Shown: piece by piece, positions 1 to 64,000 of the stretch
Numbering within the stretch: the stretch's first letter is position 1
Layout: every line of letters starts with the position of its first letter
Assembly: GCA_039930045.1 (NCBI GenBank)
Contig: JBDSQB010000016.1
Span: forward strand, 124,001-188,000
Direction: 5' to 3'
Origin: Chthoniobacterales bacterium
Lineage (GTDB): Bacteria; Verrucomicrobiota; Verrucomicrobiia; Chthoniobacterales; DASVRZ01
Length of the DNA: 64,000 bases
The notes under the pieces: generated by a model
The model's database searches: none
What the model was told of the DNA's origin: nothing
Seen by the model: the letters and a program-made list of their open reading frames with translations, nothing else
Position numbers and translations under genes: made by a program

Positions 1-2
1 TC

Positions 3-680
3 GGCTCGCTGGAGCTGGTTTTCTTCGCGGCAAATTCCTTGAAAATCCTCCACGGCGGCTGGTTTCCGCTCGTCGCTGGCGCTCTCATTTTCACGATCAT
101 GACCACTTGGAAAACGGGTCGCCAGATTTTGCAAAGCCGGCTCTCACCTGGCATGCCGCTAGATGATTTTATCTCCTCCATCAGCCTCGCCGGAACGCTC
201 TCCGAGGAGAACAAACTGCATCGCAGCCACGGCACGGCCATCTTTCTCGCGAGCAATCCCGTAGGCACTCCCAATGCCTTGGTGAAGAACATCAAACACA
301 ACCAAGTCGTCCACACGCGCAATATTTTCCTCACCATCCTCACCGACAAAAGCCGCGCCTACGTGCCCGTCGAGGAGCGTGCGGAAGTGTCGGATCGCAC
401 CGAGGGCTTCTGGCGCGTGGTCACGAGTTTCGGCTTTATGGAGAGCCCGCACATCGCCGAAGTCGTGCGCGCCGCCAAGGAAAAAGGGCTCATCATCCAG
501 CCCGAGCGTACCACGTTCTTCGTGGGCAAAGAGCGCATCGTCGCCTCCGGCAAACCCGGCATGGCGCTCTGGCGCGAGCATCTTTTCGTCTTCTTGAGCA
601 AACACTCCGAGAACGCCGCCGACTTCTTCCAGCTCCCGCCCGACCGCGTTTACGAAGTCAGCCAGGTCGTGGAGATCTGA
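3..680 (+). CDS. kup: Potassium uptake protein Kup, C-terminal part (5' end outside window)
   Basis: C-terminal portion of a Kup/HAK/KT potassium transporter. The reading frame is open from the first bases of the window, so the gene starts upstream. The visible start of the frame reads FFAANSLKILHGGWFPL, the end of the last transmembrane region in this family, followed by the cytoplasmic C-terminal tail (about 200 residues). The tail contains the family phrases SRLSPGMPLDDF, RSHGTAIFLA and VEERAEV. The protein takes up K+ with protons across the inner membrane. It ends at 680 and converges on the DEAD-box helicase gene; the 215-bp gap holds a repeat array. Identity is secure; length and N terminus cannot be judged. 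Confidence 0.93.
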   Translation, partial: GSLELVFFAANSLKILHGGWFPLVAGALIFTIMTTWKTGRQILQSRLSPGMPLDDFISSISLAGTLSEENKLHRSHGTAIFLASNPVGTPNALVKNIKHNQVVHTRNIFLTILTDKSRAYVPVEERAEVSDRTEGFWRVVTSFGFMESPHIAEVVRAAKEKGLIIQPERTTFFVGKERIVASGKPGMALWREHLFVFLSKHSENAADFFQLPPDRVYEVSQVVEI

Positions 681-734
681 GTCGAGTTCCAATCGATTCT
701 CCGCGCGGAGCAGAAAACTAGTCCACTGAACGCG

Positions 735-881
735 AAACGTCTTTTTGGGGCCTGTAAACGTCTCCACGCGGTGGGTAAACGGCTGCCGCAGGGTAGAAAA
801 CGTCTGCGCACACCCCGGAAACGTCTCCGAGTGGGCTGCAATCGTCTTTTTGCCCCAAGTAAACGTCTTTGGGACGCCCGA
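735..881. repeat. 21-bp-period array of AAACGTCT motifs (7 units)
   Basis: Seven units start at 735, 756, 777, 798, 819, 840 and 861, exactly 21 bp apart. Five begin with AAACGTCT; unit 3 has AAACGGCT and unit 6 AATCGTCT. The other 13 bases of each unit differ strongly, so this is not a simple tandem duplication. A degraded eighth unit may start at 882 (AAGTCGCT). The array fills the gap between the convergent ends of kup (680) and the helicase gene (896). Read in the kup frame it gives heptads beginning Lys-Arg-Leu, and frames on the other strand are also repetitive, so coding is not demonstrated. A spacing of 21 bp is two helical turns, which would place all motifs on one DNA face. Confidence 0.9.
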
Positions 882-895
882 AAGTCGCTTTCGGG

Positions 896-2695
896 TTAGC
901 CCGAGACGACGACGCTGAGTTTTTTGCCTTTGAACTCGATGCCGTTGAGCTTTTTCAGGACGGACGTGAGCTGACTTTCAGCGATATCGATCAAAGTCGC
1001 GTGGTCCTGGAGAATGATCGCGCCGATGTTTTCCTTTGGGATCTTGGAGGCGCCAGCGATCACGCCAACGAAGTCGCCGGGGAAGACGCCGTCGTCCCGG
1101 CCGATGTTGAATTTGACGCGGGTCATGCCTGGCTCGTGGGAGAGCGGCTCGGCGTTGTCCATGTTTTTGCGGCGTTTGGAGGGGCCACGATCTTCGAATT
1201 GATCGCCGCCAGCAGGCCGGTCGCTGAAGGTTTCTTCGCGGCGTTCGCGGCGATTGGCTGGCGGGGCGACGCGGGCACCTTCATAACGTGGATATTCGCG
1301 CTGGCCGCCGCCGAAGTTTCCCTGCGGACGATCATCTCGGGAAAAGCCGCGATCTCCACCGCGCTCGGGACGCTGCGGGCGATCCTCAAAAATGGGCTCA
1401 GGGTTTTGCTCGGAGTTGAGCAAGTGAATGAGGGCCGATGCGATGTCCGTCGGCTGGTGCCCTTGGGACAGGAGTCGGTCGATGAGATCGTCGTGTTTCT
1501 TGTATTTGCCGCCTTCGAGGGTCTCGCGCAGGGTGTCGAAGAAGACGTTGACGCGCTTGACCTCGACCTCGTCGGCAGACGGGATTTTTTCCCGGCGGAT
1601 CTGGCTTTTGGTGAAACGCTGGATGTTTTGCAGTTTGTAAACTTCGCGGCCGGCCACAAACGTAATCGCGCGGCCCGTGCGCCCGGCGCGTCCGGTGCGT
1701 CCGATGCGGTGAACGTAATCCTCGCCGTCGTGCGGCAGATCGTAGTTGAAGACGACTTCGATGTCGTCCACGTCGAGACCGCGCGCGGCGACGTCCGTCG
1801 CCACGAGAAACTCGATCTGGCGCTTGCGAAATTTATTCATCACCCGCTCACGGAAAGCCTGGGAAATGTCGCCGTGCAATTTATCGGCGGAATAGCCACG
1901 GGCGACGAGGTGATCGGTGAGTTCGTCGCACATCATCTTGGTCGCGCAGAAAATGATGCCGAGCTTGATGTCCTGGAGATCGATCAGGCGGCAGAGGACT
2001 TCCAACTTCGAGCGGCGATCCACTTCGTAATAGACCTGCTCGATTTGCGGAACGGTGAGTTCCTTCGACTCGATCTTCACGCTTGTCGGGTTCTTCGTGA
2101 AGGTGCGAATGAGGTCCTGGATCGGCTTCGGCAGGGTGGCGGAAAAGAAAACCGTCTGACGCTCCACCGGCGCTTGTTTCAAAATCGTGCGGATGTCATC
2201 CACGAAACCCATGTCCAACATGCGGTCGGCCTCATCGAGGATGATCATTTTTAACTGGTCGAGCCGGAGCGACTTGCGGTCGAGGTGATCCATCACGCGA
2301 CCTGGAGTGCCGATGATGATTTGCGCGCCGTTTTGCAGGCCGCGGAACTGGCGCTCGTAGGATTGGCCGCCGTAAATGGGGAGTTCGCGCACGCCGCGTT
2401 TGAACTGGGCGAGCCGGGCAATTTCCTCGGCGACCTGCACGGCGAGTTCGCGCGTCGGACACAAGATCAGCACCTGCGGCGCCTTCAGGTCGCCATCGAC
2501 TTTTTCAATCGCGGGAATGCCAAACGCGGCGGTTTTCCCCGAGCCGGTCTGTGACTGGCCGACCACATCGACGCCCGTCATGAGCACCGGAATCGCGGCG
2601 GATTGGATGGGTGACGCCTCCTCGTAACCGACCTTGTCGATCGCCTTCAACAACTCTGGCGATAGGCCAAGTTCCGTAAATAATTTCTTCTGCAT
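896..2695 (-). CDS. deaD: DEAD-box ATP-dependent RNA helicase (DeaD/CsdA type)
   Basis: ATP-dependent RNA helicase of 599 residues, expected to unwind structured RNA during ribosome assembly or mRNA decay. Motifs appear in order: the Q-motif region (FTELGLSPELLKAI, about residue 6), Walker A AQTGSGKT-like SQTGSGKT (about 50), PTRELA, GTPGR, DEAD as DEADRMLDMGF, SAT, and in the second RecA domain VATDVAARGLDV and HRIGRTGRAG. A charged Arg/Gly-rich linker (about 430-520) follows, then a C-terminal DbpA-like RNA-binding domain of about 75 residues (MTRVKFNIGRDDGVFPGDFVG). This layout matches the DeaD/CsdA branch rather than short RhlE proteins. The gene stands alone and converges on kup. Confidence 0.95.
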   Translation of the reverse strand: MQKKLFTELGLSPELLKAIDKVGYEEASPIQSAAIPVLMTGVDVVGQSQTGSGKTAAFGIPAIEKVDGDLKAPQVLILCPTRELAVQVAEEIARLAQFKRGVRELPIYGGQSYERQFRGLQNGAQIIIGTPGRVMDHLDRKSLRLDQLKMIILDEADRMLDMGFVDDIRTILKQAPVERQTVFFSATLPKPIQDLIRTFTKNPTSVKIESKELTVPQIEQVYYEVDRRSKLEVLCRLIDLQDIKLGIIFCATKMMCDELTDHLVARGYSADKLHGDISQAFRERVMNKFRKRQIEFLVATDVAARGLDVDDIEVVFNYDLPHDGEDYVHRIGRTGRAGRTGRAITFVAGREVYKLQNIQRFTKSQIRREKIPSADEVEVKRVNVFFDTLRETLEGGKYKKHDDLIDRLLSQGHQPTDIASALIHLLNSEQNPEPIFEDRPQRPERGGDRGFSRDDRPQGNFGGGQREYPRYEGARVAPPANRRERREETFSDRPAGGDQFEDRGPSKRRKNMDNAEPLSHEPGMTRVKFNIGRDDGVFPGDFVGVIAGASKIPKENIGAIILQDHATLIDIAESQLTSVLKKLNGIEFKGKKLSVVVSG

Positions 2696-2762
2696 CGGCC
2701 CTATTTAGCGCGGAATGGCCCAAAAGTCCGTCGAAATCTGGATGAGTCCGAGACAATCCGCT

Positions 2763-3707
2763 TTAGGATGCGCCTTTAGCGTCGCCAGCGCCTTGTTTCA
2801 GATACCAGTGATAGGTGCTGGCGATGCCGTCGCGGAGGTTGATCTCTGGCATCCAGCCTTGCTCGCGGAGAAGCGTGCTGTCCATGAGCTTGCGCGGCGT
2901 GCCGTCGGGCTTGCTAACATCGAACTCTAACTCGCCTGTAAACCCCACGACTTCGCAGATGATCTCGGCCAGCTCGCGAATGGTGACGTCGTCGCCGTAA
3001 CCGACATTGATCAGGTCGGGAGCGTCCGATTTTTCCAGCAGAAACCGGCAGGCGCGGGCGAGGTCGTGATTGTGCAGAAACTCCCGCCGCGGCGTGCCGC
3101 TGCCCCAGATGCCAACGCTTTTGTCGCCGCGCTCCCTGGCCTCATGGACCTTGCGGAGGAGCGCCGGGAGCACGTGAGACGACTGCAAGTCGAAGTTGTC
3201 GCCGGGGCCATACATGTTAGTCGGCATCGCACTGGTGAAGTTCGCGCCGTGTTGTTTGCGATAGGCGGCGCAGAGTTTGATGCCTGCAATTTTGGCGATG
3301 GCGTAGGCTTCATTGGTCGGCTCTAGCGGACCGGTGAGAAGTGACGATTCCAGGATCGGCTGCGGGGCAAATTTCGGGTAAATGCACGAACTGCCGAGAA
3401 AGAGCAATCGCTGCACGCCGGAGTCGTATGCGGCTGAAATGAGGTTGTTTTGGATCTGCAGGTTTTGCAGCAGAAACTCCACGGGGAAATCGTTGTTCGC
3501 CTTGATTCCACCGACCTTGGCTGCTGCGATGATGACGGCCTGCGGCTTGGTTTCCTGGTAGAAATCCCGGACGGCTTTCGTGTCAGTCAAATCCAACTCG
3601 GATCGCGTTTTCGTGATCAAATTCGGGTAGCCAGCCGCAGTGAGTTCGCGCACAATCGCGCTTCCGACCAGCCCGCGATGACCCGCTACAAAGACAGATT
3701 CAAACAT
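2763..3707 (-). CDS. fcl: GDP-L-fucose synthase
   Basis: NADPH-dependent epimerase/reductase that turns GDP-4-keto-6-deoxymannose into GDP-L-fucose for surface polysaccharide. It is a short-chain dehydrogenase of 314 residues. Visible features are the Rossmann glycine motif VFVAGHRGLVGSA at the N terminus, AAKVGGI, LFLGSSCIYP with the catalytic Ser, and the YAIAKIAG catalytic Tyr-x3-Lys. MPTNMYGPGDNFD and the RREFLHNHDLA stretch are diagnostic of GDP-fucose synthase. The start at 3707 (MFESVFVAGHRG) fits the family; the frame is open further upstream, but that extension is not conserved. No gmd (mannose dehydratase) partner is adjacent. The 5' end overlaps the divergent secreted-protein gene by about 30 bp. 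Confidence 0.94.
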   Translation of the reverse strand: MFESVFVAGHRGLVGSAIVRELTAAGYPNLITKTRSELDLTDTKAVRDFYQETKPQAVIIAAAKVGGIKANNDFPVEFLLQNLQIQNNLISAAYDSGVQRLLFLGSSCIYPKFAPQPILESSLLTGPLEPTNEAYAIAKIAGIKLCAAYRKQHGANFTSAMPTNMYGPGDNFDLQSSHVLPALLRKVHEARERGDKSVGIWGSGTPRREFLHNHDLARACRFLLEKSDAPDLINVGYGDDVTIRELAEIICEVVGFTGELEFDVSKPDGTPRKLMDSTLLREQGWMPEINLRDGIASTYHWYLKQGAGDAKGAS

Positions 3708-4424
3708 GCGGCTACGATATGGTGCATCGGGGTTTTTTGGGCAAGCGTTTTCCCCGTCAAAGCCCAGAACGCCCAATCCGGGAAAATCCACGAACTGGTC
3801 TCGTGGCTGCTCACCAACGACGAGTCGTTGCGAGCGATGCCGTTTGCAGAAGTCATCGCAGCCACCTCGGGCAAGCGCATCATTCCGATCGATCGGGAAA
3901 AAGACGCCGCTATTTTGCAGCAGATCGGGAGTACGATGGATATCGTTCTAACTCGCATGAACGCCGAGAACAGCCCGGTGAAAAAGACGGGGCGCATCAA
4001 TGAGGCATCGCACTTTTTCGAGGACGCGATGCAGGAGGAGCTTAATAAAATTCCTGGCTGCAAATGCGGTTTCCCTCTCACCGCAGACGGCAAAGTCCAG
4101 CGTTCCGGTTACCCGGACTTGCAGCTCGATCTCGCCGACGGACGCACCTTTTATCTCGACCCGAAATTACTCGCCAAGGGCAGCCGCGCGAGTTCGTTTC
4201 GGACCTTCTATTTCGAGCCGCGCATGGGCACGAACAAGGTGAACCGCGACGCCTGTCATCTCGTCGTCGGTATCGAACACGATTTCGCGGCGACCGGACG
4301 TTTCCTGAGTTGGGAACTGATCGACTTGTCGCAGTTTCGCGTGCAACTGAAGGCGGAATTTCAAGGATCGAACCGCGATCTTTATCGGGATGAGGCGGTT
4401 GTCGGACGGGGAGAACCACATTAG
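3678..4424 (+). CDS. Secreted protein of unknown function with a PD-(D/E)XK signature
   Basis: I do not recognise a named family. From ATG 3678 the product is 248 residues with a probable signal peptide (basic start, hydrophobic stretch about 11-25, cleavage after VKAQ). The middle contains Y-P-D at 145-147 followed by 13 residues and then D-P-K at 161-163, which is the literal PD-(D/E)XK nuclease core pattern. An acidic helix (FFEDAMQEEL, about 113-122) lies upstream, as in many such folds. Cysteines 128 and 130 precede it. It overlaps the divergent fcl start by 30 bp and lacks a clear ribosome site, so the start is uncertain. A restriction-like or extracellular nuclease is only a hypothesis from the motif. 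Confidence 0.6.
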   Translation: MTRYKDRFKHAATIWCIGVFWASVFPVKAQNAQSGKIHELVSWLLTNDESLRAMPFAEVIAATSGKRIIPIDREKDAAILQQIGSTMDIVLTRMNAENSPVKKTGRINEASHFFEDAMQEELNKIPGCKCGFPLTADGKVQRSGYPDLQLDLADGRTFYLDPKLLAKGSRASSFRTFYFEPRMGTNKVNRDACHLVVGIEHDFAATGRFLSWELIDLSQFRVQLKAEFQGSNRDLYRDEAVVGRGEPH

Positions 4425-4436
4425 ACTCCGACTCGC

Positions 4437-5636
4437 ATGGAAAGTTCTTTCGACAGCATAGATTCCGTCATCGCCGACATCGCCGCCGGCAAAATGATCG
4501 TCGTGACGGATGACGCGGACCGTGAAAACGAGGGCGACCTGCTGATGGCGGCCGAAAAAGTGACCGCAGCGGATGTCAATTTCATGGCCATGCACGCCCG
4601 TGGATTGATCTGCAACCCGATCACCGAGGAACGCGCCGCCGCGCTCGGTTTGCAACGAATGGTGGCGCACAACCGCGAGATGTTTCGCACGGATTTTACC
4701 GTTTCCATCGACGCGGCGCAGGGCATCACCACCGGAATCAGCGCACAGGATCGGGCGGCGACGGTGCGGCTGCTGGTCGATCCCTCGGCGACGGCGGAAA
4801 GTTTTGTGCAACCCGGCCACGTTTTTCCGCTGCAAGCGCGTGCGGGCGGCGTCCTGCGCCGGGCGGGTCACACCGAGGCGGCGGTCGATCTGGCGAAAGC
4901 GGCCGGACTCCAGCCAGCGGGAATGATTTGTGAGATCCTGAACGACGACGGCTCGATGGCGCGCCTGCCGGAACTGCTGAAATTCAAGGAAAAGCACGGG
5001 CTGAAAATCTGTAGCATCGAGGCCTTGATCGCCTGGCGCCGCTGCCGCGAAAAGCTGATCGTCCGCGAGCAAGTCGTGCAAATGCCGACCGATTACGGCG
5101 ACTTCCAACTCTATCTTTACCGTTCGCAAATCGACGGGGCGAATCATCTCGCGCTCGTGAAAGGCCCGATCCAGACCGAGAAACCGACGCTCGTGCGAGT
5201 CCACAGCGAATGTCTCACCGGCGACGTGTTTGGCTCGCGCCGTTGCGATTGCGGGCCGCAGCTCCAGGCGGCTTTGAGTCAAATCGAAGCCGAGGGCAAC
5301 GGCGTCCTCGTTTACATGCGGCAGGAGGGACGCGGCATCGGACTCGCGGGAAAAATCAACGCCTATAAGCTCCAGGAGGAAGGGCTCGACACGGTCGAAG
5401 CCAACGAAAAACTCGGCTTTTCCATGGACCTGCGCGATTACGGACTTGGCGCGCAGATTCTCGCCGACCTCGGCGTTTGCCGGATTCGTTTGCTGACCAA
5501 CAATCCCAAGAAAATCGTCGGACTCGAAGGCTACGGCATGGAAATCGTCGAGCAGCTCCCCATTAAATCCGTTCCAAATCCGCACAACGAAAAGTATTTG
5601 GCCACGAAGAAATTCAAGATGGGCCATCTTCTTTAG
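4437..5636 (+). CDS. ribBA: Bifunctional 3,4-dihydroxy-2-butanone 4-phosphate synthase / GTP cyclohydrolase II
   Basis: Fused riboflavin enzyme of 399 residues. The N-terminal RibB half (about 1-200) makes dihydroxybutanone phosphate from ribulose 5-phosphate and shows DDADRENEGDL, the substrate/metal motif, plus GHVFPL and RRAGHTEAAVDL. The C-terminal RibA half (about 210-399) opens GTP and has the zinc cysteines in HSECLTGDVFGSRRCDCG, then MRQEGRGIGL, DLRDYGLGAQIL and the closing LTNNPKK. Both active sites look intact. The gene starts a tight co-directional run with ribH, nusB and ftsY. No FMN riboswitch is visible in the 12-bp gap upstream, so regulation must come from elsewhere. Confidence 0.96.
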   Translation: MESSFDSIDSVIADIAAGKMIVVTDDADRENEGDLLMAAEKVTAADVNFMAMHARGLICNPITEERAAALGLQRMVAHNREMFRTDFTVSIDAAQGITTGISAQDRAATVRLLVDPSATAESFVQPGHVFPLQARAGGVLRRAGHTEAAVDLAKAAGLQPAGMICEILNDDGSMARLPELLKFKEKHGLKICSIEALIAWRRCREKLIVREQVVQMPTDYGDFQLYLYRSQIDGANHLALVKGPIQTEKPTLVRVHSECLTGDVFGSRRCDCGPQLQAALSQIEAEGNGVLVYMRQEGRGIGLAGKINAYKLQEEGLDTVEANEKLGFSMDLRDYGLGAQILADLGVCRIRLLTNNPKKIVGLEGYGMEIVEQLPIKSVPNPHNEKYLATKKFKMGHLL

Positions 5637-5676
5637 TTGCGAGCCGCCTCGTTTTTTCCGATTCTGATCCTTCGCC

Positions 5677-6162
5677 ATGTCGAACGCCCTTCCCACACGC
5701 CCACGCAATCTGACCGCCAAGCGGAATTTCGCCATTGTGGCCAGTCAGTACAACCCGAAATACGTCCAGGGCTTGGTCGATTTCACCTCGAAGGAACTCT
5801 ACGCCAACATCCCGAACGCCGGCATCGCGCTGTATCAGGTGCCTGGCGCGTTTGAGATTCCGCTCCTCGTCCAGGAACTCGCCCGGCGCGGCGGAGTGGA
5901 CGTCATCATCGCGCTCGGAGTCATTATCGAAGGCGAAACGGGGCACGCCGGCCACGTTGCTGCGGCGGTGACCGATGCGTTGATGAAGATTTCCCTGAGC
6001 GCGCGCATCCCGATCATTCACGAGGTGCTCTCGGTAAAAAGCGAGGAGCAGGCCGCGAAACGCTGCCTCGAGCCAGAGATCAATCGCGGCACCGAGGCCG
6101 CCCGCGCCGCTGTTCACATCGCCGCCGTCATGGCCGACCTCAAGGAAAAAAACGCCATTTAG
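5677..6162 (+). CDS. ribH: 6,7-dimethyl-8-ribityllumazine synthase
   Basis: Penultimate riboflavin enzyme: joins the RibB product to the RibA-derived pyrimidine. The 161-residue length is typical. Recognisable parts are FAIVASQYNP, VPGAFEIP (substrate-binding loop), ALGVIIEGET followed by the conserved His, and a C-terminal helix with RGTEAARAA. The segment after the catalytic His reads HAGHVA rather than the common HFDYVA, and the later strand is PIIHEVLS instead of PVxFGVLT, so this is a divergent but apparently complete member. It lies 40 bp after ribBA. Confidence 0.93.
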   Translation: MSNALPTRPRNLTAKRNFAIVASQYNPKYVQGLVDFTSKELYANIPNAGIALYQVPGAFEIPLLVQELARRGGVDVIIALGVIIEGETGHAGHVAAAVTDALMKISLSARIPIIHEVLSVKSEEQAAKRCLEPEINRGTEAARAAVHIAAVMADLKEKNAI

Positions 6163-6189
6163 GCCGCAGTCGAACGCACTTCAATTTTT

Positions 6190-6615
6190 ATGGGAAAACG
6201 CCGCGATGGACGCGAAGCCGCCGTCCAATATCTTTATCATCACGACCTGAATTCAGGCGAAAACGCGGGCACTCCCGAGGACTTTTGGGAACTCCGCCCG
6301 GCCAAGCCGAATGTGCGGGAGTTTGCCATGCAACTCGTCGCCGGAGTGCAAGAGCATGCACCGGAAATCGACCGCCGCATCTCGCGCTACGCGGAAAATT
6401 ATCAACTCGGCCGCATGTTGGCCGTGGATCGCAACATTCTGCGGCTGGCCATTTACGAGATGAATTTCGCAAAGGACGTGCCACCGGTTGTGGCGATCAA
6501 TGAGGCCATCGAGATTGCGAAAAAATTCGGAGCCGACGAGTCGAGCCGCTTCATCAACGGCATTCTCGACCGGGCGAAACAGGACGTGGCGCGCCCCCTA
6601 CGCACAGTGAACTGA
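6190..6615 (+). CDS. nusB: Transcription antitermination factor NusB
   Basis: RNA-binding antitermination factor of 141 residues that partners NusE (S10) at boxA of rRNA operons. The N-terminal GKRRDGREAAVQYLYHHDL and the C-terminal VDRNILRLAIYEM, PPVVAINEAIEIAKKFG and SSRFINGILD are the standard NusB blocks. It follows ribH by 27 bp; the ribH-nusB neighbourhood is common across bacteria and supports the call. ftsY starts 7 bp downstream. Confidence 0.96.
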   Translation: MGKRRDGREAAVQYLYHHDLNSGENAGTPEDFWELRPAKPNVREFAMQLVAGVQEHAPEIDRRISRYAENYQLGRMLAVDRNILRLAIYEMNFAKDVPPVVAINEAIEIAKKFGADESSRFINGILDRAKQDVARPLRTVN

Positions 6616-6622
6616 AACTCGG

Positions 6623-7468
6623 ATGGCTTTCGGTTTTTTTAAGAACCTGGTCCAGAAATTCGCCGGCAAACCGGTCGATTGGGATGAGTTGGAGGAAACG
6701 CTGATCCGCGCCGATCTCGGGGTGCCGATGACGCTGAAAATTGTCGCCGAATTGCAGACGCGCGAGAAAATTACCGCCAACGATATCGCCGAAGTCACGC
6801 GCGAGCAGATCGAAAAAATCCTCCCGTATTACACTCAGCCGCTGCGACCGTTTCCGGATCGTCCGAAAGTCATCCTCATCGCGGGCGTCAACGGCACTGG
6901 CAAAACCACTAGTACAGCCAAGCTCGCCCATTTTCTGAAGGCCCAGCGCCACAGCGTCATCCTCGTCGCAGCGGATACGTTTCGCGCCGCCGCCATCGAG
7001 CAACTCGGCATCTGGGCCAGCCGCATCGGCGTGGAAATGATCCAGGGCCAGTATAACGCCGATCCCGCTGCGCTTTGCCATGACGCCTGGCAAGCGGCGA
7101 AAAGCCGCAACATCGAGTTTGTCATCTGCGACACCGCTGGTCGCCTACACACGAAGCACAACCTGATGCAGGAACTCGACAAGGTGAAACGCATCCTCGC
7201 CCGGCTCGACCCCGAGGCGCCGCACGAATGCTGGCTCGTGGTCGATGCCACCACCGGCGGCAACGCCTTGCAGCAGGCGAAGGAATTCAACCAAATCCTC
7301 GGCCTCACCGGCGTGATTGTAACCAAGCTCGACGGCAGCGGCAAAGGCGGTGTTCTCGTGGCCATTCAAAACGAACTCGGCATCCCGGCCAAATTCATCG
7401 GCACTGGCGAAAAACTGGAAGACCTCTCTGCATTCGACGCCCGAGAGTTCGTCGAAAAAATCCTCTAA
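6623..7468 (+). CDS. ftsY: Signal recognition particle receptor FtsY
   Basis: SRP-dependent GTPase receptor that docks ribosome-nascent-chain complexes at the inner membrane. At 281 residues it has only the N and G domains and lacks the long acidic A domain of enterobacterial FtsY. G motifs are clear: GVNGTGKTTSTAKLA (G1), DTFRAAAIEQL, DTAGR (G3), TKLDGSGKGG (G4), and the closing GTGEKLEDLSAFD. The short amphipathic N terminus (MAFGFFKNLVQKF) probably provides membrane contact. It is the last gene of the ribBA-ribH-nusB-ftsY run. Confidence 0.96.
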   Translation: MAFGFFKNLVQKFAGKPVDWDELEETLIRADLGVPMTLKIVAELQTREKITANDIAEVTREQIEKILPYYTQPLRPFPDRPKVILIAGVNGTGKTTSTAKLAHFLKAQRHSVILVAADTFRAAAIEQLGIWASRIGVEMIQGQYNADPAALCHDAWQAAKSRNIEFVICDTAGRLHTKHNLMQELDKVKRILARLDPEAPHECWLVVDATTGGNALQQAKEFNQILGLTGVIVTKLDGSGKGGVLVAIQNELGIPAKFIGTGEKLEDLSAFDAREFVEKIL

Positions 7469-7509
7469 TTTTCAGTTGCGAGTGGTGTCGCGCGGTAATA
7501 CGATACCAC

Positions 7510-7791
7510 ATGAGTTACGCATTAACCCGCACCAGCATGGCCCTCGACCAAGGAACCTTGGGAGCTTTGCAGAGTCTGGCCCAGAAATGGCAGATATCCA
7601 AAGCCGAAGTCATGCGACGTGCTGTCCAGAAAATGAAGGAGGATGCTGAGCGTGAAGAACAAAGACAAAGTCCCTTGGAAGCTCTCGCCTGGCTGCAAAA
7701 CGGTGGCGGTCTTAGCCCGGAAGAAGCTACCCGACTTCGCGAGGAAGTAGCCGCCGAACGTGTGGCCAAGCGATACTGGTGGGAAGAATGA
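7510..7791 (+). CDS. Ribbon-helix-helix type antitoxin (VapB-like)
   Basis: Small protein of 93 residues, probable antitoxin and autorepressor of the downstream PIN toxin. Residues about 10-45 (MALDQGTLGALQSLAQKWQ, SKAEVMRRAV) look like a ribbon-helix-helix DNA-binding domain: a short strand, then two helices with an SKAEVMRRA second helix. The rest is a charged, probably toxin-binding tail ending in KRYWWEE. ATG 7510 (MSYALTRT) is chosen because the frame upstream runs into the ftsY region. The toxin gene starts inside the stop codon. Confidence 0.8.
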   Translation: MSYALTRTSMALDQGTLGALQSLAQKWQISKAEVMRRAVQKMKEDAEREEQRQSPLEALAWLQNGGGLSPEEATRLREEVAAERVAKRYWWEE

Positions 7792-8180
7792 TTCACCTCG
7801 ATACGAATCTGCTGATCGACCTTGTTACCGTTGGTTCGCCGCACGTGGCGGTCATTGAAAATTGGCTCAATAATGGAGAAAAATTGGGCACCTCGGCGAT
7901 TGCCTGGTCGGAATTTTGCAATGGGCCGCATACCAAGCAACAGAAGGACTCCGTGTTCGCCGTCCTGAATCGAGAAGTCTGCGATTTTACCTGGCAACAG
8001 GCGGAGCAGGCATCACGGCTGTTTCATTACACTGGACGCCGCCGCGGGTCTCATGCGGATTGCATGATTGCGGCCTGTGCGATTCTGAAAAACGTGCCGG
8101 TTGCCACTCGCAACGTCGAGGATTTTAAGAAATTCGTGCCGCATCGCTTGCAGCTTCTGCCAATCGAGACGCTGGACTAA
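7788..8180 (+). CDS. vapC: PIN-domain ribonuclease toxin (VapC-like)
   Basis: PIN-domain protein of about 130 residues. The acidic catalytic positions are present: HLDTN at the start, WSEF about residue 40, HADCMIAA about 93-100 and the later NVEDF. Family members cleave RNA, often tRNA or rRNA, and are neutralised by the upstream antitoxin. ATG 7788 overlaps the antitoxin stop in an ATGA arrangement, which argues for translational coupling; a GTG three codons earlier is possible. This is a normal-looking, apparently intact type II toxin-antitoxin pair. Confidence 0.88.
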   Translation: MIHLDTNLLIDLVTVGSPHVAVIENWLNNGEKLGTSAIAWSEFCNGPHTKQQKDSVFAVLNREVCDFTWQQAEQASRLFHYTGRRRGSHADCMIAACAILKNVPVATRNVEDFKKFVPHRLQLLPIETLD

Positions 8181-8201
8181 GATTCGGCTTTAACTCGAAT
8201 C
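8181..8201. terminator. Weak hairpin between convergent genes
   Basis: GATTCG and CGAATC form a 6-bp inverted repeat with a 9-base loop directly after the vapC stop and before the convergent CNNM gene end. There is no T-run, so it is at best a weak bidirectional terminator. Confidence 0.35.
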
Positions 8202-8214
8202 AAAGACGACAAAA

Positions 8215-9612
8215 TTACTCGTCGTCCTCGGAGTCAGTTTTCACCAGCGGCGCGCGCTGGAAGTGGACTTGGAGCACGCGGCGACCGTCGGTTTCGGTAA
8301 TGGTCGCGAGATATTCCTCGATGCGAACGCTTTCGCCTTGTTTCGGCAAATGGCCGAGCAAATGCGTGACGTGTCCGCCGACGGTGCTGACCTCGCTGCT
8401 TTCGAGGTGGAGATCGACCAAATCCTGCAATTCGTAGAGGCCGAGGCTGCCTTTGACGGTGAATTCGTCCTCGTTCACTTTCTTGAATTCGTTGTCGTCG
8501 GTGTCGAACTCGTCCTGAATTTCGCCGACCAATTCTGCGAGGACGTTGTCCAAAGTCACGATGCCGACCGTGCCGCCAAATTCATCGACGACGGCGGCCA
8601 GATGCGACTGTTTGCCGAGAAAAAGCTTAAGCAATTTCTCCAGCGGCATCATTTCGGGCACGGGCAGCAGGTCGCGTTTCAGAGCCATCAGATCGGGCGC
8701 CGGCTTTTGCATGGCACGAATGAGATCCTTTACGTGAACGAGCCCGATGGTGTTGTCGAGATGCTCTTTGCAAAGTGGAAACCGGGTGTGGCCCGACTCG
8801 ATGGCTTTCGCGAGATTGGTGGCGAAATCCTCCTCAATATCGAGGGAAACGACCTCGCCGCGCGGGGTCATGATGTCGCGCACAACTCGCTTGCGCATGT
8901 CGAGGGCGTTCATCAGGATTTCGCGGCCGAGCGAGCTGACTTCCTCCGATTTCTCGCTTTCGGTAAGGATCACGCGGAGTTCCTCCTCGCTGTGGGCGAG
9001 TTCGGTTTCACTCACCGGATCGACGCGAAAGACGAGTTTGAGGATTTTATTGGCCGATCCATTGAGCAGAAAAATGGCGGGCTTGAAGATGTAATGAAAC
9101 GCCGCCAATGGCCGGGCGACGAAGAGCGTGACCGACAGCGCCTGGCGAATGGCGAGCGATTTCGGAGTTAATTCCCCAAGGACGATGTGGAGAAAGGTGA
9201 TCAGAGTGAAGGCCGCACCGAAGGCGACGCCGGAAATCACCGAGTGCGATGTGACTCCGATCTTGAAGAGCAGCGGCTGCACCATCGTGGCGAGATACGG
9301 TTCGCCGACCCAGCCGAGGCCGAGCGAGGCGAGCGTGATGCCGAGTTGCGTGGCGGAAAGGTAGGCGTCGAGATGACCAGTGACGTGCCGAGCGAATTTC
9401 GCGCCTTTCAGCCCTTCGTCGATCGCGGCCTCGATCTGCGTCCCGCGCACTTTGACGAGGGCAAACTCGGCGGCCACGAAAAATCCATTCAGAAAAACGA
9501 GGAAGCCGATGACGAGCACCTGCCAGAGAATGACGCCCGAGTCGGACCATTCCGACTGCAGGACGTGGCCGTTCTCCGTGACGGCTAATAAAAAAGGTGA
9601 AAAGGCAACCAT
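8215..9612 (-). CDS. CNNM/CBS-domain membrane protein (CorC/HlyC family)
   Basis: Inner-membrane protein of 465 residues. An N-terminal CNNM (DUF21) region with four hydrophobic segments (about 25-210; [17 protein letters not shown] is the hallmark) is followed by a CBS pair (about 225-345; [33 protein letters not shown]) and a C-terminal CorC_HlyC domain (about 365-450; [14 protein letters not shown]). Relatives take part in Mg2+/Co2+ efflux or export; the old hemolysin label is not supported. It is encoded alone and converges on vapC. Confidence 0.92.
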
Positions 9613-9652
9613 GGGTGAGTGCTGAAATTAATTTCCCGCTGCGGGAAGCGTC

Positions 9653-9898
9653 TCAGAGCCGCTCGTAGGTTCCTGTATCTTTTTTTTCCAAGACGGTAAA
9701 GCCCGCCTTTTTCGCTTCGGAAATGGAAACCGGCTTGGTCAGGCTTGGAGTGTTGACCGAAGAAATGACCTTGCGAACCGCTTTTTTGCAGAGCGGACAT
9801 TGCGTCAAAGCTGGGCGGGAAACAGGACGGCGGAGTTCGAATCGCCCCTGGCAGGTTGTGCAATCTCCCTCCACCAGCTCGTATTCATAGATCGGCAT
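9653..9898 (-). CDS. FmdB-type putative regulatory zinc ribbon protein
   Basis: Small zinc-ribbon protein of 81 residues. It starts MPIYEYE, the FmdB family hallmark, and has two Cys pairs (CTTC and CPLC) about 20 residues apart that would bind one zinc. A basic tail rich in Lys and Ser follows. Family members are often annotated as regulatory, but no mechanism is established. It lies 43 bp downstream of rpsN on the same strand and is probably cotranscribed. Confidence 0.88.
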   Translation of the reverse strand: MPIYEYELVEGDCTTCQGRFELRRPVSRPALTQCPLCKKAVRKVISSVNTPSLTKPVSISEAKKAGFTVLEKKDTGTYERL

Positions 9899-9941
9899 GG
9901 CGGAAAAAAGGAGGACGCCAGCGCTGGCTGGCTGAGTTGGA

Positions 9942-10211
9942 TTACCAACTGGACTTCGTAATCCCAGGGATGAGCCCGTGGGAAGCCAGTTCGCGGAAAG
10001 TGATGCGGGAAACTCCGAAACGGCGGAGGAAGGCGCGGCGGCGGCCACTGACCGAGCAGCGATTGACGACGCGGGTTGGGCTGGCGTCGCGGGGAATGGA
10101 TTGCAAACCGACGTAATCGCCCTTCGCTTTGAGTTCAGCACGAATGGCGGCATATTTAGCCACGGTTGCTTTTTTGCGGTCGTTACGTTCGATCCAGGAT
10201 GTTTTTGCCAT
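9942..10211 (-). CDS. rpsN: 30S ribosomal protein S14
   Basis: Ribosomal protein S14 of 89 residues, the longer form lacking the CxxC zinc motif. It starts [20 protein letters not shown], has the conserved SPTRVVNRC and the signature [15 protein letters not shown] followed by [12 protein letters not shown]. The gene is outside the main ribosomal protein operons, as is usual for C-minus S14 paralogues. The 253-bp gap upstream separates it from the divergent hisI operon and must hold its promoter. Confidence 0.96.
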
Positions 10212-10373
10212 AAGAAAGGTCGGCAAGATAGAGGCGCGGAGTTGGTTTGCAACCACTTTTTTCAGCAAAACGCGCATCGCCCTCCTGTGGAAAAAATCCG
10301 TTGCCTTCCGCCCGACTTGGGGCAATTCTCCTGCCGTGAGTTTACCTGCAATCCACTGGTGGCATTGGTAATC

Positions 10374-10399
10374 GAGTCCGATCCCTTCGATCCGGACTC
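10374..10399 (+). promoter_or_regulatory. Strong hairpin upstream of hisI
   Basis: GAGTCCG and CGGACTC form a 7-bp stem extended by ATC/GAT around one bulged C, with a CCTTC loop. It lies 65 bp before hisI and is followed within a few bases by a T5 run (about 10406-10410), so it could be a terminator or leader structure. No Trp- or His-rich leader peptide is evident. The rest of the 10212-10464 gap shows nothing else I can name. Confidence 0.4.
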
Positions 10400-10464
10400 C
10401 GCTTGTTTTTCCCGGCCATCCTTCGGCCATTTCACTGCAACTCGACTCTCTTTTTCTCTTTTCC

Positions 10465-10854
10465 ATGAACCTCAAATACAACTCCGACGGCCTCATTCCC
10501 GCCATTGTCCAGGAAGCCAGCGACACGCCCATCCCGAGCGGGCGCGTGCTGATGATGGCTTGGATGAACGAAAAAGCCGTCGCCGACACGCTCGCCACCG
10601 GCAAGATGCATTATTGGAGCCGTTCGCGGCAGAAATCGTGGTTCAAGGGCGAAAGCAGCGGACACACCCAAGAAGTGGTGCGCTGGTTCATGGATTGCGA
10701 TCGCGACACGCTGCTCTTTGAGGTGCGGCAAAACGTCGCCGCCTGCCACACGGGCCACGTCAGTTGCTTCTTTCAGGAGCTCGATAAGAATGGAACTCCG
10801 CTCGCCGTCAACGAGGCGAAAGCGTTTGATCCCGATGCCGTCTATCACCCATGA
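10465..10854 (+). CDS. hisI: Phosphoribosyl-AMP cyclohydrolase
   Basis: Third step of histidine biosynthesis: hydrolytic opening of phosphoribosyl-AMP. The 129-residue protein is the stand-alone form without a HisE domain. Key blocks are [12 protein letters not shown], the [15 protein letters not shown] signature, and the metal-binding segment [11 protein letters not shown] followed by [11 protein letters not shown] with the conserved Cys and His. Its stop overlaps the trpE start (ATGA), implying coupling of a histidine gene with tryptophan genes. Confidence 0.95.
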
Positions 10855-12350
10855 GTGCGATCCTGCCCAGCTACGAGGATTTTCTCGCCAAGACGGCTCA
10901 GGGAAATCTCATCCCGATCTATACGGAACTCGTCGCCGACTTTGAAACGCCGGTCTCGGCCTTTCAGAAAATCGACACGGGTGAGAATACTTTCCTGCTC
11001 GAATCCGCCGAGACCAACGACCACGTCGGGCGCTATTCCTTTCTCGGGAGCAACCCCTCCGTCGTCTTCGAGAGCCGAGATCGGGAAATCCGCATCGTCG
11101 AGAACGGCTTGGAAACCGTCTTCACCACCGACACCGATCCACTCGCCGAACTGGAGAAACTTATGTCGCGCTATCGACCCGTCCGCGAACCGGCGTTGCC
11201 TGCGTTCACCGGCGGTGCGGTCGGGTTTCTCACCTTCGACGCCGTGCGTTTCTTCGAGCCGAGCGTCGGCCCGTCGCCCAAGGACGATCTCGGTCTGCCG
11301 GAAACGAAATTCCTCATTACCGACACGCTGCTCGCCTTCGACCACCGCAGGCGCAAGCTCCAGATCATCGCCAACGCCTATTTGCCCGAGGGCACCGATC
11401 CGCGCTCTGCGTATGACTCCGCCAGTCAGCGCATTGCGGATATTGTTAACAGACTCCGCCAGCCTGTTGCCTTCGAGCCGCTGAATACATTGGAAGTCCG
11501 ATCACCGGTCACACCGACTTCTAACACCACGCACGACGAATACTGCGCGACGGTCAGCCAAGTGCAGGAATACATCCACGCAGGCGACATTTTCCAGATC
11601 GTGCCGTCGCAGCGATTCGAGATTCCCTACACCGGCGAACCGCTCGATTTCTATCGGTCGCTGCGTTCGGTCAACCCGTCGCCGTATCTCTTTTGCTTCC
11701 GCTTTTCTCCAACCTTCGCCGTCGTCGGCAGTTCGCCGGAAGTGCATGTTAGATTAACTAACAAACTGGTCGAAATCCGGCCCATCGCCGGGACGCGCAA
11801 GCGCGGTGAAACTCCGGCCGAGGACGATACGAATGCAACTCAACTCTTGGCCGATCCGAAGGAACGCGCCGAGCATTTGATGTTAGTCGATCTAGCTAGA
11901 AACGACGTGGGCCGCATCGCGGAATACGGCAGCGTGCGCGTGACGGATTTCATGACCATCGAGCGTTACAGCCACGTCATGCACATTGTTAGTAATGTCG
12001 TCGGCACCTTGCGTGGCGACCGCACCTCTTACGACGTGATGAGGGCCACTTTTCCCGCCGGAACCGTCTCTGGATCGCCGAAAGTTCGCGCCATGCAGAT
12101 CATCAATCAGGTCGAGAAAAACAAGCGCGGCATCTATGCGGGTGCGGTCGGTTACTTCGGTTTCGACGGCGCGCTCGACTCCTGCATCGCCCTGCGCACC
12201 GCTGTTCTGAAGGACGGCAAAGCCTACGTGCAAGCCGGCGGCGGAGTCGTGGCCGATTCCACTCCCGAGGGCGAATATCAGGAGACCGTCAACAAAGCGA
12301 TGGGCCTCATGAAAGCCTTCTCCCGCGCACAGCAACTAACCAAATCCTAA
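10851..12350 (+). CDS. trpE: Anthranilate synthase component I
   Basis: Chorismate-using subunit of anthranilate synthase, 499 residues. The N-terminal part (about 20-170) carries the feedback site region with LLESAETNDHVGRYSFLG. The C-terminal chorismate-binding domain has FQIVPSQRFE, NPSPYLF, RPIAGTRKRG, ERAEHLMLVDLARND, GTVSGSPKVRAM and the closing GGGVVADSTPEGEYQET. The LLES motif and the adjacent trpG support TrpE rather than PabB. Some rare-looking codons (TTA, CTA, AGA) occur about 11745-11900. Confidence 0.95.
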   Translation: MSAILPSYEDFLAKTAQGNLIPIYTELVADFETPVSAFQKIDTGENTFLLESAETNDHVGRYSFLGSNPSVVFESRDREIRIVENGLETVFTTDTDPLAELEKLMSRYRPVREPALPAFTGGAVGFLTFDAVRFFEPSVGPSPKDDLGLPETKFLITDTLLAFDHRRRKLQIIANAYLPEGTDPRSAYDSASQRIADIVNRLRQPVAFEPLNTLEVRSPVTPTSNTTHDEYCATVSQVQEYIHAGDIFQIVPSQRFEIPYTGEPLDFYRSLRSVNPSPYLFCFRFSPTFAVVGSSPEVHVRLTNKLVEIRPIAGTRKRGETPAEDDTNATQLLADPKERAEHLMLVDLARNDVGRIAEYGSVRVTDFMTIERYSHVMHIVSNVVGTLRGDRTSYDVMRATFPAGTVSGSPKVRAMQIINQVEKNKRGIYAGAVGYFGFDGALDSCIALRTAVLKDGKAYVQAGGGVVADSTPEGEYQETVNKAMGLMKAFSRAQQLTKS

Positions 12351-12362
12351 CATCCGACTAAC

Positions 12363-12926
12363 ATGGTCCTGGTCATCGACAACTACGACTCGTTCACCTA
12401 CAATCTCGTGCAGTATTTCGGCGAACTCGGCGCGGAACTGTTAGTCAAGCGCAACGACGAAATCACCCTCGAAGAAATCGCGCAACTCGCCCCCGAGCGC
12501 ATCGTCATTTCACCCGGCCCCTGCACACCGCGCGAGGCGGGCATCAGTTGCGCCGTGATCGAGAAATTTGGACCTCACATTCCCTTGTTAGGAGTCTGTC
12601 TCGGGCACCAGAGCATCGGCGACGTCTATGGTGGCAACGTCATTCGCGCCGGACGCCTCATGCACGGCAAAACCTCGCCCATTCTGCACAACGGCACGGG
12701 CGTGTTCGCCGGCCTGCCGATGCCCTTCGAGGCCACGCGCTATCATTCATTGTTAGTTGAACGCAGCAGCTTCCCCGACGTGCTGGAAATCACCGCTGAG
12801 ACGGCTGAGGGAGAAATCATGGGCCTGCGCCACAAAGAATTTCCCATCCACGGAGTCCAATTCCACCCTGAGTCGATTCTAACTCTCGAAGGTAAACAGC
12901 TCCTGAAAAATTTCCTGTCGCTCTGA
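12363..12926 (+). CDS. trpG: Anthranilate synthase component II (glutamine amidotransferase)
   Basis: Class I glutamine amidotransferase of 187 residues that supplies ammonia to TrpE. The catalytic triad is visible: the Cys in [12 protein letters not shown] (about residue 80) and the His and Glu in VQFHPESI near the C terminus. [15 protein letters not shown] and [12 protein letters not shown] are standard for the TrpG/PabA family. It follows trpE by 12 bp. It may serve both tryptophan and folate synthesis, since no separate PabA is seen here. Confidence 0.94.
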
Positions 12927-12928
12927 GG

Positions 12929-13438
12929 TTAGCTCTTGGCCGCGTTGGTGACGAACTCGGTGAAGGTTTTTTCCAGCTTCTGCACGGTGGCTTTGGGGCC
13001 GGTCATTTTGATAAAGATCAGACCCGAATCGGTCTCGATGATCGCGCCGCAAAGGGCGTAATCGGGCAGGGGAGTCGTCGGTCCGCCGGGCATTCCGCTG
13101 GTGAAGGTGCCCTCGCTGCGGGCGAAGGTGATGGTGCGGTGGTTCATTGCGACAGTGGCGCTTTCGCCCTTGGTCGCGCTCTCGGAGAATTGCCCGAACC
13201 AGCGCTGGATGTTTTGGTTTACGCTGCCGCCTTGGTCTTTGCCGAAGGTGAAAAAGGAGATCTCGGCGGCATCTGCGCCCGCACTGGTGCGCCACGTGGC
13301 CTTGCGCATGGGCGAGGTCACCGGCACATCGACCCAGTCCACCGGGGAAGTGAAGGTAAGGTTTTCCACGGTGAGTTTGAGCGGTTCGCCCGCGAAAAGT
13401 GGGGCGGCGAGGAGCAGAAGGAAGGGCCAGAGTTTCAT
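12929..13438 (-). CDS. Secreted hypothetical protein
   Basis: Unrecognised 169-residue protein with a clear signal peptide (MKLWPFLLLLAAPLFAG). The mature part begins LKLTVENLTFTSPVDWVDV and continues as an alternating strand pattern. This resembles small secreted beta-rich proteins that are often found in this phylum with no known role. One Cys lies in DYALCGAII. It is followed on the same strand by nothing and preceded by another exported protein (27-bp gap), so the two may form an operon. Confidence 0.75.
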   Translation of the reverse strand: MKLWPFLLLLAAPLFAGEPLKLTVENLTFTSPVDWVDVPVTSPMRKATWRTSAGADAAEISFFTFGKDQGGSVNQNIQRWFGQFSESATKGESATVAMNHRTITFARSEGTFTSGMPGGPTTPLPDYALCGAIIETDSGLIFIKMTGPKATVQKLEKTFTEFVTNAAKS

Positions 13439-13465
13439 GGAAGTCGAATGGTGTTGGAATGTGTT

Positions 13466-14497
13466 TTAAGGCTGGGCCGGGCGCAAGCCGGATGCGCTGA
13501 CTTCGACGCGGCTGGCGTAGGTGCCGGCTTTGAAAACGATGGAAGTCGCGAGCACGCCGCTGCCGCTGTCCTCGATGGGGAGCTCGCGGGTTTCGCCAAA
13601 TTGCAACGCCACGCTTTTCGGCAGGCCGAGGCTGGAGGCGACTTCGATCGTGATGGGTTCCGGGCTGTTGTTTTGCAATGTGACCACGCCCCGGCGTTTG
13701 CCGTCGAGGGCGGGCGTGAGGACGAGTTTGGCCGGGCTGGCGAGGAAGGTTCCGAGGCCCTCGCCTTGCAGGTTGATGAAGGCGGGTTTAGTGCCCTCGA
13801 AGATGAGGCGTCCCTCGCATGGGCCGTTGGTTTTCGGGGTAAAGAGGACGTCGATCTTGTGTTTTTCCCGCGGCTTGAGCTGATAGGTGGCCGCCTGCAC
13901 GAGATGCCACGGTTCGCTGATGGTGATTTTGCCGCTGAGGATTTCGCCACCTTCGTTCACCACCACAAAACTGTCGCTGGCGGTCTGGCCGGTGAGCGTG
14001 GCGGGAAAAGTGAGCGCGTCGGGCACGAGCAGGCGGCTGGGAGAGGTCGTGATCGTGATCTTCGCCTGACCCGGCGAAAAGGGGCCGCCCGCCGCCGAGC
14101 GCACGCCGAAGACAAACGAATCTTGATCGCTTTTCAGGTCGCCGGAGTGCCGATAGGTGACGTCCACGCTGTCGAGTCCGACGGTTTTCGAGCGAATGAT
14201 GCGTCCGTGCGCCGGTTTTTGCAGGAAGCTAAACTCCAACTGCCCACCGCCGCTGGCGATGCCGTGCAGCCGGATGACGACCTCCCCAGCGCGATCCACG
14301 CTGGCGCTCGCGACGTCGGCCAGGGCGGTCGGCTGGTTGCTGCCGGTGCCCGCCGGTTTTCGTTTCACCTTCGGAGTCGTATCCAAGTCGGCCCAGAGCG
14401 GTTGCGTGGACCATAAAACGACCCCGCAGGCCAGCACCCGCAACCCGCTTTGGAGCATTCCAAAAACTGGCGGCAATTTCCTGATTGAAGAGGGCAT
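13466..14497 (-). CDS. Exported protein with Ig-like/ASH-type repeats
   Basis: Exported protein of 343 residues with an N-terminal hydrophobic segment (about 18-36, ending LWAD). The first part resembles a beta-sandwich with GGGQLEFSFLQKPAHGRI and YRHSGDLKSDQDSFVFGV, reminiscent of cadherin/Ig-like repeats. The middle (about 165-250) has FVVVNEGGEILSGKITI and LKPREKHKIDVLFTP, typical of ASPM/SPD-2/Hydin-like domains. No catalytic motif is seen; a structural or adhesion role outside the cell is an inference. Confidence 0.7.
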   Translation of the reverse strand: MPSSIRKLPPVFGMLQSGLRVLACGVVLWSTQPLWADLDTTPKVKRKPAGTGSNQPTALADVASASVDRAGEVVIRLHGIASGGGQLEFSFLQKPAHGRIIRSKTVGLDSVDVTYRHSGDLKSDQDSFVFGVRSAAGGPFSPGQAKITITTSPSRLLVPDALTFPATLTGQTASDSFVVVNEGGEILSGKITISEPWHLVQAATYQLKPREKHKIDVLFTPKTNGPCEGRLIFEGTKPAFINLQGEGLGTFLASPAKLVLTPALDGKRRGVVTLQNNSPEPITIEVASSLGLPKSVALQFGETRELPIEDSGSGVLATSIVFKAGTYASRVEVSASGLRPAQP

Positions 14498-14552
14498 GGG
14501 ACTCCCTTATACGGTGGGGCCAGCTATTTCCCTGTCAATTCCAGATTCCCTC

Positions 14553-15215
14553 ATGCGCCGTCGTTTTGTCTCTCCTCAATCGCCTCGTGGATGGAAAGTT
14601 TTCTGGTGTTCGACCGGTGCGACGCTGGCGCTGACGGGAATGATTTTCGCCGGGGCTCCCGCGCCAGTAGCGACGCCTGCTCCGATGATTCCGCCCAAAC
14701 TCACGACGACTCAGAAGTCGGCCCAGGAATTGATCGGCAAACAGGAGCCGCCGAAAATCACCCCGCGTGTGCTGGAGCAAATGACGCCGGAGACGAGTTC
14801 CATTCTAGTCTCGCTCTCGAAGCAGCGCGCCTACCTGATGCTCGGCGGCGAGATCGCAGTGGACACGCCGATTTCCTCGGGAAAAAAATCGCGCATGACT
14901 CCGAAGGGTCGCTTCAAAGTCCTTGAGAAAGACAAGGATCACCGGTCGAGCGTCTATGGCACGTTTGTGGATCGTCAGGGTCGTGTGGTGCGCGGCGGGG
15001 TGAGCACGCGGATCGATTCGGCTCCGAGCGGCACGCATTACGTGGGTGCGCCGATGTTGTTTTTCCTGCGGCTGACGGATGAGGGCGTCGGCATGCACAT
15101 CGGGATTTTGCCGGGCTACGCGGCGTCGCATGGCTGTGTGCGGTTGCCAGCGGAGATCGCGCCAATTTTCTACGAGAAAACGAAGGTCGGCACGCGCGCG
15201 GAGATCGTGGACTGA
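14553..15215 (+). CDS. L,D-transpeptidase (YkuD domain)
   Basis: Exported L,D-transpeptidase of 220 residues, expected to form 3-3 peptidoglycan cross-links or attach proteins to the wall. An N-terminal membrane anchor or signal (about 14-33) is followed by a Pro/Thr-rich linker and the YkuD domain (about 85-218). The catalytic motif is HIGILPGYAASHGCVRLP with the Cys nucleophile, and the entrance strand is SILVSLSKQRAYLM. ATG 14553 gives a sensible signal sequence; an upstream ATG in frame is less likely. Confidence 0.9.
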   Translation: MRRRFVSPQSPRGWKVFWCSTGATLALTGMIFAGAPAPVATPAPMIPPKLTTTQKSAQELIGKQEPPKITPRVLEQMTPETSSILVSLSKQRAYLMLGGEIAVDTPISSGKKSRMTPKGRFKVLEKDKDHRSSVYGTFVDRQGRVVRGGVSTRIDSAPSGTHYVGAPMLFFLRLTDEGVGMHIGILPGYAASHGCVRLPAEIAPIFYEKTKVGTRAEIVD

Positions 15216-15216
15216 G

Positions 15217-16557
15217 TTAGAACAAGGTCTCGACGAGCAGTTTCACGTTCAGGCCGATGATGAGAATGGCCGAAGCCCACCCGAGGATTTTGATCCAGAG
15301 CGGGTTGACGAATTCGCCCATTTTGCGCCGGTCGCTGGTGAAACGCACGAGCGGCCAGACGGCAAACCCGAGCTGCATGGAGAGGCAGACCTGGCTGGCG
15401 ACGAGCAGTTTGGTCGTCTCGCCTTCGCCGTAAAGTCCGATCACGATGACCGCGGGAATGATGGCCAGGGACCGCGTGACGAGCCGGCGCGCCCACGGTT
15501 TCATGCGGAAATTGAGGAAGCCCTCCATCACGATCTGACCCGCCAGCGTGCCGGTGAGAGTCGAGTTCTGGCCCGATGCGAGCAAGGCGATGGCGAATAA
15601 AATGCCCGCTCCGGTGACGCCGAGCACGCCATCGAGGAGGTGAAACGCCTCCTGGATTTCGGCGACATCCTGGTGGCCGGTATTGTGAAACGCGGCGGCG
15701 GCCAGAATAAGGATCGCGCCATTGATGAAGAGGGCAAACATCAGCGCCACCGTGGAGTCGATCGTGGCGAAACGGATGGCCTGCCGCTTGCCGCCAGGGG
15801 TGGGTTCGATGGCGCGCGTCTGCACGATGGAGGAGTGCAGATACAGATTATGCGGCATGACGGTCGCGCCGAGAATGCCGATGCTGATGTAGAGCATTTC
15901 GGGGTTGGTGAGGATGGCGGCGGAAGGCACAAACCCCAGCAAAACTCCGGTGATGCTCGGTTTCGCCAGAAAAAGTTCGGCCACAAAACACCCGCCAATC
16001 GTGGCGATGAGGACGATGACGACCGCCTCGATGTAGCGGAAACCGCGCTGTTGCAGGAGCAGGATGATCATCACGTCGAGCGCGGTAATCAGGCAGCCCC
16101 AGACGAGCGGGATGCCAAAGAGGAGTTGCAGTCCTATCGCGGAGCCGACGACTTCGGCGAGATCGCAGGCGATGATTGCCAGTTCGCACAGCACCCATTG
16201 CATGATGACGACGGGCTTGGAATAACTGTCGCGGCAGGCTTGGGCTAGGTCGCGCTGGGTGACGACGCCGAGTTTCACGCAGAGGTGCTGCAGAAGGATG
16301 GCGATGAAGTTGGAAATGAGGATGACCGCCAGCAGGGTGTAGCCAAACTGCGCGCCGCCCGCGAGATCCGTGGCCCAGTTGCCGGGGTCCATGTAACCGA
16401 CGGCGACCATGAAGCCGGGTCCGGCAAACGCGGCCAGCCGCCGCCAAAACGAGGCGTTCGATGATAACAATGGAACTGGAATCGAGCCGTTGACTTCGGC
16501 GAGCGATTTCATGGTGCCGGTGCGCAGCCAGGCGGTGGAACTTGCTTCAGACTTCAT
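15217..16557 (-). CDS. mntH: Mn2+/Fe2+ transporter of the NRAMP family
   Basis: Proton-coupled divalent metal importer, 446 residues with eleven predicted membrane helices. The metal-binding motif of helix 1 is present as GYMDPGNWATD (D-P-G-N) and that of helix 6 as ATVMPHNLYLHS (M-P-H), which together favour manganese or iron. A roughly 40-residue N-terminal extension precedes helix 1. The gene is divergent from mntR across a 63-bp gap with a palindromic operator, so Mn-dependent repression is likely. Confidence 0.95.
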   Translation of the reverse strand: MKSEASSTAWLRTGTMKSLAEVNGSIPVPLLSSNASFWRRLAAFAGPGFMVAVGYMDPGNWATDLAGGAQFGYTLLAVILISNFIAILLQHLCVKLGVVTQRDLAQACRDSYSKPVVIMQWVLCELAIIACDLAEVVGSAIGLQLLFGIPLVWGCLITALDVMIILLLQQRGFRYIEAVVIVLIATIGGCFVAELFLAKPSITGVLLGFVPSAAILTNPEMLYISIGILGATVMPHNLYLHSSIVQTRAIEPTPGGKRQAIRFATIDSTVALMFALFINGAILILAAAAFHNTGHQDVAEIQEAFHLLDGVLGVTGAGILFAIALLASGQNSTLTGTLAGQIVMEGFLNFRMKPWARRLVTRSLAIIPAVIVIGLYGEGETTKLLVASQVCLSMQLGFAVWPLVRFTSDRRKMGEFVNPLWIKILGWASAILIIGLNVKLLVETLF

Positions 16558-16584
16558 AATGTAGGGGATGCTACGTTTTACAGG

Positions 16585-16598
16585 ATTGACTCGTCAAT
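16585..16598. promoter_or_regulatory. Palindromic operator between mntH and mntR
   Basis: ATTGAC-TC-GTCAAT is a perfect 6+6 palindrome in the 63-bp divergent gap. For mntH it overlaps a TTGACG hexamer; TAGCAT follows after 18 bp, so a bound MntR would cover the -35 box. Confidence 0.6.
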
Positions 16599-16620
16599 GG
16601 AGCTTTTGTAATTTCTTTTC

Positions 16621-17052
16621 ATGCCTGCCGAAGTCATCCAAGAAGTCACTCCTGAAACGGCGGCTTTTCGCCAGGTGCGTCATCAGCACGCGAGTGAAAC
16701 GGCGCAGGATTACGTCGAGGCCGTGGCGGATTTGATCGAGGAACACGGCGAAGCGCGGGCCGTCGATCTCGCCCGTAAACTGGGCGTGACGCACGTCACG
16801 GTGAGCCAGACCGTGACGCGCCTACAGAAGTCGGGCCTCATCCAGAGCCAGCCGTATCGGTCGATTTTTCTAACCGATGAAGGCCGCGAACTAGCCGCCA
16901 AATGCAAGGCGCGCCACCTCGTGATCGTGGAGTTTCTCAAACGCCTCGGCGTCTCCGAGGAAATCGCCATCAGCGACGCCGAGGGCATCGAGCATCACGT
17001 CAGCGAGGAAACGCTGGCCGCAATGCAGGCGTTCGAACCGAAGTCGGCTTAG
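16621..17052 (+). CDS. mntR: Manganese-responsive regulator MntR (DtxR family)
   Basis: Metal-dependent repressor of 143 residues. The N-terminal winged helix-turn-helix (about 25-85; EARAVDLARKLGVTHVTVSQTVTRLQ) is followed by the dimerisation and metal-binding region (SISDAEGIEHHVSEETL-like, with Glu and the His pair). An N-terminal stretch of about 25 residues precedes the HTH, as in E. coli MntR. It lacks the SH3-like C-terminal domain. Divergence from mntH identifies the target. Its stop overlaps the convergent zwf stop by 4 bp. Confidence 0.93.
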   Translation: MPAEVIQEVTPETAAFRQVRHQHASETAQDYVEAVADLIEEHGEARAVDLARKLGVTHVTVSQTVTRLQKSGLIQSQPYRSIFLTDEGRELAAKCKARHLVIVEFLKRLGVSEEIAISDAEGIEHHVSEETLAAMQAFEPKSA

Positions 17053-18572
17053 AATTTCCGCCAGCAGCGCTCGTCTTGATTGATGAGATCGTCGGCCTCT
17101 TTCGGCCCCCAACTGCCGGAGGCGTAGAAGCAGAGCGGGACGTTGTCGTCGTTCACCTGCCAAGCTTTTTCGATCTCGTCGATGAACTTCCACGCGAATT
17201 CCACTTCGTCGCGGCGGGCAAACAAGGTGGCGTCGCCAGCCATCGCATCGAGGAGGAGTCGCTCGTAGGCCTCGGGCGTGGCTTTGTTGAAAGTCGTGCC
17301 GTATTTGAAGTCCATCTTTACGCGCTCGATCTGCACGGCAGCGCCAGGTTTTTTCGAACCCATGCGCAGGGAAATGCCCTCGTCGGGTTGAATGCGAATG
17401 ACCAGCTCATTGCGATCAAACCCGTCTGTGGCCTTGTTGAAAAGCACCGGCGGCGCCTGCTGGAATTGGATCGCGATCTCGGTCCCGCCCTTCGGCAAAC
17501 GCTTGCCGACGCGGACGTAAAACGGCACATCGGCCCAGCGCCAGTTGTCCACGTGGAGGCGGAGCGCGGCGTAAGTTTCGGTGTTCGACTCGGGGTTCAC
17601 GCGCTCCTCGTCGCGGTAGGCTTTGACTCGCGCACCATTCAGCGAACCGGCGGAATACTGGCCGCGAACGACGTTTTTCCCCACCGCCTCGGTGCCTATA
17701 AGCGGACGCAGAGAGCGGATGACTTTCACCTTTTCATCACGAATCGAGTCGGCGTGAAGATCGACCGGCGGTTCCATGGCGACAAGGCAGAGAAGCTGGA
17801 GCAGGTGATTTTGCACCATGTCGCGCAAGGCACCGGCGCCTTCGTAATAACCGCCGCGACCCTCAACTCCGAGCGGTTCGCTGGCGGTGATCTGGACGTG
17901 GTCGATGTAACGATGATTCCAGAGCGCTTCCCAGATGGAGTTGGCGAAGCGGAGAACCATGATGTTTTGCGCGGTTTCCTTGCCAAGATAATGGTCGATG
18001 CGGAAGGTATCGCGCTCGCGGAAGGAGCCGGCAACGACTTCGTTGAGGTGGTGAGCGGACTCAAAGTCGGTGCCAAAAGGTTTTTCAACGACGACACGCG
18101 CCCAGGCACCCTCGGGGGCTTTGTTGAGGCCGGCGGCTTTCAAGTTGACGAGGATTTCCTCAAACTGGTCCGGTCCGGCGGCGAGATAAAACAGGCGGTT
18201 GCCCTGAGTCGCGCTCTCGGTGTCAATTTTATCCAACTCGACTGCGAGCGATTTGTAGCCCTCGACATCGCTAAATTCGCTGCGGTGATAGGTGATCGAC
18301 GCGGCAAATTTCGCCCAGAGCGCCTCGTCGATTTTCTGACGAGAAAACTTCTTCGTGGCCTCTTCCAGCTCAATGCGGAACCCCTCATCCGTCTTCTCGC
18401 GGCGGGCAAAAGCAACGACCCGCGTGCCCTCGGGGAGATCTCCGTCGGCGGCCAGATTGTAAATGGCGGGGATCAGTTTGCGATGGGTCAGATCGCCGGT
18501 GGCACCAAAAATGACGATGGTGCAGGGCTGGGGAATCGGACGGGTGGGTTCGGTGACGATGGGTTTTTCCAT
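17049..18572 (-). CDS. zwf: Glucose-6-phosphate 1-dehydrogenase
   Basis: First enzyme of the oxidative pentose phosphate pathway, 507 residues. The N-terminal nucleotide-binding motif reads IFGATGDLTHRKLIPAIY; the substrate site RIDHYLGKE is present, with VVEKPFGTDFESA before it. The C-terminal domain holds FYVRVGKRL and the closing GSWGPKEADDLI. The gene is alone; neither pgl nor gnd is adjacent. The 130-bp gap upstream (18573-18702) probably carries its promoter, but I see no distinctive site in it. Confidence 0.96.
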   Translation of the reverse strand: MEKPIVTEPTRPIPQPCTIVIFGATGDLTHRKLIPAIYNLAADGDLPEGTRVVAFARREKTDEGFRIELEEATKKFSRQKIDEALWAKFAASITYHRSEFSDVEGYKSLAVELDKIDTESATQGNRLFYLAAGPDQFEEILVNLKAAGLNKAPEGAWARVVVEKPFGTDFESAHHLNEVVAGSFRERDTFRIDHYLGKETAQNIMVLRFANSIWEALWNHRYIDHVQITASEPLGVEGRGGYYEGAGALRDMVQNHLLQLLCLVAMEPPVDLHADSIRDEKVKVIRSLRPLIGTEAVGKNVVRGQYSAGSLNGARVKAYRDEERVNPESNTETYAALRLHVDNWRWADVPFYVRVGKRLPKGGTEIAIQFQQAPPVLFNKATDGFDRNELVIRIQPDEGISLRMGSKKPGAAVQIERVKMDFKYGTTFNKATPEAYERLLLDAMAGDATLFARRDEVEFAWKFIDEIEKAWQVNDDNVPLCFYASGSWGPKEADDLINQDERCWRKF

Positions 18573-18702
18573 GAGGTAATTGGGTTGGGCAACCGCCTGA
18601 GCCTGGCACTCACCGGTTGCGCATGAGGGGAATAAGGTAAACCCCTACGAGCTTCAATCAGAAATCCACATTAACCGCAAAACCACGGCTGCCAGCGCGG
18701 CG

Positions 18703-19479
18703 TTATTTGTAACCAGCCTCGCCCTCTTTGTGCAGGCGGGGACCTTTGGCTTCAAGCGGTTCGGGAGCCTTTTCGATGGGAATATTCGGCGCGCTGTCGA
18801 TCCAGCGGCTGCCCTCGGGTGCGGCCCAGTGGACGGCGTTTCGCAGGACGAGCTGCACGTTTTTGTCGTGATAAATCGGGTACGTCTCGTGGCCGGGGCG
18901 AAAGTAGAAAATCTTCCCGTTGCCGCGCTTCCAAGTCGCGCCGGAACGGAAGACCTCACCCCCCTCAAACCAACTGATGAAAATCTGCTCGTCAGGAGAG
19001 GGGATGCCAAAGGGCTCGCCATACATTTCCGTGTTGGGCAGCTCGAAATAAGGCCCGAGTCCCTGCACGATCGGATGGCCCGGATTGCACACCCAGAGCC
19101 GCTCTTTTTCGCCCGCCTCGCGCCAGGTCAGGGAACAGCTTGTGCCCATCAGGCGCTTGAAGATTTTGGAATAATGCGCCGAGTGCAGCACGATCAATCC
19201 CATGCCCTGAAGCACGCGCTCCTGCACGCGGGCCACGATTTTATCCTCCACCTCCTGGTGTGCGCAATGTCCCCACCAAAGCAGCACGTCGGTCTCGGCG
19301 AGCACAGCCTCGGTCAGCCCGTGCTCCGGCTCTTGCAATGTCGCTGTGCGGACTTCCAATCCACTGTCGGCGCGCAATCCGGCGGCGATGCATTCGTGCA
19401 TTCCCTCGGGATAAATCTCGCGAACGATGGGGAGTTTTTGTTCATGGACGTTCTCGCCCCAGACGGTGACTTTCAGCAT
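18703..19479 (-). CDS. ThuA-like (trehalose utilisation) protein
   Basis: ThuA-domain protein of about 258 residues, a class I glutamine-amidotransferase-like fold. Visible blocks are [10 protein letters not shown] at the start, [31 protein letters not shown] and [18 protein letters not shown]-like text with the paired histidines. Family members are linked to trehalose/disaccharide catabolism, but the exact reaction is unsettled. The start at 19479 (MLKVTVWGE) matches relatives. lysA lies upstream on the same strand, separated by a triple hairpin. Confidence 0.85.
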
Positions 19480-19507
19480 AATGTTAGGAGTGTTGAATGA
19501 AGACAAA

Positions 19508-19567
19508 GGCACTTGAGACAAGTGCCCTCCAGGGAGTGTCTCTGGAGGGCATCTGTCCTCAGATGCC
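19508..19567. repeat. Three tandem perfect hairpins downstream of lysA
   Basis: Three consecutive stems, back to back: GGCACTTG/CAAGTGCC with loop AGA (19508-19526), CCTCCAG/CTGGAGG with a 9-base loop (19526-19548), and GGCATCTG/CAGATGCC with loop TCCT (19548-19567). Neighbouring stems share an edge base. The block begins 7 bp after the lysA stop and ends about 28 bp before the thuA start. The first hairpin centres on GAGAC and the second contains GTCTC, like the elements at 24329 and 37022. Confidence 0.85.
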
Positions 19568-19574
19568 AGGGGGG

Positions 19575-20861
19575 TTAGTCGGTAGTCTCGCCCGCGATCA
19601 ATTCATCCCAAGTTTCGCGGCGGCGGACCACGCTGGCCTTGTCGCGGGTCACCAAGATTTCCGCCGGGCGCGGACGCGAATTGTAGTTCGACGCCATGGC
19701 AAATCCATACGCGCCGGCACTCATCAGCGCCACCACAGCGTCCTGCGTGAGCGGACTTACATCGCGATCTTGCGCAAAGAAATCGCCGCTCTCGCAGACG
19801 GGGCCCACCAGATCGATGCGCTCCGTGATCACGTCCTCCGCCTTCCGCACCGGCACGACTTCGTGGAAACCCTGGTAGAGCGCTGGGCGAATGAGGTCGT
19901 TCATGCCCGCATCGACGATCACAAATTTCTTACTCTCCGCCTGCTTCACATAATGCACCCGCGTTAGCAGCACGCCGGCGTTGCCCACGATCAGGCGACC
20001 GGGCTCGAAGAGAATTTTCACGCCCAGGTTCTTCAAGAGCGGCACCACCGATTGCGCATACTCCTCAATCGTGATCGCGGGCGATTCCTCCTGCTTCCAC
20101 CACGCCTCCTGACCGGCCCCGATGGAATCGTGGTAAACAATCCCCAGCCCGCCGCCGATGCTAAAAAACTCGATCCCATGATCGCGCTTCAAGTCGGCCA
20201 CCAGCGGGAGCATCTTCGTCACCGCATTGGCAAACGGCGCGCTCTTCGTAATCTGCGAGCCGATGTGCATCTGAACGCCGCGCAAATGCAGATGCGGCAA
20301 CTTCGCAGCCGCCGCGTACACGTCGCGAATCCGATCAATACCGATGCCAAACTTATTGTCGCTCTTGCCCGTGGAAATGTATTTGTGCGTGCCCGCCTCC
20401 ACGTTTGGGTTCACCCGGATCGCCACCGGCGCGCGCAAGTTCAGGCGCTGGGCGACTTCGTTAATCCGCAGCAGCTCGGCCTCGGATTCGACATTGAAAC
20501 TGTGAATGCCCTCGCGCAGGCCCTGCTCGATCTCCTCGGTGGTTTTTCCCACGCCGGCAAAGGTGCATTTCGAGGCCGCGCCGCCCGCTTTCAGGACGCG
20601 GAAAAGTTCGCCGCCCGAGACGATGTCGAAGCTGCAACCTTCCTTCGCGAGAAGGTTCAATACGGCCAGATTCGAGTTGGCTTTGACCGCGTAACAAATC
20701 TGATGATCCAACTCCGCCATCGCCCGATCCAGCCGCCGGTAATGGTCCAGAATCGTGGCCGAGCTATAAACATAGAGCGGAGTTCCATGTTGATTGGCGA
20801 GCGTTTCGAGATCGACATCCTCACAGCGGAGCCGCCCGTTTTGATATTGAAATGAGTGCAT
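19575..20861 (-). CDS. lysA: Diaminopimelate decarboxylase
   Basis: PLP enzyme making L-lysine from meso-diaminopimelate, 428 residues. The PLP lysine is K60 in CYAVKANSN at the start of the alanine-racemase-like barrel. [37 protein letters not shown] and the active-site [11 protein letters not shown] are present, as is the closing [15 protein letters not shown]. The gap upstream (20862-21007) shows no lysine riboswitch features that I can see. A hairpin block follows the stop. Confidence 0.95.
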
Positions 20862-21007
20862 AAAGGAACGCTCATCTTGGGCAGAAAGAAGCCGGACTCA
20901 ATCGAAAAAGGTGAGTTTGAGAGCCATCGCCCAAGAGTCGCAAGTCTCGATTTGTTAACCGACGGTGTCTGCTACATGCGTTCGCAGCCGCTTTTGAAGC
21001 ACGCCGG

Positions 21008-22471
21008 TTACTGAGGAAGTGGCAGGCTCACCCAGACCCAATCCCCTTTTTCCCTCGCTTTATCGGCTACGCCGTCGTCGTCTTTCTCATTCCAGCCAAT
21101 GGACCAGATGCGGTAGCGGCCATCCGGCTCCAAGCGATAACGGAGCGGCTGTCCATCGATCGGGTCCAACGGAATCTGGGGAAGAAAACCGGGCTGCAAG
21201 GCTGCGAGTTGAGTGGGCCAGGACTGGTGAACCAGACGGCAGCGTTCGAGAGCGATGGCGACTTGGGCGGAGTTGAGCCGGGCCGTCGTCTCGGCTGCAC
21301 CGACCTGCAATGTACTAAAAACAGGCAGAGAGATAGATGACAGCAGGTGAAGCATGCGCTGGGGAAAGGTGTCTTCTTCTTTAAATCTAGCCTCCAGTTC
21401 ATGGGCTTTCGCCACATGGACTCGACCGCGAGCCGTATCGAGCACTCCATCCATCATCTGTTGCATATACTGCGAGTAATAAGCTCTGTCTGCGAGCCAG
21501 ATGCCCTTGGGAATGCGATTCGCGCCAGTTAACTTGAGCATGGAGGTGGGGTCTAATTCGCCAAGCGTCCGAGCTGGGTCGGACCCTAATTGGCGGCTGA
21601 AATGGAAAAAGGCCGCCCGCTCCTTGCCGAGTGCACTGGTTATCTGGGCAAGCGGCTGGCAGGTGCTTATTTCTGCGGCCAGTTCTTGCAGTTGCGCATC
21701 GTTCCATACATGGGTGGCCAAGCCCTCACGGATGGCTGTCGCAGCCTTGGCTTCAATGGTCGAAGCTACCAAATGCCCGATCAGTGTCTGACTTGGCTCC
21801 GAGGCTCGGGCGAGAAGGAGGATGGTTTGAATATCTTGCAATGAGTCCCCGCTGTTTCCCAAGCGAATGCTTGTGATGGCCCGTAGAGAGTAGAGGGCGC
21901 TGAGCTTGTCCAACACAGTAAGGTGCGGAAGGCTCATGGCGAAGGTGCGCTCGTATTTGACGGGCGCCCTCATGCGAGGCTGCTCGCGCAAGTCGCGGGC
22001 GACTTCGTCCAGGGGAGCGCCCAGATTGATAATGGCCTGCCGGATGTCGGCCAGCGGTGCGCCGTAAGCCGGGGCAAGTTGAAACTCGGGCGAGGCGTGG
22101 ACGTATTTTTGCCAGGCCGCAGCGTCGAATGGCTCCTCGCTTTTCACATTCATCTTCGGTGGCGGCAGCGTCTTGCTGGGAAGCGCCCAAGCCTCGGTGC
22201 GCGCCTTCGCTGTGATAAATTCCGGCGTGCCGCTGTCGGCGAATATGCCCGTCAGAAACGGGCTGAGAGCGAAGTTTTCCGCATCTGAAATCGGCGGCGG
22301 GATGATTTCCTGCAAGGTGACCGGCTCCCCTCTGGCACGCAGGTTCGCCTCCGCTTTTTCCCACTGGCGGGCTCCATACCACTCAATGCCCAGAGCTGGA
22401 AAAACGATCAACAAAACCAATGCTGCCATGCACCCGACGAGGATTCGTATGAGCAGCTTCTTTTTCGTCAT
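21008..22471 (-). CDS. Membrane-anchored hypothetical protein
   Basis: Unrecognised protein of about 487 residues. ATG 22471 (MTKKKLLIRILVG) is preferred to a TTG four codons upstream. A basic start and one N-terminal transmembrane segment (about 8-30) are followed by a large, probably periplasmic, helical domain with conserved-looking stretches such as EIIPPPISDAENFALSPFL, ALYSLRAITSIRLGN and a C-terminal LVHQSWPTQLAAL plus DPIDGQPLRYRLEPDGRYRIWSIGWN. The C-terminal part resembles tails of pilin-like or general-secretion proteins in this phylum, but no function can be named. Confidence 0.75.
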   Translation of the reverse strand: MTKKKLLIRILVGCMAALVLLIVFPALGIEWYGARQWEKAEANLRARGEPVTLQEIIPPPISDAENFALSPFLTGIFADSGTPEFITAKARTEAWALPSKTLPPPKMNVKSEEPFDAAAWQKYVHASPEFQLAPAYGAPLADIRQAIINLGAPLDEVARDLREQPRMRAPVKYERTFAMSLPHLTVLDKLSALYSLRAITSIRLGNSGDSLQDIQTILLLARASEPSQTLIGHLVASTIEAKAATAIREGLATHVWNDAQLQELAAEISTCQPLAQITSALGKERAAFFHFSRQLGSDPARTLGELDPTSMLKLTGANRIPKGIWLADRAYYSQYMQQMMDGVLDTARGRVHVAKAHELEARFKEEDTFPQRMLHLLSSISLPVFSTLQVGAAETTARLNSAQVAIALERCRLVHQSWPTQLAALQPGFLPQIPLDPIDGQPLRYRLEPDGRYRIWSIGWNEKDDDGVADKAREKGDWVWVSLPLPQ

Positions 22472-22606
22472 GATCTGACTCAAGAAAGGCGAAACGGCGT
22501 GTCCTTGTCCATCTTTGTCGCACTCCCGGCTGGCACGCGGCTGGTTACTTCATCCGGTGAATTCGCGTTTGCCTTGGTGAGGCGCGCGATTTAAATCTAA
22601 CTCCCC

Positions 22607-24328
22607 ATGTCCGACACCATTCCCAACGCCCAACGTCTCCATTCCTCCCTCGTTCTCGACGGTGACGAGCGCGCCCCGTCCCGCGCCATGCTTTACGCGG
22701 TCGGGTTTAAAAAAGAGGATTTTGCCAAGTCCCAGATCGGTATTGCTTCCACCTGGAGCATGGTCACGCCGTGCAACATGCACATCGACAAGCTCGCCAT
22801 TGAGGCAGGCAAAGGCGTCGATGCGGCAGGCGGAAAATCGGTCATTTTTAATACCATCACCATTTCCGACGGCATCTCCATGGGCACCGAGGGGATGAAA
22901 TATTCGCTCGTTTCCCGCGAGGTCATCGCTGATTCCATTGAGACCGTTACCGGCTGCGAAGGCTTCGACGGCTTGGTCGCCATCGGCGGCTGCGACAAAA
23001 ACATGCCCGCCTGCATCATGGCCACCGCGCGGCTCAACCGGCCCGCCGTCTTCGTCTATGGCGGCACGATTTTGCCCGGCTGTCTGACTGGGATTCTGGC
23101 GGGTCAAAAAACCGAGCGCCTGCTCGATGTCGTCTCCGTTTTCGAGGCGGTCGGTGCGCACGCCAATGGGAAAATCTCCCGCGACGAGTTGCATGAGATT
23201 GAGTCGAATGCCATTCCCGGAGCCGGTTCCTGCGGCGGCATGTACACTGCCAACACCATGGCCTGCGCCATCGAGGCACTCGGCATGAGCCTGCCCAACA
23301 GCTCTGCGCAAGCCGCCATTTCTCCCGCGAAAATGGCCGACGCCTCGAATGCTGGCGCGGCAGTTCTGCATTTACTGAAGGAAAACATCCGCCCCCTCGA
23401 CATCATGACCCGCGAGGCTTTTGAAAACGCCATCACGGTCGTCATCGCGCTCGGCGGCTCGACCAACGCCGTCATGCACCTCCTCGCCATGGCACATTCG
23501 GCGGGCGTGGCGCTGAAAATCGACGACTTCACCGAGATCGGCAAACGCGTTCCCGTTCTCGCCGACCTCAAGCCGAGCGGCAAGTTTCTCATGTCGCAGC
23601 TCGTCGAAATCGGCGGCATCACCCCGCTCATGAAACAACTGCTCGACGCCGGACTTCTCCATGGGAGTTGCATGACAGTCACCGGCAAAACGGTTGCCGA
23701 AAACCTCGCCAGCGTCGCCCCGTATCCGGCTGGACAGGAAATCATCCGCGCCATCGACAATCCGATCAAAAAGGACAGCCACCTCGTTATTCTCTACGGC
23801 AACCTCGCCACCCAGGGCGCGGTCGCGAAAATTTCCGGAAAAGAGGGCCTGCAATTCACCGGCACGGCCCGTGTTTTCGAGAGTGAAGAAGCCGCCATGC
23901 ACCGCATTCTCGACGGCACCGTCGTCGCGGGCGATGTGATCGTCATCCGCTACGAAGGCCCCAAAGGCGGCCCCGGGATGCGCGAAATGCTAGGGCCCAC
24001 TTCCGCCGTCATGGGCCGCGGCCTCGGCAAAACCGTCGCCCTCATGACCGATGGACGTTTCTCCGGCGGCAGCCACGGTTTCGTCGTTGGCCACGTTACC
24101 CCCGAAGCCTATCTCGGCGGCAACATTGCCCTCATCCAGAACGGCGACGAGATCACGATTGACGCCGAGACCCGCGAGATCAACGTCCACGTTTCCGACG
24201 AAATTCTGGCCGAACGCCGCTCCCACTGGACCCCGCCCGCGCGCCGTTACACCAAGGGCGTGCTCGCCAAATATCAAAAAATGGTCAGCACCGCTAGCCT
24301 CGGAGCCGTCACTGATTTGGACCTCTGA
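22607..24328 (+). CDS. ilvD: Dihydroxy-acid dehydratase
   Basis: Fe-S dehydratase of branched-chain amino acid synthesis, 573 residues. Cluster-ligand regions are visible: [17 protein letters not shown] and [12 protein letters not shown]. The C-terminal half has [20 protein letters not shown], with the conserved Ser. All expected motifs are present and the length is typical. It is divergent from the membrane protein at 21008; a GC-rich inverted-repeat element begins one base after its stop. Confidence 0.96.
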
Positions 24329-24465
24329 CGGGAGCGCACGCGTCTCGCGTGCACTTTTTGGCGTCTCGCCGAAAAGCTTCTTCGGCGAGCTATGCCACGG
24401 TTAGCGCCTGCGAAAGCCACTAGGCGGGACGCCCGCTGGATACACGCGAGACGCGTGCGCTCCCG
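24329..24465. repeat. 137-bp element with perfect 23-bp terminal inverted repeats
   Basis: The ends 24329-24351 and 24443-24465 are perfect 23-bp inverted repeats containing CACGCGTCTCGCGTG. Inside are further small hairpins (GGCG-TCT-CGCC and GCGGG-ACG-CCCGC). It carries no reading frame of note and starts one base after the ilvD stop. A second member with the same ends is at 37022-37132, and both right ends are followed by AAGCA. Non-autonomous MITE-like or REP/BIME-like; no transposase is in the window. Confidence 0.9.
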
Positions 24466-24517
24466 AAGCACTCCCAAAACTCGCGTCCCATCCACATTCT
24501 GCTAATTTCACCACCCC

Positions 24518-25342
24518 ATGCCCGAGCCGCTCCTTTACGAAAGCCACCTGCACACCCCGTTGTGCCGGCACGCGGTCGGCGAACCGGAGGAATACGCCGC
24601 CGAAGCCGAGCGAAAAAACCTGCGCGGCATTATCGTTACCTGCCACAACCCCATCCCGAATGGCTACTCCGCCCACGTGCGGATGCGACCCGATCAATTT
24701 GACGAATACATCGCCCTCGTCGCCCACGCCCGCGCTGCCTGGGACGGACGCGTGGACGTTCTACTCGGACTCGAATGCGACTACGCCCCCGGCCTCGAAG
24801 CTGATGTCGCCATTCTCTTAAAAAGAGCGGACTTCCATCACGTCCTCGGCTCCGTGCACACCCAGGTGAAGGAATACCGCACCCGCTACGACACCGGCAG
24901 CGCCTTCGAGTATCAGCAAACCTACTTTCACCACCTCGCCCTCGCTGCCGAGACCGGCCTCTTCGACACACTCTCGCATCCAGATCTCGTCAAAAACCAA
25001 GCCCCGCACGAGTGGAATTTAAGTCGCATCTTTCCCGACCTCCAGCGCGCCCTCGACCGCATCGCCGCCACCGGCATTGCGATGGAACTCAACACTTCCG
25101 GCCTGCACAAAGCCCTGCCCGAGATGAATCCCGGACCCGAGATTCTCGCCGAAATGCAGAAGCGCGGCATCCCTGTCGTCCTCGGAGCCGACGCCCATCA
25201 ACCCCAACGCGTCGGGGCCGATTACCCGCTCGCCCTTCGCATGTTACAAAGCGCCGGATATAAAAACGTGAGCCTATTTCTCAATCGCCAGCGCCAGGAA
25301 ATCCCCATCGCGGACGCCCTCGCAAGCTTGGAACGAGTTTGA
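24518..25342 (+). CDS. PHP-domain histidinol-phosphatase (HisJ-like)
   Basis: PHP metallophosphatase of 274 residues, probably histidinol-phosphate phosphatase of the HisK/HisJ type. Metal ligands are evident: ESHLHTPLCRHAVG at the N terminus, TCHNPI, LGLECDY, HHVLGSVHT, LSHPDL, and near the end VLGADAHQPQRVG. The family includes other phosphoesterases, so the substrate is inferred. It follows ilvD and the inverted-repeat element on the same strand; hisI is about 14 kb away. Confidence 0.85.
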   Translation: MPEPLLYESHLHTPLCRHAVGEPEEYAAEAERKNLRGIIVTCHNPIPNGYSAHVRMRPDQFDEYIALVAHARAAWDGRVDVLLGLECDYAPGLEADVAILLKRADFHHVLGSVHTQVKEYRTRYDTGSAFEYQQTYFHHLALAAETGLFDTLSHPDLVKNQAPHEWNLSRIFPDLQRALDRIAATGIAMELNTSGLHKALPEMNPGPEILAEMQKRGIPVVLGADAHQPQRVGADYPLALRMLQSAGYKNVSLFLNRQRQEIPIADALASLERV

Positions 25343-25348
25343 GCCGAC

Positions 25349-25822
25349 TCAGGCCCAGGTCGAGTAAGGGCGCTTTGAAAGTTGCGAGTTGTGGTAGCGG
25401 AAATCGGTGGAGACTTCCGCGCCAAGCCAGGGTGGGGGAGTGAACGGGGTTTGCTCCGACGGAAGCTCGACTTCGGCAATGAGGAGGCCCGCGTTCGCTC
25501 CGAGAAATTCGTCGAGTTCGATCACGAGTTCGCCGTGAGGAATGCGATGGCGGATTTTCTCGATGATCGGATTCGCACAGCGCGTGGCGAGCATTTCCTC
25601 GGCGTCGGAAAGCGGGATGGTGTATTCAAATTCGGCGCGGCTGAGGCCAATCACGGGGCCTTTGATCGTGAGCCAAGCCTCCACGTCGGCAATGCGGACG
25701 CGCACGGTGGCGGGCGGGCCGTTGACCAGATAACCTTGGCGCAGGCGGCGTCCGGGTTGGGTTAAAAACGCGCGCCAGGAGTCGTCGCGGACGAGAAACT
25801 TGCGTTCGATCTCGACTCCCAT
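25349..25822 (-). CDS. CYTH-domain protein
   Basis: CYTH-superfamily protein of 157 residues (adenylate cyclase CyaB / thiamine triphosphatase / inorganic triphosphatase fold). The signature ExExK is at residues 4-8 (E-I-E-R-K), followed by barrel strands with VRVRIADVEAWLTIKG, RAEFEYTIPL and VIELDEFLG. These proteins hydrolyse triphosphates such as tripolyphosphate; the substrate here is unknown. ATG 25822 (MGVEIERKFLV) is the canonical start. The gene is 5 bp downstream of the beta-CASP nuclease gene and likely cotranscribed. Confidence 0.9.
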   Translation of the reverse strand: MGVEIERKFLVRDDSWRAFLTQPGRRLRQGYLVNGPPATVRVRIADVEAWLTIKGPVIGLSRAEFEYTIPLSDAEEMLATRCANPIIEKIRHRIPHGELVIELDEFLGANAGLLIAEVELPSEQTPFTPPPWLGAEVSTDFRYHNSQLSKRPYSTWA

Positions 25823-25827
25823 GGGAC

Positions 25828-27216
25828 TTAGAGCGCGATCTTTTCGCCCGGCGGCGGAACGATTACGCGCATGGCCGGGGCGCGCTCGGCGAGTTGCGAG
25901 CGGAACCACTCGATGGCAGCCACGTCGCCGTGGACGAGCACGGTGGTGGAGGCGTTGACCCGCAAAATGTAGTCGAGCAAATCCTCGCGGTTGGCGTGGG
26001 CGCTGAAGTCGAATCTCTCCACCGTGGCGTTGAGAGTGAGCGGCGGCTGGCTCCGGTCGAGCACGACCTGGCTGCCCTTGGCCGCGCTGCGCAGAACGCC
26101 GCCGGGTGAGTCGGGCGCTGCGTAGCCGACGAAGAAGACGGAATGTTTTTCATCCTCGAGAAACTTCCGGGCGAAGACATTCGAGAGCGTTTTCTCGGTC
26201 ATCATGCCGCTGGAAATGGCGAAGATTTTCCCATGGCCGGGCGACGCGTGCTGGGCTTCCTTGCCACCGAGAACGTAGGGCGCGACGATGTCGAGGAGCT
26301 GCAAACCCTGGTACGCGCGCGGCGTGGCACGGGAGAGTTCGTCGTGGATCATCGTCATTTTCGCGCTCAAGCCGCCGATATAAATGGGAGTCGCCTGGGC
26401 GAGATCGCCGTCGCGTTTCATCTCGTAAATGAGGGTGAGCACCTCCTGCGTTTTGCCAATCGCGAAGACGGGAATGAGGATCGAGCCGCCCCGAGCGAAG
26501 GCGTCCTTGATCGCGGCGACGAAGCGTTTCTCCTCGGAGTCGCGCGTGAGTGTGGCGGGAGTCGGGTTGTCGCCACGAGTCGTTTCGATGATGAGAACGT
26601 CGATCGCTTCCTCGGGAAATTTGGCCGCCTGACTAAGGGTCTGGTTGCGGAAATTCACATCGCCCGTGTAGAAAACCGTCTTACCGCCTCCTCGCAACAT
26701 CACACCGGTGGAGCCGAGAATGTGCCCTGCATCGATCAGCTCGGCGGTGAAATCTTCGTCATCCCGATGGCGGCGTTCCCCGTCGATGCCGAAGGTCTGG
26801 TTCAGCGGCATGTAGTCCCAGCGGCCCACCATTCCATCGAGTTCGCGGTGAGTGAAAAGCGGGAAATCGACCGTGCCGAGTTCCTCGCGCTGGCGGGTCA
26901 TCACGTTCACCGAATTATGCAGCATCGCCTCGCCCAGTCGGCTCGTGGCGTAGGTCATAAAGACGCGGCTCTGCGGATGCTGCCGCATGAGCACGGGCAA
27001 AGTGCCGATGTGATCCTGGTGCGCGTGGGTGACGATGATCGCGTCGATGTGCTCGCCTTTGACGAGGTTGAGTTGGGGCGCGGCCTGCAAACCCTCCTCC
27101 TTGGGATGCATCCCGCAGTCGAGCACGATGTTTTTCCCGCCGAGTTGCAGGTAGTAGGAGTTGGCCCCAATCTCGGTGCGGCGCGTGAGATTGGTGAGGG
27201 AAATGGAGTCGGTCAA
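25828..27216 (-). CDS. Metallo-beta-lactamase/beta-CASP RNA-processing nuclease
   Basis: MBL-fold nuclease with a beta-CASP insertion, 462 residues, related to CPSF73/Ysh1-like and bacterial RNA-degrading enzymes. Metal motifs: THAHQDHIG (motif 2), DAGHILGST (motif 3) and YTGDVNF (motif 4). The beta-CASP part shows IPVFAIGKTQEVL, ISSGMMTEKTLS, FVGYAAPDSPGG, FDFSAHANREDLL and VHGD. The start is a TTG at 27216; no nearby ATG is in frame, and the frame remains open a little upstream, so the N terminus is uncertain by a few residues. Likely role in RNA maturation or decay. Confidence 0.92.
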   Translation of the reverse strand: MTDSISLTNLTRRTEIGANSYYLQLGGKNIVLDCGMHPKEEGLQAAPQLNLVKGEHIDAIIVTHAHQDHIGTLPVLMRQHPQSRVFMTYATSRLGEAMLHNSVNVMTRQREELGTVDFPLFTHRELDGMVGRWDYMPLNQTFGIDGERRHRDDEDFTAELIDAGHILGSTGVMLRGGGKTVFYTGDVNFRNQTLSQAAKFPEEAIDVLIIETTRGDNPTPATLTRDSEEKRFVAAIKDAFARGGSILIPVFAIGKTQEVLTLIYEMKRDGDLAQATPIYIGGLSAKMTMIHDELSRATPRAYQGLQLLDIVAPYVLGGKEAQHASPGHGKIFAISSGMMTEKTLSNVFARKFLEDEKHSVFFVGYAAPDSPGGVLRSAAKGSQVVLDRSQPPLTLNATVERFDFSAHANREDLLDYILRVNASTTVLVHGDVAAIEWFRSQLAERAPAMRVIVPPPGEKIAL

Positions 27217-27314
27217 AATAGGGAGTTTTCTGGCGGTTACTGGAGAGCCGACGAGGGAAATTGTAAAGGGCGAATCCTGCGCAACTATTCCCGTGGAAGT
27301 GAGTTAAAAGAGTC

Positions 27315-28724
27315 ATGCTTCCTCCAGCCGATGCCGCCAGTTGGACCCGCGATGCCGCCGCGCATTTGCTGGGCCGGGCGGGCTTCGGCGCGACTCCACT
27401 GGAAGTCGAATCCACTTGGAAACTGGGACGAGCAAGGGCGATCGCGGCGTTGTTCGTTCCACCGCCGCCGGGACCGGAGTTGCAACTCGCCAGCGCGGAA
27501 CCGGAGGCCACTCCGCGTGCCGATGTTCTTACAATGACGCCTCAAGAGCGCGAGACACTGAAACGCCAGATCCAGCAGCAGAATCGGTTGGACCTCGAAA
27601 AAATTCGCGGCTGGTGGATCGGGCAAATGGTCAATCCGCCTTCCGCCGTCCTCGAGAAGGCGACCCTATTCTGGCACGGCCACTTCGCGACGAGCGTGCA
27701 GAAAGTCAAAAGCGCCGCCGTGATGTGGCAGCAGAATCAGCTTTTGCGGAAGTTCGCCTTTGGCAATTTTCGCGACCTGGTCAAAGCGATTTCTTGCGAC
27801 CCGGCGATGGTGGTCTGGCTCGACTTGCAACAGAGCCGCAACGGCGCCCCGAATGAAAATTTCGCCCGCGAGCTGATGGAACTTTTCACCCTCGGGATCG
27901 GGCATTACAGCGAGGATGACATCAAAAATTCCGCCCGTGCTTTCACCGGTTATCGCACGCGTCTGCGGCAGGCGAAGTTCGACTACATCGAGCAGCAGCA
28001 CGACGACAGCGACAAAGTATTCATGGGAAAAAAAGGCCGCTTCAGCGGCGACGACATCATCGACATCATCTTCGAGCAGCCCGCCTGCGCCGAGTTTATC
28101 TGCACCAAGCTCTGGACCTTTTACGCTTACGAGGAGCCCGAACCCGTGTTGATCGGCTCGCTCGCTCACACGCTGCGGCAGGCAAACTACGAGATCCGCC
28201 CGGTGCTCATGGAGATGTTTGGCTCAAAGGCGTTTTACCGCGACAAAGCCATGGCGACCCAGATCAAAAGCCCCGTGCAACTCATCGCGCAAACCTGCCG
28301 CACATTGGAATGCAACCCACCTCCAAGCTTTGCCCTGCAATTCATCATGCGCAGCCTCGGCCAGATGTTGCTGGCGCCGCCGAATGTGAAGGGCTGGGAC
28401 GGCAACCGCTCCTGGATCAACACCGCCACGCTGGCGAGTCGCATCCAATTCACCGACTCCCTCGCTGGCGTTGGCACTGTCGAAAAACAACGCGGTTTCG
28501 CCGGAAATCTGCCTCTGGAAAAACTCGTCACCGACGAAATGCTGAACGACTGCGTGAAGCTGATCGACGGATTTACCTTCCGCCTGCTCGACGCCCCGAT
28601 CGACCAATCCACCCGCGCCGATCTCATCGCCGACGCGGAGAAATATTCCAAGCCACTCTCGCGAACCGCCGTCAAAGAGGCGCTGGCCAAAGTCATGCGA
28701 CTCCCCGAATTCCAACTCGTCTAA
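27315..28724 (+). CDS. DUF1800 family protein
   Basis: DUF1800 protein of 469 residues. Hallmarks are AHLLGRAGFGATP at the start, WWIGQMVNPPSAVLEKATLFWHGHF in the middle, NENFARELMELFTLGIGHYSEDDI and the C-terminal LGQMLLAPPNVKGWDGNRSWI. No signal peptide is obvious. DUF1800 genes almost always sit before a DUF1501 gene, as here (12-bp gap). The biochemical role is not established. Such pairs are abundant in Planctomycetota and Verrucomicrobiota. Confidence 0.93.
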   Translation: MLPPADAASWTRDAAAHLLGRAGFGATPLEVESTWKLGRARAIAALFVPPPPGPELQLASAEPEATPRADVLTMTPQERETLKRQIQQQNRLDLEKIRGWWIGQMVNPPSAVLEKATLFWHGHFATSVQKVKSAAVMWQQNQLLRKFAFGNFRDLVKAISCDPAMVVWLDLQQSRNGAPNENFARELMELFTLGIGHYSEDDIKNSARAFTGYRTRLRQAKFDYIEQQHDDSDKVFMGKKGRFSGDDIIDIIFEQPACAEFICTKLWTFYAYEEPEPVLIGSLAHTLRQANYEIRPVLMEMFGSKAFYRDKAMATQIKSPVQLIAQTCRTLECNPPPSFALQFIMRSLGQMLLAPPNVKGWDGNRSWINTATLASRIQFTDSLAGVGTVEKQRGFAGNLPLEKLVTDEMLNDCVKLIDGFTFRLLDAPIDQSTRADLIADAEKYSKPLSRTAVKEALAKVMRLPEFQLV

Positions 28725-28736
28725 CCTCTCCAGCCC

Positions 28737-30008
28737 ATGAACAACGACTCCAACTTTTCCCTGCAATCGCGCCGTCAGTTTCTCACGCGGCTCGGGCTCG
28801 GTGCCGCCGCCACGTGGACGCTCCCGATTTTTCTGGACCAGACTTTTGGCGCATTGGAGAACGCCGCGCCGACTCTTACCCAGGCGCTCACGGGCAAGGA
28901 TTCTCCCATTCTCGTCGTGCTCCAGCTCGCCGGCGGTAACGACGGACTCAACACGCTCATTCCTTACTCCGACGACAACTATCATCGCGTCCGTCCACAC
29001 ATCGGAGTTGCACCCGAAAAAATTCTCCGTCTCGACGATCATCTCGGGCTTCATCCGAATCTAACTGGACTGAAAACGCTCCACGACGAGGGACTTCTAA
29101 CCACGATCCAAGGCGTTGGTTATCCGAATCCGAATCGCTCCCACTTTCGCTCCACGGAAATCTGGCAGACGGCCTCCGATGCTAACATCAGCGAGAAACA
29201 CGGCTGGCTCGGGCGCTACTTCGACAACGCCTGCCAGGGTTGCGATCCGACCGTCGGCGTGAGTCTGTCGAACGAGATGCCGCAAGCCTTCACCGCCGCG
29301 ACTCCGACGGGCATCTGCCTGCCGACTAATAATCGTAGGCTGAATGACAAGGGCGAAGAGGAGGAGATGGAGGCAGGCGGGAGTTCCATTGATATGTTAG
29401 GAGGCGGATCGCGCTCGAAGCTGAGTCCGCTCGATTACCTCAAGCGCACCAGCCTCGATGGAAAAATGAGCAACAAAAAAATCAGCGCCATTCTCCAGAA
29501 AATCCCCGCTCCATTGGGTTTTCCTAACAACGAGCTGGGCCAGCAATTCAGCACGATCTCGCGCCTCATCGCCGGCGAATTGCCGACGCGCGTTTACTAT
29601 TTGAGTCTGGGCGGATTCGACACGCACAACAATCAGCAGCCAACCCACGAGCGACTGATGGGCACGCTTTCCAGTTCCATCACGGCCTTTGTTCGCGAGA
29701 TGCAGCGCCAGGGAAATTATCAGCGCGTGATGTTGCTAACCTTCTCCGAGTTTGGCCGCCGCGTTGCGGAAAATGCCAGCGGCGGCACCGATCACGGAAC
29801 GGCCGCGCCGATGTTCCTCACCGGTGGCGCGATTGCTCCCGGCGTGCATGGAAAAGCGCCAAGCCTGACCGATCTCGACCACGGCGATTTGAAATACACG
29901 ACCGACTTCCGTTCGATTTACGCGACAGTTTTGGACAAATGGCTGAAGACGGATTCGCGCAAAGTTCTCCAGGGAAAATTCGCCATGCAGGACTTCGTGA
30001 AAGCCTAG
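28737..30008 (+). CDS. DUF1501 family protein with Tat signal
   Basis: DUF1501 protein of 423 residues; these are alkaline phosphatase/sulfatase-like in fold but of unproven function. The N terminus SRRQFLTRLGLGAAATW is a twin-arginine signal, so export after folding with a cofactor is likely. Motifs LQLAGGNDGLNTLIPY, GLHPNLTGLKTL, YLSLGGFDTHNNQ, LLTFSEFGRRVAENASGGTDHGTAAPM are family hallmarks. It is paired with the DUF1800 gene. The 3' end overlaps the convergent halogenase-like gene by 4 bp. Confidence 0.93.
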   Translation: MNNDSNFSLQSRRQFLTRLGLGAAATWTLPIFLDQTFGALENAAPTLTQALTGKDSPILVVLQLAGGNDGLNTLIPYSDDNYHRVRPHIGVAPEKILRLDDHLGLHPNLTGLKTLHDEGLLTTIQGVGYPNPNRSHFRSTEIWQTASDANISEKHGWLGRYFDNACQGCDPTVGVSLSNEMPQAFTAATPTGICLPTNNRRLNDKGEEEEMEAGGSSIDMLGGGSRSKLSPLDYLKRTSLDGKMSNKKISAILQKIPAPLGFPNNELGQQFSTISRLIAGELPTRVYYLSLGGFDTHNNQQPTHERLMGTLSSSITAFVREMQRQGNYQRVMLLTFSEFGRRVAENASGGTDHGTAAPMFLTGGAIAPGVHGKAPSLTDLDHGDLKYTTDFRSIYATVLDKWLKTDSRKVLQGKFAMQDFVKA

Positions 30009-31303
30009 CTAACCTTGATCCGCTTCACGAGCGGGATGTGTTTGTTCAGCCAGGCGAGGAAGAAAAAAACGCGCAGCCGCCACCAGACTGCGAACGATAA
30101 ATCGGTGCAGCCAGCCAGTACGGCGTTGATGGAGCAAACCATCCGCCAGCGATTGTAAGGCTGGAAAAATATCTGGGCGAAATGGAGCTTGTAGAAGTTC
30201 TCGATGAACTCCCAGTAGATCGCGATGCGCTTGCGATTGTCCTTTTCGTAACGCTTCATTTCGGAGGTGAGTGCCTGACCCGTTTTGAGTGCGGAATTCA
30301 CGGCCCGCGCACCTTGCTGGGCGCTGGTCATGGCCAGCAAAACTCCGCTGGAAAACATCGGATCGATGAAGCCCGAGGAATCGCCCACGCGCACCACGCG
30401 CGGCGAGACGAGCGTTTCGTTTTTGTAGGAAAAATCCGTGATGACGTGGAGCGGTTCCAGCATTTCCGCATTTTTGAAATGCCTCTCGACGGCCGGGGTA
30501 CTGGCGACCGCGTCGTCGAAGACTTCCTGCGGCGTTTTTCCGAGCGCCTTGAAGTCGGCGGCATCGATCACGAGGCCGACGCTGGTTTTGTTAGGAGCCA
30601 GTGGAATCAGCCAGCACCAGGAGGCCTCGCGGCGCACGATAAGAATGTCGCCCGCTTCCTCGCCGTCCGGCATGTCGAGGCCGGCGAAATGACTGAAGAT
30701 GGCGAGCTTTTTGTGAGTTGCATAGTACTCACGCAGCGACTCGCGATTGGCGGTAAAGTTAGTCAGGCCGCTGGCGTCGATCAGATAAGGCGCGGTGACC
30801 TCGTGCTCAATGGCATCGGCGCTGCGGTAGCGGATGACGACACGGTCCTTTTCCACGCGATGCTCGAGCACGATACTTTCCTCGCGGACGACAGCTCCGG
30901 CCTCGCGCGAATGGTGCAGAAGGATGTCGTCGAACTTCGCGCGCTCGACCTGCACGGCCTCGGGATATTTCGTGAATGAGCCCTTGGAAAAATCCAGCCG
31001 GTTGCGGCGCGTTCCGTTGCCCATGACGAATTGCGCGGCGCGTTTTTTGGTGAAACCAGCGGCGGCGATTTTCTCCCAGACACCGAGATCCTCGAAGATG
31101 CGGCGGTTGTAGGGCAGGAGCGATTCGCCGACATGGAAGCGGGGAAATTTCGCCTTCTCCAGCACGAGCACGCGGCGTCCGGCCTGGGCCAAAGTCGTCG
31201 CCGCGGTCGAGCCTGCCGGGCCGCCGCCAATGACGATAACGTCCCATTTTTCGTCTGAATCGGATGTAACTGGCATGGCCGGGAACTTTGCTGGATTCTC
31301 CAT
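30005..31303 (-). CDS. FAD-dependent oxidoreductase, flavin halogenase-like
   Basis: Flavoprotein of 432 residues in the p-hydroxybenzoate hydroxylase/halogenase group. The FAD motif is at residues 24-31 (VIGGGPAG), GESLLP at 59-64, and the flavin-dependent halogenase motif WxWxIP is present as W-C-W-L-I-P at 229-234. VGDSSGFIDPMFSSGV is the second FAD contact. Relatives include CmlS-like halogenases and geranylgeranyl reductases, so substrate and even halogenation are open. A ferredoxin-like helper is not seen. Divergent from a second halogenase-like gene 49 bp away. Confidence 0.82.
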   Translation of the reverse strand: MENPAKFPAMPVTSDSDEKWDVIVIGGGPAGSTAATTLAQAGRRVLVLEKAKFPRFHVGESLLPYNRRIFEDLGVWEKIAAAGFTKKRAAQFVMGNGTRRNRLDFSKGSFTKYPEAVQVERAKFDDILLHHSREAGAVVREESIVLEHRVEKDRVVIRYRSADAIEHEVTAPYLIDASGLTNFTANRESLREYYATHKKLAIFSHFAGLDMPDGEEAGDILIVRREASWCWLIPLAPNKTSVGLVIDAADFKALGKTPQEVFDDAVASTPAVERHFKNAEMLEPLHVITDFSYKNETLVSPRVVRVGDSSGFIDPMFSSGVLLAMTSAQQGARAVNSALKTGQALTSEMKRYEKDNRKRIAIYWEFIENFYKLHFAQIFFQPYNRWRMVCSINAVLAGCTDLSFAVWWRLRVFFFLAWLNKHIPLVKRIKVS

Positions 31304-31352
31304 TTATCCGCAAGTCGGTTTGAGTCGTATTGTCATCGGAAAGAAATTGTGA

Positions 31353-32930
31353 ATGATGACACCGATGAATTTTGAAACATTTCCCGAGACAGCGAATTAC
31401 GATGTCGTCGTCATCGGCGGCGCTCTGTCCGGCGGGGCCACGGCGACGCTCCTCCTGCGGCACAATCCGGGGATTCGCGTCCTGATCGTGGAGAAATCGG
31501 AGAAACTCTCCCGCCGCGTGGGCGAGGCGACGGTGGAGGTGAGCGGGTATTTTTTCTGCCGCGTGCTCGGGATGACGCAATACCTGAACGAGAATCATCT
31601 GGTGAAACAGGGTCTGCGTTTCTGGTTTGCCAATGACGAGGTGGAGTCGCTCGGCGAGGCCAGCGAACTGGGCGCGAAATATCTCTCGCGGATTCCCTCG
31701 TTTCAGTTGGATCGCGCCGCGTTTGACGAGGAAGTGCTGCGCCGCGCGGGTGAGGCCGGGGCGGTGATTGTGCGTCCGGCGATGGTCTCGAAAGTGCAGC
31801 TCCAGCCCGGTGGCGAGCAGACGATGGAGGTCCGCCATAAGGATCAAACTCAAATGGTGACCACTCGCTGGATCGTCGATGCCTCGGGTGTGGCCGCAGT
31901 TTTGGCGCGGAAAGAAGGTTGGTGGAAATCGAACACGGAGCATCCGACAGCGGCGGCGTGGGCGCGCTGGAAAGGGGTGAAGGATTGGGACAGCCGCGAG
32001 CTGGCGCTGAAATTTCCCGAGTGGTCGAAGGCCGTTTACGGAATGCGCAACACGGCGACGAATCACGCCATCGGCGACGGCTGGTGGAGCTGGTGGATTC
32101 CGCTGAAAGGCGGCGACGTGAGCGTGGGAATCGTGTTTGACCAGCGGCTGGTGGACTTCCCCAGCGAGGGCGGAAAAATCGGCGACCGGCTGAAGACGTT
32201 TCTCATGAAACATCCCGTCGGCAAAGAGATGCTGGAGCACGCGGAATACAACGAGGAAGACCAGCATTGGCGGCGGAATCTGGCGTATTACAGCACGACT
32301 TTTTGCGGCGATGGGTTTGTGCTGGTTGGAGACGCGGCGGCGTTCATGGATCCCTTTTACAGTCCCGGAATGGACTGGGTCGCCTTCACCAGCAGCAGCG
32401 CGGCGAACCTGATCACGGAGCAGCGCAAAGGCATGAACACGGCGGAGACTTACGAGCGTTACAACCGCGATTTTTCGGTGAGTCACCGCCGCTGGTTCAC
32501 GTCGCTCTACAAGGACAAATACGAGTACATGGCCGAATACGACCTGATGAGCATGGCCTTTAACATGGACCTCAGCCTTTACTATTGGGGCGTGGTCGAG
32601 GGGCCGTTTAACCGGGGCGAGACGGCTCTCTTTGCGCCGCCGTTTTCACCACCGAGCGGGAGGATTTTTTCGGCCTTGATGAGCACTTACAACCGGCGTT
32701 TTGCGAAGATCGCCCGCCTCCGCCGCAAGGAAGGACGGCTCGGAAAAATGAACCGGCTGAATCGGTTTCTGATCCCCGGCTTCAAGCTGAACCGCGGCAA
32801 CATGCTGACTTTCATTCCGATGTTAGTCAAATGGGCCGCGCTGGAAGTCCGCGAAGGCTGGCGCAGTTGGGGCGGCGAGGACCCGATGCCTATTTCAGCA
32901 GCAGAAACTGTTGCGCAAACTCCTTCGTAA
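31353..32930 (+). CDS. FAD-dependent oxidoreductase, flavin halogenase-like (second copy)
   Basis: Larger flavoprotein of 525 residues. FAD motif VVIGGALSGGA at about 19-29; WxWxIP is present as W-S-W-W-I-P at 245-250 and VGDAAAFMDPFYSPGMDW is the FAD C-terminal contact. In place of GES it has GEATVEVSG (about 57-65). The extra C-terminal helical region of about 100 residues is rich in Arg and Trp. Divergently paired with the copy at 30005, suggesting joint modification of one product. Its 3' end overlaps the SGNH gene on the other strand by 41 bp. Confidence 0.82.
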   Translation: MMTPMNFETFPETANYDVVVIGGALSGGATATLLLRHNPGIRVLIVEKSEKLSRRVGEATVEVSGYFFCRVLGMTQYLNENHLVKQGLRFWFANDEVESLGEASELGAKYLSRIPSFQLDRAAFDEEVLRRAGEAGAVIVRPAMVSKVQLQPGGEQTMEVRHKDQTQMVTTRWIVDASGVAAVLARKEGWWKSNTEHPTAAAWARWKGVKDWDSRELALKFPEWSKAVYGMRNTATNHAIGDGWWSWWIPLKGGDVSVGIVFDQRLVDFPSEGGKIGDRLKTFLMKHPVGKEMLEHAEYNEEDQHWRRNLAYYSTTFCGDGFVLVGDAAAFMDPFYSPGMDWVAFTSSSAANLITEQRKGMNTAETYERYNRDFSVSHRRWFTSLYKDKYEYMAEYDLMSMAFNMDLSLYYWGVVEGPFNRGETALFAPPFSPPSGRIFSALMSTYNRRFAKIARLRRKEGRLGKMNRLNRFLIPGFKLNRGNMLTFIPMLVKWAALEVREGWRSWGGEDPMPISAAETVAQTPS

Positions 32931-33897
32931 ACAGCTCGGCTCCGGTGTCGTTGAAGTGGTTGATGTCGGCCAACAGTTTCCGGTCGTAAAAGTCTGGATA
33001 AAGCTTGGGGTTTGAGAAATCCATGACTGGCACATCGCCCATCAACTTCGGATCGGGCGCGTAGTTGCGCCGGTAGGCCAGGGGCGGAATGTAAACGATC
33101 ATCCGGCCGCCGAAGGACTCGATCAGGCGGCGTTTTTCTGCCAGCTCGCGCAAGTCCGCCGAAGAGCCGTAATCGGAGGTGGCAGGAGTTTGGGCGAGAT
33201 CAGCCACGCGCTCCTGGAAAATCTTCCATTGCGATGAAGCGAGCGGTTTTTGTCTGAGAACCTCGTAGCCCTGCCACTCGCCTTGGAAGGTTTGCTTGAG
33301 GGATTTCGGCGACTTTTCAAAGCGGGCCTGCACGATTTTCAAGCCACGACCCAGGTTCAACTCACGGGAAACAAACCGGCGCGTGGCGTAGGTAAACGAA
33401 TCCCAGCGATTGCTCACGGCGATCTCCCGGGGAGTGAGCGTCCACAAGCGCCGCATCACGGACTGGAAACGTTTCGGATCGAGCCAGTAGCTCTTGCGAA
33501 TGGTTTCTGCGCCGCGATCCGAAGCCGACTCGATGGGAATGGCGCTGTACTCGACCACGACATTTTTGAGCGGCTTTTTCCTTTTAGCGAGAGCCGCCTC
33601 CAGCACGTAGGTGTCCTCGGGCGCGCACATGCCGTTGACGCCAAGATTAAAGGAACGCGTGGGATGTCCCGCCGCCGCCATCGCTTCATCGAAAAGGTCC
33701 GCGCGGATGTGGCGGTTGACCCGGCTGGAGCCGATGAAAAGCGTGTCGTATTGGTCGCCATGTTTCTGCAGCCATCGGATTTTTTCGGAGACCGACACGA
33801 CGTAGGGAGAGGGGAGTTTGCGTCCAATGAAGAGTGCGGTTCCGACCAGGCCGGCGAGGAAAAGCAGCACGCAAAGAATGGAATTTAGGGAGCGCAT
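32890..33897 (-). CDS. SGNH hydrolase-like acyltransferase partner
   Basis: Membrane-anchored protein of 335 residues. One N-terminal transmembrane segment (about 7-24) precedes an extracytoplasmic domain with LFIGSSRVNRHIR (block I Ser), FNLGVNGMC and a late DINHFNDTGAELF (block V Asp-x-x-His equivalent). This is an SGNH/DltD/AlgX-like fold used in O-acylation of polysaccharide. ATG 33897 overlaps the MBOAT stop (TGATG), so the two are translationally coupled and the acyl donor and transferase likely act together. Confidence 0.82.
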   Translation of the reverse strand: MRSLNSILCVLLFLAGLVGTALFIGRKLPSPYVVSVSEKIRWLQKHGDQYDTLFIGSSRVNRHIRADLFDEAMAAAGHPTRSFNLGVNGMCAPEDTYVLEAALAKRKKPLKNVVVEYSAIPIESASDRGAETIRKSYWLDPKRFQSVMRRLWTLTPREIAVSNRWDSFTYATRRFVSRELNLGRGLKIVQARFEKSPKSLKQTFQGEWQGYEVLRQKPLASSQWKIFQERVADLAQTPATSDYGSSADLRELAEKRRLIESFGGRMIVYIPPLAYRRNYAPDPKLMGDVPVMDFSNPKLYPDFYDRKLLADINHFNDTGAELFTKEFAQQFLLLK

Positions 33898-35387
33898 CAG
33901 AATTGAAAATAGATGAACGGCGCATACTTCACCGGAATGAAAAGGATCACCACCGCTGCCGTTGCGCCGAGGCCGAGGGCAAAGGCGGCGTCGGGTCCCT
34001 TGCGCCACCAAGTCGAGAAAACGCGGCGGAAATTCAGCCAGTGAATAAAAGCGAGCCCGGCGAAAACGTAGAGCAAGCGGACGTCGAGCGACTTCGCCTT
34101 TTTGGGTGAGTGGAGTTCCATTCCCATGAAGCCGCGCAAGGTGTGGAAAGCGCGCTCAAAGTCGGCTCCAGTCATGGGCTTGGTGAGATCGGCGGCGCGG
34201 AAGAAAATCCAGCAGACGCAGACGAAATAGAACGTCAGCAATGTCGCAAAAATCCGCCAGGGCAGCGTCTGCCGGATCGACTTCCATTGCAATGTCAGCC
34301 GGTCCCATTCGCGGTGCAGAACGAGCGCGAGACCGTGCAGCGTTCCCCAGATCACGAACGTCCAGCGCGCGCCGTGCCAGAGGCCGCCGAGGATCATCGT
34401 GAGCATCAGATTTCGGTAAATGAACGCCTTCGTGCCGCGATTTCCGCCGAGCGAAATGTAGAGGTAATCGCGCAGCCAGGTGGAAAGACTGATGTGCCAG
34501 CGCCGCCAGAATTCCGTGGAACTCGCCGCAAAATACGGGAAATCGAAATTCTTCGTCAGCTCATAGCCGAGCAGCCGCGCGATCGCGATCGCCATGTCGG
34601 TGTAGCCCGAGAAATCGCAGTAAATCTGCACCGCATAGAGCAGCACCGCGATGATCGCGCTCAAGCCCGTGTAGGCGTGTGGATTGCCAAAATATTGATC
34701 CACAAACGGCGCGACGCTGTCGGAGACGCAGGCTTTTTTTACGAAGCCGACCAGAAACAAAACCAGCGCGCCGCGCACATCGACATCGGCCCAGCGGCGC
34801 TTCGTCTGGAGTTGCGGCAGAAAGTCGTTCGCCCGCACGATCGGACCCGCGACCAACTGCGGGAAGAATGAAATGAAAGTCGCCAGGTTGAGCAGATTCC
34901 GCTCGGCATCCCGGTGCCGCCTATAGACCTCGATGGTGTAACTCATCGACTGGAACGTGTAGAAACTGATCCCGACCGGGAGGATGATTTTCAACGTGCT
35001 GGCCGAGGCCGGCAACCCGATCCAGCGGGTAAAATCGACTGCGGATTCGAGGAAAAATCCCATGTATTTAAAGTAAACGAGGACGCCAATATTGATCACC
35101 AAGCTGACCAGCATCCATGCCTTCCGGACGCGAGTTTCATCGTTATCCTGAACCTTGATCCCGACGACGTAATCCATCGCGGTTGAGGCGAGGAGCATGA
35201 AGGGAAACCACCAGCCCGCCGGGAGCGGTTCCCCAGAGAAGACTCCAACTCCGATGAAAAACGCGGAGTAAAAAACGTAGCTGCAGACCAGCAGCCAGAC
35301 CTTGCGCGCCGTGTTTCCCCGCAGCGACCAATAGACCCCGAAGATCAGCAGAAAAAAAATGAAGAAGCGCAGCTCGACGAATAGCAT
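33897..35387 (-). CDS. MBOAT family O-acyltransferase (AlgI-like)
   Basis: Polytopic membrane-bound O-acyltransferase of 496 residues with about ten hydrophobic helices. Family motifs: LPVGISFYTFQSMSYTIEVYR, FISFFPQLVAGPIVR, QIYCDFSGYTDMAIAIARLLGY, FWRRWHISLSTWLRDYLYI and the active-site LGGLWHGARWTFVIWG with the conserved His. These move acetyl groups through the membrane onto alginate, teichoic acid or similar polymers. With the coupled SGNH protein it forms a two-component acetylation module; the acceptor polymer is not encoded here. Confidence 0.93.
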   Translation of the reverse strand: MLFVELRFFIFFLLIFGVYWSLRGNTARKVWLLVCSYVFYSAFFIGVGVFSGEPLPAGWWFPFMLLASTAMDYVVGIKVQDNDETRVRKAWMLVSLVINIGVLVYFKYMGFFLESAVDFTRWIGLPASASTLKIILPVGISFYTFQSMSYTIEVYRRHRDAERNLLNLATFISFFPQLVAGPIVRANDFLPQLQTKRRWADVDVRGALVLFLVGFVKKACVSDSVAPFVDQYFGNPHAYTGLSAIIAVLLYAVQIYCDFSGYTDMAIAIARLLGYELTKNFDFPYFAASSTEFWRRWHISLSTWLRDYLYISLGGNRGTKAFIYRNLMLTMILGGLWHGARWTFVIWGTLHGLALVLHREWDRLTLQWKSIRQTLPWRIFATLLTFYFVCVCWIFFRAADLTKPMTGADFERAFHTLRGFMGMELHSPKKAKSLDVRLLYVFAGLAFIHWLNFRRVFSTWWRKGPDAAFALGLGATAAVVILFIPVKYAPFIYFQF

Positions 35388-35531
35388 GGGACTTCTATCT
35401 AAGAGCAGTTTTGCGGATTTCCATGAGGGACAGCAGAGTGTGGAGAAACAAATCTGGCGTCAAACCTGCAATGCGACTTGGCGGAAGCTCCGCCCTTGCA
35501 CCGTCCGATTTTCGCGGCATTCTCAACCGAG

Positions 35532-37004
35532 ATGAATTCCACCTTCGCGCTTCTCTTCGCCGCCGGCTGCGTTACAGGCGCCGTCATCCTTTGGCTTATC
35601 CTGCGCGCCCGCCATCGCGGTGAAACTCAGCTTGCCGAGGAACGTCTTTCCGCCAAGGAAACCCGGCTCTGCGAACTCCAGGTGGAACTCGCCCGCTGGA
35701 CCACCGAGGCGACTCAGAATCGACTCGAACTCCAATCGGAAAAAATCGCCCGCGCGGGCTTCGAGCAGGCCGCAGCCGAGGTCCCGGCGCTCCGCAGTTT
35801 GCTCGAGACATTCCGCTCCGAGTCGGCTCAACAGCGCGAAAAACTCGCCGACATGGAAGCCCGCTTCGAGACCGAACGTGCCGGTTTTCTGGAAAAGCAG
35901 AAGCTCCTCAACGAGGCCCAGACTCAGATGGCCGACGCCTTCAAGGCACTCTCCGCCGAGGCGTTGCGGACGAACAATCAATCGTTTCTCGAACTGGCCT
36001 CCACGAAACTCACCCAGTTTCAGGACGCCGCAAAGGCCGACTTGGAGAAACGCCAGACCGCCATCGACCAGCTCGTGCTCCCGGTGAAAGAGTCGCTCGG
36101 GAAATTCGACACTCAGATTCAAGAGCTCGAAAAAGCCCGCGTCGGCGCCTACGAAGTCCTCCGCGACCAGGTGAAATCGCTCGGCGAAGGCCAGACGCTC
36201 CTCCGCTCCGAGGCCGCGAATCTGGTGAAAGCCCTCGGCACCCCGCGCGTTCGCGGACGCTGGGGCGAGATCCAGCTCAAACGCGTCGTCGAGATGGCCG
36301 GGATGCTCGACCATTGCGATTTTCAGGAGCAGCAAAGCGTCACCAACGACGAAAACGCCCGGCTCCGGCCCGACCTCATCGCGCGTCTGCCCGGCGGAAA
36401 AAACGTCGTCGTCGACGCCAAAGCCCCGCTCGCCGCCTACCTCGAAGCCATGGAATGCGAGGACGATGCCGCCCGTTTGCTCAAGCTGAAGGAGCACGCG
36501 CGCCACATTCGCGACCACATCAAGGCGCTCTCGGCCAAGTCGTATTGGGACCAATTTCAGCCCGCGCCCGAGCTCGTCGTGCTCTTCATTCCAGGCGAAA
36601 TGTTTTACAGCGCCGCGCTCCAGATCGATCCGACTTTGATCGAAACCGGCATCAACGAGCGGGTCATCCTCGCCACGCCGACCACGCTCATCGCCCTGCT
36701 CAAGGCCTTTGCCTACGGCTGGCGCCAGGAAAATCTGGCCGAGAATTGCCAGAAAATCAGCGAGCAGGCGCGGGAACTTTACAAACGCATCCAAGTCCTC
36801 GGAACGCACTTCAACTCGATTGGCAAAAACCTCCAGCACGCGGTCAACGCCTATAACCAGACTGCCAACTCCCTTGAAAGCCGATTGCTGGTGACAGCGC
36901 GCAAGTTCCAAGACCTTGACGTGGCGACCAGCGAGAAAGAAATCGACCCGGCATTGATCGTGGAAGCCATCCCGAGGACCACAGAAGATCGTCCGCTGCT
37001 TTAA
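35532..37004 (+). CDS. rmuC: DNA recombination protein RmuC
   Basis: RmuC family protein of 490 residues, thought to limit inversions and repeats-mediated rearrangement. ATG 35532 gives an N-terminal membrane helix (about 5-22), a long coiled coil (about 30-190; repeated Glu/Leu/Lys heptads) and the RmuC domain with GRWGEIQLKRVVEMAGML, DLIARLPGGKNVVVDAKAPLAAYL, FIPGEMFYSAAL and ATPTTLIALLKAFAYGWRQE. The domain has a PD-(D/E)XK-like core (VVDAK). It is divergent from the MBOAT operon. Confidence 0.94.
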   Translation: MNSTFALLFAAGCVTGAVILWLILRARHRGETQLAEERLSAKETRLCELQVELARWTTEATQNRLELQSEKIARAGFEQAAAEVPALRSLLETFRSESAQQREKLADMEARFETERAGFLEKQKLLNEAQTQMADAFKALSAEALRTNNQSFLELASTKLTQFQDAAKADLEKRQTAIDQLVLPVKESLGKFDTQIQELEKARVGAYEVLRDQVKSLGEGQTLLRSEAANLVKALGTPRVRGRWGEIQLKRVVEMAGMLDHCDFQEQQSVTNDENARLRPDLIARLPGGKNVVVDAKAPLAAYLEAMECEDDAARLLKLKEHARHIRDHIKALSAKSYWDQFQPAPELVVLFIPGEMFYSAALQIDPTLIETGINERVILATPTTLIALLKAFAYGWRQENLAENCQKISEQARELYKRIQVLGTHFNSIGKNLQHAVNAYNQTANSLESRLLVTARKFQDLDVATSEKEIDPALIVEAIPRTTEDRPLL

Positions 37005-37021
37005 AAAGCGTTCGATTTCCC

Positions 37022-37132
37022 CGGGAGTGCACGCGTCTCGCGTGTTCCCTTTTGCGTCTCGCGAAAGGGCTATTTCCGGAAGAACTTTGAGGCGAGACAC
37101 CTCAAAGAACACGCGAGACGCGTGCTCTCCCG
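37022..37132. repeat. 111-bp element with 23-bp terminal inverted repeats (second copy)
   Basis: Ends 37022-37044 and 37110-37132 are inverted repeats with one mismatch and match the ends of the element at 24329-24465. The inner hairpin CCCTTTTGCG-TCT-CGCGAAAGGG is the counterpart of CTTTTTGGCG-TCT-CGCCGAAAAG in the other copy, with changes on both arms. A second inner hairpin (CTTTGAGG/CCTCAAAG) surrounds CGAGACA. The right end is again followed by AAGCA. It starts 18 bp after the rmuC stop. Confidence 0.9.
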
Positions 37133-37228
37133 AAGCAGGAGGCCAAAGACGGCGAGGCTGTCACAACTTTTTCGGCAATGACTTGTTTAAGCCGATGGAG
37201 TAATGTCCGGCCCGACCCCCTTTTCTGC

Positions 37229-38932
37229 ATGACTTTGATCGAACCTCTTACGCGAGTTGCAGTGGAATCCAACTGCGGCGACCCCGAGGCCTGCCGTGTG
37301 GCATTACGTGAGGCGGCGACCCAGCAAAAATCCCTCGTGGCCACCGTTCTCGATGGCAAACTGGCCGATGAAACCCCATTTCTCCAAGGCGTCGCGGGCT
37401 GGCTCAAAATGCCGTGGTGGAGCGAAAATCTGGAAACGATTTCCGCTCCTTTGCGTGATCGGATTCCCGCCCGGCTCGCCTTGCGGCATCGCGTGGTGCC
37501 GGTGAAACACGAGGCCGACGGGTTGACTTTGGTCACATTTGACCCCTTTGATTTGCTGGCCCGCCAGACGGTGGCGCGGGCCGTGGAGGAGCCGGTGCAT
37601 TGGGCCATGGCGACGCGGACGCAGATTTTGCAGACGCTGCGCCAGGGTTACGGCATTGGAGCGGAGACGTTTGAGGAGATCATGGAGGGCCGCGATGTGG
37701 AGGACATGGCCCTGGACATGCGCGAGGAAACGCAGGTGCTGGACCTCGACGACAGCGAGGCCTCGGTGGTGAAATTTGTGAACCAAATCCTGCGCGAAGC
37801 CCTCGAGGAACGCGCCACGGACATTCACGTGGAGCCGCTCCAGGACGATCTCCAGATCCGCTATCGCATCGACGGCGTGCTCCACGAAATTCCCGTGCCG
37901 CCGAAGATCAAAGTGCTCCAGGCGTCGGTCATTTCGCGTCTGAAAATCATGGCGCATCTCGACATCGCGGAGCGCCGTCTGCCGCAGGATGGCCGCATTC
38001 CATTGGAACTCGAGGGCAAGCCGATCGATGTTCGTGTGGCCACGATTCCGTCGGTCTCGGGCGAGAGCGTGAGCCTGCGTTTGCTGGGGCAGGAGCAATT
38101 TGATTTTCGGAAACTGGGCCTGGACGAGGCGAGCGAGGCCAAGATTCGCGCGCTGCTGGCGATGCCAAATGGGATCATCCTCGTCACCGGACCGACCGGT
38201 TGCGGCAAATCGACTTCGCTTTACACTTTTCTCAGCAGCCTGAACACGAAGGAACGGCGCATCGTTACCATCGAGGACCCGGTCGAGCACAAGATTTCTG
38301 GCGTCATCCAGATCGCGGTGAAACCCGAGATCGACCTGACGTTTGCGCGCGGGTTGCGGGCGATTCTGCGCGGCGATCCGAACGTCATCATGGTCGGAGA
38401 AATGCGCGACGTGGAGACGACCGAGATCGCCATCCGGGGCGCGCTCACGGGTCACTTGGTCTTCAGCACGCTGCACACAAACGATGCCATCGGCGGCATC
38501 ACGCGTCTGATTGACATGGGAGTCGAGGCGTTTCTGGTCGCGGCCTCGGTGCGCTGCTTTATCGCGCAACGTCTGGTGCGTCGGCTCTGTCCGTTTTGCA
38601 AAAAACCTGCGACCCACTCCCATGCGTATCTGGCCCAGGTCGGATTTCCGATGGATCACGCGGACCATATTTTCTCGGCGAACGGTTGCGACCGCTGCCG
38701 GCACACTGGTTACGAGGGACGCACGGCGATTTTTGAAATTGCGATGGTCACCGAGCGGATGCAGGACTTGATCACGCAACGAAAATCGGCGGCGACGATG
38801 AAGAGTCTGGCGATCGAGGAAGGCATGGTGCCGTTGCGCCGGTTTGGCTGGGAAAAAGTGATCGACGGCACGACCACAGTCGAAGAAGTGTTGCGCGTGA
38901 CTACGGCGGATGTGGACGTTCTCGACGAATAG
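37229..38932 (+). CDS. GspE/PilB-type secretion/pilus assembly ATPase
   Basis: Assembly ATPase of type II secretion or type IV pili, about 567 residues. An N-terminal GspE_N/MshEN-like region (about 1-160) precedes the catalytic core. Motifs: DIHVEPLQDDLQIRYRIDG, Walker A GPTGCGKST, the Asp box TIEDPVE, Walker B as VIMVGEMRDVETTEIA, and the His box FSTLHTNDA. A C-terminal CPFC...CDRC four-cysteine zinc site is intact. ATG 37229 (MTLIEPL) is preferred over an upstream in-frame start. gspF follows by 5 bp; no pilin or secretin is adjacent. Confidence 0.93.
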   Translation: MTLIEPLTRVAVESNCGDPEACRVALREAATQQKSLVATVLDGKLADETPFLQGVAGWLKMPWWSENLETISAPLRDRIPARLALRHRVVPVKHEADGLTLVTFDPFDLLARQTVARAVEEPVHWAMATRTQILQTLRQGYGIGAETFEEIMEGRDVEDMALDMREETQVLDLDDSEASVVKFVNQILREALEERATDIHVEPLQDDLQIRYRIDGVLHEIPVPPKIKVLQASVISRLKIMAHLDIAERRLPQDGRIPLELEGKPIDVRVATIPSVSGESVSLRLLGQEQFDFRKLGLDEASEAKIRALLAMPNGIILVTGPTGCGKSTSLYTFLSSLNTKERRIVTIEDPVEHKISGVIQIAVKPEIDLTFARGLRAILRGDPNVIMVGEMRDVETTEIAIRGALTGHLVFSTLHTNDAIGGITRLIDMGVEAFLVAASVRCFIAQRLVRRLCPFCKKPATHSHAYLAQVGFPMDHADHIFSANGCDRCRHTGYEGRTAIFEIAMVTERMQDLITQRKSAATMKSLAIEEGMVPLRRFGWEKVIDGTTTVEEVLRVTTADVDVLDE

Positions 38933-38937
38933 CGCAT

Positions 38938-40185
38938 ATGCCGAAATTTGCGTATGAGGCAGTGAAGACGACAGGCGAGCGGATCGCGGGGGAGTTTGAA
39001 GTGGCGAGCAAGGCGGAGGCTTACAAGCGGCTGGACCGCGAAAAGTTGCAGCCGATTTCGTTGAAACAACTGGGCGCAGTCGAATCTAACTCCGATGGAA
39101 AAAAAACGGCTGGAGTTGCAGTTGAATCGAGCGGCCCGATCCGGTTGTCGCGCAAGCAGATCATTATTTTCACCGAGGAAATGGGCGATCTGCTCGAGGC
39201 CGGACTCCAGTTGGAACCAGCCCTGCGTATCATGGAAGAGCGCGAGGAAGCGTCGTCGATCAAGCGCGTGACGGCCTCGCTGCGGCAGCAGGTGCGCGAC
39301 GGCGTCAGCTTTTCCACGGCTCTGCGCAACTCGTCTGCAAGCTTTGGCGACTTGTATTGCAATCTGGTTTCCGCAGGAGAATTGAGCGGCGCGCTCCCGC
39401 AAATCCTTCGACGCCAGAGTCAGTATCTCATCGCGATGGACGAGCTCCAGTCGCGTGTGGTGCAGGCGCTGATTTATCCGGCGTTTATCTTTCTGGCGGG
39501 CATCGCGCTGCTCTTCGTATTCATGACGGTGCTCGTGCCGCAGCTCACGGTGTTGTTTAAGAAAACGGATCGCGGGCTGCCGCTGGTCACGAGCCTCTTG
39601 ATCGCGGTGAGCGATTTTTTTGTGCATTACTGGTGGGCGATGCTGATCGTGATGGCGGCCGGCATTTACGGGTTTCTGCACTACATCCAGCGCGATGAGG
39701 GCAAGCTATGGTGGCATCGCGCGCAGCTCCGCATGCCGCTCGTCGGTAACGTGCTGACCTCGCGATATTACACGCAGTTTTCCCAGACGATGGCCAATCT
39801 CCTCGGCAACGGCGTGCCGCTTCTGAGTGCGCTCAAACTCATGAACGCCGCCACGGGAAACGTCTTCCTGCGCGGCCTCATGACGCGCGTCGTGGACATC
39901 GTGGGCGAGGGCGGTTCGCTGACCCGCGCGATGAAGCGCGTGGGAGGATTTCCCCCGCTCTTCCTCGACATGGTGGCCGTCGGCGAGCAAACCGGCGACA
40001 TGGCGTCGTCCCTCGAAAAAGCGGGCAATCGCTACGACAAGGAGTTGACCAAAAAGATACAGCGCCTGACCGCGCTCATCCAGCCCGTGGTTATTTTTGT
40101 GATGGCGATCCTCGTCGGCGTGGTGGCTTACAGCATTATCACCGGCATCTTCCAAGCCATCTCGGGACTGCGCACCGGGGGCTAG
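38938..40185 (+). CDS. GspF/PilC-type inner membrane platform protein
   Basis: Platform protein of type II secretion/type IV pilus machines, 415 residues, the partner of the upstream ATPase. It has two repeated T2SF domains (about 70-190 and 275-400) and three membrane segments (about 170-195, 225-245 and 378-402). TEEMGDLLEAGLQLEPALRIM and YTQFSQTMANLLGNGVPLLSAL are the two domain starts. The N-terminal MPKFAYEAVKTTGERIAGE is typical. Gene order gspE-gspF matches minimal secretion clusters of this phylum. Confidence 0.94.
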   Translation: MPKFAYEAVKTTGERIAGEFEVASKAEAYKRLDREKLQPISLKQLGAVESNSDGKKTAGVAVESSGPIRLSRKQIIIFTEEMGDLLEAGLQLEPALRIMEEREEASSIKRVTASLRQQVRDGVSFSTALRNSSASFGDLYCNLVSAGELSGALPQILRRQSQYLIAMDELQSRVVQALIYPAFIFLAGIALLFVFMTVLVPQLTVLFKKTDRGLPLVTSLLIAVSDFFVHYWWAMLIVMAAGIYGFLHYIQRDEGKLWWHRAQLRMPLVGNVLTSRYYTQFSQTMANLLGNGVPLLSALKLMNAATGNVFLRGLMTRVVDIVGEGGSLTRAMKRVGGFPPLFLDMVAVGEQTGDMASSLEKAGNRYDKELTKKIQRLTALIQPVVIFVMAILVGVVAYSIITGIFQAISGLRTGG

Positions 40186-40229
40186 GTTTCAGATTGTCAA
40201 AAGCGCGTGGAAAGTAGTTACTAAGAACC

Positions 40230-41000
40230 GTGCGCGCCCACCTCCTTACCGTTCTGCTTCTCGCCGCCCCGACCTTGAGTTGGGCGCAATCCGATTTCCG
40301 GCTTTCCACCGCGAACATGCCGAAACTGGAGGACGCGCTCATCCCATTGCCGCCGCCGTTGGGCGACACGATGGTCCGCGAATCGCTCGATATGTCTCGC
40401 ACTCCCAAGCCGAAGCCCGAGGAGGTGCTCAAGCAGGCGGTGAATGCGTTGAAGACCCGGCAATTTGCCGAAGCGCTCCCGCAGTTGGAGTATCTGCAAG
40501 CTTTGCAGCCGACCAAAGGCGCGCAGGTGACCGACCCGGATTTGCTGATTCTGCGCGGCTGCATTTACGCCGAATCCGGCCACCAGGAACCGGCGGAAAA
40601 AATCTTCAAAAAAACCGTCCTCATCTCCCCGTCGCATCCGTGGGCGCGGCTGAACCTGGCCGAGTCGCAGCTTGCGCAAAAGAAATATGCCGACGCCGAA
40701 AACACCCTCTCGATCCTCGCCCTGTCGCGCCCCGAGAGCGAAGTCGTGCGCTTCAAATTAATCCTCGCGCTGGCTTTGCAGAAAAAATTTCCCTCTGCGG
40801 AACAGGAATTGCAATACCTCGAGGAGCATGCGAACACGCCCGCCTACTATTTTGCCAAAGCCGCCATCGCGTTCTCGCGCGGCGACGCGGTGCACGGGCA
40901 GGACTTGGTTGAACAGGCAAAAAGAAATTATGCTGAGGCGCAGACGGGATATTTCTACAATAGCCTCGTTGCCCAAAGCTGGCTCCCGAAGCAGCCGTGA
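40230..41000 (+). CDS. Secreted tetratricopeptide-repeat protein
   Basis: Exported protein of 256 residues with a signal peptide (about 1-19, ending LSWA) and GTG start at 40230. From about residue 65 it is helical with TPR-like units: EVLKQAVNALKTRQFAEALPQLEYLQ, GCIYAESGHQEPAEKIFKKTV, PWARLNLAESQLAQKKYADAENTL and EFPSAEQELQYLEEHANTPAYYFAKA-like text. TPR proteins act as assembly or scaffold factors; the position after gspEF makes a role in that machine possible but unproven. Confidence 0.82.
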   Translation: MRAHLLTVLLLAAPTLSWAQSDFRLSTANMPKLEDALIPLPPPLGDTMVRESLDMSRTPKPKPEEVLKQAVNALKTRQFAEALPQLEYLQALQPTKGAQVTDPDLLILRGCIYAESGHQEPAEKIFKKTVLISPSHPWARLNLAESQLAQKKYADAENTLSILALSRPESEVVRFKLILALALQKKFPSAEQELQYLEEHANTPAYYFAKAAIAFSRGDAVHGQDLVEQAKRNYAEAQTGYFYNSLVAQSWLPKQP

Positions 41001-41063
41001 TTCGAGTCGCACTCGTATCACGGATCGCGCGGGGAGCCATTCGGAGGTAACTTTATTGCCGCT

Positions 41064-41960
41064 ATGAAACTCTCGCTTTGCGATGGGGATTATCTGGTTT
41101 TGTCCGATCTGCACATCGGGCATCAGGCCTCCGCCGTGCAAAATGTGGACGTTCTCACGCCGCTCCTCGTGCCGGGGCGCACCCTGATTTTCAATGGCGA
41201 CACCTTCGAGATGCGCCGCGCGGTGGATCGCGAGAAAGCGGTGAAATTTGTGGCCGACTTGAAGTCGATTCTGCGCGACGCGGGCGTCAGTGCCGTCTTT
41301 ATCAACGGCAACCACGACCCGGTCATCAGTGAGGTCAACCACCTCGAATGCCACGAAACCGCAGTGCTCATCACCCATGGCGACGTGCTTTTCCACAACG
41401 TCGCGCCCTGGAGCCTGAACGAAAAACTTTACCGCCAGGCCCATGCAAAAGAGCTCGCGCTCCTCAGCGACGAGCAGAAAAACAGGCTCGACTTCCGGCT
41501 CGCCGCGCTCCGCCGGGCCACGACCAGCTACGACATCACGCATCCCGTGGCCAAGCCCGGACTCGCCGGTTCCGTCGTCCATTTCCTCGAAACGACGTGG
41601 CCGCCGTGGCGTCCGTTGTCCATTATCCAGAGTTGGATGGAAGTCCCCTCACGCGCAGAAAAATTTGCCAAAACCTATCGTCCCGAGATGCGGACCATTC
41701 TCATTGGCCACTCGCATTTCGCAGGAATCTGGGAGCGAAACGGGTTGCGCATCATCAACACCGGCGCGGCGATGACTGGATTTCGCCCGCGCGCCGTCCG
41801 CTTCGAGGACCATCGCATTTCCGTGGAAAGACTCGTCTGGTCCGGCGGCAAACTGCATCTGAGTTCCATTCTGGCCTCGTTTGACCTCGCGCAGCCGAAA
41901 ATCAATAGCCGACCTTCATCAAATACAACCCCGCGGCCGGAGCCGACAGGCTGGATTTAA
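41064..41960 (+). CDS. Calcineurin-like metallophosphoesterase (LpxH-like)
   Basis: Metallophosphoesterase of 298 residues. The metal-binding motifs are complete: SDLHIGH (D-x-H), FNGDTFE (G-D), INGNHDP (G-N-H-D), LITHGD and IGHSHFAG (G-H-x-H). This set fits the UDP-2,3-diacylglucosamine pyrophosphatase (LpxH) neighbourhood or a related phosphoesterase of the YkuE type; the length exceeds classical LpxH and a lipid A context is absent, so I leave the symbol blank. Its 3' end overlaps the convergent truA by 59 bp. Confidence 0.85.
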   Translation: MKLSLCDGDYLVLSDLHIGHQASAVQNVDVLTPLLVPGRTLIFNGDTFEMRRAVDREKAVKFVADLKSILRDAGVSAVFINGNHDPVISEVNHLECHETAVLITHGDVLFHNVAPWSLNEKLYRQAHAKELALLSDEQKNRLDFRLAALRRATTSYDITHPVAKPGLAGSVVHFLETTWPPWRPLSIIQSWMEVPSRAEKFAKTYRPEMRTILIGHSHFAGIWERNGLRIINTGAAMTGFRPRAVRFEDHRISVERLVWSGGKLHLSSILASFDLAQPKINSRPSSNTTPRPEPTGWI

Positions 41961-42648
41961 TCGAACTCGGATCGCGCAGAAAACGCTCCAACTCGACCAG
42001 GTCCGATTTCCCCTGGCCGACGCGCACGATGTTCGCCGCGAGCATCCGCACCATCTTGTAGAGAAAGCCTTCGCCGAAGAAATCCAGCGTGATCAGCGGC
42101 CCCGCCCGGCGTAGGGAAATCTTCCAGATCTCGCGGACTGTCGAGGTTTCCTTCCAGCCTCGGTTCGCGCAGAACGCCCGAAAATCGTGGCGGCCCACCA
42201 GCATCGCGGCGGCGGCGCGCATGAGGTCGAGGTCGAGGTGCTTCGGCACGTGCCAGGCGCGTTTAAGTTCTAATGGATTCATCCAGTCGGCGTTAAAAAT
42301 CCGGTAGCGATACGACTTCGATTTCGCGGAGAAACGCGCGTGCCATTCTGCTGGTTTCGGCCGCACTTCGCGCACCCGTATTTCCCACGGCAGATGCGCG
42401 TTCAGGGCCAGCGCCCATTGCTCCAGCGGCACGCTGTGAAACGGCAGATCGAGGTGCGCCGACTGCGCCAGTGCGTGAACCCCCGCGTCCGTGCGCCCCG
42501 CGCCATGCACCGCCGTTTTCTGCCCGACGATCTTCGCCGCTGCGCGCTCCAGATGATCCTGAATGGCGTTGCCCGAACGCTGCGACTGCCAGCCGTCAAA
42601 CGGCGTGCCGTCGTAGGCGACCAGGATTTGCACACGTTGAAGTTCCAT
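41902..42648 (-). CDS. truA: tRNA pseudouridine(38-40) synthase
   Basis: Converts U38-U40 of tRNA anticodon arms to pseudouridine, 248 residues. The catalytic Asp is in GAGRTDAGVHA; YDGTPFDGWQ at the N terminus, NAHLPWEIRV, FSAKSKSYRYRIFN and FGEGFLYKMVRML are the conserved blocks. Start ATG 42648 gives the full family length. It overlaps the metallophosphoesterase 3' end by 59 bp, an unusually long convergent overlap. The 118-bp gap upstream to the regulator gene holds nothing I can name. Confidence 0.95.
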   Translation of the reverse strand: MELQRVQILVAYDGTPFDGWQSQRSGNAIQDHLERAAAKIVGQKTAVHGAGRTDAGVHALAQSAHLDLPFHSVPLEQWALALNAHLPWEIRVREVRPKPAEWHARFSAKSKSYRYRIFNADWMNPLELKRAWHVPKHLDLDLMRAAAAMLVGRHDFRAFCANRGWKETSTVREIWKISLRRAGPLITLDFFGEGFLYKMVRMLAANIVRVGQGKSDLVELERFLRDPSSIKSSLSAPAAGLYLMKVGY

Positions 42649-42766
42649 CAGCCGGGGATCTTGCCGCTAAAAAAGGAAATTGCCACCGAGAACGCAGAGA
42701 ATGTTGCTAAGCCGATGCCCACGCTTTGCGCAGCGGTCGAAAGCTTGAATGTCCGAAAACGCGTCC

Positions 42767-44380
42767 TTACAAAGTCGTCGGCTTCTTTAGTTCCCACTTG
42801 TTGATGCGCGAGAGAAGTGTCGTAGGTTTGATCCCAAGAAGCTCTGCGGCGCCCTCGGGGCCTTTGATCCTCCAGTTCGTCTTGGTCAGGATGCACAGGA
42901 GGTTGTCGCGCTCGCGGATTTGGAGTTCCGCCTCCGTGAAGAACCCGGGTTCCTCCACTCCGCCGGTGACCGCATCGAAACGTGAATCCACTGTTGGCGA
43001 AGCAGGCGCTGGGGTCTGGAGCGGCAGGTCGAAGTCCAGACTGCCACCGCGAGCCAAAATAGCGGCGCGCTCGATGACGTTCCGCAACTCGCGCACGTTG
43101 CCGGGCCAGTCATAGCTTTGGAGCTTTACCACTCCTGCCCGGGTGAGCCGGGGCTTCGCGCATTTCAAATCCTTCGATGAGAGTTCGACGAAATGCTGTG
43201 CGAGGAGTGGAACGTCGTCTTTTCTCTCCCGCAGGGGAATCACTTGGATCGGAAAAACGTGCAGCCGGTAGTAAAGGTCTTCGCGAAAACGACCGGCGGC
43301 TACACTCTGTTTTAAATCTCGATTGGTGGCGGCGACAATGCGGACATTGGCGGTGCGAGTGCGATCTTCGCCGACGCGCTCGTAGCGTTTCTCCTGGAGG
43401 ACGCGCAGAAGTTTGCTCTGCATCTCCAAAGGCACTTCGCCAATCTCATCGAGAAAGAGCGTGCCGCCCTCGGCCGTTTCAAAACGACCCGCGCGGTCCT
43501 TGATTGCGCCGGTGAATGAGCCGCGGACGTGTCCGAAAAATTCGCTCTCGAATAGCTCTTTCGGAATGGAGGCGCAGTTCACCCTGACCAAGGGCTTGTC
43601 GCTGCGCGCACTGCGCCGGTGGATTTCGCGCGCGACCAGCTCTTTGCCCGTGCCGGTTTCGCCCTGAATCAGCACGGAGGCGTCCGTGGGCGCGACGAGA
43701 TCGATCTGACTGACGAGCTGGCGCAACGCGTTGCTTTGACCAATCAGATCGCCGAACGCCCGGGCTTCGCTCACCTCTTCCTGCAAGTAGGCATTGTGCA
43801 GTTCCAGTTGTGCTTTAAGCCGCTGGATTTCTTCAAAGGCACGGGCATTAGCGATCGCAGCGCCGAGGTAGTTACCAAACATCTCGCCGTAAGGAAGCGA
43901 CTCCGGCAGCAGATCGTGACGCAAGAATCCAGCTATCACTCCCATGACCTCGTCCTTGAATGCAATCGGAACAACGGCGAACGCTTCGATTCTCTCCCGC
44001 TTAAGCCACGCCGGATCGGCCGATTGTTTCCAATCCGAGTCGGACTTGCGGCGTGCGGTTCGTTGCCCAGTCGCGGCAACTTTACCAAAAATACCTGTCC
44101 CGACCGGGATGGGATTCACCGGTTCGCTGAGTCCCGGAGGAGTGCTGCCTGCGGCCACGGCCAGGTGCAGGCAAGCATCGGCCTTATCGATGATCCAGAT
44201 TTGGGTGAAGGCCACGTCAGGACGAGCTACGGCTCTGGTGGCGAATTTATGCAGTAGCTTTTCGAGCGACAACTCGTTCGCAGCGTCGAGGAGCATCTGC
44301 ACCGCATAGTTGGGATCAAAGCGACTATCGCTCATCGGTTCCATGCAACGAGGGCAGCAACTGGCGGACAATTTGTCCAC
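42767..44380 (-). CDS. Sigma-54-dependent transcriptional activator with GAF domain
   Basis: Enhancer-binding protein of up to 537 residues. An N-terminal GAF sensor domain (about 35-190) is followed by the sigma-54 AAA+ domain (about 215-440) with GETGTGKE (Walker A), the sigma-54 contact loop GSFTGA (a variant of GAFTGA), GTLFLDEIGEVP (Walker B), LRVLQEKRYERVG and ATNRDLK. The C terminus has a Fis-type HTH (EGAAELLGIKPTTLLSRINKW). Start uncertain (44380, 44344 or 44335). It is divergent from a sigma-54-type promoter, so it probably activates the efflux operon in response to a small molecule bound by the GAF domain. Confidence 0.92.
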   Translation of the reverse strand: MDKLSASCCPRCMEPMSDSRFDPNYAVQMLLDAANELSLEKLLHKFATRAVARPDVAFTQIWIIDKADACLHLAVAAGSTPPGLSEPVNPIPVGTGIFGKVAATGQRTARRKSDSDWKQSADPAWLKRERIEAFAVVPIAFKDEVMGVIAGFLRHDLLPESLPYGEMFGNYLGAAIANARAFEEIQRLKAQLELHNAYLQEEVSEARAFGDLIGQSNALRQLVSQIDLVAPTDASVLIQGETGTGKELVAREIHRRSARSDKPLVRVNCASIPKELFESEFFGHVRGSFTGAIKDRAGRFETAEGGTLFLDEIGEVPLEMQSKLLRVLQEKRYERVGEDRTRTANVRIVAATNRDLKQSVAAGRFREDLYYRLHVFPIQVIPLRERKDDVPLLAQHFVELSSKDLKCAKPRLTRAGVVKLQSYDWPGNVRELRNVIERAAILARGGSLDFDLPLQTPAPASPTVDSRFDAVTGGVEEPGFFTEAELQIRERDNLLCILTKTNWRIKGPEGAAELLGIKPTTLLSRINKWELKKPTTL

Positions 44381-44396
44381 CCCAAAATGGTTCGAT

Positions 44397-44422
44397 GGTT
44401 CGTCTGTTCGATTTTCCGAACC
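44397..44422. promoter_or_regulatory. Candidate upstream activating sequence
   Basis: GGTTCG-N14-CGAACC inverted repeat between the activator gene and the sigma-54-type promoter, about 95 bp upstream of the promoter elements; further TTCGA half-site-like copies lie near it. Distance suits an enhancer for the adjacent activator. Inferred from symmetry only. Confidence 0.5.
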
Positions 44423-44490
44423 GGGGTTCGAAGAAGCGCTAAATACTTAAGTGACTGGAGGATAGGTGTTTACGATGAGCCAACCTCGAT

Positions 44491-44506
44491 TGGCACGGCG
44501 AATGCA
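44491..44506 (+). promoter_or_regulatory. Sigma-54 (-24/-12) promoter of the RND efflux operon
   Basis: TGGCACGGCGAATGCA has the GG (44492-44493) and GC (44504-44505) dinucleotides separated by exactly 10 bases and the TGGCACG block of the sigma-54 consensus. Transcription would start near 44517, about 10 bases before the first ATG (44527). The divergent gene encodes a sigma-54 activator. Confidence 0.8.
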
Positions 44507-44526
44507 AAAGACGTAGGCCATTAGAA

Positions 44527-44910
44527 ATGTCAGTCGAAAACATGAACCCGACTCACAACAACTTATATTTAAAATTCGTCAGCGAGGTTTTGCAGGCCAA
44601 AGGAATTGTTCTGGTCGCGTTCTGGGCACCTTGGAGCAAACCCTGCCAAGTCATGGATCCAATACTGCTGGAAGTCGCACAGACTTGTGCCGGCAAAATC
44701 GAGGTCGTGAAGGTGAATGCCGACGACAACCCAGATCTAAGCCTGTGGCTCGGAGTGCAACACATTCCGACTTTGCTCCATTTCGAGGCAGGGAGCTTGC
44801 GTGATCGCCTGGTCGGCACAGCCAGCAAGGAAGCGATCCTAAACCTTCTGTCGGTCGACAGCGAAGCCGGGCATAGAAGCGCCACTCCAAGCGAAGGAGA
44901 AACTATATGA
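44527..44910 (+). CDS. Thioredoxin-like protein with single active-site Cys
   Basis: Thioredoxin-fold protein of 127 residues. The active-site segment reads FWAPWSKPC (W36-S-K-P-C40) where thioredoxin has WCGPC, so the first, nucleophilic Cys is Ser and ordinary dithiol exchange is unlikely. The rest of the fold is intact, including VKVNADDNPDLSLWLGVQHIPTLLHF with the cis-Pro. It could act as a chaperone-like or peroxide-sensing subunit. It is the first gene after the sigma-54-type promoter, and its stop overlaps the TolC-like start (ATGA). Confidence 0.85.
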   Translation: MSVENMNPTHNNLYLKFVSEVLQAKGIVLVAFWAPWSKPCQVMDPILLEVAQTCAGKIEVVKVNADDNPDLSLWLGVQHIPTLLHFEAGSLRDRLVGTASKEAILNLLSVDSEAGHRSATPSEGETI

Positions 44911-46376
44911 GCACTGGAAACGTCCATCTTCTCCGTGTTCATGGTGCGCGAATCGGGCTGCTCACTATTGCTCTGGCTTCCCAGGTTCTACTCTTTCCGG
45001 CCGGTCTTGTCTGGGCGGCTAGCGAAGAGCTGTCCGAGCTAACACGTCCACTTTCCAAAGTCGAAGCTCTCAATCTGGCGCTGGATAAGAATGGCACGAT
45101 TCGCGAAGCTCGAAAGGAAGTCGAAGCCGCAGCGGGAATAGCCATCCAAACACGCGCGATCCTTTTTCCCAAGCTTCTCAGTGGAGCGACTTATGCAGCG
45201 CGACAAGACTCGCTGATCGAAGCCAACCGCGACCGCACGATCTCGCCAGTGCAAGTGGATGTTCCGGCGATTCCCGCGCTCGGACTTGCTGAAAAAACAC
45301 TTTCCATCGGCGGCGGAGAAACTCCGAAAATCAACAACCAGGCGTGGGGTGCGGACATTCGGATTGTGCAGTCTATCTATGAAGGAGGACGAATGCTTTC
45401 CGCCGCGCGAACTGCGCGCTTGATCCGCGAACAGGCGTTGCTCGTCTATCAAAGCATTGTCTCGGATACGTTACTCAGCGTTGCCAATGCCTACGACGAC
45501 GCGCTCGGTCGCTCCAAACAAGTCGAAGTGCGTGAGCAGCAGGTCAACTTTCTTACCAAGTATCGCGATGACACCAGGAAGCGGTTCGAGGCGGGAACGC
45601 TGCCTGAGTTTGATTTGATTCGGCAGGAGGTCGAAGTCGCAAACGGCACGGCTCTGCTCGTGCAGGCTCAGGGCAGCTATCGGATAGCTAAACAGAAGCT
45701 TGTCGAACTGCTCGGCTATGATCTCCCGACGGATACGACGGACAATCTTCCGCTTAACCTTACTACACCGCTGGTAGCCAGTTCTTATCCGCACGATCTT
45801 TCCGCCGCACTAGCTATGGCGATTACTAACAGGACGGAGCTTGCGGCATTGGATAAGGAAGAACACCTGCGCGACGAGGCTATCATCAGTGCCAGGGCCG
45901 GAGCAAAACCGAGCGTGCAAGCTTTCGCCGGATACGAGGTCATCAGCCGTACGGTGACGCGCAATGCCGGGGACTACGTGAACGGCGGCCTTGCCGGGGT
46001 GCAAATGTCCTGGCCGATTTTCGATGGCTTTCTAACCAAGGGCCGCGTGGACGAAGCCAAAGCTAGACGGAGCAAGGCTGCTGAAGCAAAGGCAGAGACT
46101 ACCCGGGTCGTTGAACTACAAGTGCGTTCAGCATGGAGCGAACTGCGCACGGCCGAGTCTGTCCTAACTGCGCAAACCGAGAACATCAAGAAGGCGGTGC
46201 GCGCACTCGAGTTGGCTGGCTCTCGTTACAACGTGGGGGCAGGCACGCAGATCGACGTGCTGAACGCGCAGACCGCTCTCACCGACGCCCGCGGCTCTTA
46301 TGTCGATGGCCTGCGCAACTACTCGGTCGCGTGTGCCACTCTTATGCGGGCTACCGGCGAAGACCTTAAAGATTGA
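44907..46376 (+). CDS. TolC-family outer membrane efflux protein
   Basis: Outer-membrane exit duct of 489 residues. A signal peptide (about 1-37, with ALASQVLLFPAGLVWAA) precedes two OEP repeats, each a long amphipathic helical stretch: EALNLALDKNGTIREARKEVEAA and, in the second half, AKARRSKAAEAKAETTRVVELQVRSAWSELR-type text. YNVGAGTQIDVLNAQTALTDAR near the C terminus is characteristic of TolC-like proteins. It probably forms the trimeric barrel for the two following gene products. Confidence 0.92.
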   Translation: MSTGNVHLLRVHGARIGLLTIALASQVLLFPAGLVWAASEELSELTRPLSKVEALNLALDKNGTIREARKEVEAAAGIAIQTRAILFPKLLSGATYAARQDSLIEANRDRTISPVQVDVPAIPALGLAEKTLSIGGGETPKINNQAWGADIRIVQSIYEGGRMLSAARTARLIREQALLVYQSIVSDTLLSVANAYDDALGRSKQVEVREQQVNFLTKYRDDTRKRFEAGTLPEFDLIRQEVEVANGTALLVQAQGSYRIAKQKLVELLGYDLPTDTTDNLPLNLTTPLVASSYPHDLSAALAMAITNRTELAALDKEEHLRDEAIISARAGAKPSVQAFAGYEVISRTVTRNAGDYVNGGLAGVQMSWPIFDGFLTKGRVDEAKARRSKAAEAKAETTRVVELQVRSAWSELRTAESVLTAQTENIKKAVRALELAGSRYNVGAGTQIDVLNAQTALTDARGSYVDGLRNYSVACATLMRATGEDLKD

Positions 46377-46406
46377 AACGTTAACACCTAAAAACTGGAG
46401 ATACTG

Positions 46407-47516
46407 ATGAAGATACAAAATTATATTTACCCAAGACCCTTAGTTCTGGGACGCCTTGCCATTCCGATGGCCCTCGCACTACTAGCCATGAGCGCGTGCA
46501 AGAAGAAAGCCGAGGCACCGCCGGTGATCCGACCGGTCCGCTCGATCGTGGTTGAAAAGCGTGAAGTTGGAGATCCCATTGTCGTCACCGGCCATCTGCG
46601 CGCACGCGACGAGGTCAATCTTGCCTTCCGGATTGCCGGGAGGATTATTCAAAGAAAAGTGGATGTCGGTGATAGGGTCCAAGCCGGGCAGATAGTGGCG
46701 CTGTTGGATCCAGAAGTAGAACGAAATGCCCGGAACTCCGCGCAAGCAGACCTGGCTGCGGCGCGAGCCGCTCTTGACCAATCGGAAGCATTTGAAAGGC
46801 GTCAAAAGAAGTTACTTAGCGATCGGGTAATATCCCCAAATGAATACGATATCGCCTTGCGCCAACTCAAGACGACGCAAGCGCAGTTGGATGCGACGCA
46901 GGCCCGACTCAAATCCGCCGAAGAACAGTTGAGTTACACTGAACTCAAATCCGATGCCGCAGGCGTGATCACGCAGAAGGGGGCCGAGGTGGGCGAAGTC
47001 GTGCCGGCGGGGGCGATGGTCTTGAAGGTGGCGCAGCAAAGCGGCCGCGATGCCGTTTTCGACATGCCTGCCCAAGCTATTCGCGACGGCTTGTCGTTAG
47101 GTGAGCAAGTTGAGATTTGGCTCGCGGACAATCCCGAGATCAAGGTAGCCGGGAAGCTCCGCGAAATATCGCCGCAGGCCGATCCGGTCACCCGCAACTA
47201 TCAGGTCAAAGTCGAACTCGACGATCCGCCGTCGGGAATGTTTCTAGGCGCGACAGTTCTTGGGCGTATCAAGCTGAAAGCAGAGTCGCAGATCGAAGTT
47301 CCTTCTTCGGCGCTGACGATGATTGAAGGAAAGCCCGCGATCTGGATTGTAGATGTTAGGGGTCAGGGCGTGCATCGGCGCGAGGTCGCTGTCGTGCGCT
47401 ATACGCCGGCCGCGGTCCTCGTGAAGGACGGACTTACATCTGGCGAAAGGGTAGTTACAGCCGGAGTGCAGACGCTCCATGAAGGTCAAATCGTAAAACT
47501 GTTAGGAGGACACTAA
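46407..47516 (+). CDS. RND efflux periplasmic adaptor (membrane fusion lipoprotein)
   Basis: Periplasmic adaptor of 369 residues. A lipoprotein signal (ALLAMSAC, Cys about 31) anchors it in the inner membrane. Then come the barrel-sandwich/lipoyl half (TGHLRARDEVNLAFRIAGRI), an alpha-hairpin coiled coil (about 110-175), the second lipoyl half (ELKSDAAGVITQKGAEVGEVVPAG) and a beta-barrel region (PVTRNYQVKVELDDPPSGMFLGATV). It links the pump to the TolC-like duct. An RND gene follows after one base. Confidence 0.93.
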   Translation: MKIQNYIYPRPLVLGRLAIPMALALLAMSACKKKAEAPPVIRPVRSIVVEKREVGDPIVVTGHLRARDEVNLAFRIAGRIIQRKVDVGDRVQAGQIVALLDPEVERNARNSAQADLAAARAALDQSEAFERRQKKLLSDRVISPNEYDIALRQLKTTQAQLDATQARLKSAEEQLSYTELKSDAAGVITQKGAEVGEVVPAGAMVLKVAQQSGRDAVFDMPAQAIRDGLSLGEQVEIWLADNPEIKVAGKLREISPQADPVTRNYQVKVELDDPPSGMFLGATVLGRIKLKAESQIEVPSSALTMIEGKPAIWIVDVRGQGVHRREVAVVRYTPAAVLVKDGLTSGERVVTAGVQTLHEGQIVKLLGGH

Positions 47517-47517
47517 G

Positions 47518-50500
47518 ATGAAAGGCTTCAATCTTACCGAGTGGGCGATCCACCATAAGGCACTCGCCATCTACTTCATGATAGTTAGCATTGTGGCCGG
47601 AGTCTCGGCCTATCTGCACCTGGGTCGCAATGAAGACCCTGAGTTCACCGTGAAGACAATGGTAGTCCAGACGCTCTGGCCTGGCGCAACTCAGGAAGAG
47701 ACGGTGAAGCAGGTAACTGACCGCATCGAGAAGAAGCTACAGGACACGCCAAATCTCTATTATTTGAAAAGCTATACCGTGGCTGGGCAGTCCACAGTCT
47801 TTGTCTATCTACTAGAGTCCACGCCGAAGAAGGATGTGCCGGACCTCTGGTATCAGGTCCGCAAGAAGGTCTGCGATATTAGGCAGACGCTTCCGCAAGG
47901 AGTCGTGGGGCCGTTCTTCAACGACGAATTCGGCGACACTTATGGGATTATCTATGCCTTCACGGCGGATGGCTTTAGTCACCGGGAATTGCGCGATAAC
48001 GCGGAAGAGGCGCGCTCGCGTCTGCTGCGAGTGAAAGATGTGTCCAAAGCCGAATTTCTTGGCACCCAGGACGAGCGCATCTATGTCGAGTTCTCCACGC
48101 ATCGCCTAGCCGAACTCGGCATGGACCGCATGGAACTCATCAAGGTGCTAGTCAGCCAGAACGCCGTGGTTCCTTCCGGCGTCATCCAGACGAAGAATGA
48201 GGCAATGCTTATGGATGTGACCGGACGGTTTGAATCCGAGAAGGATCTGGCGCAGGTCAATTTCTCCTTTGGCGGAAAGATGCTGCGCCTAAGTGACATC
48301 GCGACCATCACACGCGGCTATGCCGACCCCCCGCAGCCGGTCTTCCGCGTCAATGGCAAGGATGCCATCGGTCTGGCGCTCTCGATGCGCGCCGGCGGCG
48401 ACATCCTTGCTTTGGAAAAAAACCTGCATGAGGTGATGGAGACATTCAAAGCGGAGTTGCCCGTTGGCATTGAAACGTTCCTAGTCTCGAATCAACCCGA
48501 GGTAGTTCACCGCTCGGTCGATGAGTTCATGGAGGCGCTGTGGGAAGCTATCGCGATTGTCCTTGTCATAAGCTTTCTGAATCTAGGTCTGCGGGCGGGC
48601 CTGGTCGTGGCGACTTCGATCCCGCTGGTGCTGGCCATCGTGTTTGTCACCATGCAAATCTTCGGGATCGACCTACAGCGCATCTCGCTCGGCGCGCTGA
48701 TCATCGCGCTGGGGCTGCTCGTCGATGACGCGATGATCACCATAGAGGCGATGGTCTCGAAGGTGGAACATGGATGGGACTCAATCAAAGCGGCGATCTT
48801 TGCTTATGCCTCCACTGCTTATCCGAGACTTACCGGCACGCTGGTGATCGCGCTCGGCTTTGTGCCGGTAGGTTTCGCCAAGAGTTCGGCGGGCGAATAT
48901 ACCTTCACGCTCTTTGCTGTAGTAGTCATCGCCGTCCTTACCTCCTGGGTCGTTGCCGCGCTCTTCACTCCGCTCATCGGGACGATGCTTCTAAAGCCCC
49001 ACAAGCACGACAACAAGGAGAAGAGTAAGCATGAAGGTGGCGGGCGTCTTCTAACTGGTTATCATCGTTTGCTGCTCTTCACGATGCGTAACTCCAAAGT
49101 AACGCTGGCGGTGACGATCGTAGTCTTCGGCCTATCGCTGTGGCTCGCGCGGTTTGTGCCCAGCCAGTTCTTTCCCGCGTCGGATAGGCCGGAACTTGTC
49201 GTTGATCTGCGCCTGCGGCACGACGCCTCCATTTATGCCTCGGATACGGCTTCGCAAAAGCTCGACGAAATCCTCCGCAGCGATCCCGATATTGTCCACT
49301 GGAGTTCCTATGTCGGCCGCGGGGCGATCCGATTCTACCTGCCGCTCGACGTGCAGTTGCAGAACGATTTCTTCGCGGAAACAATCATCGTCACTAAGAG
49401 CCTGAAAACGCGCGAGCAGGTCAAGAAACGTCTGGAAACCGCGCTTCAGGAAAAGTTCCCCGAGGCAGTCGGGCGGGTCTTCCCGCTTGAGCTGGGACCG
49501 CCCGTGGGCTGGCCGGTCCAATACCGGGTTAGCGGCCCTGACTTATACAAGGTGCGGGAACTTTCGGACAAGCTGGCCGGAATCGTGGGAGAGAGTCCCG
49601 ACGTGAAAAACGTGAGCTTTAACTGGATGGATCCAATCCGGAAACTCCAGATTCGCGTGAATCAGGATGAGGCCCGGCAGCTAGGGCTCAGTTCGGCGGC
49701 GGTTTCGCAGTTGATCAACGCCGCCGTCACGGGCATCTCCGTGACTCAAGTGCGCGATAGTATCTATCTGATTGACGTGGTGGTGCGAGCCGAGGCCTCG
49801 GAACGCATGTCCCTGGAAACCATCCGCACCTTGAAGATACCGCTTCCGAACGGACGCTCGGTGCCTTTGACCGAGCTGGCCAGCATCAATTACGCGCAGG
49901 ATTTGCCCCTCGTTTGGCGTCGCGACCGACTGCCTACCCTGACCGTCCAAGCCGAGACCAAGGATGGCGTGCTGGCGGCGACTGCCGTGGCAAACCTCGC
50001 GGAAAAAGTCTCCGCGATGAAGCGCCAACTACCGGCCGGCTACAAGATCGTTGAAGGCGGCAGCGTCGAGGAAAGTGAGAAAGGTCAGTCCTCCGTCCTA
50101 GCGGTCTTCCCGCTCATGCTCGTGCTGATGATCACGGTCCTGATGTTCCAGATGCAGAGTTTCAGCCGCCTCTTTCTGGTCTGCAGTGTCGCGCCGCTGG
50201 GTGTCATTGGTGTGGTCCTGGCGCTCTTGGTCACGCAAAAGCCGATGGGGTTCGTGGCCATGCTGGGCACCGTCGCGCTGATCGGCATGATCATCAGAAA
50301 CTCGGTGATCCTGATCGACCAGATCGAAACCGAGAAGGCCGCGGGACGCGCGGGTTGGGATGCCGTGGTCGAAGCATCCCTGGTGCGTTTTCGCCCGATC
50401 ACACTCACCGCACAGGCGATGATTCTGGGCATGGCGCCGATCGCGCCGACCGTCTTCTGGGGCCCCATGGCCTATGCCATCATGGGCGGGCTCGCGGTGG

Positions 50501-50646
50501 CCACCGTGCTGACTCTGATCGCACTGCCGTCGCTCTACATTAAGTGGTTCAAGATCACCGAACCCAAACTGGAAATACCCGCTGAGCCGCATCCAACCGA
50601 CCCTGCTCTCGCCGCCAGGAATATCGAAGTACTAACAACTCACTAA
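47518..50646 (+). CDS. RND family efflux transporter (inner membrane pump)
   Basis: Proton-driven RND pump of 1042 residues, AcrB/MdtC family. A first helix (about 15-35) is followed by the large porter domain, then helices 2-6 (about 340-500), a second periplasmic loop and the remaining helices (about 865-1020). ALGLLVDDAMITIEAM carries the proton-relay Asp pair seen in helix 4. PGATQEETVKQVTDRIEKKL and RVNQDEARQLGLS are porter motifs. The substrate cannot be deduced: hydrophobic drugs, lipids and metals are all handled by relatives. Confidence 0.94.
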   Translation: MKGFNLTEWAIHHKALAIYFMIVSIVAGVSAYLHLGRNEDPEFTVKTMVVQTLWPGATQEETVKQVTDRIEKKLQDTPNLYYLKSYTVAGQSTVFVYLLESTPKKDVPDLWYQVRKKVCDIRQTLPQGVVGPFFNDEFGDTYGIIYAFTADGFSHRELRDNAEEARSRLLRVKDVSKAEFLGTQDERIYVEFSTHRLAELGMDRMELIKVLVSQNAVVPSGVIQTKNEAMLMDVTGRFESEKDLAQVNFSFGGKMLRLSDIATITRGYADPPQPVFRVNGKDAIGLALSMRAGGDILALEKNLHEVMETFKAELPVGIETFLVSNQPEVVHRSVDEFMEALWEAIAIVLVISFLNLGLRAGLVVATSIPLVLAIVFVTMQIFGIDLQRISLGALIIALGLLVDDAMITIEAMVSKVEHGWDSIKAAIFAYASTAYPRLTGTLVIALGFVPVGFAKSSAGEYTFTLFAVVVIAVLTSWVVAALFTPLIGTMLLKPHKHDNKEKSKHEGGGRLLTGYHRLLLFTMRNSKVTLAVTIVVFGLSLWLARFVPSQFFPASDRPELVVDLRLRHDASIYASDTASQKLDEILRSDPDIVHWSSYVGRGAIRFYLPLDVQLQNDFFAETIIVTKSLKTREQVKKRLETALQEKFPEAVGRVFPLELGPPVGWPVQYRVSGPDLYKVRELSDKLAGIVGESPDVKNVSFNWMDPIRKLQIRVNQDEARQLGLSSAAVSQLINAAVTGISVTQVRDSIYLIDVVVRAEASERMSLETIRTLKIPLPNGRSVPLTELASINYAQDLPLVWRRDRLPTLTVQAETKDGVLAATAVANLAEKVSAMKRQLPAGYKIVEGGSVEESEKGQSSVLAVFPLMLVLMITVLMFQMQSFSRLFLVCSVAPLGVIGVVLALLVTQKPMGFVAMLGTVALIGMIIRNSVILIDQIETEKAAGRAGWDAVVEASLVRFRPITLTAQAMILGMAPIAPTVFWGPMAYAIMGGLAVATVLTLIALPSLYIKWFKITEPKLEIPAEPHPTDPALAARNIEVLTTH

Positions 50647-50649
50647 CTT

Positions 50650-50982
50650 ATGGAACCCGAAAATCTCAACATCGAGGAAATCATGAAATCCCGACGGCAC
50701 TCCGTGGAGGAATCGCTGACCACCATCAGCGTAGCGGAGTTAAAGATGCTGACCGACGAACTTTTTCCATTCAACGATCATCCCTGGTTGGAAAAATTCC
50801 TGACCGTGATACACGATCCCGCGAGCGGAACATTCCATCACGCAGTCGTTGATAATCGCGTCGATGTTCTTTACTGCCACAACAAGGATATCGGCATGTG
50901 GTTCATCCCAGGTAGCGGGAAGGGACCTTTGCAACCGGAACAGTTAAAGATCATGCGGGAAATCGTCGAGAGGGGAACTTGA
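50650..50982 (+). CDS. Hypothetical protein in the efflux operon
   Basis: Unrecognised cytoplasmic protein of 110 residues immediately (3 bp) after the RND gene. It begins with an acidic helix (EPENLNIEEIMKSRR), continues VEESLTTISVAELKMLTDELFPFND, and has a strand-rich half with HDPASGTFHHAVVDNRVDVLYCHNKDIGMWFIPGSG. Several aromatic residues and one Cys stand out. No membrane segment or signal. Tight spacing implies a role in, or regulation of, the pump. Confidence 0.7.
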   Translation: MEPENLNIEEIMKSRRHSVEESLTTISVAELKMLTDELFPFNDHPWLEKFLTVIHDPASGTFHHAVVDNRVDVLYCHNKDIGMWFIPGSGKGPLQPEQLKIMREIVERGT

Positions 50983-51004
50983 CGATGCAACTTACGACCA
51001 CTCT

Positions 51005-51451
51005 ATGGATAGCTCGTTAACCAACGCCCTGGCCGCTGTGTTAGGCTCGCTGGTCGGCGGTTCAGCGACGATGGCGACTGCATGGATCACCCAAAAAACA
51101 TCGACAAAGCGCGAGCTGGTCCGAGAGGAGTTGCACAAGCGCGAAACGCTTTACGACGAGTATATCTGCGAGTGCTCGAAGCTGGCCATCGATGCATTGG
51201 CGCATGGGATTGAGCAGCCGGAGAAAATGTGGTCTGCCTATGCCTTGCTCAACCGCATCCGACTTTCAGCATCTGCGGCAGTGGTCGCTGAGGCGGAAGC
51301 GGTTCTGAAGCGCATTTCCGAGCAGTATTTCTCGCCAAACGTATCGCTCGACGAGTTCCGCGCTCTTGCGCTGTCGCAAGAGGACGATCTGCTCCAGTCG
51401 CTGGGCGCGGCGTGCCGGATCGAACTCGAGGCCATTCGTTCCGAGGGATAG
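51005..51451 (+). CDS. Hypothetical protein with N-terminal membrane segment
   Basis: Unrecognised protein of 148 residues. An N-terminal small-residue-rich hydrophobic stretch (about 4-28, LTNALAAVLGSLVGGSATMATAWI) may be a membrane anchor. The rest is charged and helical (TKRELVREELHKRETLYDEYICECSKLAIDALAHG), possibly a coiled coil. It follows the 110-residue gene by 22 bp and precedes glgP by 62 bp. This form recurs among small membrane proteins of many bacteria without known function. Confidence 0.72.
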   Translation: MDSSLTNALAAVLGSLVGGSATMATAWITQKTSTKRELVREELHKRETLYDEYICECSKLAIDALAHGIEQPEKMWSAYALLNRIRLSASAAVVAEAEAVLKRISEQYFSPNVSLDEFRALALSQEDDLLQSLGAACRIELEAIRSEG

Positions 51452-51513
51452 GGCCGTCGGACATTAACCCCATCACTCCATTTCAAAACTGCCAAAACAA
51501 CCTCACCCGAGCC

Positions 51514-53979
51514 ATGACAACCTCCAGGAACCCAACTTTACTAGCACGATACAATTGCGGACCGGTGAAACTATCCGGCGATCCCAATGCTCTCTATGAG
51601 CGGCATTTCACGTTCGACCAAGTCCTCGCGGAAGAGGAAGCCACCGCCCGCAACAAGTTCGAGGCCATCGCGCGTTCCGTGCGTGACGTGCTTTCGCAAC
51701 GCTGGCTGAGAACCGAGCAGACCTGTCGGCAACGCAACGCTAAGCGTGTTTACTACCTCTCGATGGAATTTTTGCTCGGTCGCGCCCTGGCCAACAACAT
51801 CTCCAATCTCATGATTGCTCCCGAGGTTCAGCAATTCTGCCAGCAGCATCGGCTTGATCCGCTTCAGATTATTGAGCAAGAACCGGACGCCGGTCTCGGC
51901 AACGGCGGATTGGGCCGGTTGGCGGCATGTTTCCTCGATTCCATGGCGACCCTCGGCCTTGCCGGCATGGGCTACGGCTTGCGCTACGACTACGGCATTT
52001 TCCGGCAAAGCTTCCGCGACGGCTGGCAGGCCGAACAGCCCGACCACTGGCTCGCCCGGCCCGATCCGTGGGAAGTGGCGCGGCCAAATGAAGCTGTCGA
52101 AGTGAAACTCAACGTCTCCTTCGAGATTCGTGGCGGTGCGCTGAGCATCGTCGAAGGTCGCCCGTCCACGCTGATCGGCATTCCGTATGACCGGGCCGTG
52201 ATCGGCTATGGCGGAAAGACCATCAATACGCTTCGACTTTGGGCGGCCAGCACGCCCGACTACTTCGATTTTGCCCAATTTAGCACGGGAGATTTTGTTG
52301 GGGCATTGGCCGAAACTCTGACCGCCGAAACCGTCACCCGGGTGTTGTATCCCGACGACACGACCATCGCCGGAAAAGGCCTGCGGTTTCTTCAGGAGTA
52401 TTTTCTCGTGGCGTGCTCGCTGGCGGATCTCGTTCGCCGTTTCCGCGCCGGAGGCAACGATTGGTCCGCGTTGCCCGACAAGGTTGCCATTCAGCTCAAC
52501 GACACACATCCAACCCTGGCCGTGCCGGAGTTGATGCGCCTGCTGTTGGACGAGGCGAAGCTGAGTTGGGACGATGCGTGGAATTTCACCCAAAGCACGT
52601 TGGCCTACACCAACCACACGCTGCTGCCCGAAGCGCTGGAGAAATGGCCCGTGCAGTGGTTCAAGGACCTCCTGCCGCGTCATCTCGAAATCATTTATGA
52701 AATCAATCGCCGACTCCTCGACGACGTCCAAGCCCGGCATCCTGGCGACGAGGGCCGCATCGCGCGCGTCAGCCTCATCGAAGAAGGCACCCACCCGCAA
52801 GTGCGCATGGCGCATCTGGCCATCGTCGGCTCGCACAGCACCAACGGCGTCGCCGCGTTGCATTCAGAGTTGCTCAAGCAGCGGGTGGTGCCGGATCTCG
52901 TGGAGATGTTTCCCGAGCGGTTCAATAATAAAACCAACGGCGTTACGCCGCGCCGCTGGTTGTTGCTGGCCAACCCCTCACTCGCGGCAGTCATCACCGA
53001 AGCCATTGGCGATGGCTGGATCACCGATCTCGCGCAGTTGGAGAAATTAAAACCGCTCGCCGACGACAGCGGTTTTTGCGCCGCAGTAGCCGCCGCGAAA
53101 CGGCAGGCCAAGCTGCGATTCATTAAATGGATGGGAAGTCCCGGAATCAATCCCGACACCATTTTCGACGTGCAGATCAAACGCATCCACGAATACAAAC
53201 GGCAACTGCTGAACGCACTGCACATCGTCGTGCTCTACAATCGCCTGCGCGAGAACCCGCGGCTCGATCTATTGCCACGCACGTTCTTCTTCTCTGGCAA
53301 GGCCGCGCCCGCTTACCACTTCGCCAAGCTTGTCATCAAGTTCATCAACAACCTGGCCGGTACGCTCGATGGCGATCCAGCCGCCCAAGGTCGGTTGAAG
53401 GTGATCTTTGTGCCGGACTATCGCGTCTCTGTCGCGGAATACCTCATCCCGGCGAGCGACGTGTCCGAGCAGGTATCCACGGCCGGCTACGAGGCCAGCG
53501 GGACCAGCAACATGAAATTTATGATGAACGGCGCGCTCACCATCGGCACGCGCGACGGGGCCACCATTGAAATGGCCGAGGCAGCCGGCGAAGAAAACTT
53601 CTTTCTGTTCGGCCTGAACGCGGAACAGGTCGAGGGCAGTCGTGGTTGTTATAATCCACGCTGGCACTACGAAAACGAATCCGAGATTCGAGCCGCGCTC
53701 GACTTGATCGCCAGCAACCATTTCAGCCGAAACGAACCCGGTATTTTCACACCTATCCTCGATGCATTGCTGCAAAACGGCGACCGCTACCGGCATCTAG
53801 CCGACCTCGCCAGCTACACCCAGGCCCAGCAACGGCTGGAGAAATCGTACGCCGACCAGCCTGCGTGGACCCGCAAGGCGATCCTGAACATCGCAGCGTC
53901 CGGCAGATTTTCCAGCGACCGCACCATTGCGGAATACGCCAAAGAGATTTGGAACGTCACCCCATGCTTCACCGACTAA
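51514..53979 (+). CDS. glgP: Glycogen/starch/alpha-glucan phosphorylase
   Basis: GT35 phosphorylase of 821 residues that releases glucose 1-phosphate from glycogen or maltodextrin. Conserved text includes RVYYLSMEFLLGRALANNI, PDAGLGNGGLGRLAACFLDS, QLNDTHPTLAVPELMRLL, NKTNGVTPRRWLL, KRIHEYKRQLLN and the PLP-lysine region AGYEASGTSNMKFMMNGALTIGTRDGA. ATG 51514 (MTTSRNPTLL) is chosen as the first ATG after the previous gene; the upstream frame overlaps it and lacks conservation. Placement downstream of the efflux genes may be fortuitous. It is the last gene before a tRNA fragment. Confidence 0.95.
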   Translation: MTTSRNPTLLARYNCGPVKLSGDPNALYERHFTFDQVLAEEEATARNKFEAIARSVRDVLSQRWLRTEQTCRQRNAKRVYYLSMEFLLGRALANNISNLMIAPEVQQFCQQHRLDPLQIIEQEPDAGLGNGGLGRLAACFLDSMATLGLAGMGYGLRYDYGIFRQSFRDGWQAEQPDHWLARPDPWEVARPNEAVEVKLNVSFEIRGGALSIVEGRPSTLIGIPYDRAVIGYGGKTINTLRLWAASTPDYFDFAQFSTGDFVGALAETLTAETVTRVLYPDDTTIAGKGLRFLQEYFLVACSLADLVRRFRAGGNDWSALPDKVAIQLNDTHPTLAVPELMRLLLDEAKLSWDDAWNFTQSTLAYTNHTLLPEALEKWPVQWFKDLLPRHLEIIYEINRRLLDDVQARHPGDEGRIARVSLIEEGTHPQVRMAHLAIVGSHSTNGVAALHSELLKQRVVPDLVEMFPERFNNKTNGVTPRRWLLLANPSLAAVITEAIGDGWITDLAQLEKLKPLADDSGFCAAVAAAKRQAKLRFIKWMGSPGINPDTIFDVQIKRIHEYKRQLLNALHIVVLYNRLRENPRLDLLPRTFFFSGKAAPAYHFAKLVIKFINNLAGTLDGDPAAQGRLKVIFVPDYRVSVAEYLIPASDVSEQVSTAGYEASGTSNMKFMMNGALTIGTRDGATIEMAEAAGEENFFLFGLNAEQVEGSRGCYNPRWHYENESEIRAALDLIASNHFSRNEPGIFTPILDALLQNGDRYRHLADLASYTQAQQRLEKSYADQPAWTRKAILNIAASGRFSSDRTIAEYAKEIWNVTPCFTD

Positions 53980-54011
53980 CCAGAACCTCGCCATCCCGTC
54001 CACGCGGCAAC

Positions 54012-54059
54012 ATGGAGCCGGCTATCGGGCTCGAACCGATGACCTGCTGATTACAAATC
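54012..54059. repeat. Left attachment-site repeat (tRNA-Thr 3' fragment)
   Basis: These 48 bp are identical to 57041-57088, the 3' part of tRNA-Thr from the anticodon loop through the encoded CCA. Sequence identity stops exactly at both ends. The far-end remnant of a tRNA-targeted integration. Confidence 0.93.
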
Positions 54060-54092
54060 TTCCGTTATTCATAGGGTCTGTAACAGAAACAC

Positions 54093-54103
54093 TGTCACAC
54101 TTT
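54093..54103 (+). promoter_or_regulatory. TGTCACACTTT site, left end
   Basis: One copy of TGTCACACTTT about 35 bp inside the left attachment repeat; two more are at the right end (56973 and 56987). Likely integrase arm or accessory-factor binding site. Confidence 0.55.
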
Positions 54104-54149
54104 ATATATCGGCGAGCTGGCTTATTGAGCTGGCTAGAAAGATCCGAAA

Positions 54150-55661
54150 ATGAGTGACTGGGGATCTGTTGCGTCTCGGCTGACTGCTGGCAATGGCTAC
54201 CCCGGCGGCGTTGTCGGGTCGGCAAATAGCCTGAGTCCCACGAAAGGCGCGTCAGGCTTACAGATTGGCTCGACACAGGCAGGCGCGGAGCTGGGGCGAT
54301 TGCCGACGAAGGAGGACATCGGCGGCGTTGGCTTCCAGCGGATCGCAACGGATGGCGGGCAACCGGACCCAAGAGGCGGCGTGTCAGCAAATCGGCCAGC
54401 CTCGGACATTCCAGACTCTGGAAAACGTCGTTACACTCTGCGGCGTGGCCTTCACAGCGGACTTGAGATCAAACTGACGCCGCAAGGCGTCAGGAAAGCA
54501 CTTCCTGCGCCTCCACGCGCATTCACCTACCACGCACAGCCTAAACGCGATGCAGCAGCCGCACAGGGCGAGAAATATGGTGTTTCGGCGTCGTCGGCGT
54601 TAGTCGGCCACGGAGTGGCCGGCGAAGCCGATGCGCTTCCTTGTCTATTTAGAAACAACTGCACCGATTCCATAGGAGAACCGGTGCGGAAGCTGACCGG
54701 TGCGGAGCGGAAACGCGCTCACACGTGCATGGAAAATGCGCAGCATTTCATTAATCATTACGGCCTCGAAAACTGCGGGTTTCTGACAATCACGCACGCC
54801 GAGGACGGACCAATCGGCTTCGGCGAATTTCAGCGGCGTCTCCACTCCGCCATGACACATTTCCTCCGGCCAGCCTTCGACGATTACATGGGCGCACTCG
54901 AATTTGCCAAACGGGAACACCTCCATTTCATCGTGGCGTGCGGAACGGATATCAGAACTGGCTTCGACTTCGATCATTACCACGAGACGATGATCTGGCA
55001 AAAAAGCGGGCGCAAAGGCCCGAAGCCGGTTGGGAACTTGAACCGCTGCGAATGGCTCAAGGAAATGCACGCGTCCTTGTGTGACAGATTGCCAGATTAC
55101 GGGCTAGGACGCGCGGAACTGGTCCCAATCTGGAAAAGTGCTGAGGCAGTCGGATACTACCTCGGCGGCTACCTCTCGAAGTCGATCCCGAACCGACTCC
55201 CGGAACACAAAGGCGCAAGGTTCATGCGCTACAGCAAAACCGCTCCTCGGATCGTCAAGGGTAGCTTTGCATGGCTGGGTGTTCACTCATGGCTCTGGCG
55301 ACAAAAACTGGCTACTTTCGCAGCACACCACGACTGCAAAGACGAGGCGGATTTGAAGTCAATCTTTGGCACGCACTGGGCCTATCACATGAGAGCCGCA
55401 ATCCTCGCAACGGATTTGTCCTGGTATTTAACGGGGCACCACGCAAAGGCTGATGGCAGGGGAGACGAAAACATGGACTTGGACGCTCCGTATTACCCGC
55501 CAGCCCGCCCGATGACAGGCAGGGAAGTGAGAAAAATGCTTAATGATATCGAAATCAAAAAGATAGTCGAAGCGCATCCGGTTCACTTAAGGGAAACGAG
55601 GGAATCTCCGGGTTACCAACAGGCGATAGCGGAGTGGGAAAGCTACAACCGGCCCTTCTAG
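54150..55661 (+). CDS. HUH-type rolling-circle replication initiator (Rep)
   Basis: Frame of 503 residues. From about residue 190 it carries HUH endonuclease features: FLTITH (211-216, motif 1), the H-L-H metal motif in EHLHFIVACG (257-259), and a Tyr motif GYYLGGYLSK with tyrosines 336, 337 and 341 and Lys 344. This fits a replication initiator that nicks one strand and stays bound through Tyr. The first ~150 residues look unlike any domain and could be non-coding; an internal ATG at 54729 (MENAQHF) is an alternative start. Relatives are found in plasmids and ssDNA phages. Confidence 0.78.
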   Translation: MSDWGSVASRLTAGNGYPGGVVGSANSLSPTKGASGLQIGSTQAGAELGRLPTKEDIGGVGFQRIATDGGQPDPRGGVSANRPASDIPDSGKRRYTLRRGLHSGLEIKLTPQGVRKALPAPPRAFTYHAQPKRDAAAAQGEKYGVSASSALVGHGVAGEADALPCLFRNNCTDSIGEPVRKLTGAERKRAHTCMENAQHFINHYGLENCGFLTITHAEDGPIGFGEFQRRLHSAMTHFLRPAFDDYMGALEFAKREHLHFIVACGTDIRTGFDFDHYHETMIWQKSGRKGPKPVGNLNRCEWLKEMHASLCDRLPDYGLGRAELVPIWKSAEAVGYYLGGYLSKSIPNRLPEHKGARFMRYSKTAPRIVKGSFAWLGVHSWLWRQKLATFAAHHDCKDEADLKSIFGTHWAYHMRAAILATDLSWYLTGHHAKADGRGDENMDLDAPYYPPARPMTGREVRKMLNDIEIKKIVEAHPVHLRETRESPGYQQAIAEWESYNRPF

Positions 55662-55667
55662 GAAAAT

Positions 55668-55695
55668 GTCATACAAAATAAATGAAACGTCATAC
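55668..55695 (+). promoter_or_regulatory. GTCATAC direct repeats spaced 21 bp
   Basis: GTCATACA occurs at 55668 and at 55689, 21 bp apart, in the gap between rep and the small HTH gene. Two helical turns apart, they are a likely operator or excisionase-binding pair for that HTH protein. Confidence 0.55.
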
Positions 55696-55744
55696 ATACA
55701 AGGAGAAAAAAGCAGCTTATCTCAGAGGCAAATAGCCCTACTTT

Positions 55745-55993
55745 ATGAAATACAGCGACATCATTTGCATTCCGCCTTCTGCAAGACTTATCCGTCTTGA
55801 GGCAGCTGCTGCTTACGTGGCAGGAGAACAAAACTTAAAAGGAGCGGTGCAAGCAGGTTGGTTCAAGCCTGTGGTAAAACATAAGGGCTGTACCGCATAC
55901 GATGTGAGAGACTTAGATGTCGCGATAGACCGCGCAAAGCTGGATGGAGAATGGCCCAAGTGTCAGCCTGCGCGGTCAATGTCAGAGTCCTGA
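55745..55993 (+). CDS. Small helix-turn-helix protein, excisionase-like
   Basis: Protein of 82 residues. Residues about 15-70 (RLIRLEAAAAYVAGEQNLKGAVQAGWFKPVVK...AYDVRDLDVAIDRA) resemble a MerR/excisionase-type winged HTH: a first helix with the AAAYV turn, a second helix, a wing with KHKGCTAYDV and a final helix. Such proteins direct excision by integrases and repress element genes. Its 3' end overlaps the convergent integrase end by 31 bp, typical of xis/int pairs. A plausible start at ATG 55745 has weak Shine-Dalgarno potential. Confidence 0.75.
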   Translation: MKYSDIICIPPSARLIRLEAAAAYVAGEQNLKGAVQAGWFKPVVKHKGCTAYDVRDLDVAIDRAKLDGEWPKCQPARSMSES

Positions 55994-56967
55994 GCAATCA
56001 GATGAGCATAATGCCGCTCTACCACTTGGATGCCATCGCCCAGCCAGATGGCTGTCTTGGACATCGAAACTCCAGCACTAACCAGCAAGCTGGCAAAGGT
56101 GTGTCTCATGGTGTGGGCGGTGACCCACTCACAGCCTTGCTCGGCCATATAGTCATCGAAAGGACGACGGAAATCATAACGATATTCGCTAACTCCATGC
56201 GCGACATCCGGTTTCACAATGTAGCCGTCACAGCGGGGAATACTGGCAAGAAAAGCCTCCAACCTTTTGGAAAGGGGAATGGTGCGCCCTTTTCGGTTCT
56301 TGGTTTGAAAAGTATCTGTGTTTTGTACTCGCAGCAGCCCCGCGTTCAGATCAACCCAGTTCCACCTGGCTTCGATGATTTCATTTTTTCTAAGACCTGC
56401 ATGGAAGCCAAGGTTCAGAATCAATGCCATTTCTGGACTCGGCGCATTCTCCAGCAACTGATTTCGCAATTCAGGCGAGCAGAAACGCTCTTTGGCAAGT
56501 TCCGAGACTTTCGCCATTCGGAAGTTGAACGGGTTTTGGCGGATCTTGCCTTCTGCCAAAAGCCAAGAAAAAAAGCCTTTCAAAGCTCGCACATACGACT
56601 GTGCGGCGGCTTCGGTCATCCGGGCGCGTTGCTCCGCAAACCACCGTTTTGTCACATTTTCTGTCACAGCAACGACGCTGATGCTTCCAATGTCGCCGAT
56701 AAACTGGAAAATAATTCGTCGAGACCACGAGCTGGTTTTCTTGCTGTGGCGTCCTTCCTTGGCTCGGGAATTCAAATACTTCTCCGCCATAGCTTCCAGC
56801 GTGTGCTTGTCGTCGCTAGGGACGCTTCCCTTGATCTCTACTGCCCTCGTAATAGCCGAGGAAAGATCGGCGGTTTGCAGGCTGAAAAATTGCCGTTTTC
56901 CTCCTGTTTGGATCGCAAGCCAGTAAACAGAGCCTCGGAGGTAAATGCCTTTGGGAAGATTCTTCAC
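55963..56967 (-). CDS. Tyrosine recombinase/integrase
   Basis: Integrase of 334 residues. N-terminal arm-binding part (about 1-50), core-binding helical domain (about 55-150) and catalytic domain (about 155-325). Catalytic residues: R193 in HAGLRKNEI, K in TKNRKGRTIPLS (about 223-226), H285-x-x-R288 in HTMRHTFAS, and the nucleophile Y320 in VERHYAHL. The usual Gly-His in the second box is Gly-Asp here, which also occurs in active phage integrases. It lies next to the right attachment repeat, with two TGTCACACTTT sites upstream of its start. Confidence 0.94.
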   Translation of the reverse strand: MKNLPKGIYLRGSVYWLAIQTGGKRQFFSLQTADLSSAITRAVEIKGSVPSDDKHTLEAMAEKYLNSRAKEGRHSKKTSSWSRRIIFQFIGDIGSISVVAVTENVTKRWFAEQRARMTEAAAQSYVRALKGFFSWLLAEGKIRQNPFNFRMAKVSELAKERFCSPELRNQLLENAPSPEMALILNLGFHAGLRKNEIIEARWNWVDLNAGLLRVQNTDTFQTKNRKGRTIPLSKRLEAFLASIPRCDGYIVKPDVAHGVSEYRYDFRRPFDDYMAEQGCEWVTAHTMRHTFASLLVSAGVSMSKTAIWLGDGIQVVERHYAHLIAQDSDIDRAG

Positions 56968-56972
56968 GCAAG

Positions 56973-56997
56973 TGTCACACTTTCGCTGTCACACTTT
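56973..56997 (+). promoter_or_regulatory. Paired TGTCACACTTT sites, right end
   Basis: Two copies of TGTCACACTTT start at 56973 and 56987 (14-bp spacing), between the integrase start (56967) and the right attachment repeat. A third copy is near the left end. They fit arm-type integrase sites or an integrase operator. Confidence 0.6.
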
Positions 56998-57040
56998 CAA
57001 AGTCAAACCAGAGCAAAGCAGCCCTCTCTAGAGGGAAAAT

Positions 57041-57088
57041 ATGGAGCCGGCTATCGGGCTCGAACCGATGACCTGCTGATTACAAATC
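57041..57088. repeat. Right attachment-site repeat (inside tRNA-Thr)
   Basis: Identical 48-bp partner of 54012-54059 within the intact tRNA. The flanking palindrome CTGATT-ACA-AATCAG, formed by the anticodon stem, is the probable core where strand exchange occurs. Confidence 0.93.
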
Positions 57089-57117
57089 AGCTGCTCTACC
57101 AACTGAGCTAAGCCGGC
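57042..57117 (-). tRNA. tRNA-Thr (anticodon TGT), CCA encoded
   Basis: Cloverleaf with acceptor arms GCCGGCT/AGCCGGC, D-arm AGCTCAGTTGGTAGAGC, anticodon loop TTTGTAA giving UGU, and T-arm GGTTCGAGCC. The 3' CCA is encoded (57042-57044). The gene is intact and serves as the integration site of the element that occupies lower coordinates. Confidence 0.96.
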
Positions 57118-57214
57118 AACTACGAGGGGTTAGAAATAGGCGGGATCGCTGGTGCGTGCAAGGTGAAATCTCGGTCGCGCACACTCCGTTTCGCTTCATG
57201 CATCCGTCGAGGGG

Positions 57215-57946
57215 ATGGATCGCGATGTTAGTTATATGGCCCTCACAACCCAACCTTTTGCCCACGTCAAAGCACTGGACGACATTGCCAGTGAAAACCG
57301 CTCCACCAATGTCAGCCACGCCGAGCGGATCGGCTCGCTGGTAGCCGGGAGTGCGCTGATTGTTCTCGGACTCGCCAAGCGTTCGACCAGCGGAGTTTTA
57401 CTCTCACTCGTCGGCGGTTTGCTGGTGCATCGCGGAGTCACCGGCCACTGCAGAGGCTACGCAGTGCTCGGCGTGGACACCGCGCGGCACGATCACCGGG
57501 GCGTGCCGGGAAATCATGGACACAAGATCGAGCGCAGCATCCGCATTCACCGGCCTGCGAATGAGATTTTTACCTTCTGGCGCAATCTCGAAAACATCCC
57601 GAAATTCATGGCCCGTGTGAAATTTGTCGAGGCTTCCAGCGGGCAACTTTCGCATTGGGTCGCCAAGGGACCGGGTGGAGTTACAGTCGAATGGGATGCG
57701 GAAGTCATCAACGAGCATCCCGACCAGATGATCGCCTGGCAGTCGCTACCGGGCGCGGAAATCGAGAGCGCAGGCTCGGTCTGGTTCACCCCACACGGCG
57801 ACATGACGGAGGTGAAACTTTCCATGCAATATCATCCACCGATGGGTGCGATCGGGGACGTGGTGACGAAGTTTCTGGGCGATTTGCCAGATCGCGAGAT
57901 CGAGGAGGATCTGGCCCGGCTCAAGCAGTTGATGGAAAATGCGTGA
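57215..57946 (+). CDS. SRPBCC-domain protein with N-terminal DUF2892-like membrane region
   Basis: Protein of 243 residues. The N-terminal part (about 40-85) has two short hydrophobic segments (GSLVAGSALIVLGLA and GVLLSLVGGLLVHRGV) like DUF2892. The C-terminal half (about 105-240) is a SRPBCC/polyketide-cyclase-like domain: HKIERSIRIHRPANEIFTFWRNLENIPKFMARVKFVE, VTVEWDAEVI, SVWFTPHGDMTEVKLSMQYHPP. Proteins with this pairing are linked to stress or membrane lipid binding. A second ATG at 57236 is possible. It is the first gene outside the mobile element. Confidence 0.82.
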   Translation: MDRDVSYMALTTQPFAHVKALDDIASENRSTNVSHAERIGSLVAGSALIVLGLAKRSTSGVLLSLVGGLLVHRGVTGHCRGYAVLGVDTARHDHRGVPGNHGHKIERSIRIHRPANEIFTFWRNLENIPKFMARVKFVEASSGQLSHWVAKGPGGVTVEWDAEVINEHPDQMIAWQSLPGAEIESAGSVWFTPHGDMTEVKLSMQYHPPMGAIGDVVTKFLGDLPDREIEEDLARLKQLMENA

Positions 57947-57970
57947 GCCCTGATTCGATTGGAAGTCGGC

Positions 57971-59356
57971 TCAAAAAACCGACCATTCCCAGAGCGCGGG
58001 ACTTTGAGTCCGGTTGGGCTTGGGAAAAACCAGTCGCAGAAATCGAGCTTCGACCGGTTTGTCGATGATTACCGGTGAACCGGACGCTGGCGTGGTGAGA
58101 TAGTTCGCCAGCGGATTCCAGCTTTTGCCATCGAGCGAGGTTTCGACGGAGCAGAGATAGGACTTCCAAGCGTATTCAAAACGAATTTCCTGGCTGGTGA
58201 TTTTCTGAACTTGGCCCAAGTCGAGTTGCAGCCAATTCTCCGGCGAATCCGGCGCGGGCGCCCAGCGAGTTGCATAGTTATCGTCGAGAACGCAAGCCGC
58301 GCCGGTGAATTCATCCTTCACACTCGACGCGGTCGCGGTGGCTTTTTCGGCCAGATTGACGCGACCTTGGAGCCGGTTTTGCAGGAAAGCCGAGCCGTCG
58401 TGGGAAGGGACCACATTTTCCATGAGCCCGTCGGCGGCGAACTTCAACTCATCCACGCAGACTTGACGACCGATGAATTTCGGGTCGAACGGAATGCTGT
58501 GGCGATGATACAAAATGTAGGTGCGACCCTCGTGGGTGAAGATCGCGTGGTGGCCGGTGCTGAGGATGTTGTTTGCCTTGTCGCTTCGCAGGACCGGACT
58601 GTTGCTCGCCTCGGTGAACGGCCCGAAAGGCGTGTCGCCCATGGCGTAATGCACCGCGTAAGTTTCCTCGATCGTCTTGCCGTGCGAATACATCAAATAG
58701 TAGTGCCCCGCATGCTTCGTCATGAAGGGACCCTCGAAATAATTCTTCGGCGTTACGTCGCGGACTTCTCCGTCGAAAGTGACCATGTCGGGCTTCAGTT
58801 TCACCGCCCAGCATTTGCCATTCACCCAATGCAAACCGGATCCCCAGTAGAGATAGGCCTGCCCGTCGTCATCGATAAACCCCTCGGCATCAATCATATG
58901 GAACCCAGGCCGGAAGGTTTGTGCGATGAGAGGCTTGTCGCCGAGAAGGTTTTTCCACGGCCCGGTTGGTGTGTCGGCCACGCCGGCCCAGACCTCGTTA
59001 TGGACCGAGACATACATGTAAAATTTCCCGTCGCGTCCGCGCAAAACGGACGGAGCCCAGACGCTGGAACTGCCGCCGGTCGGGCTTTTGCAGAGGGATT
59101 TCGTGGGCCAGTTCAGGGTTCGGAACGTCCAGTTTTTGAAGTCGGACGACTCCCAGCAACCGAGCGTTTCGTCGCCCCACGGATCAAGCGTCGCGTAGAT
59201 GTAATGTTTGCCGCCAAACTCCAGAATCGACGGATCGGCGTAGTATCCGGGCAAGATCGGATTGGTGGAATGCGGCGCGCGTCCGGGCAAGTCGGCGGAG
59301 TGCGCCAGCGGGCTAAACATGACGGTGAGCGCGAGGAAAACAGAGGGGAGTTTCAT
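57971..59356 (-). CDS. Secreted glycoside hydrolase family 43 protein with F5/8-type C domain
   Basis: Secreted five-bladed propeller glycosidase of 461 residues after ATG 59356; signal peptide about 1-20. The GH43 catalytic acids are visible: ADPSILEFGG (base Asp), MIDAEGFIDDDGQAYLYWG (middle Asp) and KNYFEGPFMTK (acid Glu). The C-terminal domain (about 320-460; NLAEKATATASSVKDEF, ATRWAPAPDSPENWLQLDLGQ) is a discoidin/CBM32-like carbohydrate binder. The likely substrates are arabinan or xylan side chains; the family has several specificities. Confidence 0.92.
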   Translation of the reverse strand: MKLPSVFLALTVMFSPLAHSADLPGRAPHSTNPILPGYYADPSILEFGGKHYIYATLDPWGDETLGCWESSDFKNWTFRTLNWPTKSLCKSPTGGSSSVWAPSVLRGRDGKFYMYVSVHNEVWAGVADTPTGPWKNLLGDKPLIAQTFRPGFHMIDAEGFIDDDGQAYLYWGSGLHWVNGKCWAVKLKPDMVTFDGEVRDVTPKNYFEGPFMTKHAGHYYLMYSHGKTIEETYAVHYAMGDTPFGPFTEASNSPVLRSDKANNILSTGHHAIFTHEGRTYILYHRHSIPFDPKFIGRQVCVDELKFAADGLMENVVPSHDGSAFLQNRLQGRVNLAEKATATASSVKDEFTGAACVLDDNYATRWAPAPDSPENWLQLDLGQVQKITSQEIRFEYAWKSYLCSVETSLDGKSWNPLANYLTTPASGSPVIIDKPVEARFLRLVFPKPNRTQSPALWEWSVF

Positions 59357-59503
59357 AAAAATGGGCGGGTTGATTGTGCGGGAAGTCGAGTTCCAATGCA
59401 CTCCGAAAGATGCCTGGCGGACAGGGCGTTATTTTTTGACACGCATTCACAACGAGGGAACGATTATTTTGCAGGGGCTTTCATTCCAACCAACACCACA
59501 CAC

Positions 59504-59955
59504 ATGAATACCACATTACCCAACACAAAAGACCTCAGCACCGAACCGCCGCGCAGCGCACGCGAGCGGATTCACGATTATGCGATCATCGCCCGCACGC
59601 TCGACAAATGTCGTGCGTCCATCGCCGGAATGCTGGGGGAGTATTATTCGATTGTCCGCTCGACAACATGCTTTTCGGCTTCAAGGAAGTGAGCGGAGAC
59701 GACTTTAAGGCCCAGGTGGAAAGCGGCGCGAGCGATGAGGAAGTTGCTGCCTGGCTCGACAAGACTGGTCTCAAGAAAACGTCCGACGAAGTGCGAGCAT
59801 GGAGTGACCGGGTGGAGGCTTACAAACCCTTCGAGGATCTGAACAAACGCGAGTGGTTTGAGCAGGAATGCGAGCCGCTCGGACTCGATCCGAAGACGAG
59901 CACGCTCTTCGATTATCTCGACGCCGACGACGAGGTGTTTCGCAGCAAAAAGTAG
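59504..59955 (+). pseudogene. DUF5069-like gene broken by a one-base frameshift
   Basis: Two consecutive frames together make one DUF5069-type protein. The first (from ATG 59504) reads TEPPRSARERIHDYAIIARTLDKCR...GMLGEY. At about 59645 the frame is lost; the next frame continues FDCPLDNMLFGFKEVSG and runs to 59955, ending DEVFRSKK. After the TAT codon at 59642-59644 two bases TA precede TTC where three are expected, consistent with a single-base deletion. There is a G5 run just upstream (59635-59639). Either a pseudogene, a sequencing error or, less likely, programmed frameshifting. Confidence 0.8.
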
Positions 59956-59981
59956 CCTGTCTGGCGAATAAGGGAGCAATC

Positions 59982-60386
59982 ATGGCGCGCATTTCCGATC
60001 TGAAAGTGCGGCTCTGGTCGGGCCATGTCGGCGGTTGGGAATGGCAGCATACGCTGGTGACTCGCGGTGGAAGCTGGCAGCCGGCGATCAACGCGTTTCG
60101 CTGCGAGAAATGCGTCTGCATCTGCGTCGATCTTTCGGGTGTGAATAAGGGCGACATCGAAGTGCAAGTCGAGCCGCGCCAGGTCGCGATCAGCGGCGTG
60201 CGCAACCCGCCCGAGCCGTTGGACGCCGACCGCAAGCCGCTGCAAATCATCGCCATGGAGATCGATTATGGGGCGTTTTCCCGAGTGATTCCGCTGCCAG
60301 TTGAGGTCGATGTCGGGCAAGTCACCGCCGAGCAGGAGCAGGGATTGCTCTGGATCGAGCTGCCCATTTTGAGGAACGACCCATGA
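59982..60386 (+). CDS. Small heat-shock protein (Hsp20 family)
   Basis: Alpha-crystallin-type chaperone of 134 residues. The core (about 35-125) has AINAFRCEKCVCICVDLSGVNKGDIEVQVEPRQVAISGVRN and the late strand QGLLWIELPI, equivalent to the G-x-L motif. A short N-terminal arm with several Trp precedes it and the C-terminal extension is very brief (LRNDP), so the IXI oligomerisation motif is absent or reduced. ATG 59982 has AGGGAGC a few bases upstream. Overlaps lon by the sequence ATGA, implying coordinated heat-stress expression. Confidence 0.85.
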   Translation: MARISDLKVRLWSGHVGGWEWQHTLVTRGGSWQPAINAFRCEKCVCICVDLSGVNKGDIEVQVEPRQVAISGVRNPPEPLDADRKPLQIIAMEIDYGAFSRVIPLPVEVDVGQVTAEQEQGLLWIELPILRNDP

Positions 60387-62821
60387 CCGCCAAGGACGCT
60401 CCCCAAGTCAGCTCGCCAAATGTCCGCGTGTCGTCGTCCGGTGCGTTCGCCGCTGGTGCGGATGATGGCGCTCCATTGCCGGACGAAATTCCGATTTTGC
60501 CCTTGCGCGGCGTGGTCATTTTTCCAGGCGCGATTCTGCCGCTGACCGTCAGCCGGGACTCATCGCTTAAGCTTCTCGACGAGGCGATGCCGCAGAGCAA
60601 AGTCATCGGCGTCATCACGCAGCGCGACGAGCGGATGAACGAGCCGACCCCCGCTGATTTGTATGAAACTGGCTGCGCGGTGAATGTGCTCAAACTCATC
60701 CCGCAAGGCTCCAAAGGCCTGCTTCTCGTCGTGCAGGCAACACAGCGATTTGGGCTCCGCAAATTCACCCAGACCGAGCCGTATTTTCGCGCGGAGATTC
60801 AGCCGCTGGAGCAAACGCAGCCGCCGCCGGACGACAAGCAATGGCAGGCCGAGGTCCGCAATTTGCGAGACAGCGCGGTGCAACTCCTGCGCGTGCTGCC
60901 CGACGTCCCCGAACAAATCAGCAGTGTCGTCAGCACGCTCACAGACCCCATTTTGCTGACGGATTTTCTCGCGCCCAACCTCGATATCGATCTGGCTCAA
61001 AAGCAGGCGCTGCTGGAGGAACTCGACGTAACCAAACGTGTCCGCGCGCTCCAGACGCACATCGCGTCGCGGCTGGAGATTTCTGAGATTCAGCAAAAAC
61101 TCCAGAAGGATGTGGCCTCGCGTTTCACCGACGCCCAGCGCCGCGCCTATCTCCGCGAGCAGATGGAGGCGATCCGGCACGAGCTCGGCGAGGACGACGC
61201 CACCGAGGGGCAGGAGCAGGAGGAACAACTCCGCGTGCGCCTCCAGCAGGCCGGGCTGCCGACCGACATCATGGCGCAGGCCGAGCGCGAATTAAAGCGT
61301 CTGAATTTCGTTCCATCGGCCAGTCCGGAGCATTCGGTGATCGTGAGTTATCTCGAAACACTGGCCGAATTGCCGTGGCAGAAATTGAGCGAGGACGCGC
61401 TCGATCTCGATGAAGCCCAGCGCGTGCTCGACCGCGATCATTTCGGTCTGGAAAAAGTGAAACGCCGGCTGATCGAGTTCCTCGCCGTGCGCAAGTTGAA
61501 CCCCAATGGGCACGGCCCGATTCTCTGTTTTCTCGGCCCGCCTGGAGTTGGAAAAACGAGTTTGGGCCAGTCCATCGCCGACGCGCTGGGGCGGAAATTT
61601 GTTCGTGTTAGTTTGGGCGGACTGAGGGACGAATCGGAGATTCGCGGTCATCGCCGCACCTATGTTGGCGCGATGCCGGGGCGGCTGATCCAGGAGTTGC
61701 GCCGCGTCGGCACGCGCAATCCGGTGATGATGCTCGACGAGTTGGATAAAATTGGCAGCGACTTTCGCGGCGACCCGGCGAGCGCGTTGCTGGAGGTGCT
61801 CGATCCGCGCCAGAACCACACCTTCGTGGATCGTTATCTGGATGTGCCGTTCGACTTGTCGAAAATCATTTTCATCGGCACGGCCAACGCCATTGATCCC
61901 GTTCCGGCTCCGCTGCGCGACCGCATGGAAATCATCTCGATTCCGGGTTACACGCGACGCGAAAAACTCGAGATCGGACGCCGCTATTTGCTGGATCGTC
62001 AGCTCATCGAGAATGGACTCAAACCCGGCCAGTGCACGTGGGACGATGCCGCGCTCGACAAGCTCATTAACCAATACACTCACGAGGCTGGCGTGCGGAA
62101 TCTGGAGCGCGAAGTCGGCGCTGTCTGCCGCTACGTCGCCGCGCAAGTCGCCCGAGGCAAAACCGACCATATCCATGTGACTCCCGAACTGGTTGAGGAA
62201 GTCCTCGGGCCGCCGCGCCATGTGCAGGAGGATCGGTTAAAAGTCAGCCTGCCAGGCATCGTCACCGGGCTCGCCTACACGCCCTATGGCGGGGAGATTT
62301 TGCACATCGAGGCGGCGCGTTTTCCGGGAAGAGGCGAGTTGCGGCTCACTGGCCAGCTCGGCAACGTGATGAAAGAATCCGTCGCCGCCGCGATGAGTCT
62401 GGTGCGTTCACGCGCTGACCAACTTGGCATTGCCTCGGAGAATTTCCGCAAAACGGATGTTCACGTTCACGTGCCCGCCGGGGCGGTGCCGAAGGATGGA
62501 CCGTCCGCCGGCGCGGCGATGTTTACCGCGCTCGCGTCGCTTTTCACCGATACGCCGGTGCGCGCCAATGTGGCCATGACGGGCGAGGTGACTTTGCGCG
62601 GACTTGTGCTGCCGATTGGCGGCTTAAAAGAGAAAAGTCTCGCCGCCATGAGTGCCGGAATCGACACCGTCATCATTCCGAAAGGCAACGAAAAGGATCT
62701 CGTCGATGTGCCCGCTGAGGCGAAGGAATCGATCCGGTTTTGTCCGGTGGAGACCGTCGATGAAGTTCTCGCCATCGCCTTGGAAACTACCGCCCGGGGC
62801 ATTCCCGAGGCGGTGCAGTAA
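60383..62821 (+). CDS. lon: ATP-dependent protease Lon
   Basis: AAA+ protease LonA of 812 residues. Order: LAN substrate-binding domain (about 35-240), helical linker, AAA+ module with GPPGVGKTSLGQSIADAL (Walker A), ELDKIGSDFRGDPASALLEVLDP (Walker B) and TANAIDPVPAPLRDRMEII, then the protease domain with the catalytic Ser in KDGPSAGAAMFTAL and the Lys in GGLKEKSLAAM. The protein is complete. Its start sits inside the hsp20 stop codon, so a holder chaperone and a protease are coexpressed. Confidence 0.96.
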   Translation: MTAKDAPQVSSPNVRVSSSGAFAAGADDGAPLPDEIPILPLRGVVIFPGAILPLTVSRDSSLKLLDEAMPQSKVIGVITQRDERMNEPTPADLYETGCAVNVLKLIPQGSKGLLLVVQATQRFGLRKFTQTEPYFRAEIQPLEQTQPPPDDKQWQAEVRNLRDSAVQLLRVLPDVPEQISSVVSTLTDPILLTDFLAPNLDIDLAQKQALLEELDVTKRVRALQTHIASRLEISEIQQKLQKDVASRFTDAQRRAYLREQMEAIRHELGEDDATEGQEQEEQLRVRLQQAGLPTDIMAQAERELKRLNFVPSASPEHSVIVSYLETLAELPWQKLSEDALDLDEAQRVLDRDHFGLEKVKRRLIEFLAVRKLNPNGHGPILCFLGPPGVGKTSLGQSIADALGRKFVRVSLGGLRDESEIRGHRRTYVGAMPGRLIQELRRVGTRNPVMMLDELDKIGSDFRGDPASALLEVLDPRQNHTFVDRYLDVPFDLSKIIFIGTANAIDPVPAPLRDRMEIISIPGYTRREKLEIGRRYLLDRQLIENGLKPGQCTWDDAALDKLINQYTHEAGVRNLEREVGAVCRYVAAQVARGKTDHIHVTPELVEEVLGPPRHVQEDRLKVSLPGIVTGLAYTPYGGEILHIEAARFPGRGELRLTGQLGNVMKESVAAAMSLVRSRADQLGIASENFRKTDVHVHVPAGAVPKDGPSAGAAMFTALASLFTDTPVRANVAMTGEVTLRGLVLPIGGLKEKSLAAMSAGIDTVIIPKGNEKDLVDVPAEAKESIRFCPVETVDEVLAIALETTARGIPEAVQ

Positions 62822-62835
62822 ACAGCGTTCCCGTT

Positions 62836-63717
62836 TTATTCGTCCGGGAATAGCGGCAGATTTGCCTGACTCTCGTCCTCCATCGGCGAATCCTTGATGA
62901 CCTCGCCCTCGGCCGCCGCGCTGCCGAGTTCCCAGAGGAGCCAGTCGTCGTTTTGCACATATTGCTTGAGCTTGTTGTCCCAGCGTTTGGGCACTTCGCG
63001 GGCGAGTTTTTCTAAAAACGGCAGCAGCGGATTCTGCGGCGGATGCGCCTTTTCCTGCTCGTCGAGCGGCGTTGATTCCCAGCCATACTGGCCGTGTTTC
63101 CCTTGAAAACCAAAGCCATCGAAGAAATGTCCGCCGCCGATCAGCGGCATATACCAGAGGCTCGGGATGCCCTTCGGATTGGGCTTGATCGGAGCCTCCA
63201 CGGCGAGGCGCTCGATCAGGTCGAGACCCTTCGGATCGTTCGCCAGATGCGCCCGCAACTCGTCCAGCGCGGGGAAAGTCACGGGCGGCGTGACGAACAG
63301 CACCGGCTTAAACTGCAATCGCGACAGCACGATTTCATGCACGGTCCCGACGCTGTAAATATTCGTCGGCACATAGGCAATCGTGAAATCGCTCGTGTCC
63401 ACCATGCGCAGATCGATGTGCAGCGTTTCCCAGAATTTCTCAGCGCAAGCCGCGCGCGTTTCATCGCCTTCCTGGCCTTGCTCGAAAGTCCAGTTGTCGC
63501 GCACGTCGATGGTGTTCACATCCTCGAGTCCATACTGATGCAACCCCCGGACGGTCGGCTTGTGCCACGGATCGAAAACGACCGCGCCATAGGAGCGCAG
63601 AAAGTCGCCAATGCGATTGCGCCAGCCAAATTTCTTTTCATTCGCCCGGGAGGCCACGAAGTCCATCGGACCGGAGAGATAAACACGCGCACCACGGAGG
63701 AAATTATGCGATTTCAT
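62836..63717 (-). CDS. Nucleoside 2-deoxyribosyltransferase-like protein
   Basis: Protein of 293 residues with N-terminal similarity to the nucleoside deoxyribosyltransferase fold: RVYLSGPMDF (12-20) matches the YLAGPM type of entry strand, DLRMVDTSDFTIAYVP lies in the middle and GTVHEIV (124-130) resembles the G-T-x-x-E(I/L) catalytic Glu segment (E128). The C-terminal half (about 150-293) is unlike the enzyme and may be a separate domain with an acidic tail. Function is inferred from these segments; other Rossmann-like hydrolases remain possible. Confidence 0.65.
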   Translation of the reverse strand: MKSHNFLRGARVYLSGPMDFVASRANEKKFGWRNRIGDFLRSYGAVVFDPWHKPTVRGLHQYGLEDVNTIDVRDNWTFEQGQEGDETRAACAEKFWETLHIDLRMVDTSDFTIAYVPTNIYSVGTVHEIVLSRLQFKPVLFVTPPVTFPALDELRAHLANDPKGLDLIERLAVEAPIKPNPKGIPSLWYMPLIGGGHFFDGFGFQGKHGQYGWESTPLDEQEKAHPPQNPLLPFLEKLAREVPKRWDNKLKQYVQNDDWLLWELGSAAAEGEVIKDSPMEDESQANLPLFPDE

Positions 63718-63852
63718 TCCGCAAAACTAACAGGCTCTAAACGACAAGCCAACCCGCAAAAAAGCGGGCGGAGTTGCATAGTTATCTGAGCCTCAGCGGG
63801 GAAGTTTTGAAAAGTCCTGCGTGATTCTCAATCGCTATGGTTAAGAAAAACG

Positions 63853-63925
63853 TGGAGCCTAGGGGATTCGAACCCCTGACCTCCTCAATGCCATTGAGGC
63901 GCTCTACCAACTGAGCTAAGACCCC
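63853..63925 (-). tRNA. tRNA-Ala (anticodon GGC)
   Basis: Cloverleaf of 73 nt: acceptor GGGGTCT/AGGCTCC with two G-U pairs, D-arm TAGCTCAGTTGGTAGAGC, anticodon loop ATGGCAT giving GGC, T-arm AGGGGTTCGAATCCCCT. CCA is not encoded (CG follows the discriminator A). The window ends 75 bp further on, with nothing recognisable in between. Confidence 0.95.
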
Positions 63926-64000
63926 GTTCGTTGCGGGAGGGGTAGAATATCCAAGAGAAGGGACTTGTCACGAAATTTATTCTGGCCGCGCCCCGTCTGT

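Follow-up and report, generated by a model that had tools for sequence, protein, structure and literature searches.

A miniature REPIN-like element with interchangeable paired stems in a Chthoniobacterales bacterium and its putative parent transposase inside recG

The locus studied here lies in a stretch of 64,000 nucleotides from a Chthoniobacterales bacterium (the window; contig JBDSQB010000016.1, positions 124,001 to 188,000) and is occupied by a compact palindromic element, copy 2, located between an RmuC family gene and a type II/IV secretion ATPase gene (Table 1). Its boundaries had been placed correctly in a preliminary description, in which it was compared to a second element of the same window, copy 1. 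The two 41-nt arms of copy 2 (37022-37062 and 37092-37132) are 83% complementary and form a near-palindrome. The predicted folding energy is -71.9 kcal/mol for the + strand (z -9.8) and -73.2 kcal/mol for the - strand (z -11.5), values which none of 200 shuffles reached on either strand. An Rfam scan of the window found two tRNAs only and no known RNA family at copy 2. Two further repeats of the window are recorded here. A 98% direct repeat (54009-54059 and 57038-57088), which is the 3' part of a tRNA-Thr gene (57042-57117, - strand), flanks about 3 kb and has the look of attachment sites that bound an integrated element; neither of the two ORFs inside (54150-55661, 55951-57111) has a Pfam match. 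About seven direct repeats of AAACGTCT with a 21-nt period (734-868) are found upstream of an ORF at 869 and resemble an iteron-like or regulator-binding array.

Table 1. Copy 2, copy 1 and neighbouring genes in the window.
Feature	Position	Strand	Remarks
Copy 2, complete miniature element	37022..37132	none	111 nt
Copy 2, left foot	37023..37027	+	GGGAG (GGAG; position equivalent to the GTAG foot of REPs)
Copy 2, left outer (REP-like) hairpin	37030..37044	+	CACGCG-TCT-CGCGTG
Copy 2, left inner hairpin	37047..37069	+	type A, CCCTTTTGCG-TCT-CGCGAAAGGG
Copy 2, right inner hairpin	37085..37107	-	type B, CTTTGAGGTG-TCT-CGCCTCAAAG, read on - strand
Copy 2, right outer (REP-like) hairpin	37110..37124	-	left outer hairpin inverted
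Copy 2, right foot	37127..37131	-	GGGAG, read on - strand
Copy 1, complete miniature element	24329..24465	none	137 nt; inner types F (left), C-like (right)
Copy 1, left inner hairpin	24354..24376	+	type F, CTTTTTGGCG-TCT-CGCCGAAAAG
Copy 1, right inner hairpin	24417..24439	-	slightly decayed C type, CCAGCGGGCG-TCC-CGCCTAGTGG, one uncompensated change
RmuC family gene	35478..37004	+	upstream of copy 2; stop codon 17 nt ahead of copy 2
Type II/IV secretion ATPase gene	37178..38932	+	T2SSE + MshEN; start 45 nt past copy 2
ILVD_EDD dehydratase gene	22607..24328	+	ahead of copy 1; stop codon abuts copy 1

Copy 2 belongs to a family which is spread over its own genome (3.52 Mb, 23 contigs). Comparison of copy 2 with this genome yielded 81 alignments, many of them representing one place on both strands. 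The stretches around all places with a recognisable end hold 95 ends and 38 distinct complete elements, 37 of them miniature (91-192 nt) and one of 572 nt. A typical end reads CGGGAG-YG-CACGCG-TCT-CGCGTG and is followed by 2-4 nt and a 23-nt inner hairpin with the apex GTC[TC]C. The two ends of an element are inverted, the apices along the + strand being GTCTC, GTCTC, GAGAC and GAGAC. Like REPINs, the family has two inverted REP-like hairpins with a spacer between them and multiple, mainly extragenic copies, and like MITEs it has terminal inverted repeats, no coding capacity and a related autonomous element. The five nucleotides outside the ends follow TTCYY and are able to pair with GGGA of the foot at 49 of the 95 ends, compared to a background of 3%, as expected if the foot guides cleavage (PMC8266576, on another REP system). 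This pyrimidine flank is also compatible with single-stranded cleavage by a RAYT at CT beside the REP. AAGCA, noted previously at the right end of both copies, is not a family feature, being present at seven of the 95 ends. Target-site duplications are not expected for Y1 transposases.

Variants of the family were found as well. In one subfamily (L043, L044, L057, L058, L059) the apex GACTC replaces GTCTC and the ends read GGGGAG; L043 and L044 are complete copies in which the apex is changed in all four hairpins. No cognate RAYT of the GACTC subfamily was found in this genome. Three copies (L026, L029, L041) have a variant end, their right outer hairpin being replaced by a common stretch, CGAACCG.CAGAT.GCCTCGCCAAT...CCACCGAGG.AAACGCGTG. 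At L018:1360-1550 and L019:1359-1550 another palindromic sequence (TTTGCTT...GGTTCGCC) splits a type B inner hairpin, which has the look of a nested insertion. Contigs C1 (end of L017) and C17 (start of L027) overlap by 94 identical bases inside one element copy and are therefore probably neighbours in the genome.

Concerning an autonomous partner, a search of the genome with the Y1 transposase family PF01797 gave a single match (C1:49515-49772), which sits between ends of the copy 2 type in a 572-bp element (C1:49403-49974 = L032:1004-1575). Judged by sequence, the parent of the miniature copies is this element, which has the same ends and encodes the only RAYT found in the genome; a second, much weaker RAYT protein similarity covers 54 residues (C3:106456, E 2e-6). 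The encoded protein passes the NCBIfam model of REP-associated tyrosine transposases (NF047646) with 91.8 bits at a cut-off of 80. As for REPINs, a cognate RAYT is thus flanked by the same REPs in the same genome. No solved structure matched the parent RAYT by sequence, and its predicted structure is most similar to 4er8, the complex of a RAYT with a REP hairpin. The left inner hairpin of the parent is unique, and the right one is of type A, as in many miniature copies. We surveyed the parent RAYT and its relatives (91 RAYTs, 182 ends) together with 174 control stretches of the hosts. A foot GG[TGA]AG followed by a hairpin is present at 140 of the 182 RAYT ends versus eight of the controls. 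The foot is GGGAG at 103, GGTAG at 35 and GGAAG at two of these ends, which indicates that the GGAG of the present genome takes the place of GTAG in classical REPs. The HuH motif is kept in all 91 family members and the Y..NP motif in 85.

Copies 1 and 2 had been reported to differ in both arms of the inner hairpin while both versions pair, and this is correct. It had been taken as a sign of selection on, or of a mechanism maintaining, folded DNA or RNA, to be checked by covariation over all copies. Inner hairpins were selected genome-wide by the apex motif alone, pairing being ignored, and 37 distinct sequences from 82 ends were obtained. Covariation is strong: 94.3% of the stem cells are paired versus 65.8 +/- 1.7% with the 3' letters shuffled, 108 cells are changed on both sides versus 33 in the shuffles, and the covariation score is 0.779 versus 0.225, figures which come from related copies and are not independent, since the copies share ancestry and the shuffles overstate their independence. 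Pairing was 45-50% with partners slid by one to three columns. A random spectrum of mutations over stems and loops, named beforehand as evidence to the contrary, was not seen; apex and foot are conserved, the stems are paired, and the inner apex is G-N-C-N-C in all hairpins.

The inner hairpins fall into recurrent types. Type A (CCCTTTTGC/GCGAAAGGG) is present at 24 ends, variants included, type B (CTTTGAGGT/GCCTCAAAG) at 13 and type C (CCAGCGG[AG]C/G[TC]CCG[AG]TGG) at about 23, in addition to types D, E and F and rarer ones. Copy 1 combines F with a slightly decayed C and copy 2 combines A with B, and these types recur in other copies. Since the two copies carry different recurrent types, the contrast seen between them stands as paired changes and has to be refined to a difference of whole cassettes (A versus F on the left, B versus C-type on the right) rather than of single compensated bases. 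Six of six variants of type A, the commonest type, are one-sided or in the loop and none is compensated, which speaks for selection at copying rather than for maintenance of pairing site by site in the genome. The types occupy either position in many combinations. Yet the same inner type was found at both ends in none of 30 elements with 5.2 expected (P 0.0025, shared ancestry included and amplified lineages counted). Among 53 related elements from across the phylum, four have one and the same inner hairpin at their two ends. A heterodimer preference without obvious explanation is noted for REPs by Di Nocera et al. (PMC3733652), and the present family shows heterotypic ends strictly in its own genome. 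Bertels and Rainey described compensatory changes in REPIN hairpins (PMC3116915), and Di Nocera et al. reported REP families with alternative complementary stems (PMC3733652). Paired and compensated REPIN stems are therefore already published and this part is not new. New details for copy 2 are that the REP and the inner hairpin have one apex in common and that the inner stems are exchangeable cassettes which hardly ever coincide between the two ends of an element.

Copy 2 is very probably a non-autonomous, REPIN/MITE-like mobile element that depends on a RAYT, whereby we infer both transposition and binding. It probably originated by internal deletion of a RAYT (HuH/Y1 type) element and would be moved in trans by the RAYT. 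The RAYT would bind the hairpins as single-stranded DNA and read foot, apex and shape, with little regard to the sequence of the stem. For the RAYTs of E. coli, S. maltophilia and Marinomonas the foot matters, loop bases matter in two of the three, and stem sequence matters less (PMC8266576). Reading of foot, apex and shape would result in the pattern of a fixed foot and apex with free but paired stems. Stems may drift only when both arms change; copies with broken hairpins would stop moving, and copies with new paired stems would be amplified and their hairpins reassorted. The unlike inner hairpins of the two ends may be due to a need for each end to fold by itself, or to the loss of long perfect palindromes. 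Folded single-stranded DNA read by a RAYT is the likeliest reason for the paired stems, and a transposase substrate is the most economical reading, any effect on mRNA being secondary. Against it speak the foot GGAG instead of GTAG and the second hairpin, which is outside the standard REP definition, together with the shared ancestry behind the covariation and heterotypic-end figures.

The genomic position of the copies bears on an alternative in which the elements are RNA structures selected by the host at mRNA 3' ends, as stabilisers or bidirectional terminators, and in which the paired changes come from selection on the RNA fold at each site. Gene context was taken from a simple home-made codon-usage gene finder. 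Of the 37 complete copies, convergent gene pairs flank 17, tandem pairs 15 and a divergent pair one, and four are inside called frames. Divergent gaps make up about 54% of the intergenic bases in the window and contain one of the 33 clearly intergenic copies (P 3e-10), and many copies start 2-22 nt past a stop codon. The location at 3' ends that had been noted for two copies is thus real and family-wide, and RNA of the element would be extremely stable, all of which favours a function in mRNA. However, a 3'-end bias can also arise when copies that land in promoters are lost; the same bias is reported for REPs (PMC3733652), and avoidance of promoters and coding sequence likewise accounts for it. 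An intrinsic terminator at the element was rejected: a T-run after it is absent, the right flank is purine-rich, and the terminator-like hits of this region, one of which falls within the element itself, amount to short matches to a consensus. The uncompensated variants of type A and the related copies in frame within metH and recG also argue against selection on RNA at each site, which we regard as unlikely.

Strong hairpins are known sites of template switching and quasipalindrome correction. Such a mutational process could keep the arms complementary without selection, in line with the numerous paired changes and near perfect stems, and could be the source of new stem types. Nevertheless, type A variants remain uncorrected, the stems form a restricted pool of recurring types instead of a cloud of pairwise corrections, and the conserved apex and foot are not predicted by correction alone; as the sole cause, this process appears improbable to the same degree as selection on RNA. 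That likeness and pairing are due to chance or to the palindrome bias of a GC-rich genome is refuted to near certainty by fold z-scores of about -10 and -11, by 95 homologous ends and by the shuffled and slid controls. In sum, of the earlier proposal of selection on or maintenance of folded DNA or RNA, a process acting on a folded strand is upheld by stems which vary and yet pair and by the conserved apex and foot. A 3'-UTR or mRNA decay function as the cause is not, in view of ends that flank a RAYT gene, a design recurring phylum-wide at RAYT ends, the one-sided variants, the missing T-run and the in-frame copies.

The parent RAYT element is located in frame in recG. A single frame of 938 codons reads RecG - GSARVSRV... 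- RAYT - ...TRDACAP - RecG, the junction peptides GSARVSR... and ...TRDACAP being encoded by the REPs. RecG with the insert passes its own NCBIfam equivalog cut-off (768 versus 718). In terms of the solved RecG 1gm5, the insert falls between residues 456 and 474, in a loop whose length varies. Most relatives have a RecG frame of normal size, commonly 690-750 codons; an occupied frame (896-989 codons) is found in a few. A model of the fused protein predicts folded RecG halves and a RAYT, with REP-encoded linkers of very low confidence. Among 91 RAYT loci, comprising the parent and its nearest relatives, 86 are in frame within host proteins (RecG 34, AlaRS 34 at two sites, MetH 10 at two sites, ThrRS 7, CarB 1) and five are free-standing. 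An order-wide search placed 80 of 89 RAYT matches in open frames of at least 463 codons and nine in frames of 211-271 codons, the hosts being identified for part of them. Host identities of the tested in-frame RAYTs were confirmed by NCBIfam, and LeuRS, ValRS and TsaC frames were seen to contain more distant RAYTs. In the CarB frame with a RAYT (L169, G009), further in-frame palindrome-derived peptides are present (FQPEPSGKHPACPS, SGKMPELPA).

The tree of RAYT domains clusters by host site (19 changes versus 47 shuffled). A single ancient insertion per host site was rejected for the residents of RecG, AlaRS site A and ThrRS (AU tests, p 4e-10, 1.5e-8 and 0.0016). The dN/dS of embedded RAYT domains is about 0.03-0.21, which is within the range of the hosts, with several dS values near saturation. 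These sequence comparisons indicate that embedded RAYTs are at recurrent sites and under purifying selection. In the genome of copy 2, a miniature copy is in frame in metH (L037:1438-1543, C3), at the site which a complete RAYT occupies in other species. A RAYT insertion in AlaRS is also present in the record of an isolate, Ereboglobus sp. PH5-10 (L107); in-frame RAYTs are thus not merely an artefact of metagenome binning. It is likely that this clade of RAYTs in Verrucomicrobiota consists mainly of translated passenger domains in frame in housekeeping enzymes (RecG, AlaRS, ThrRS, MetH, CarB), which would have entered the same permissive sites repeatedly. The REP ends would serve as flexible linkers, expression would be borrowed from the host and deletion would be hard, which would amount to an intein-like mode of existence, and miniature elements such as copy 2 would be non-coding offspring. 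Among open-licence full texts we found no description of RAYTs in frame in housekeeping genes, and the in-frame position of the parent RAYT inside recG looks new.

Even though the paired stems of copy 2 are explained by a known class, the REPINs, the in-frame RAYTs outweigh this result in importance. Transposases kept for long in frame within housekeeping enzymes would represent a new lifestyle of prokaryotic transposons. They open to experiment the question of how RAYTs are expressed and maintained. Moreover, they are a warning that database entries of RecG, AlaRS and similar proteins in fused form represent transposon insertions.

Among known systems, REPINs and BIMEs (Bertels and Rainey 2011, PMC3116915) resemble the present family in having two inverted REP-like ends separated by a variable spacer, extragenic copies numbering in the tens, compensatory hairpin changes and a cognate RAYT that has these ends too. 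Unlike them, the present family has a GGAG foot, a second hairpin with the same apex at each end, and a cognate RAYT in frame inside recG and not free-standing. TIRYTs and TIRtrons with double palindromic TIRs (Di Nocera 2013, PMC3733652) are alike in a tyrosine transposase between long inverted repeats with two self-complementary tracts and in a moderately abundant repeat family in the genome; they differ in that the present outer tract is itself a foot-plus-hairpin REP, and no in-gene transposase is described in the available text. The TnpA-REP/RAYT family (NF047646; structure 4er8) has the same HuH and Y motifs, fold and REP-hairpin ends, whereas the present RAYTs are encoded within housekeeping enzymes as an internal domain. 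In-frame insertion of palindromic mobile elements into protein genes is likewise known from the Rickettsia palindromic elements (RPE) and from intragenic REPs of Opitutus (PMC10969869, PMC3733652); those elements are short and lack a transposase, whereas the present family additionally brings an entire transposase in frame.
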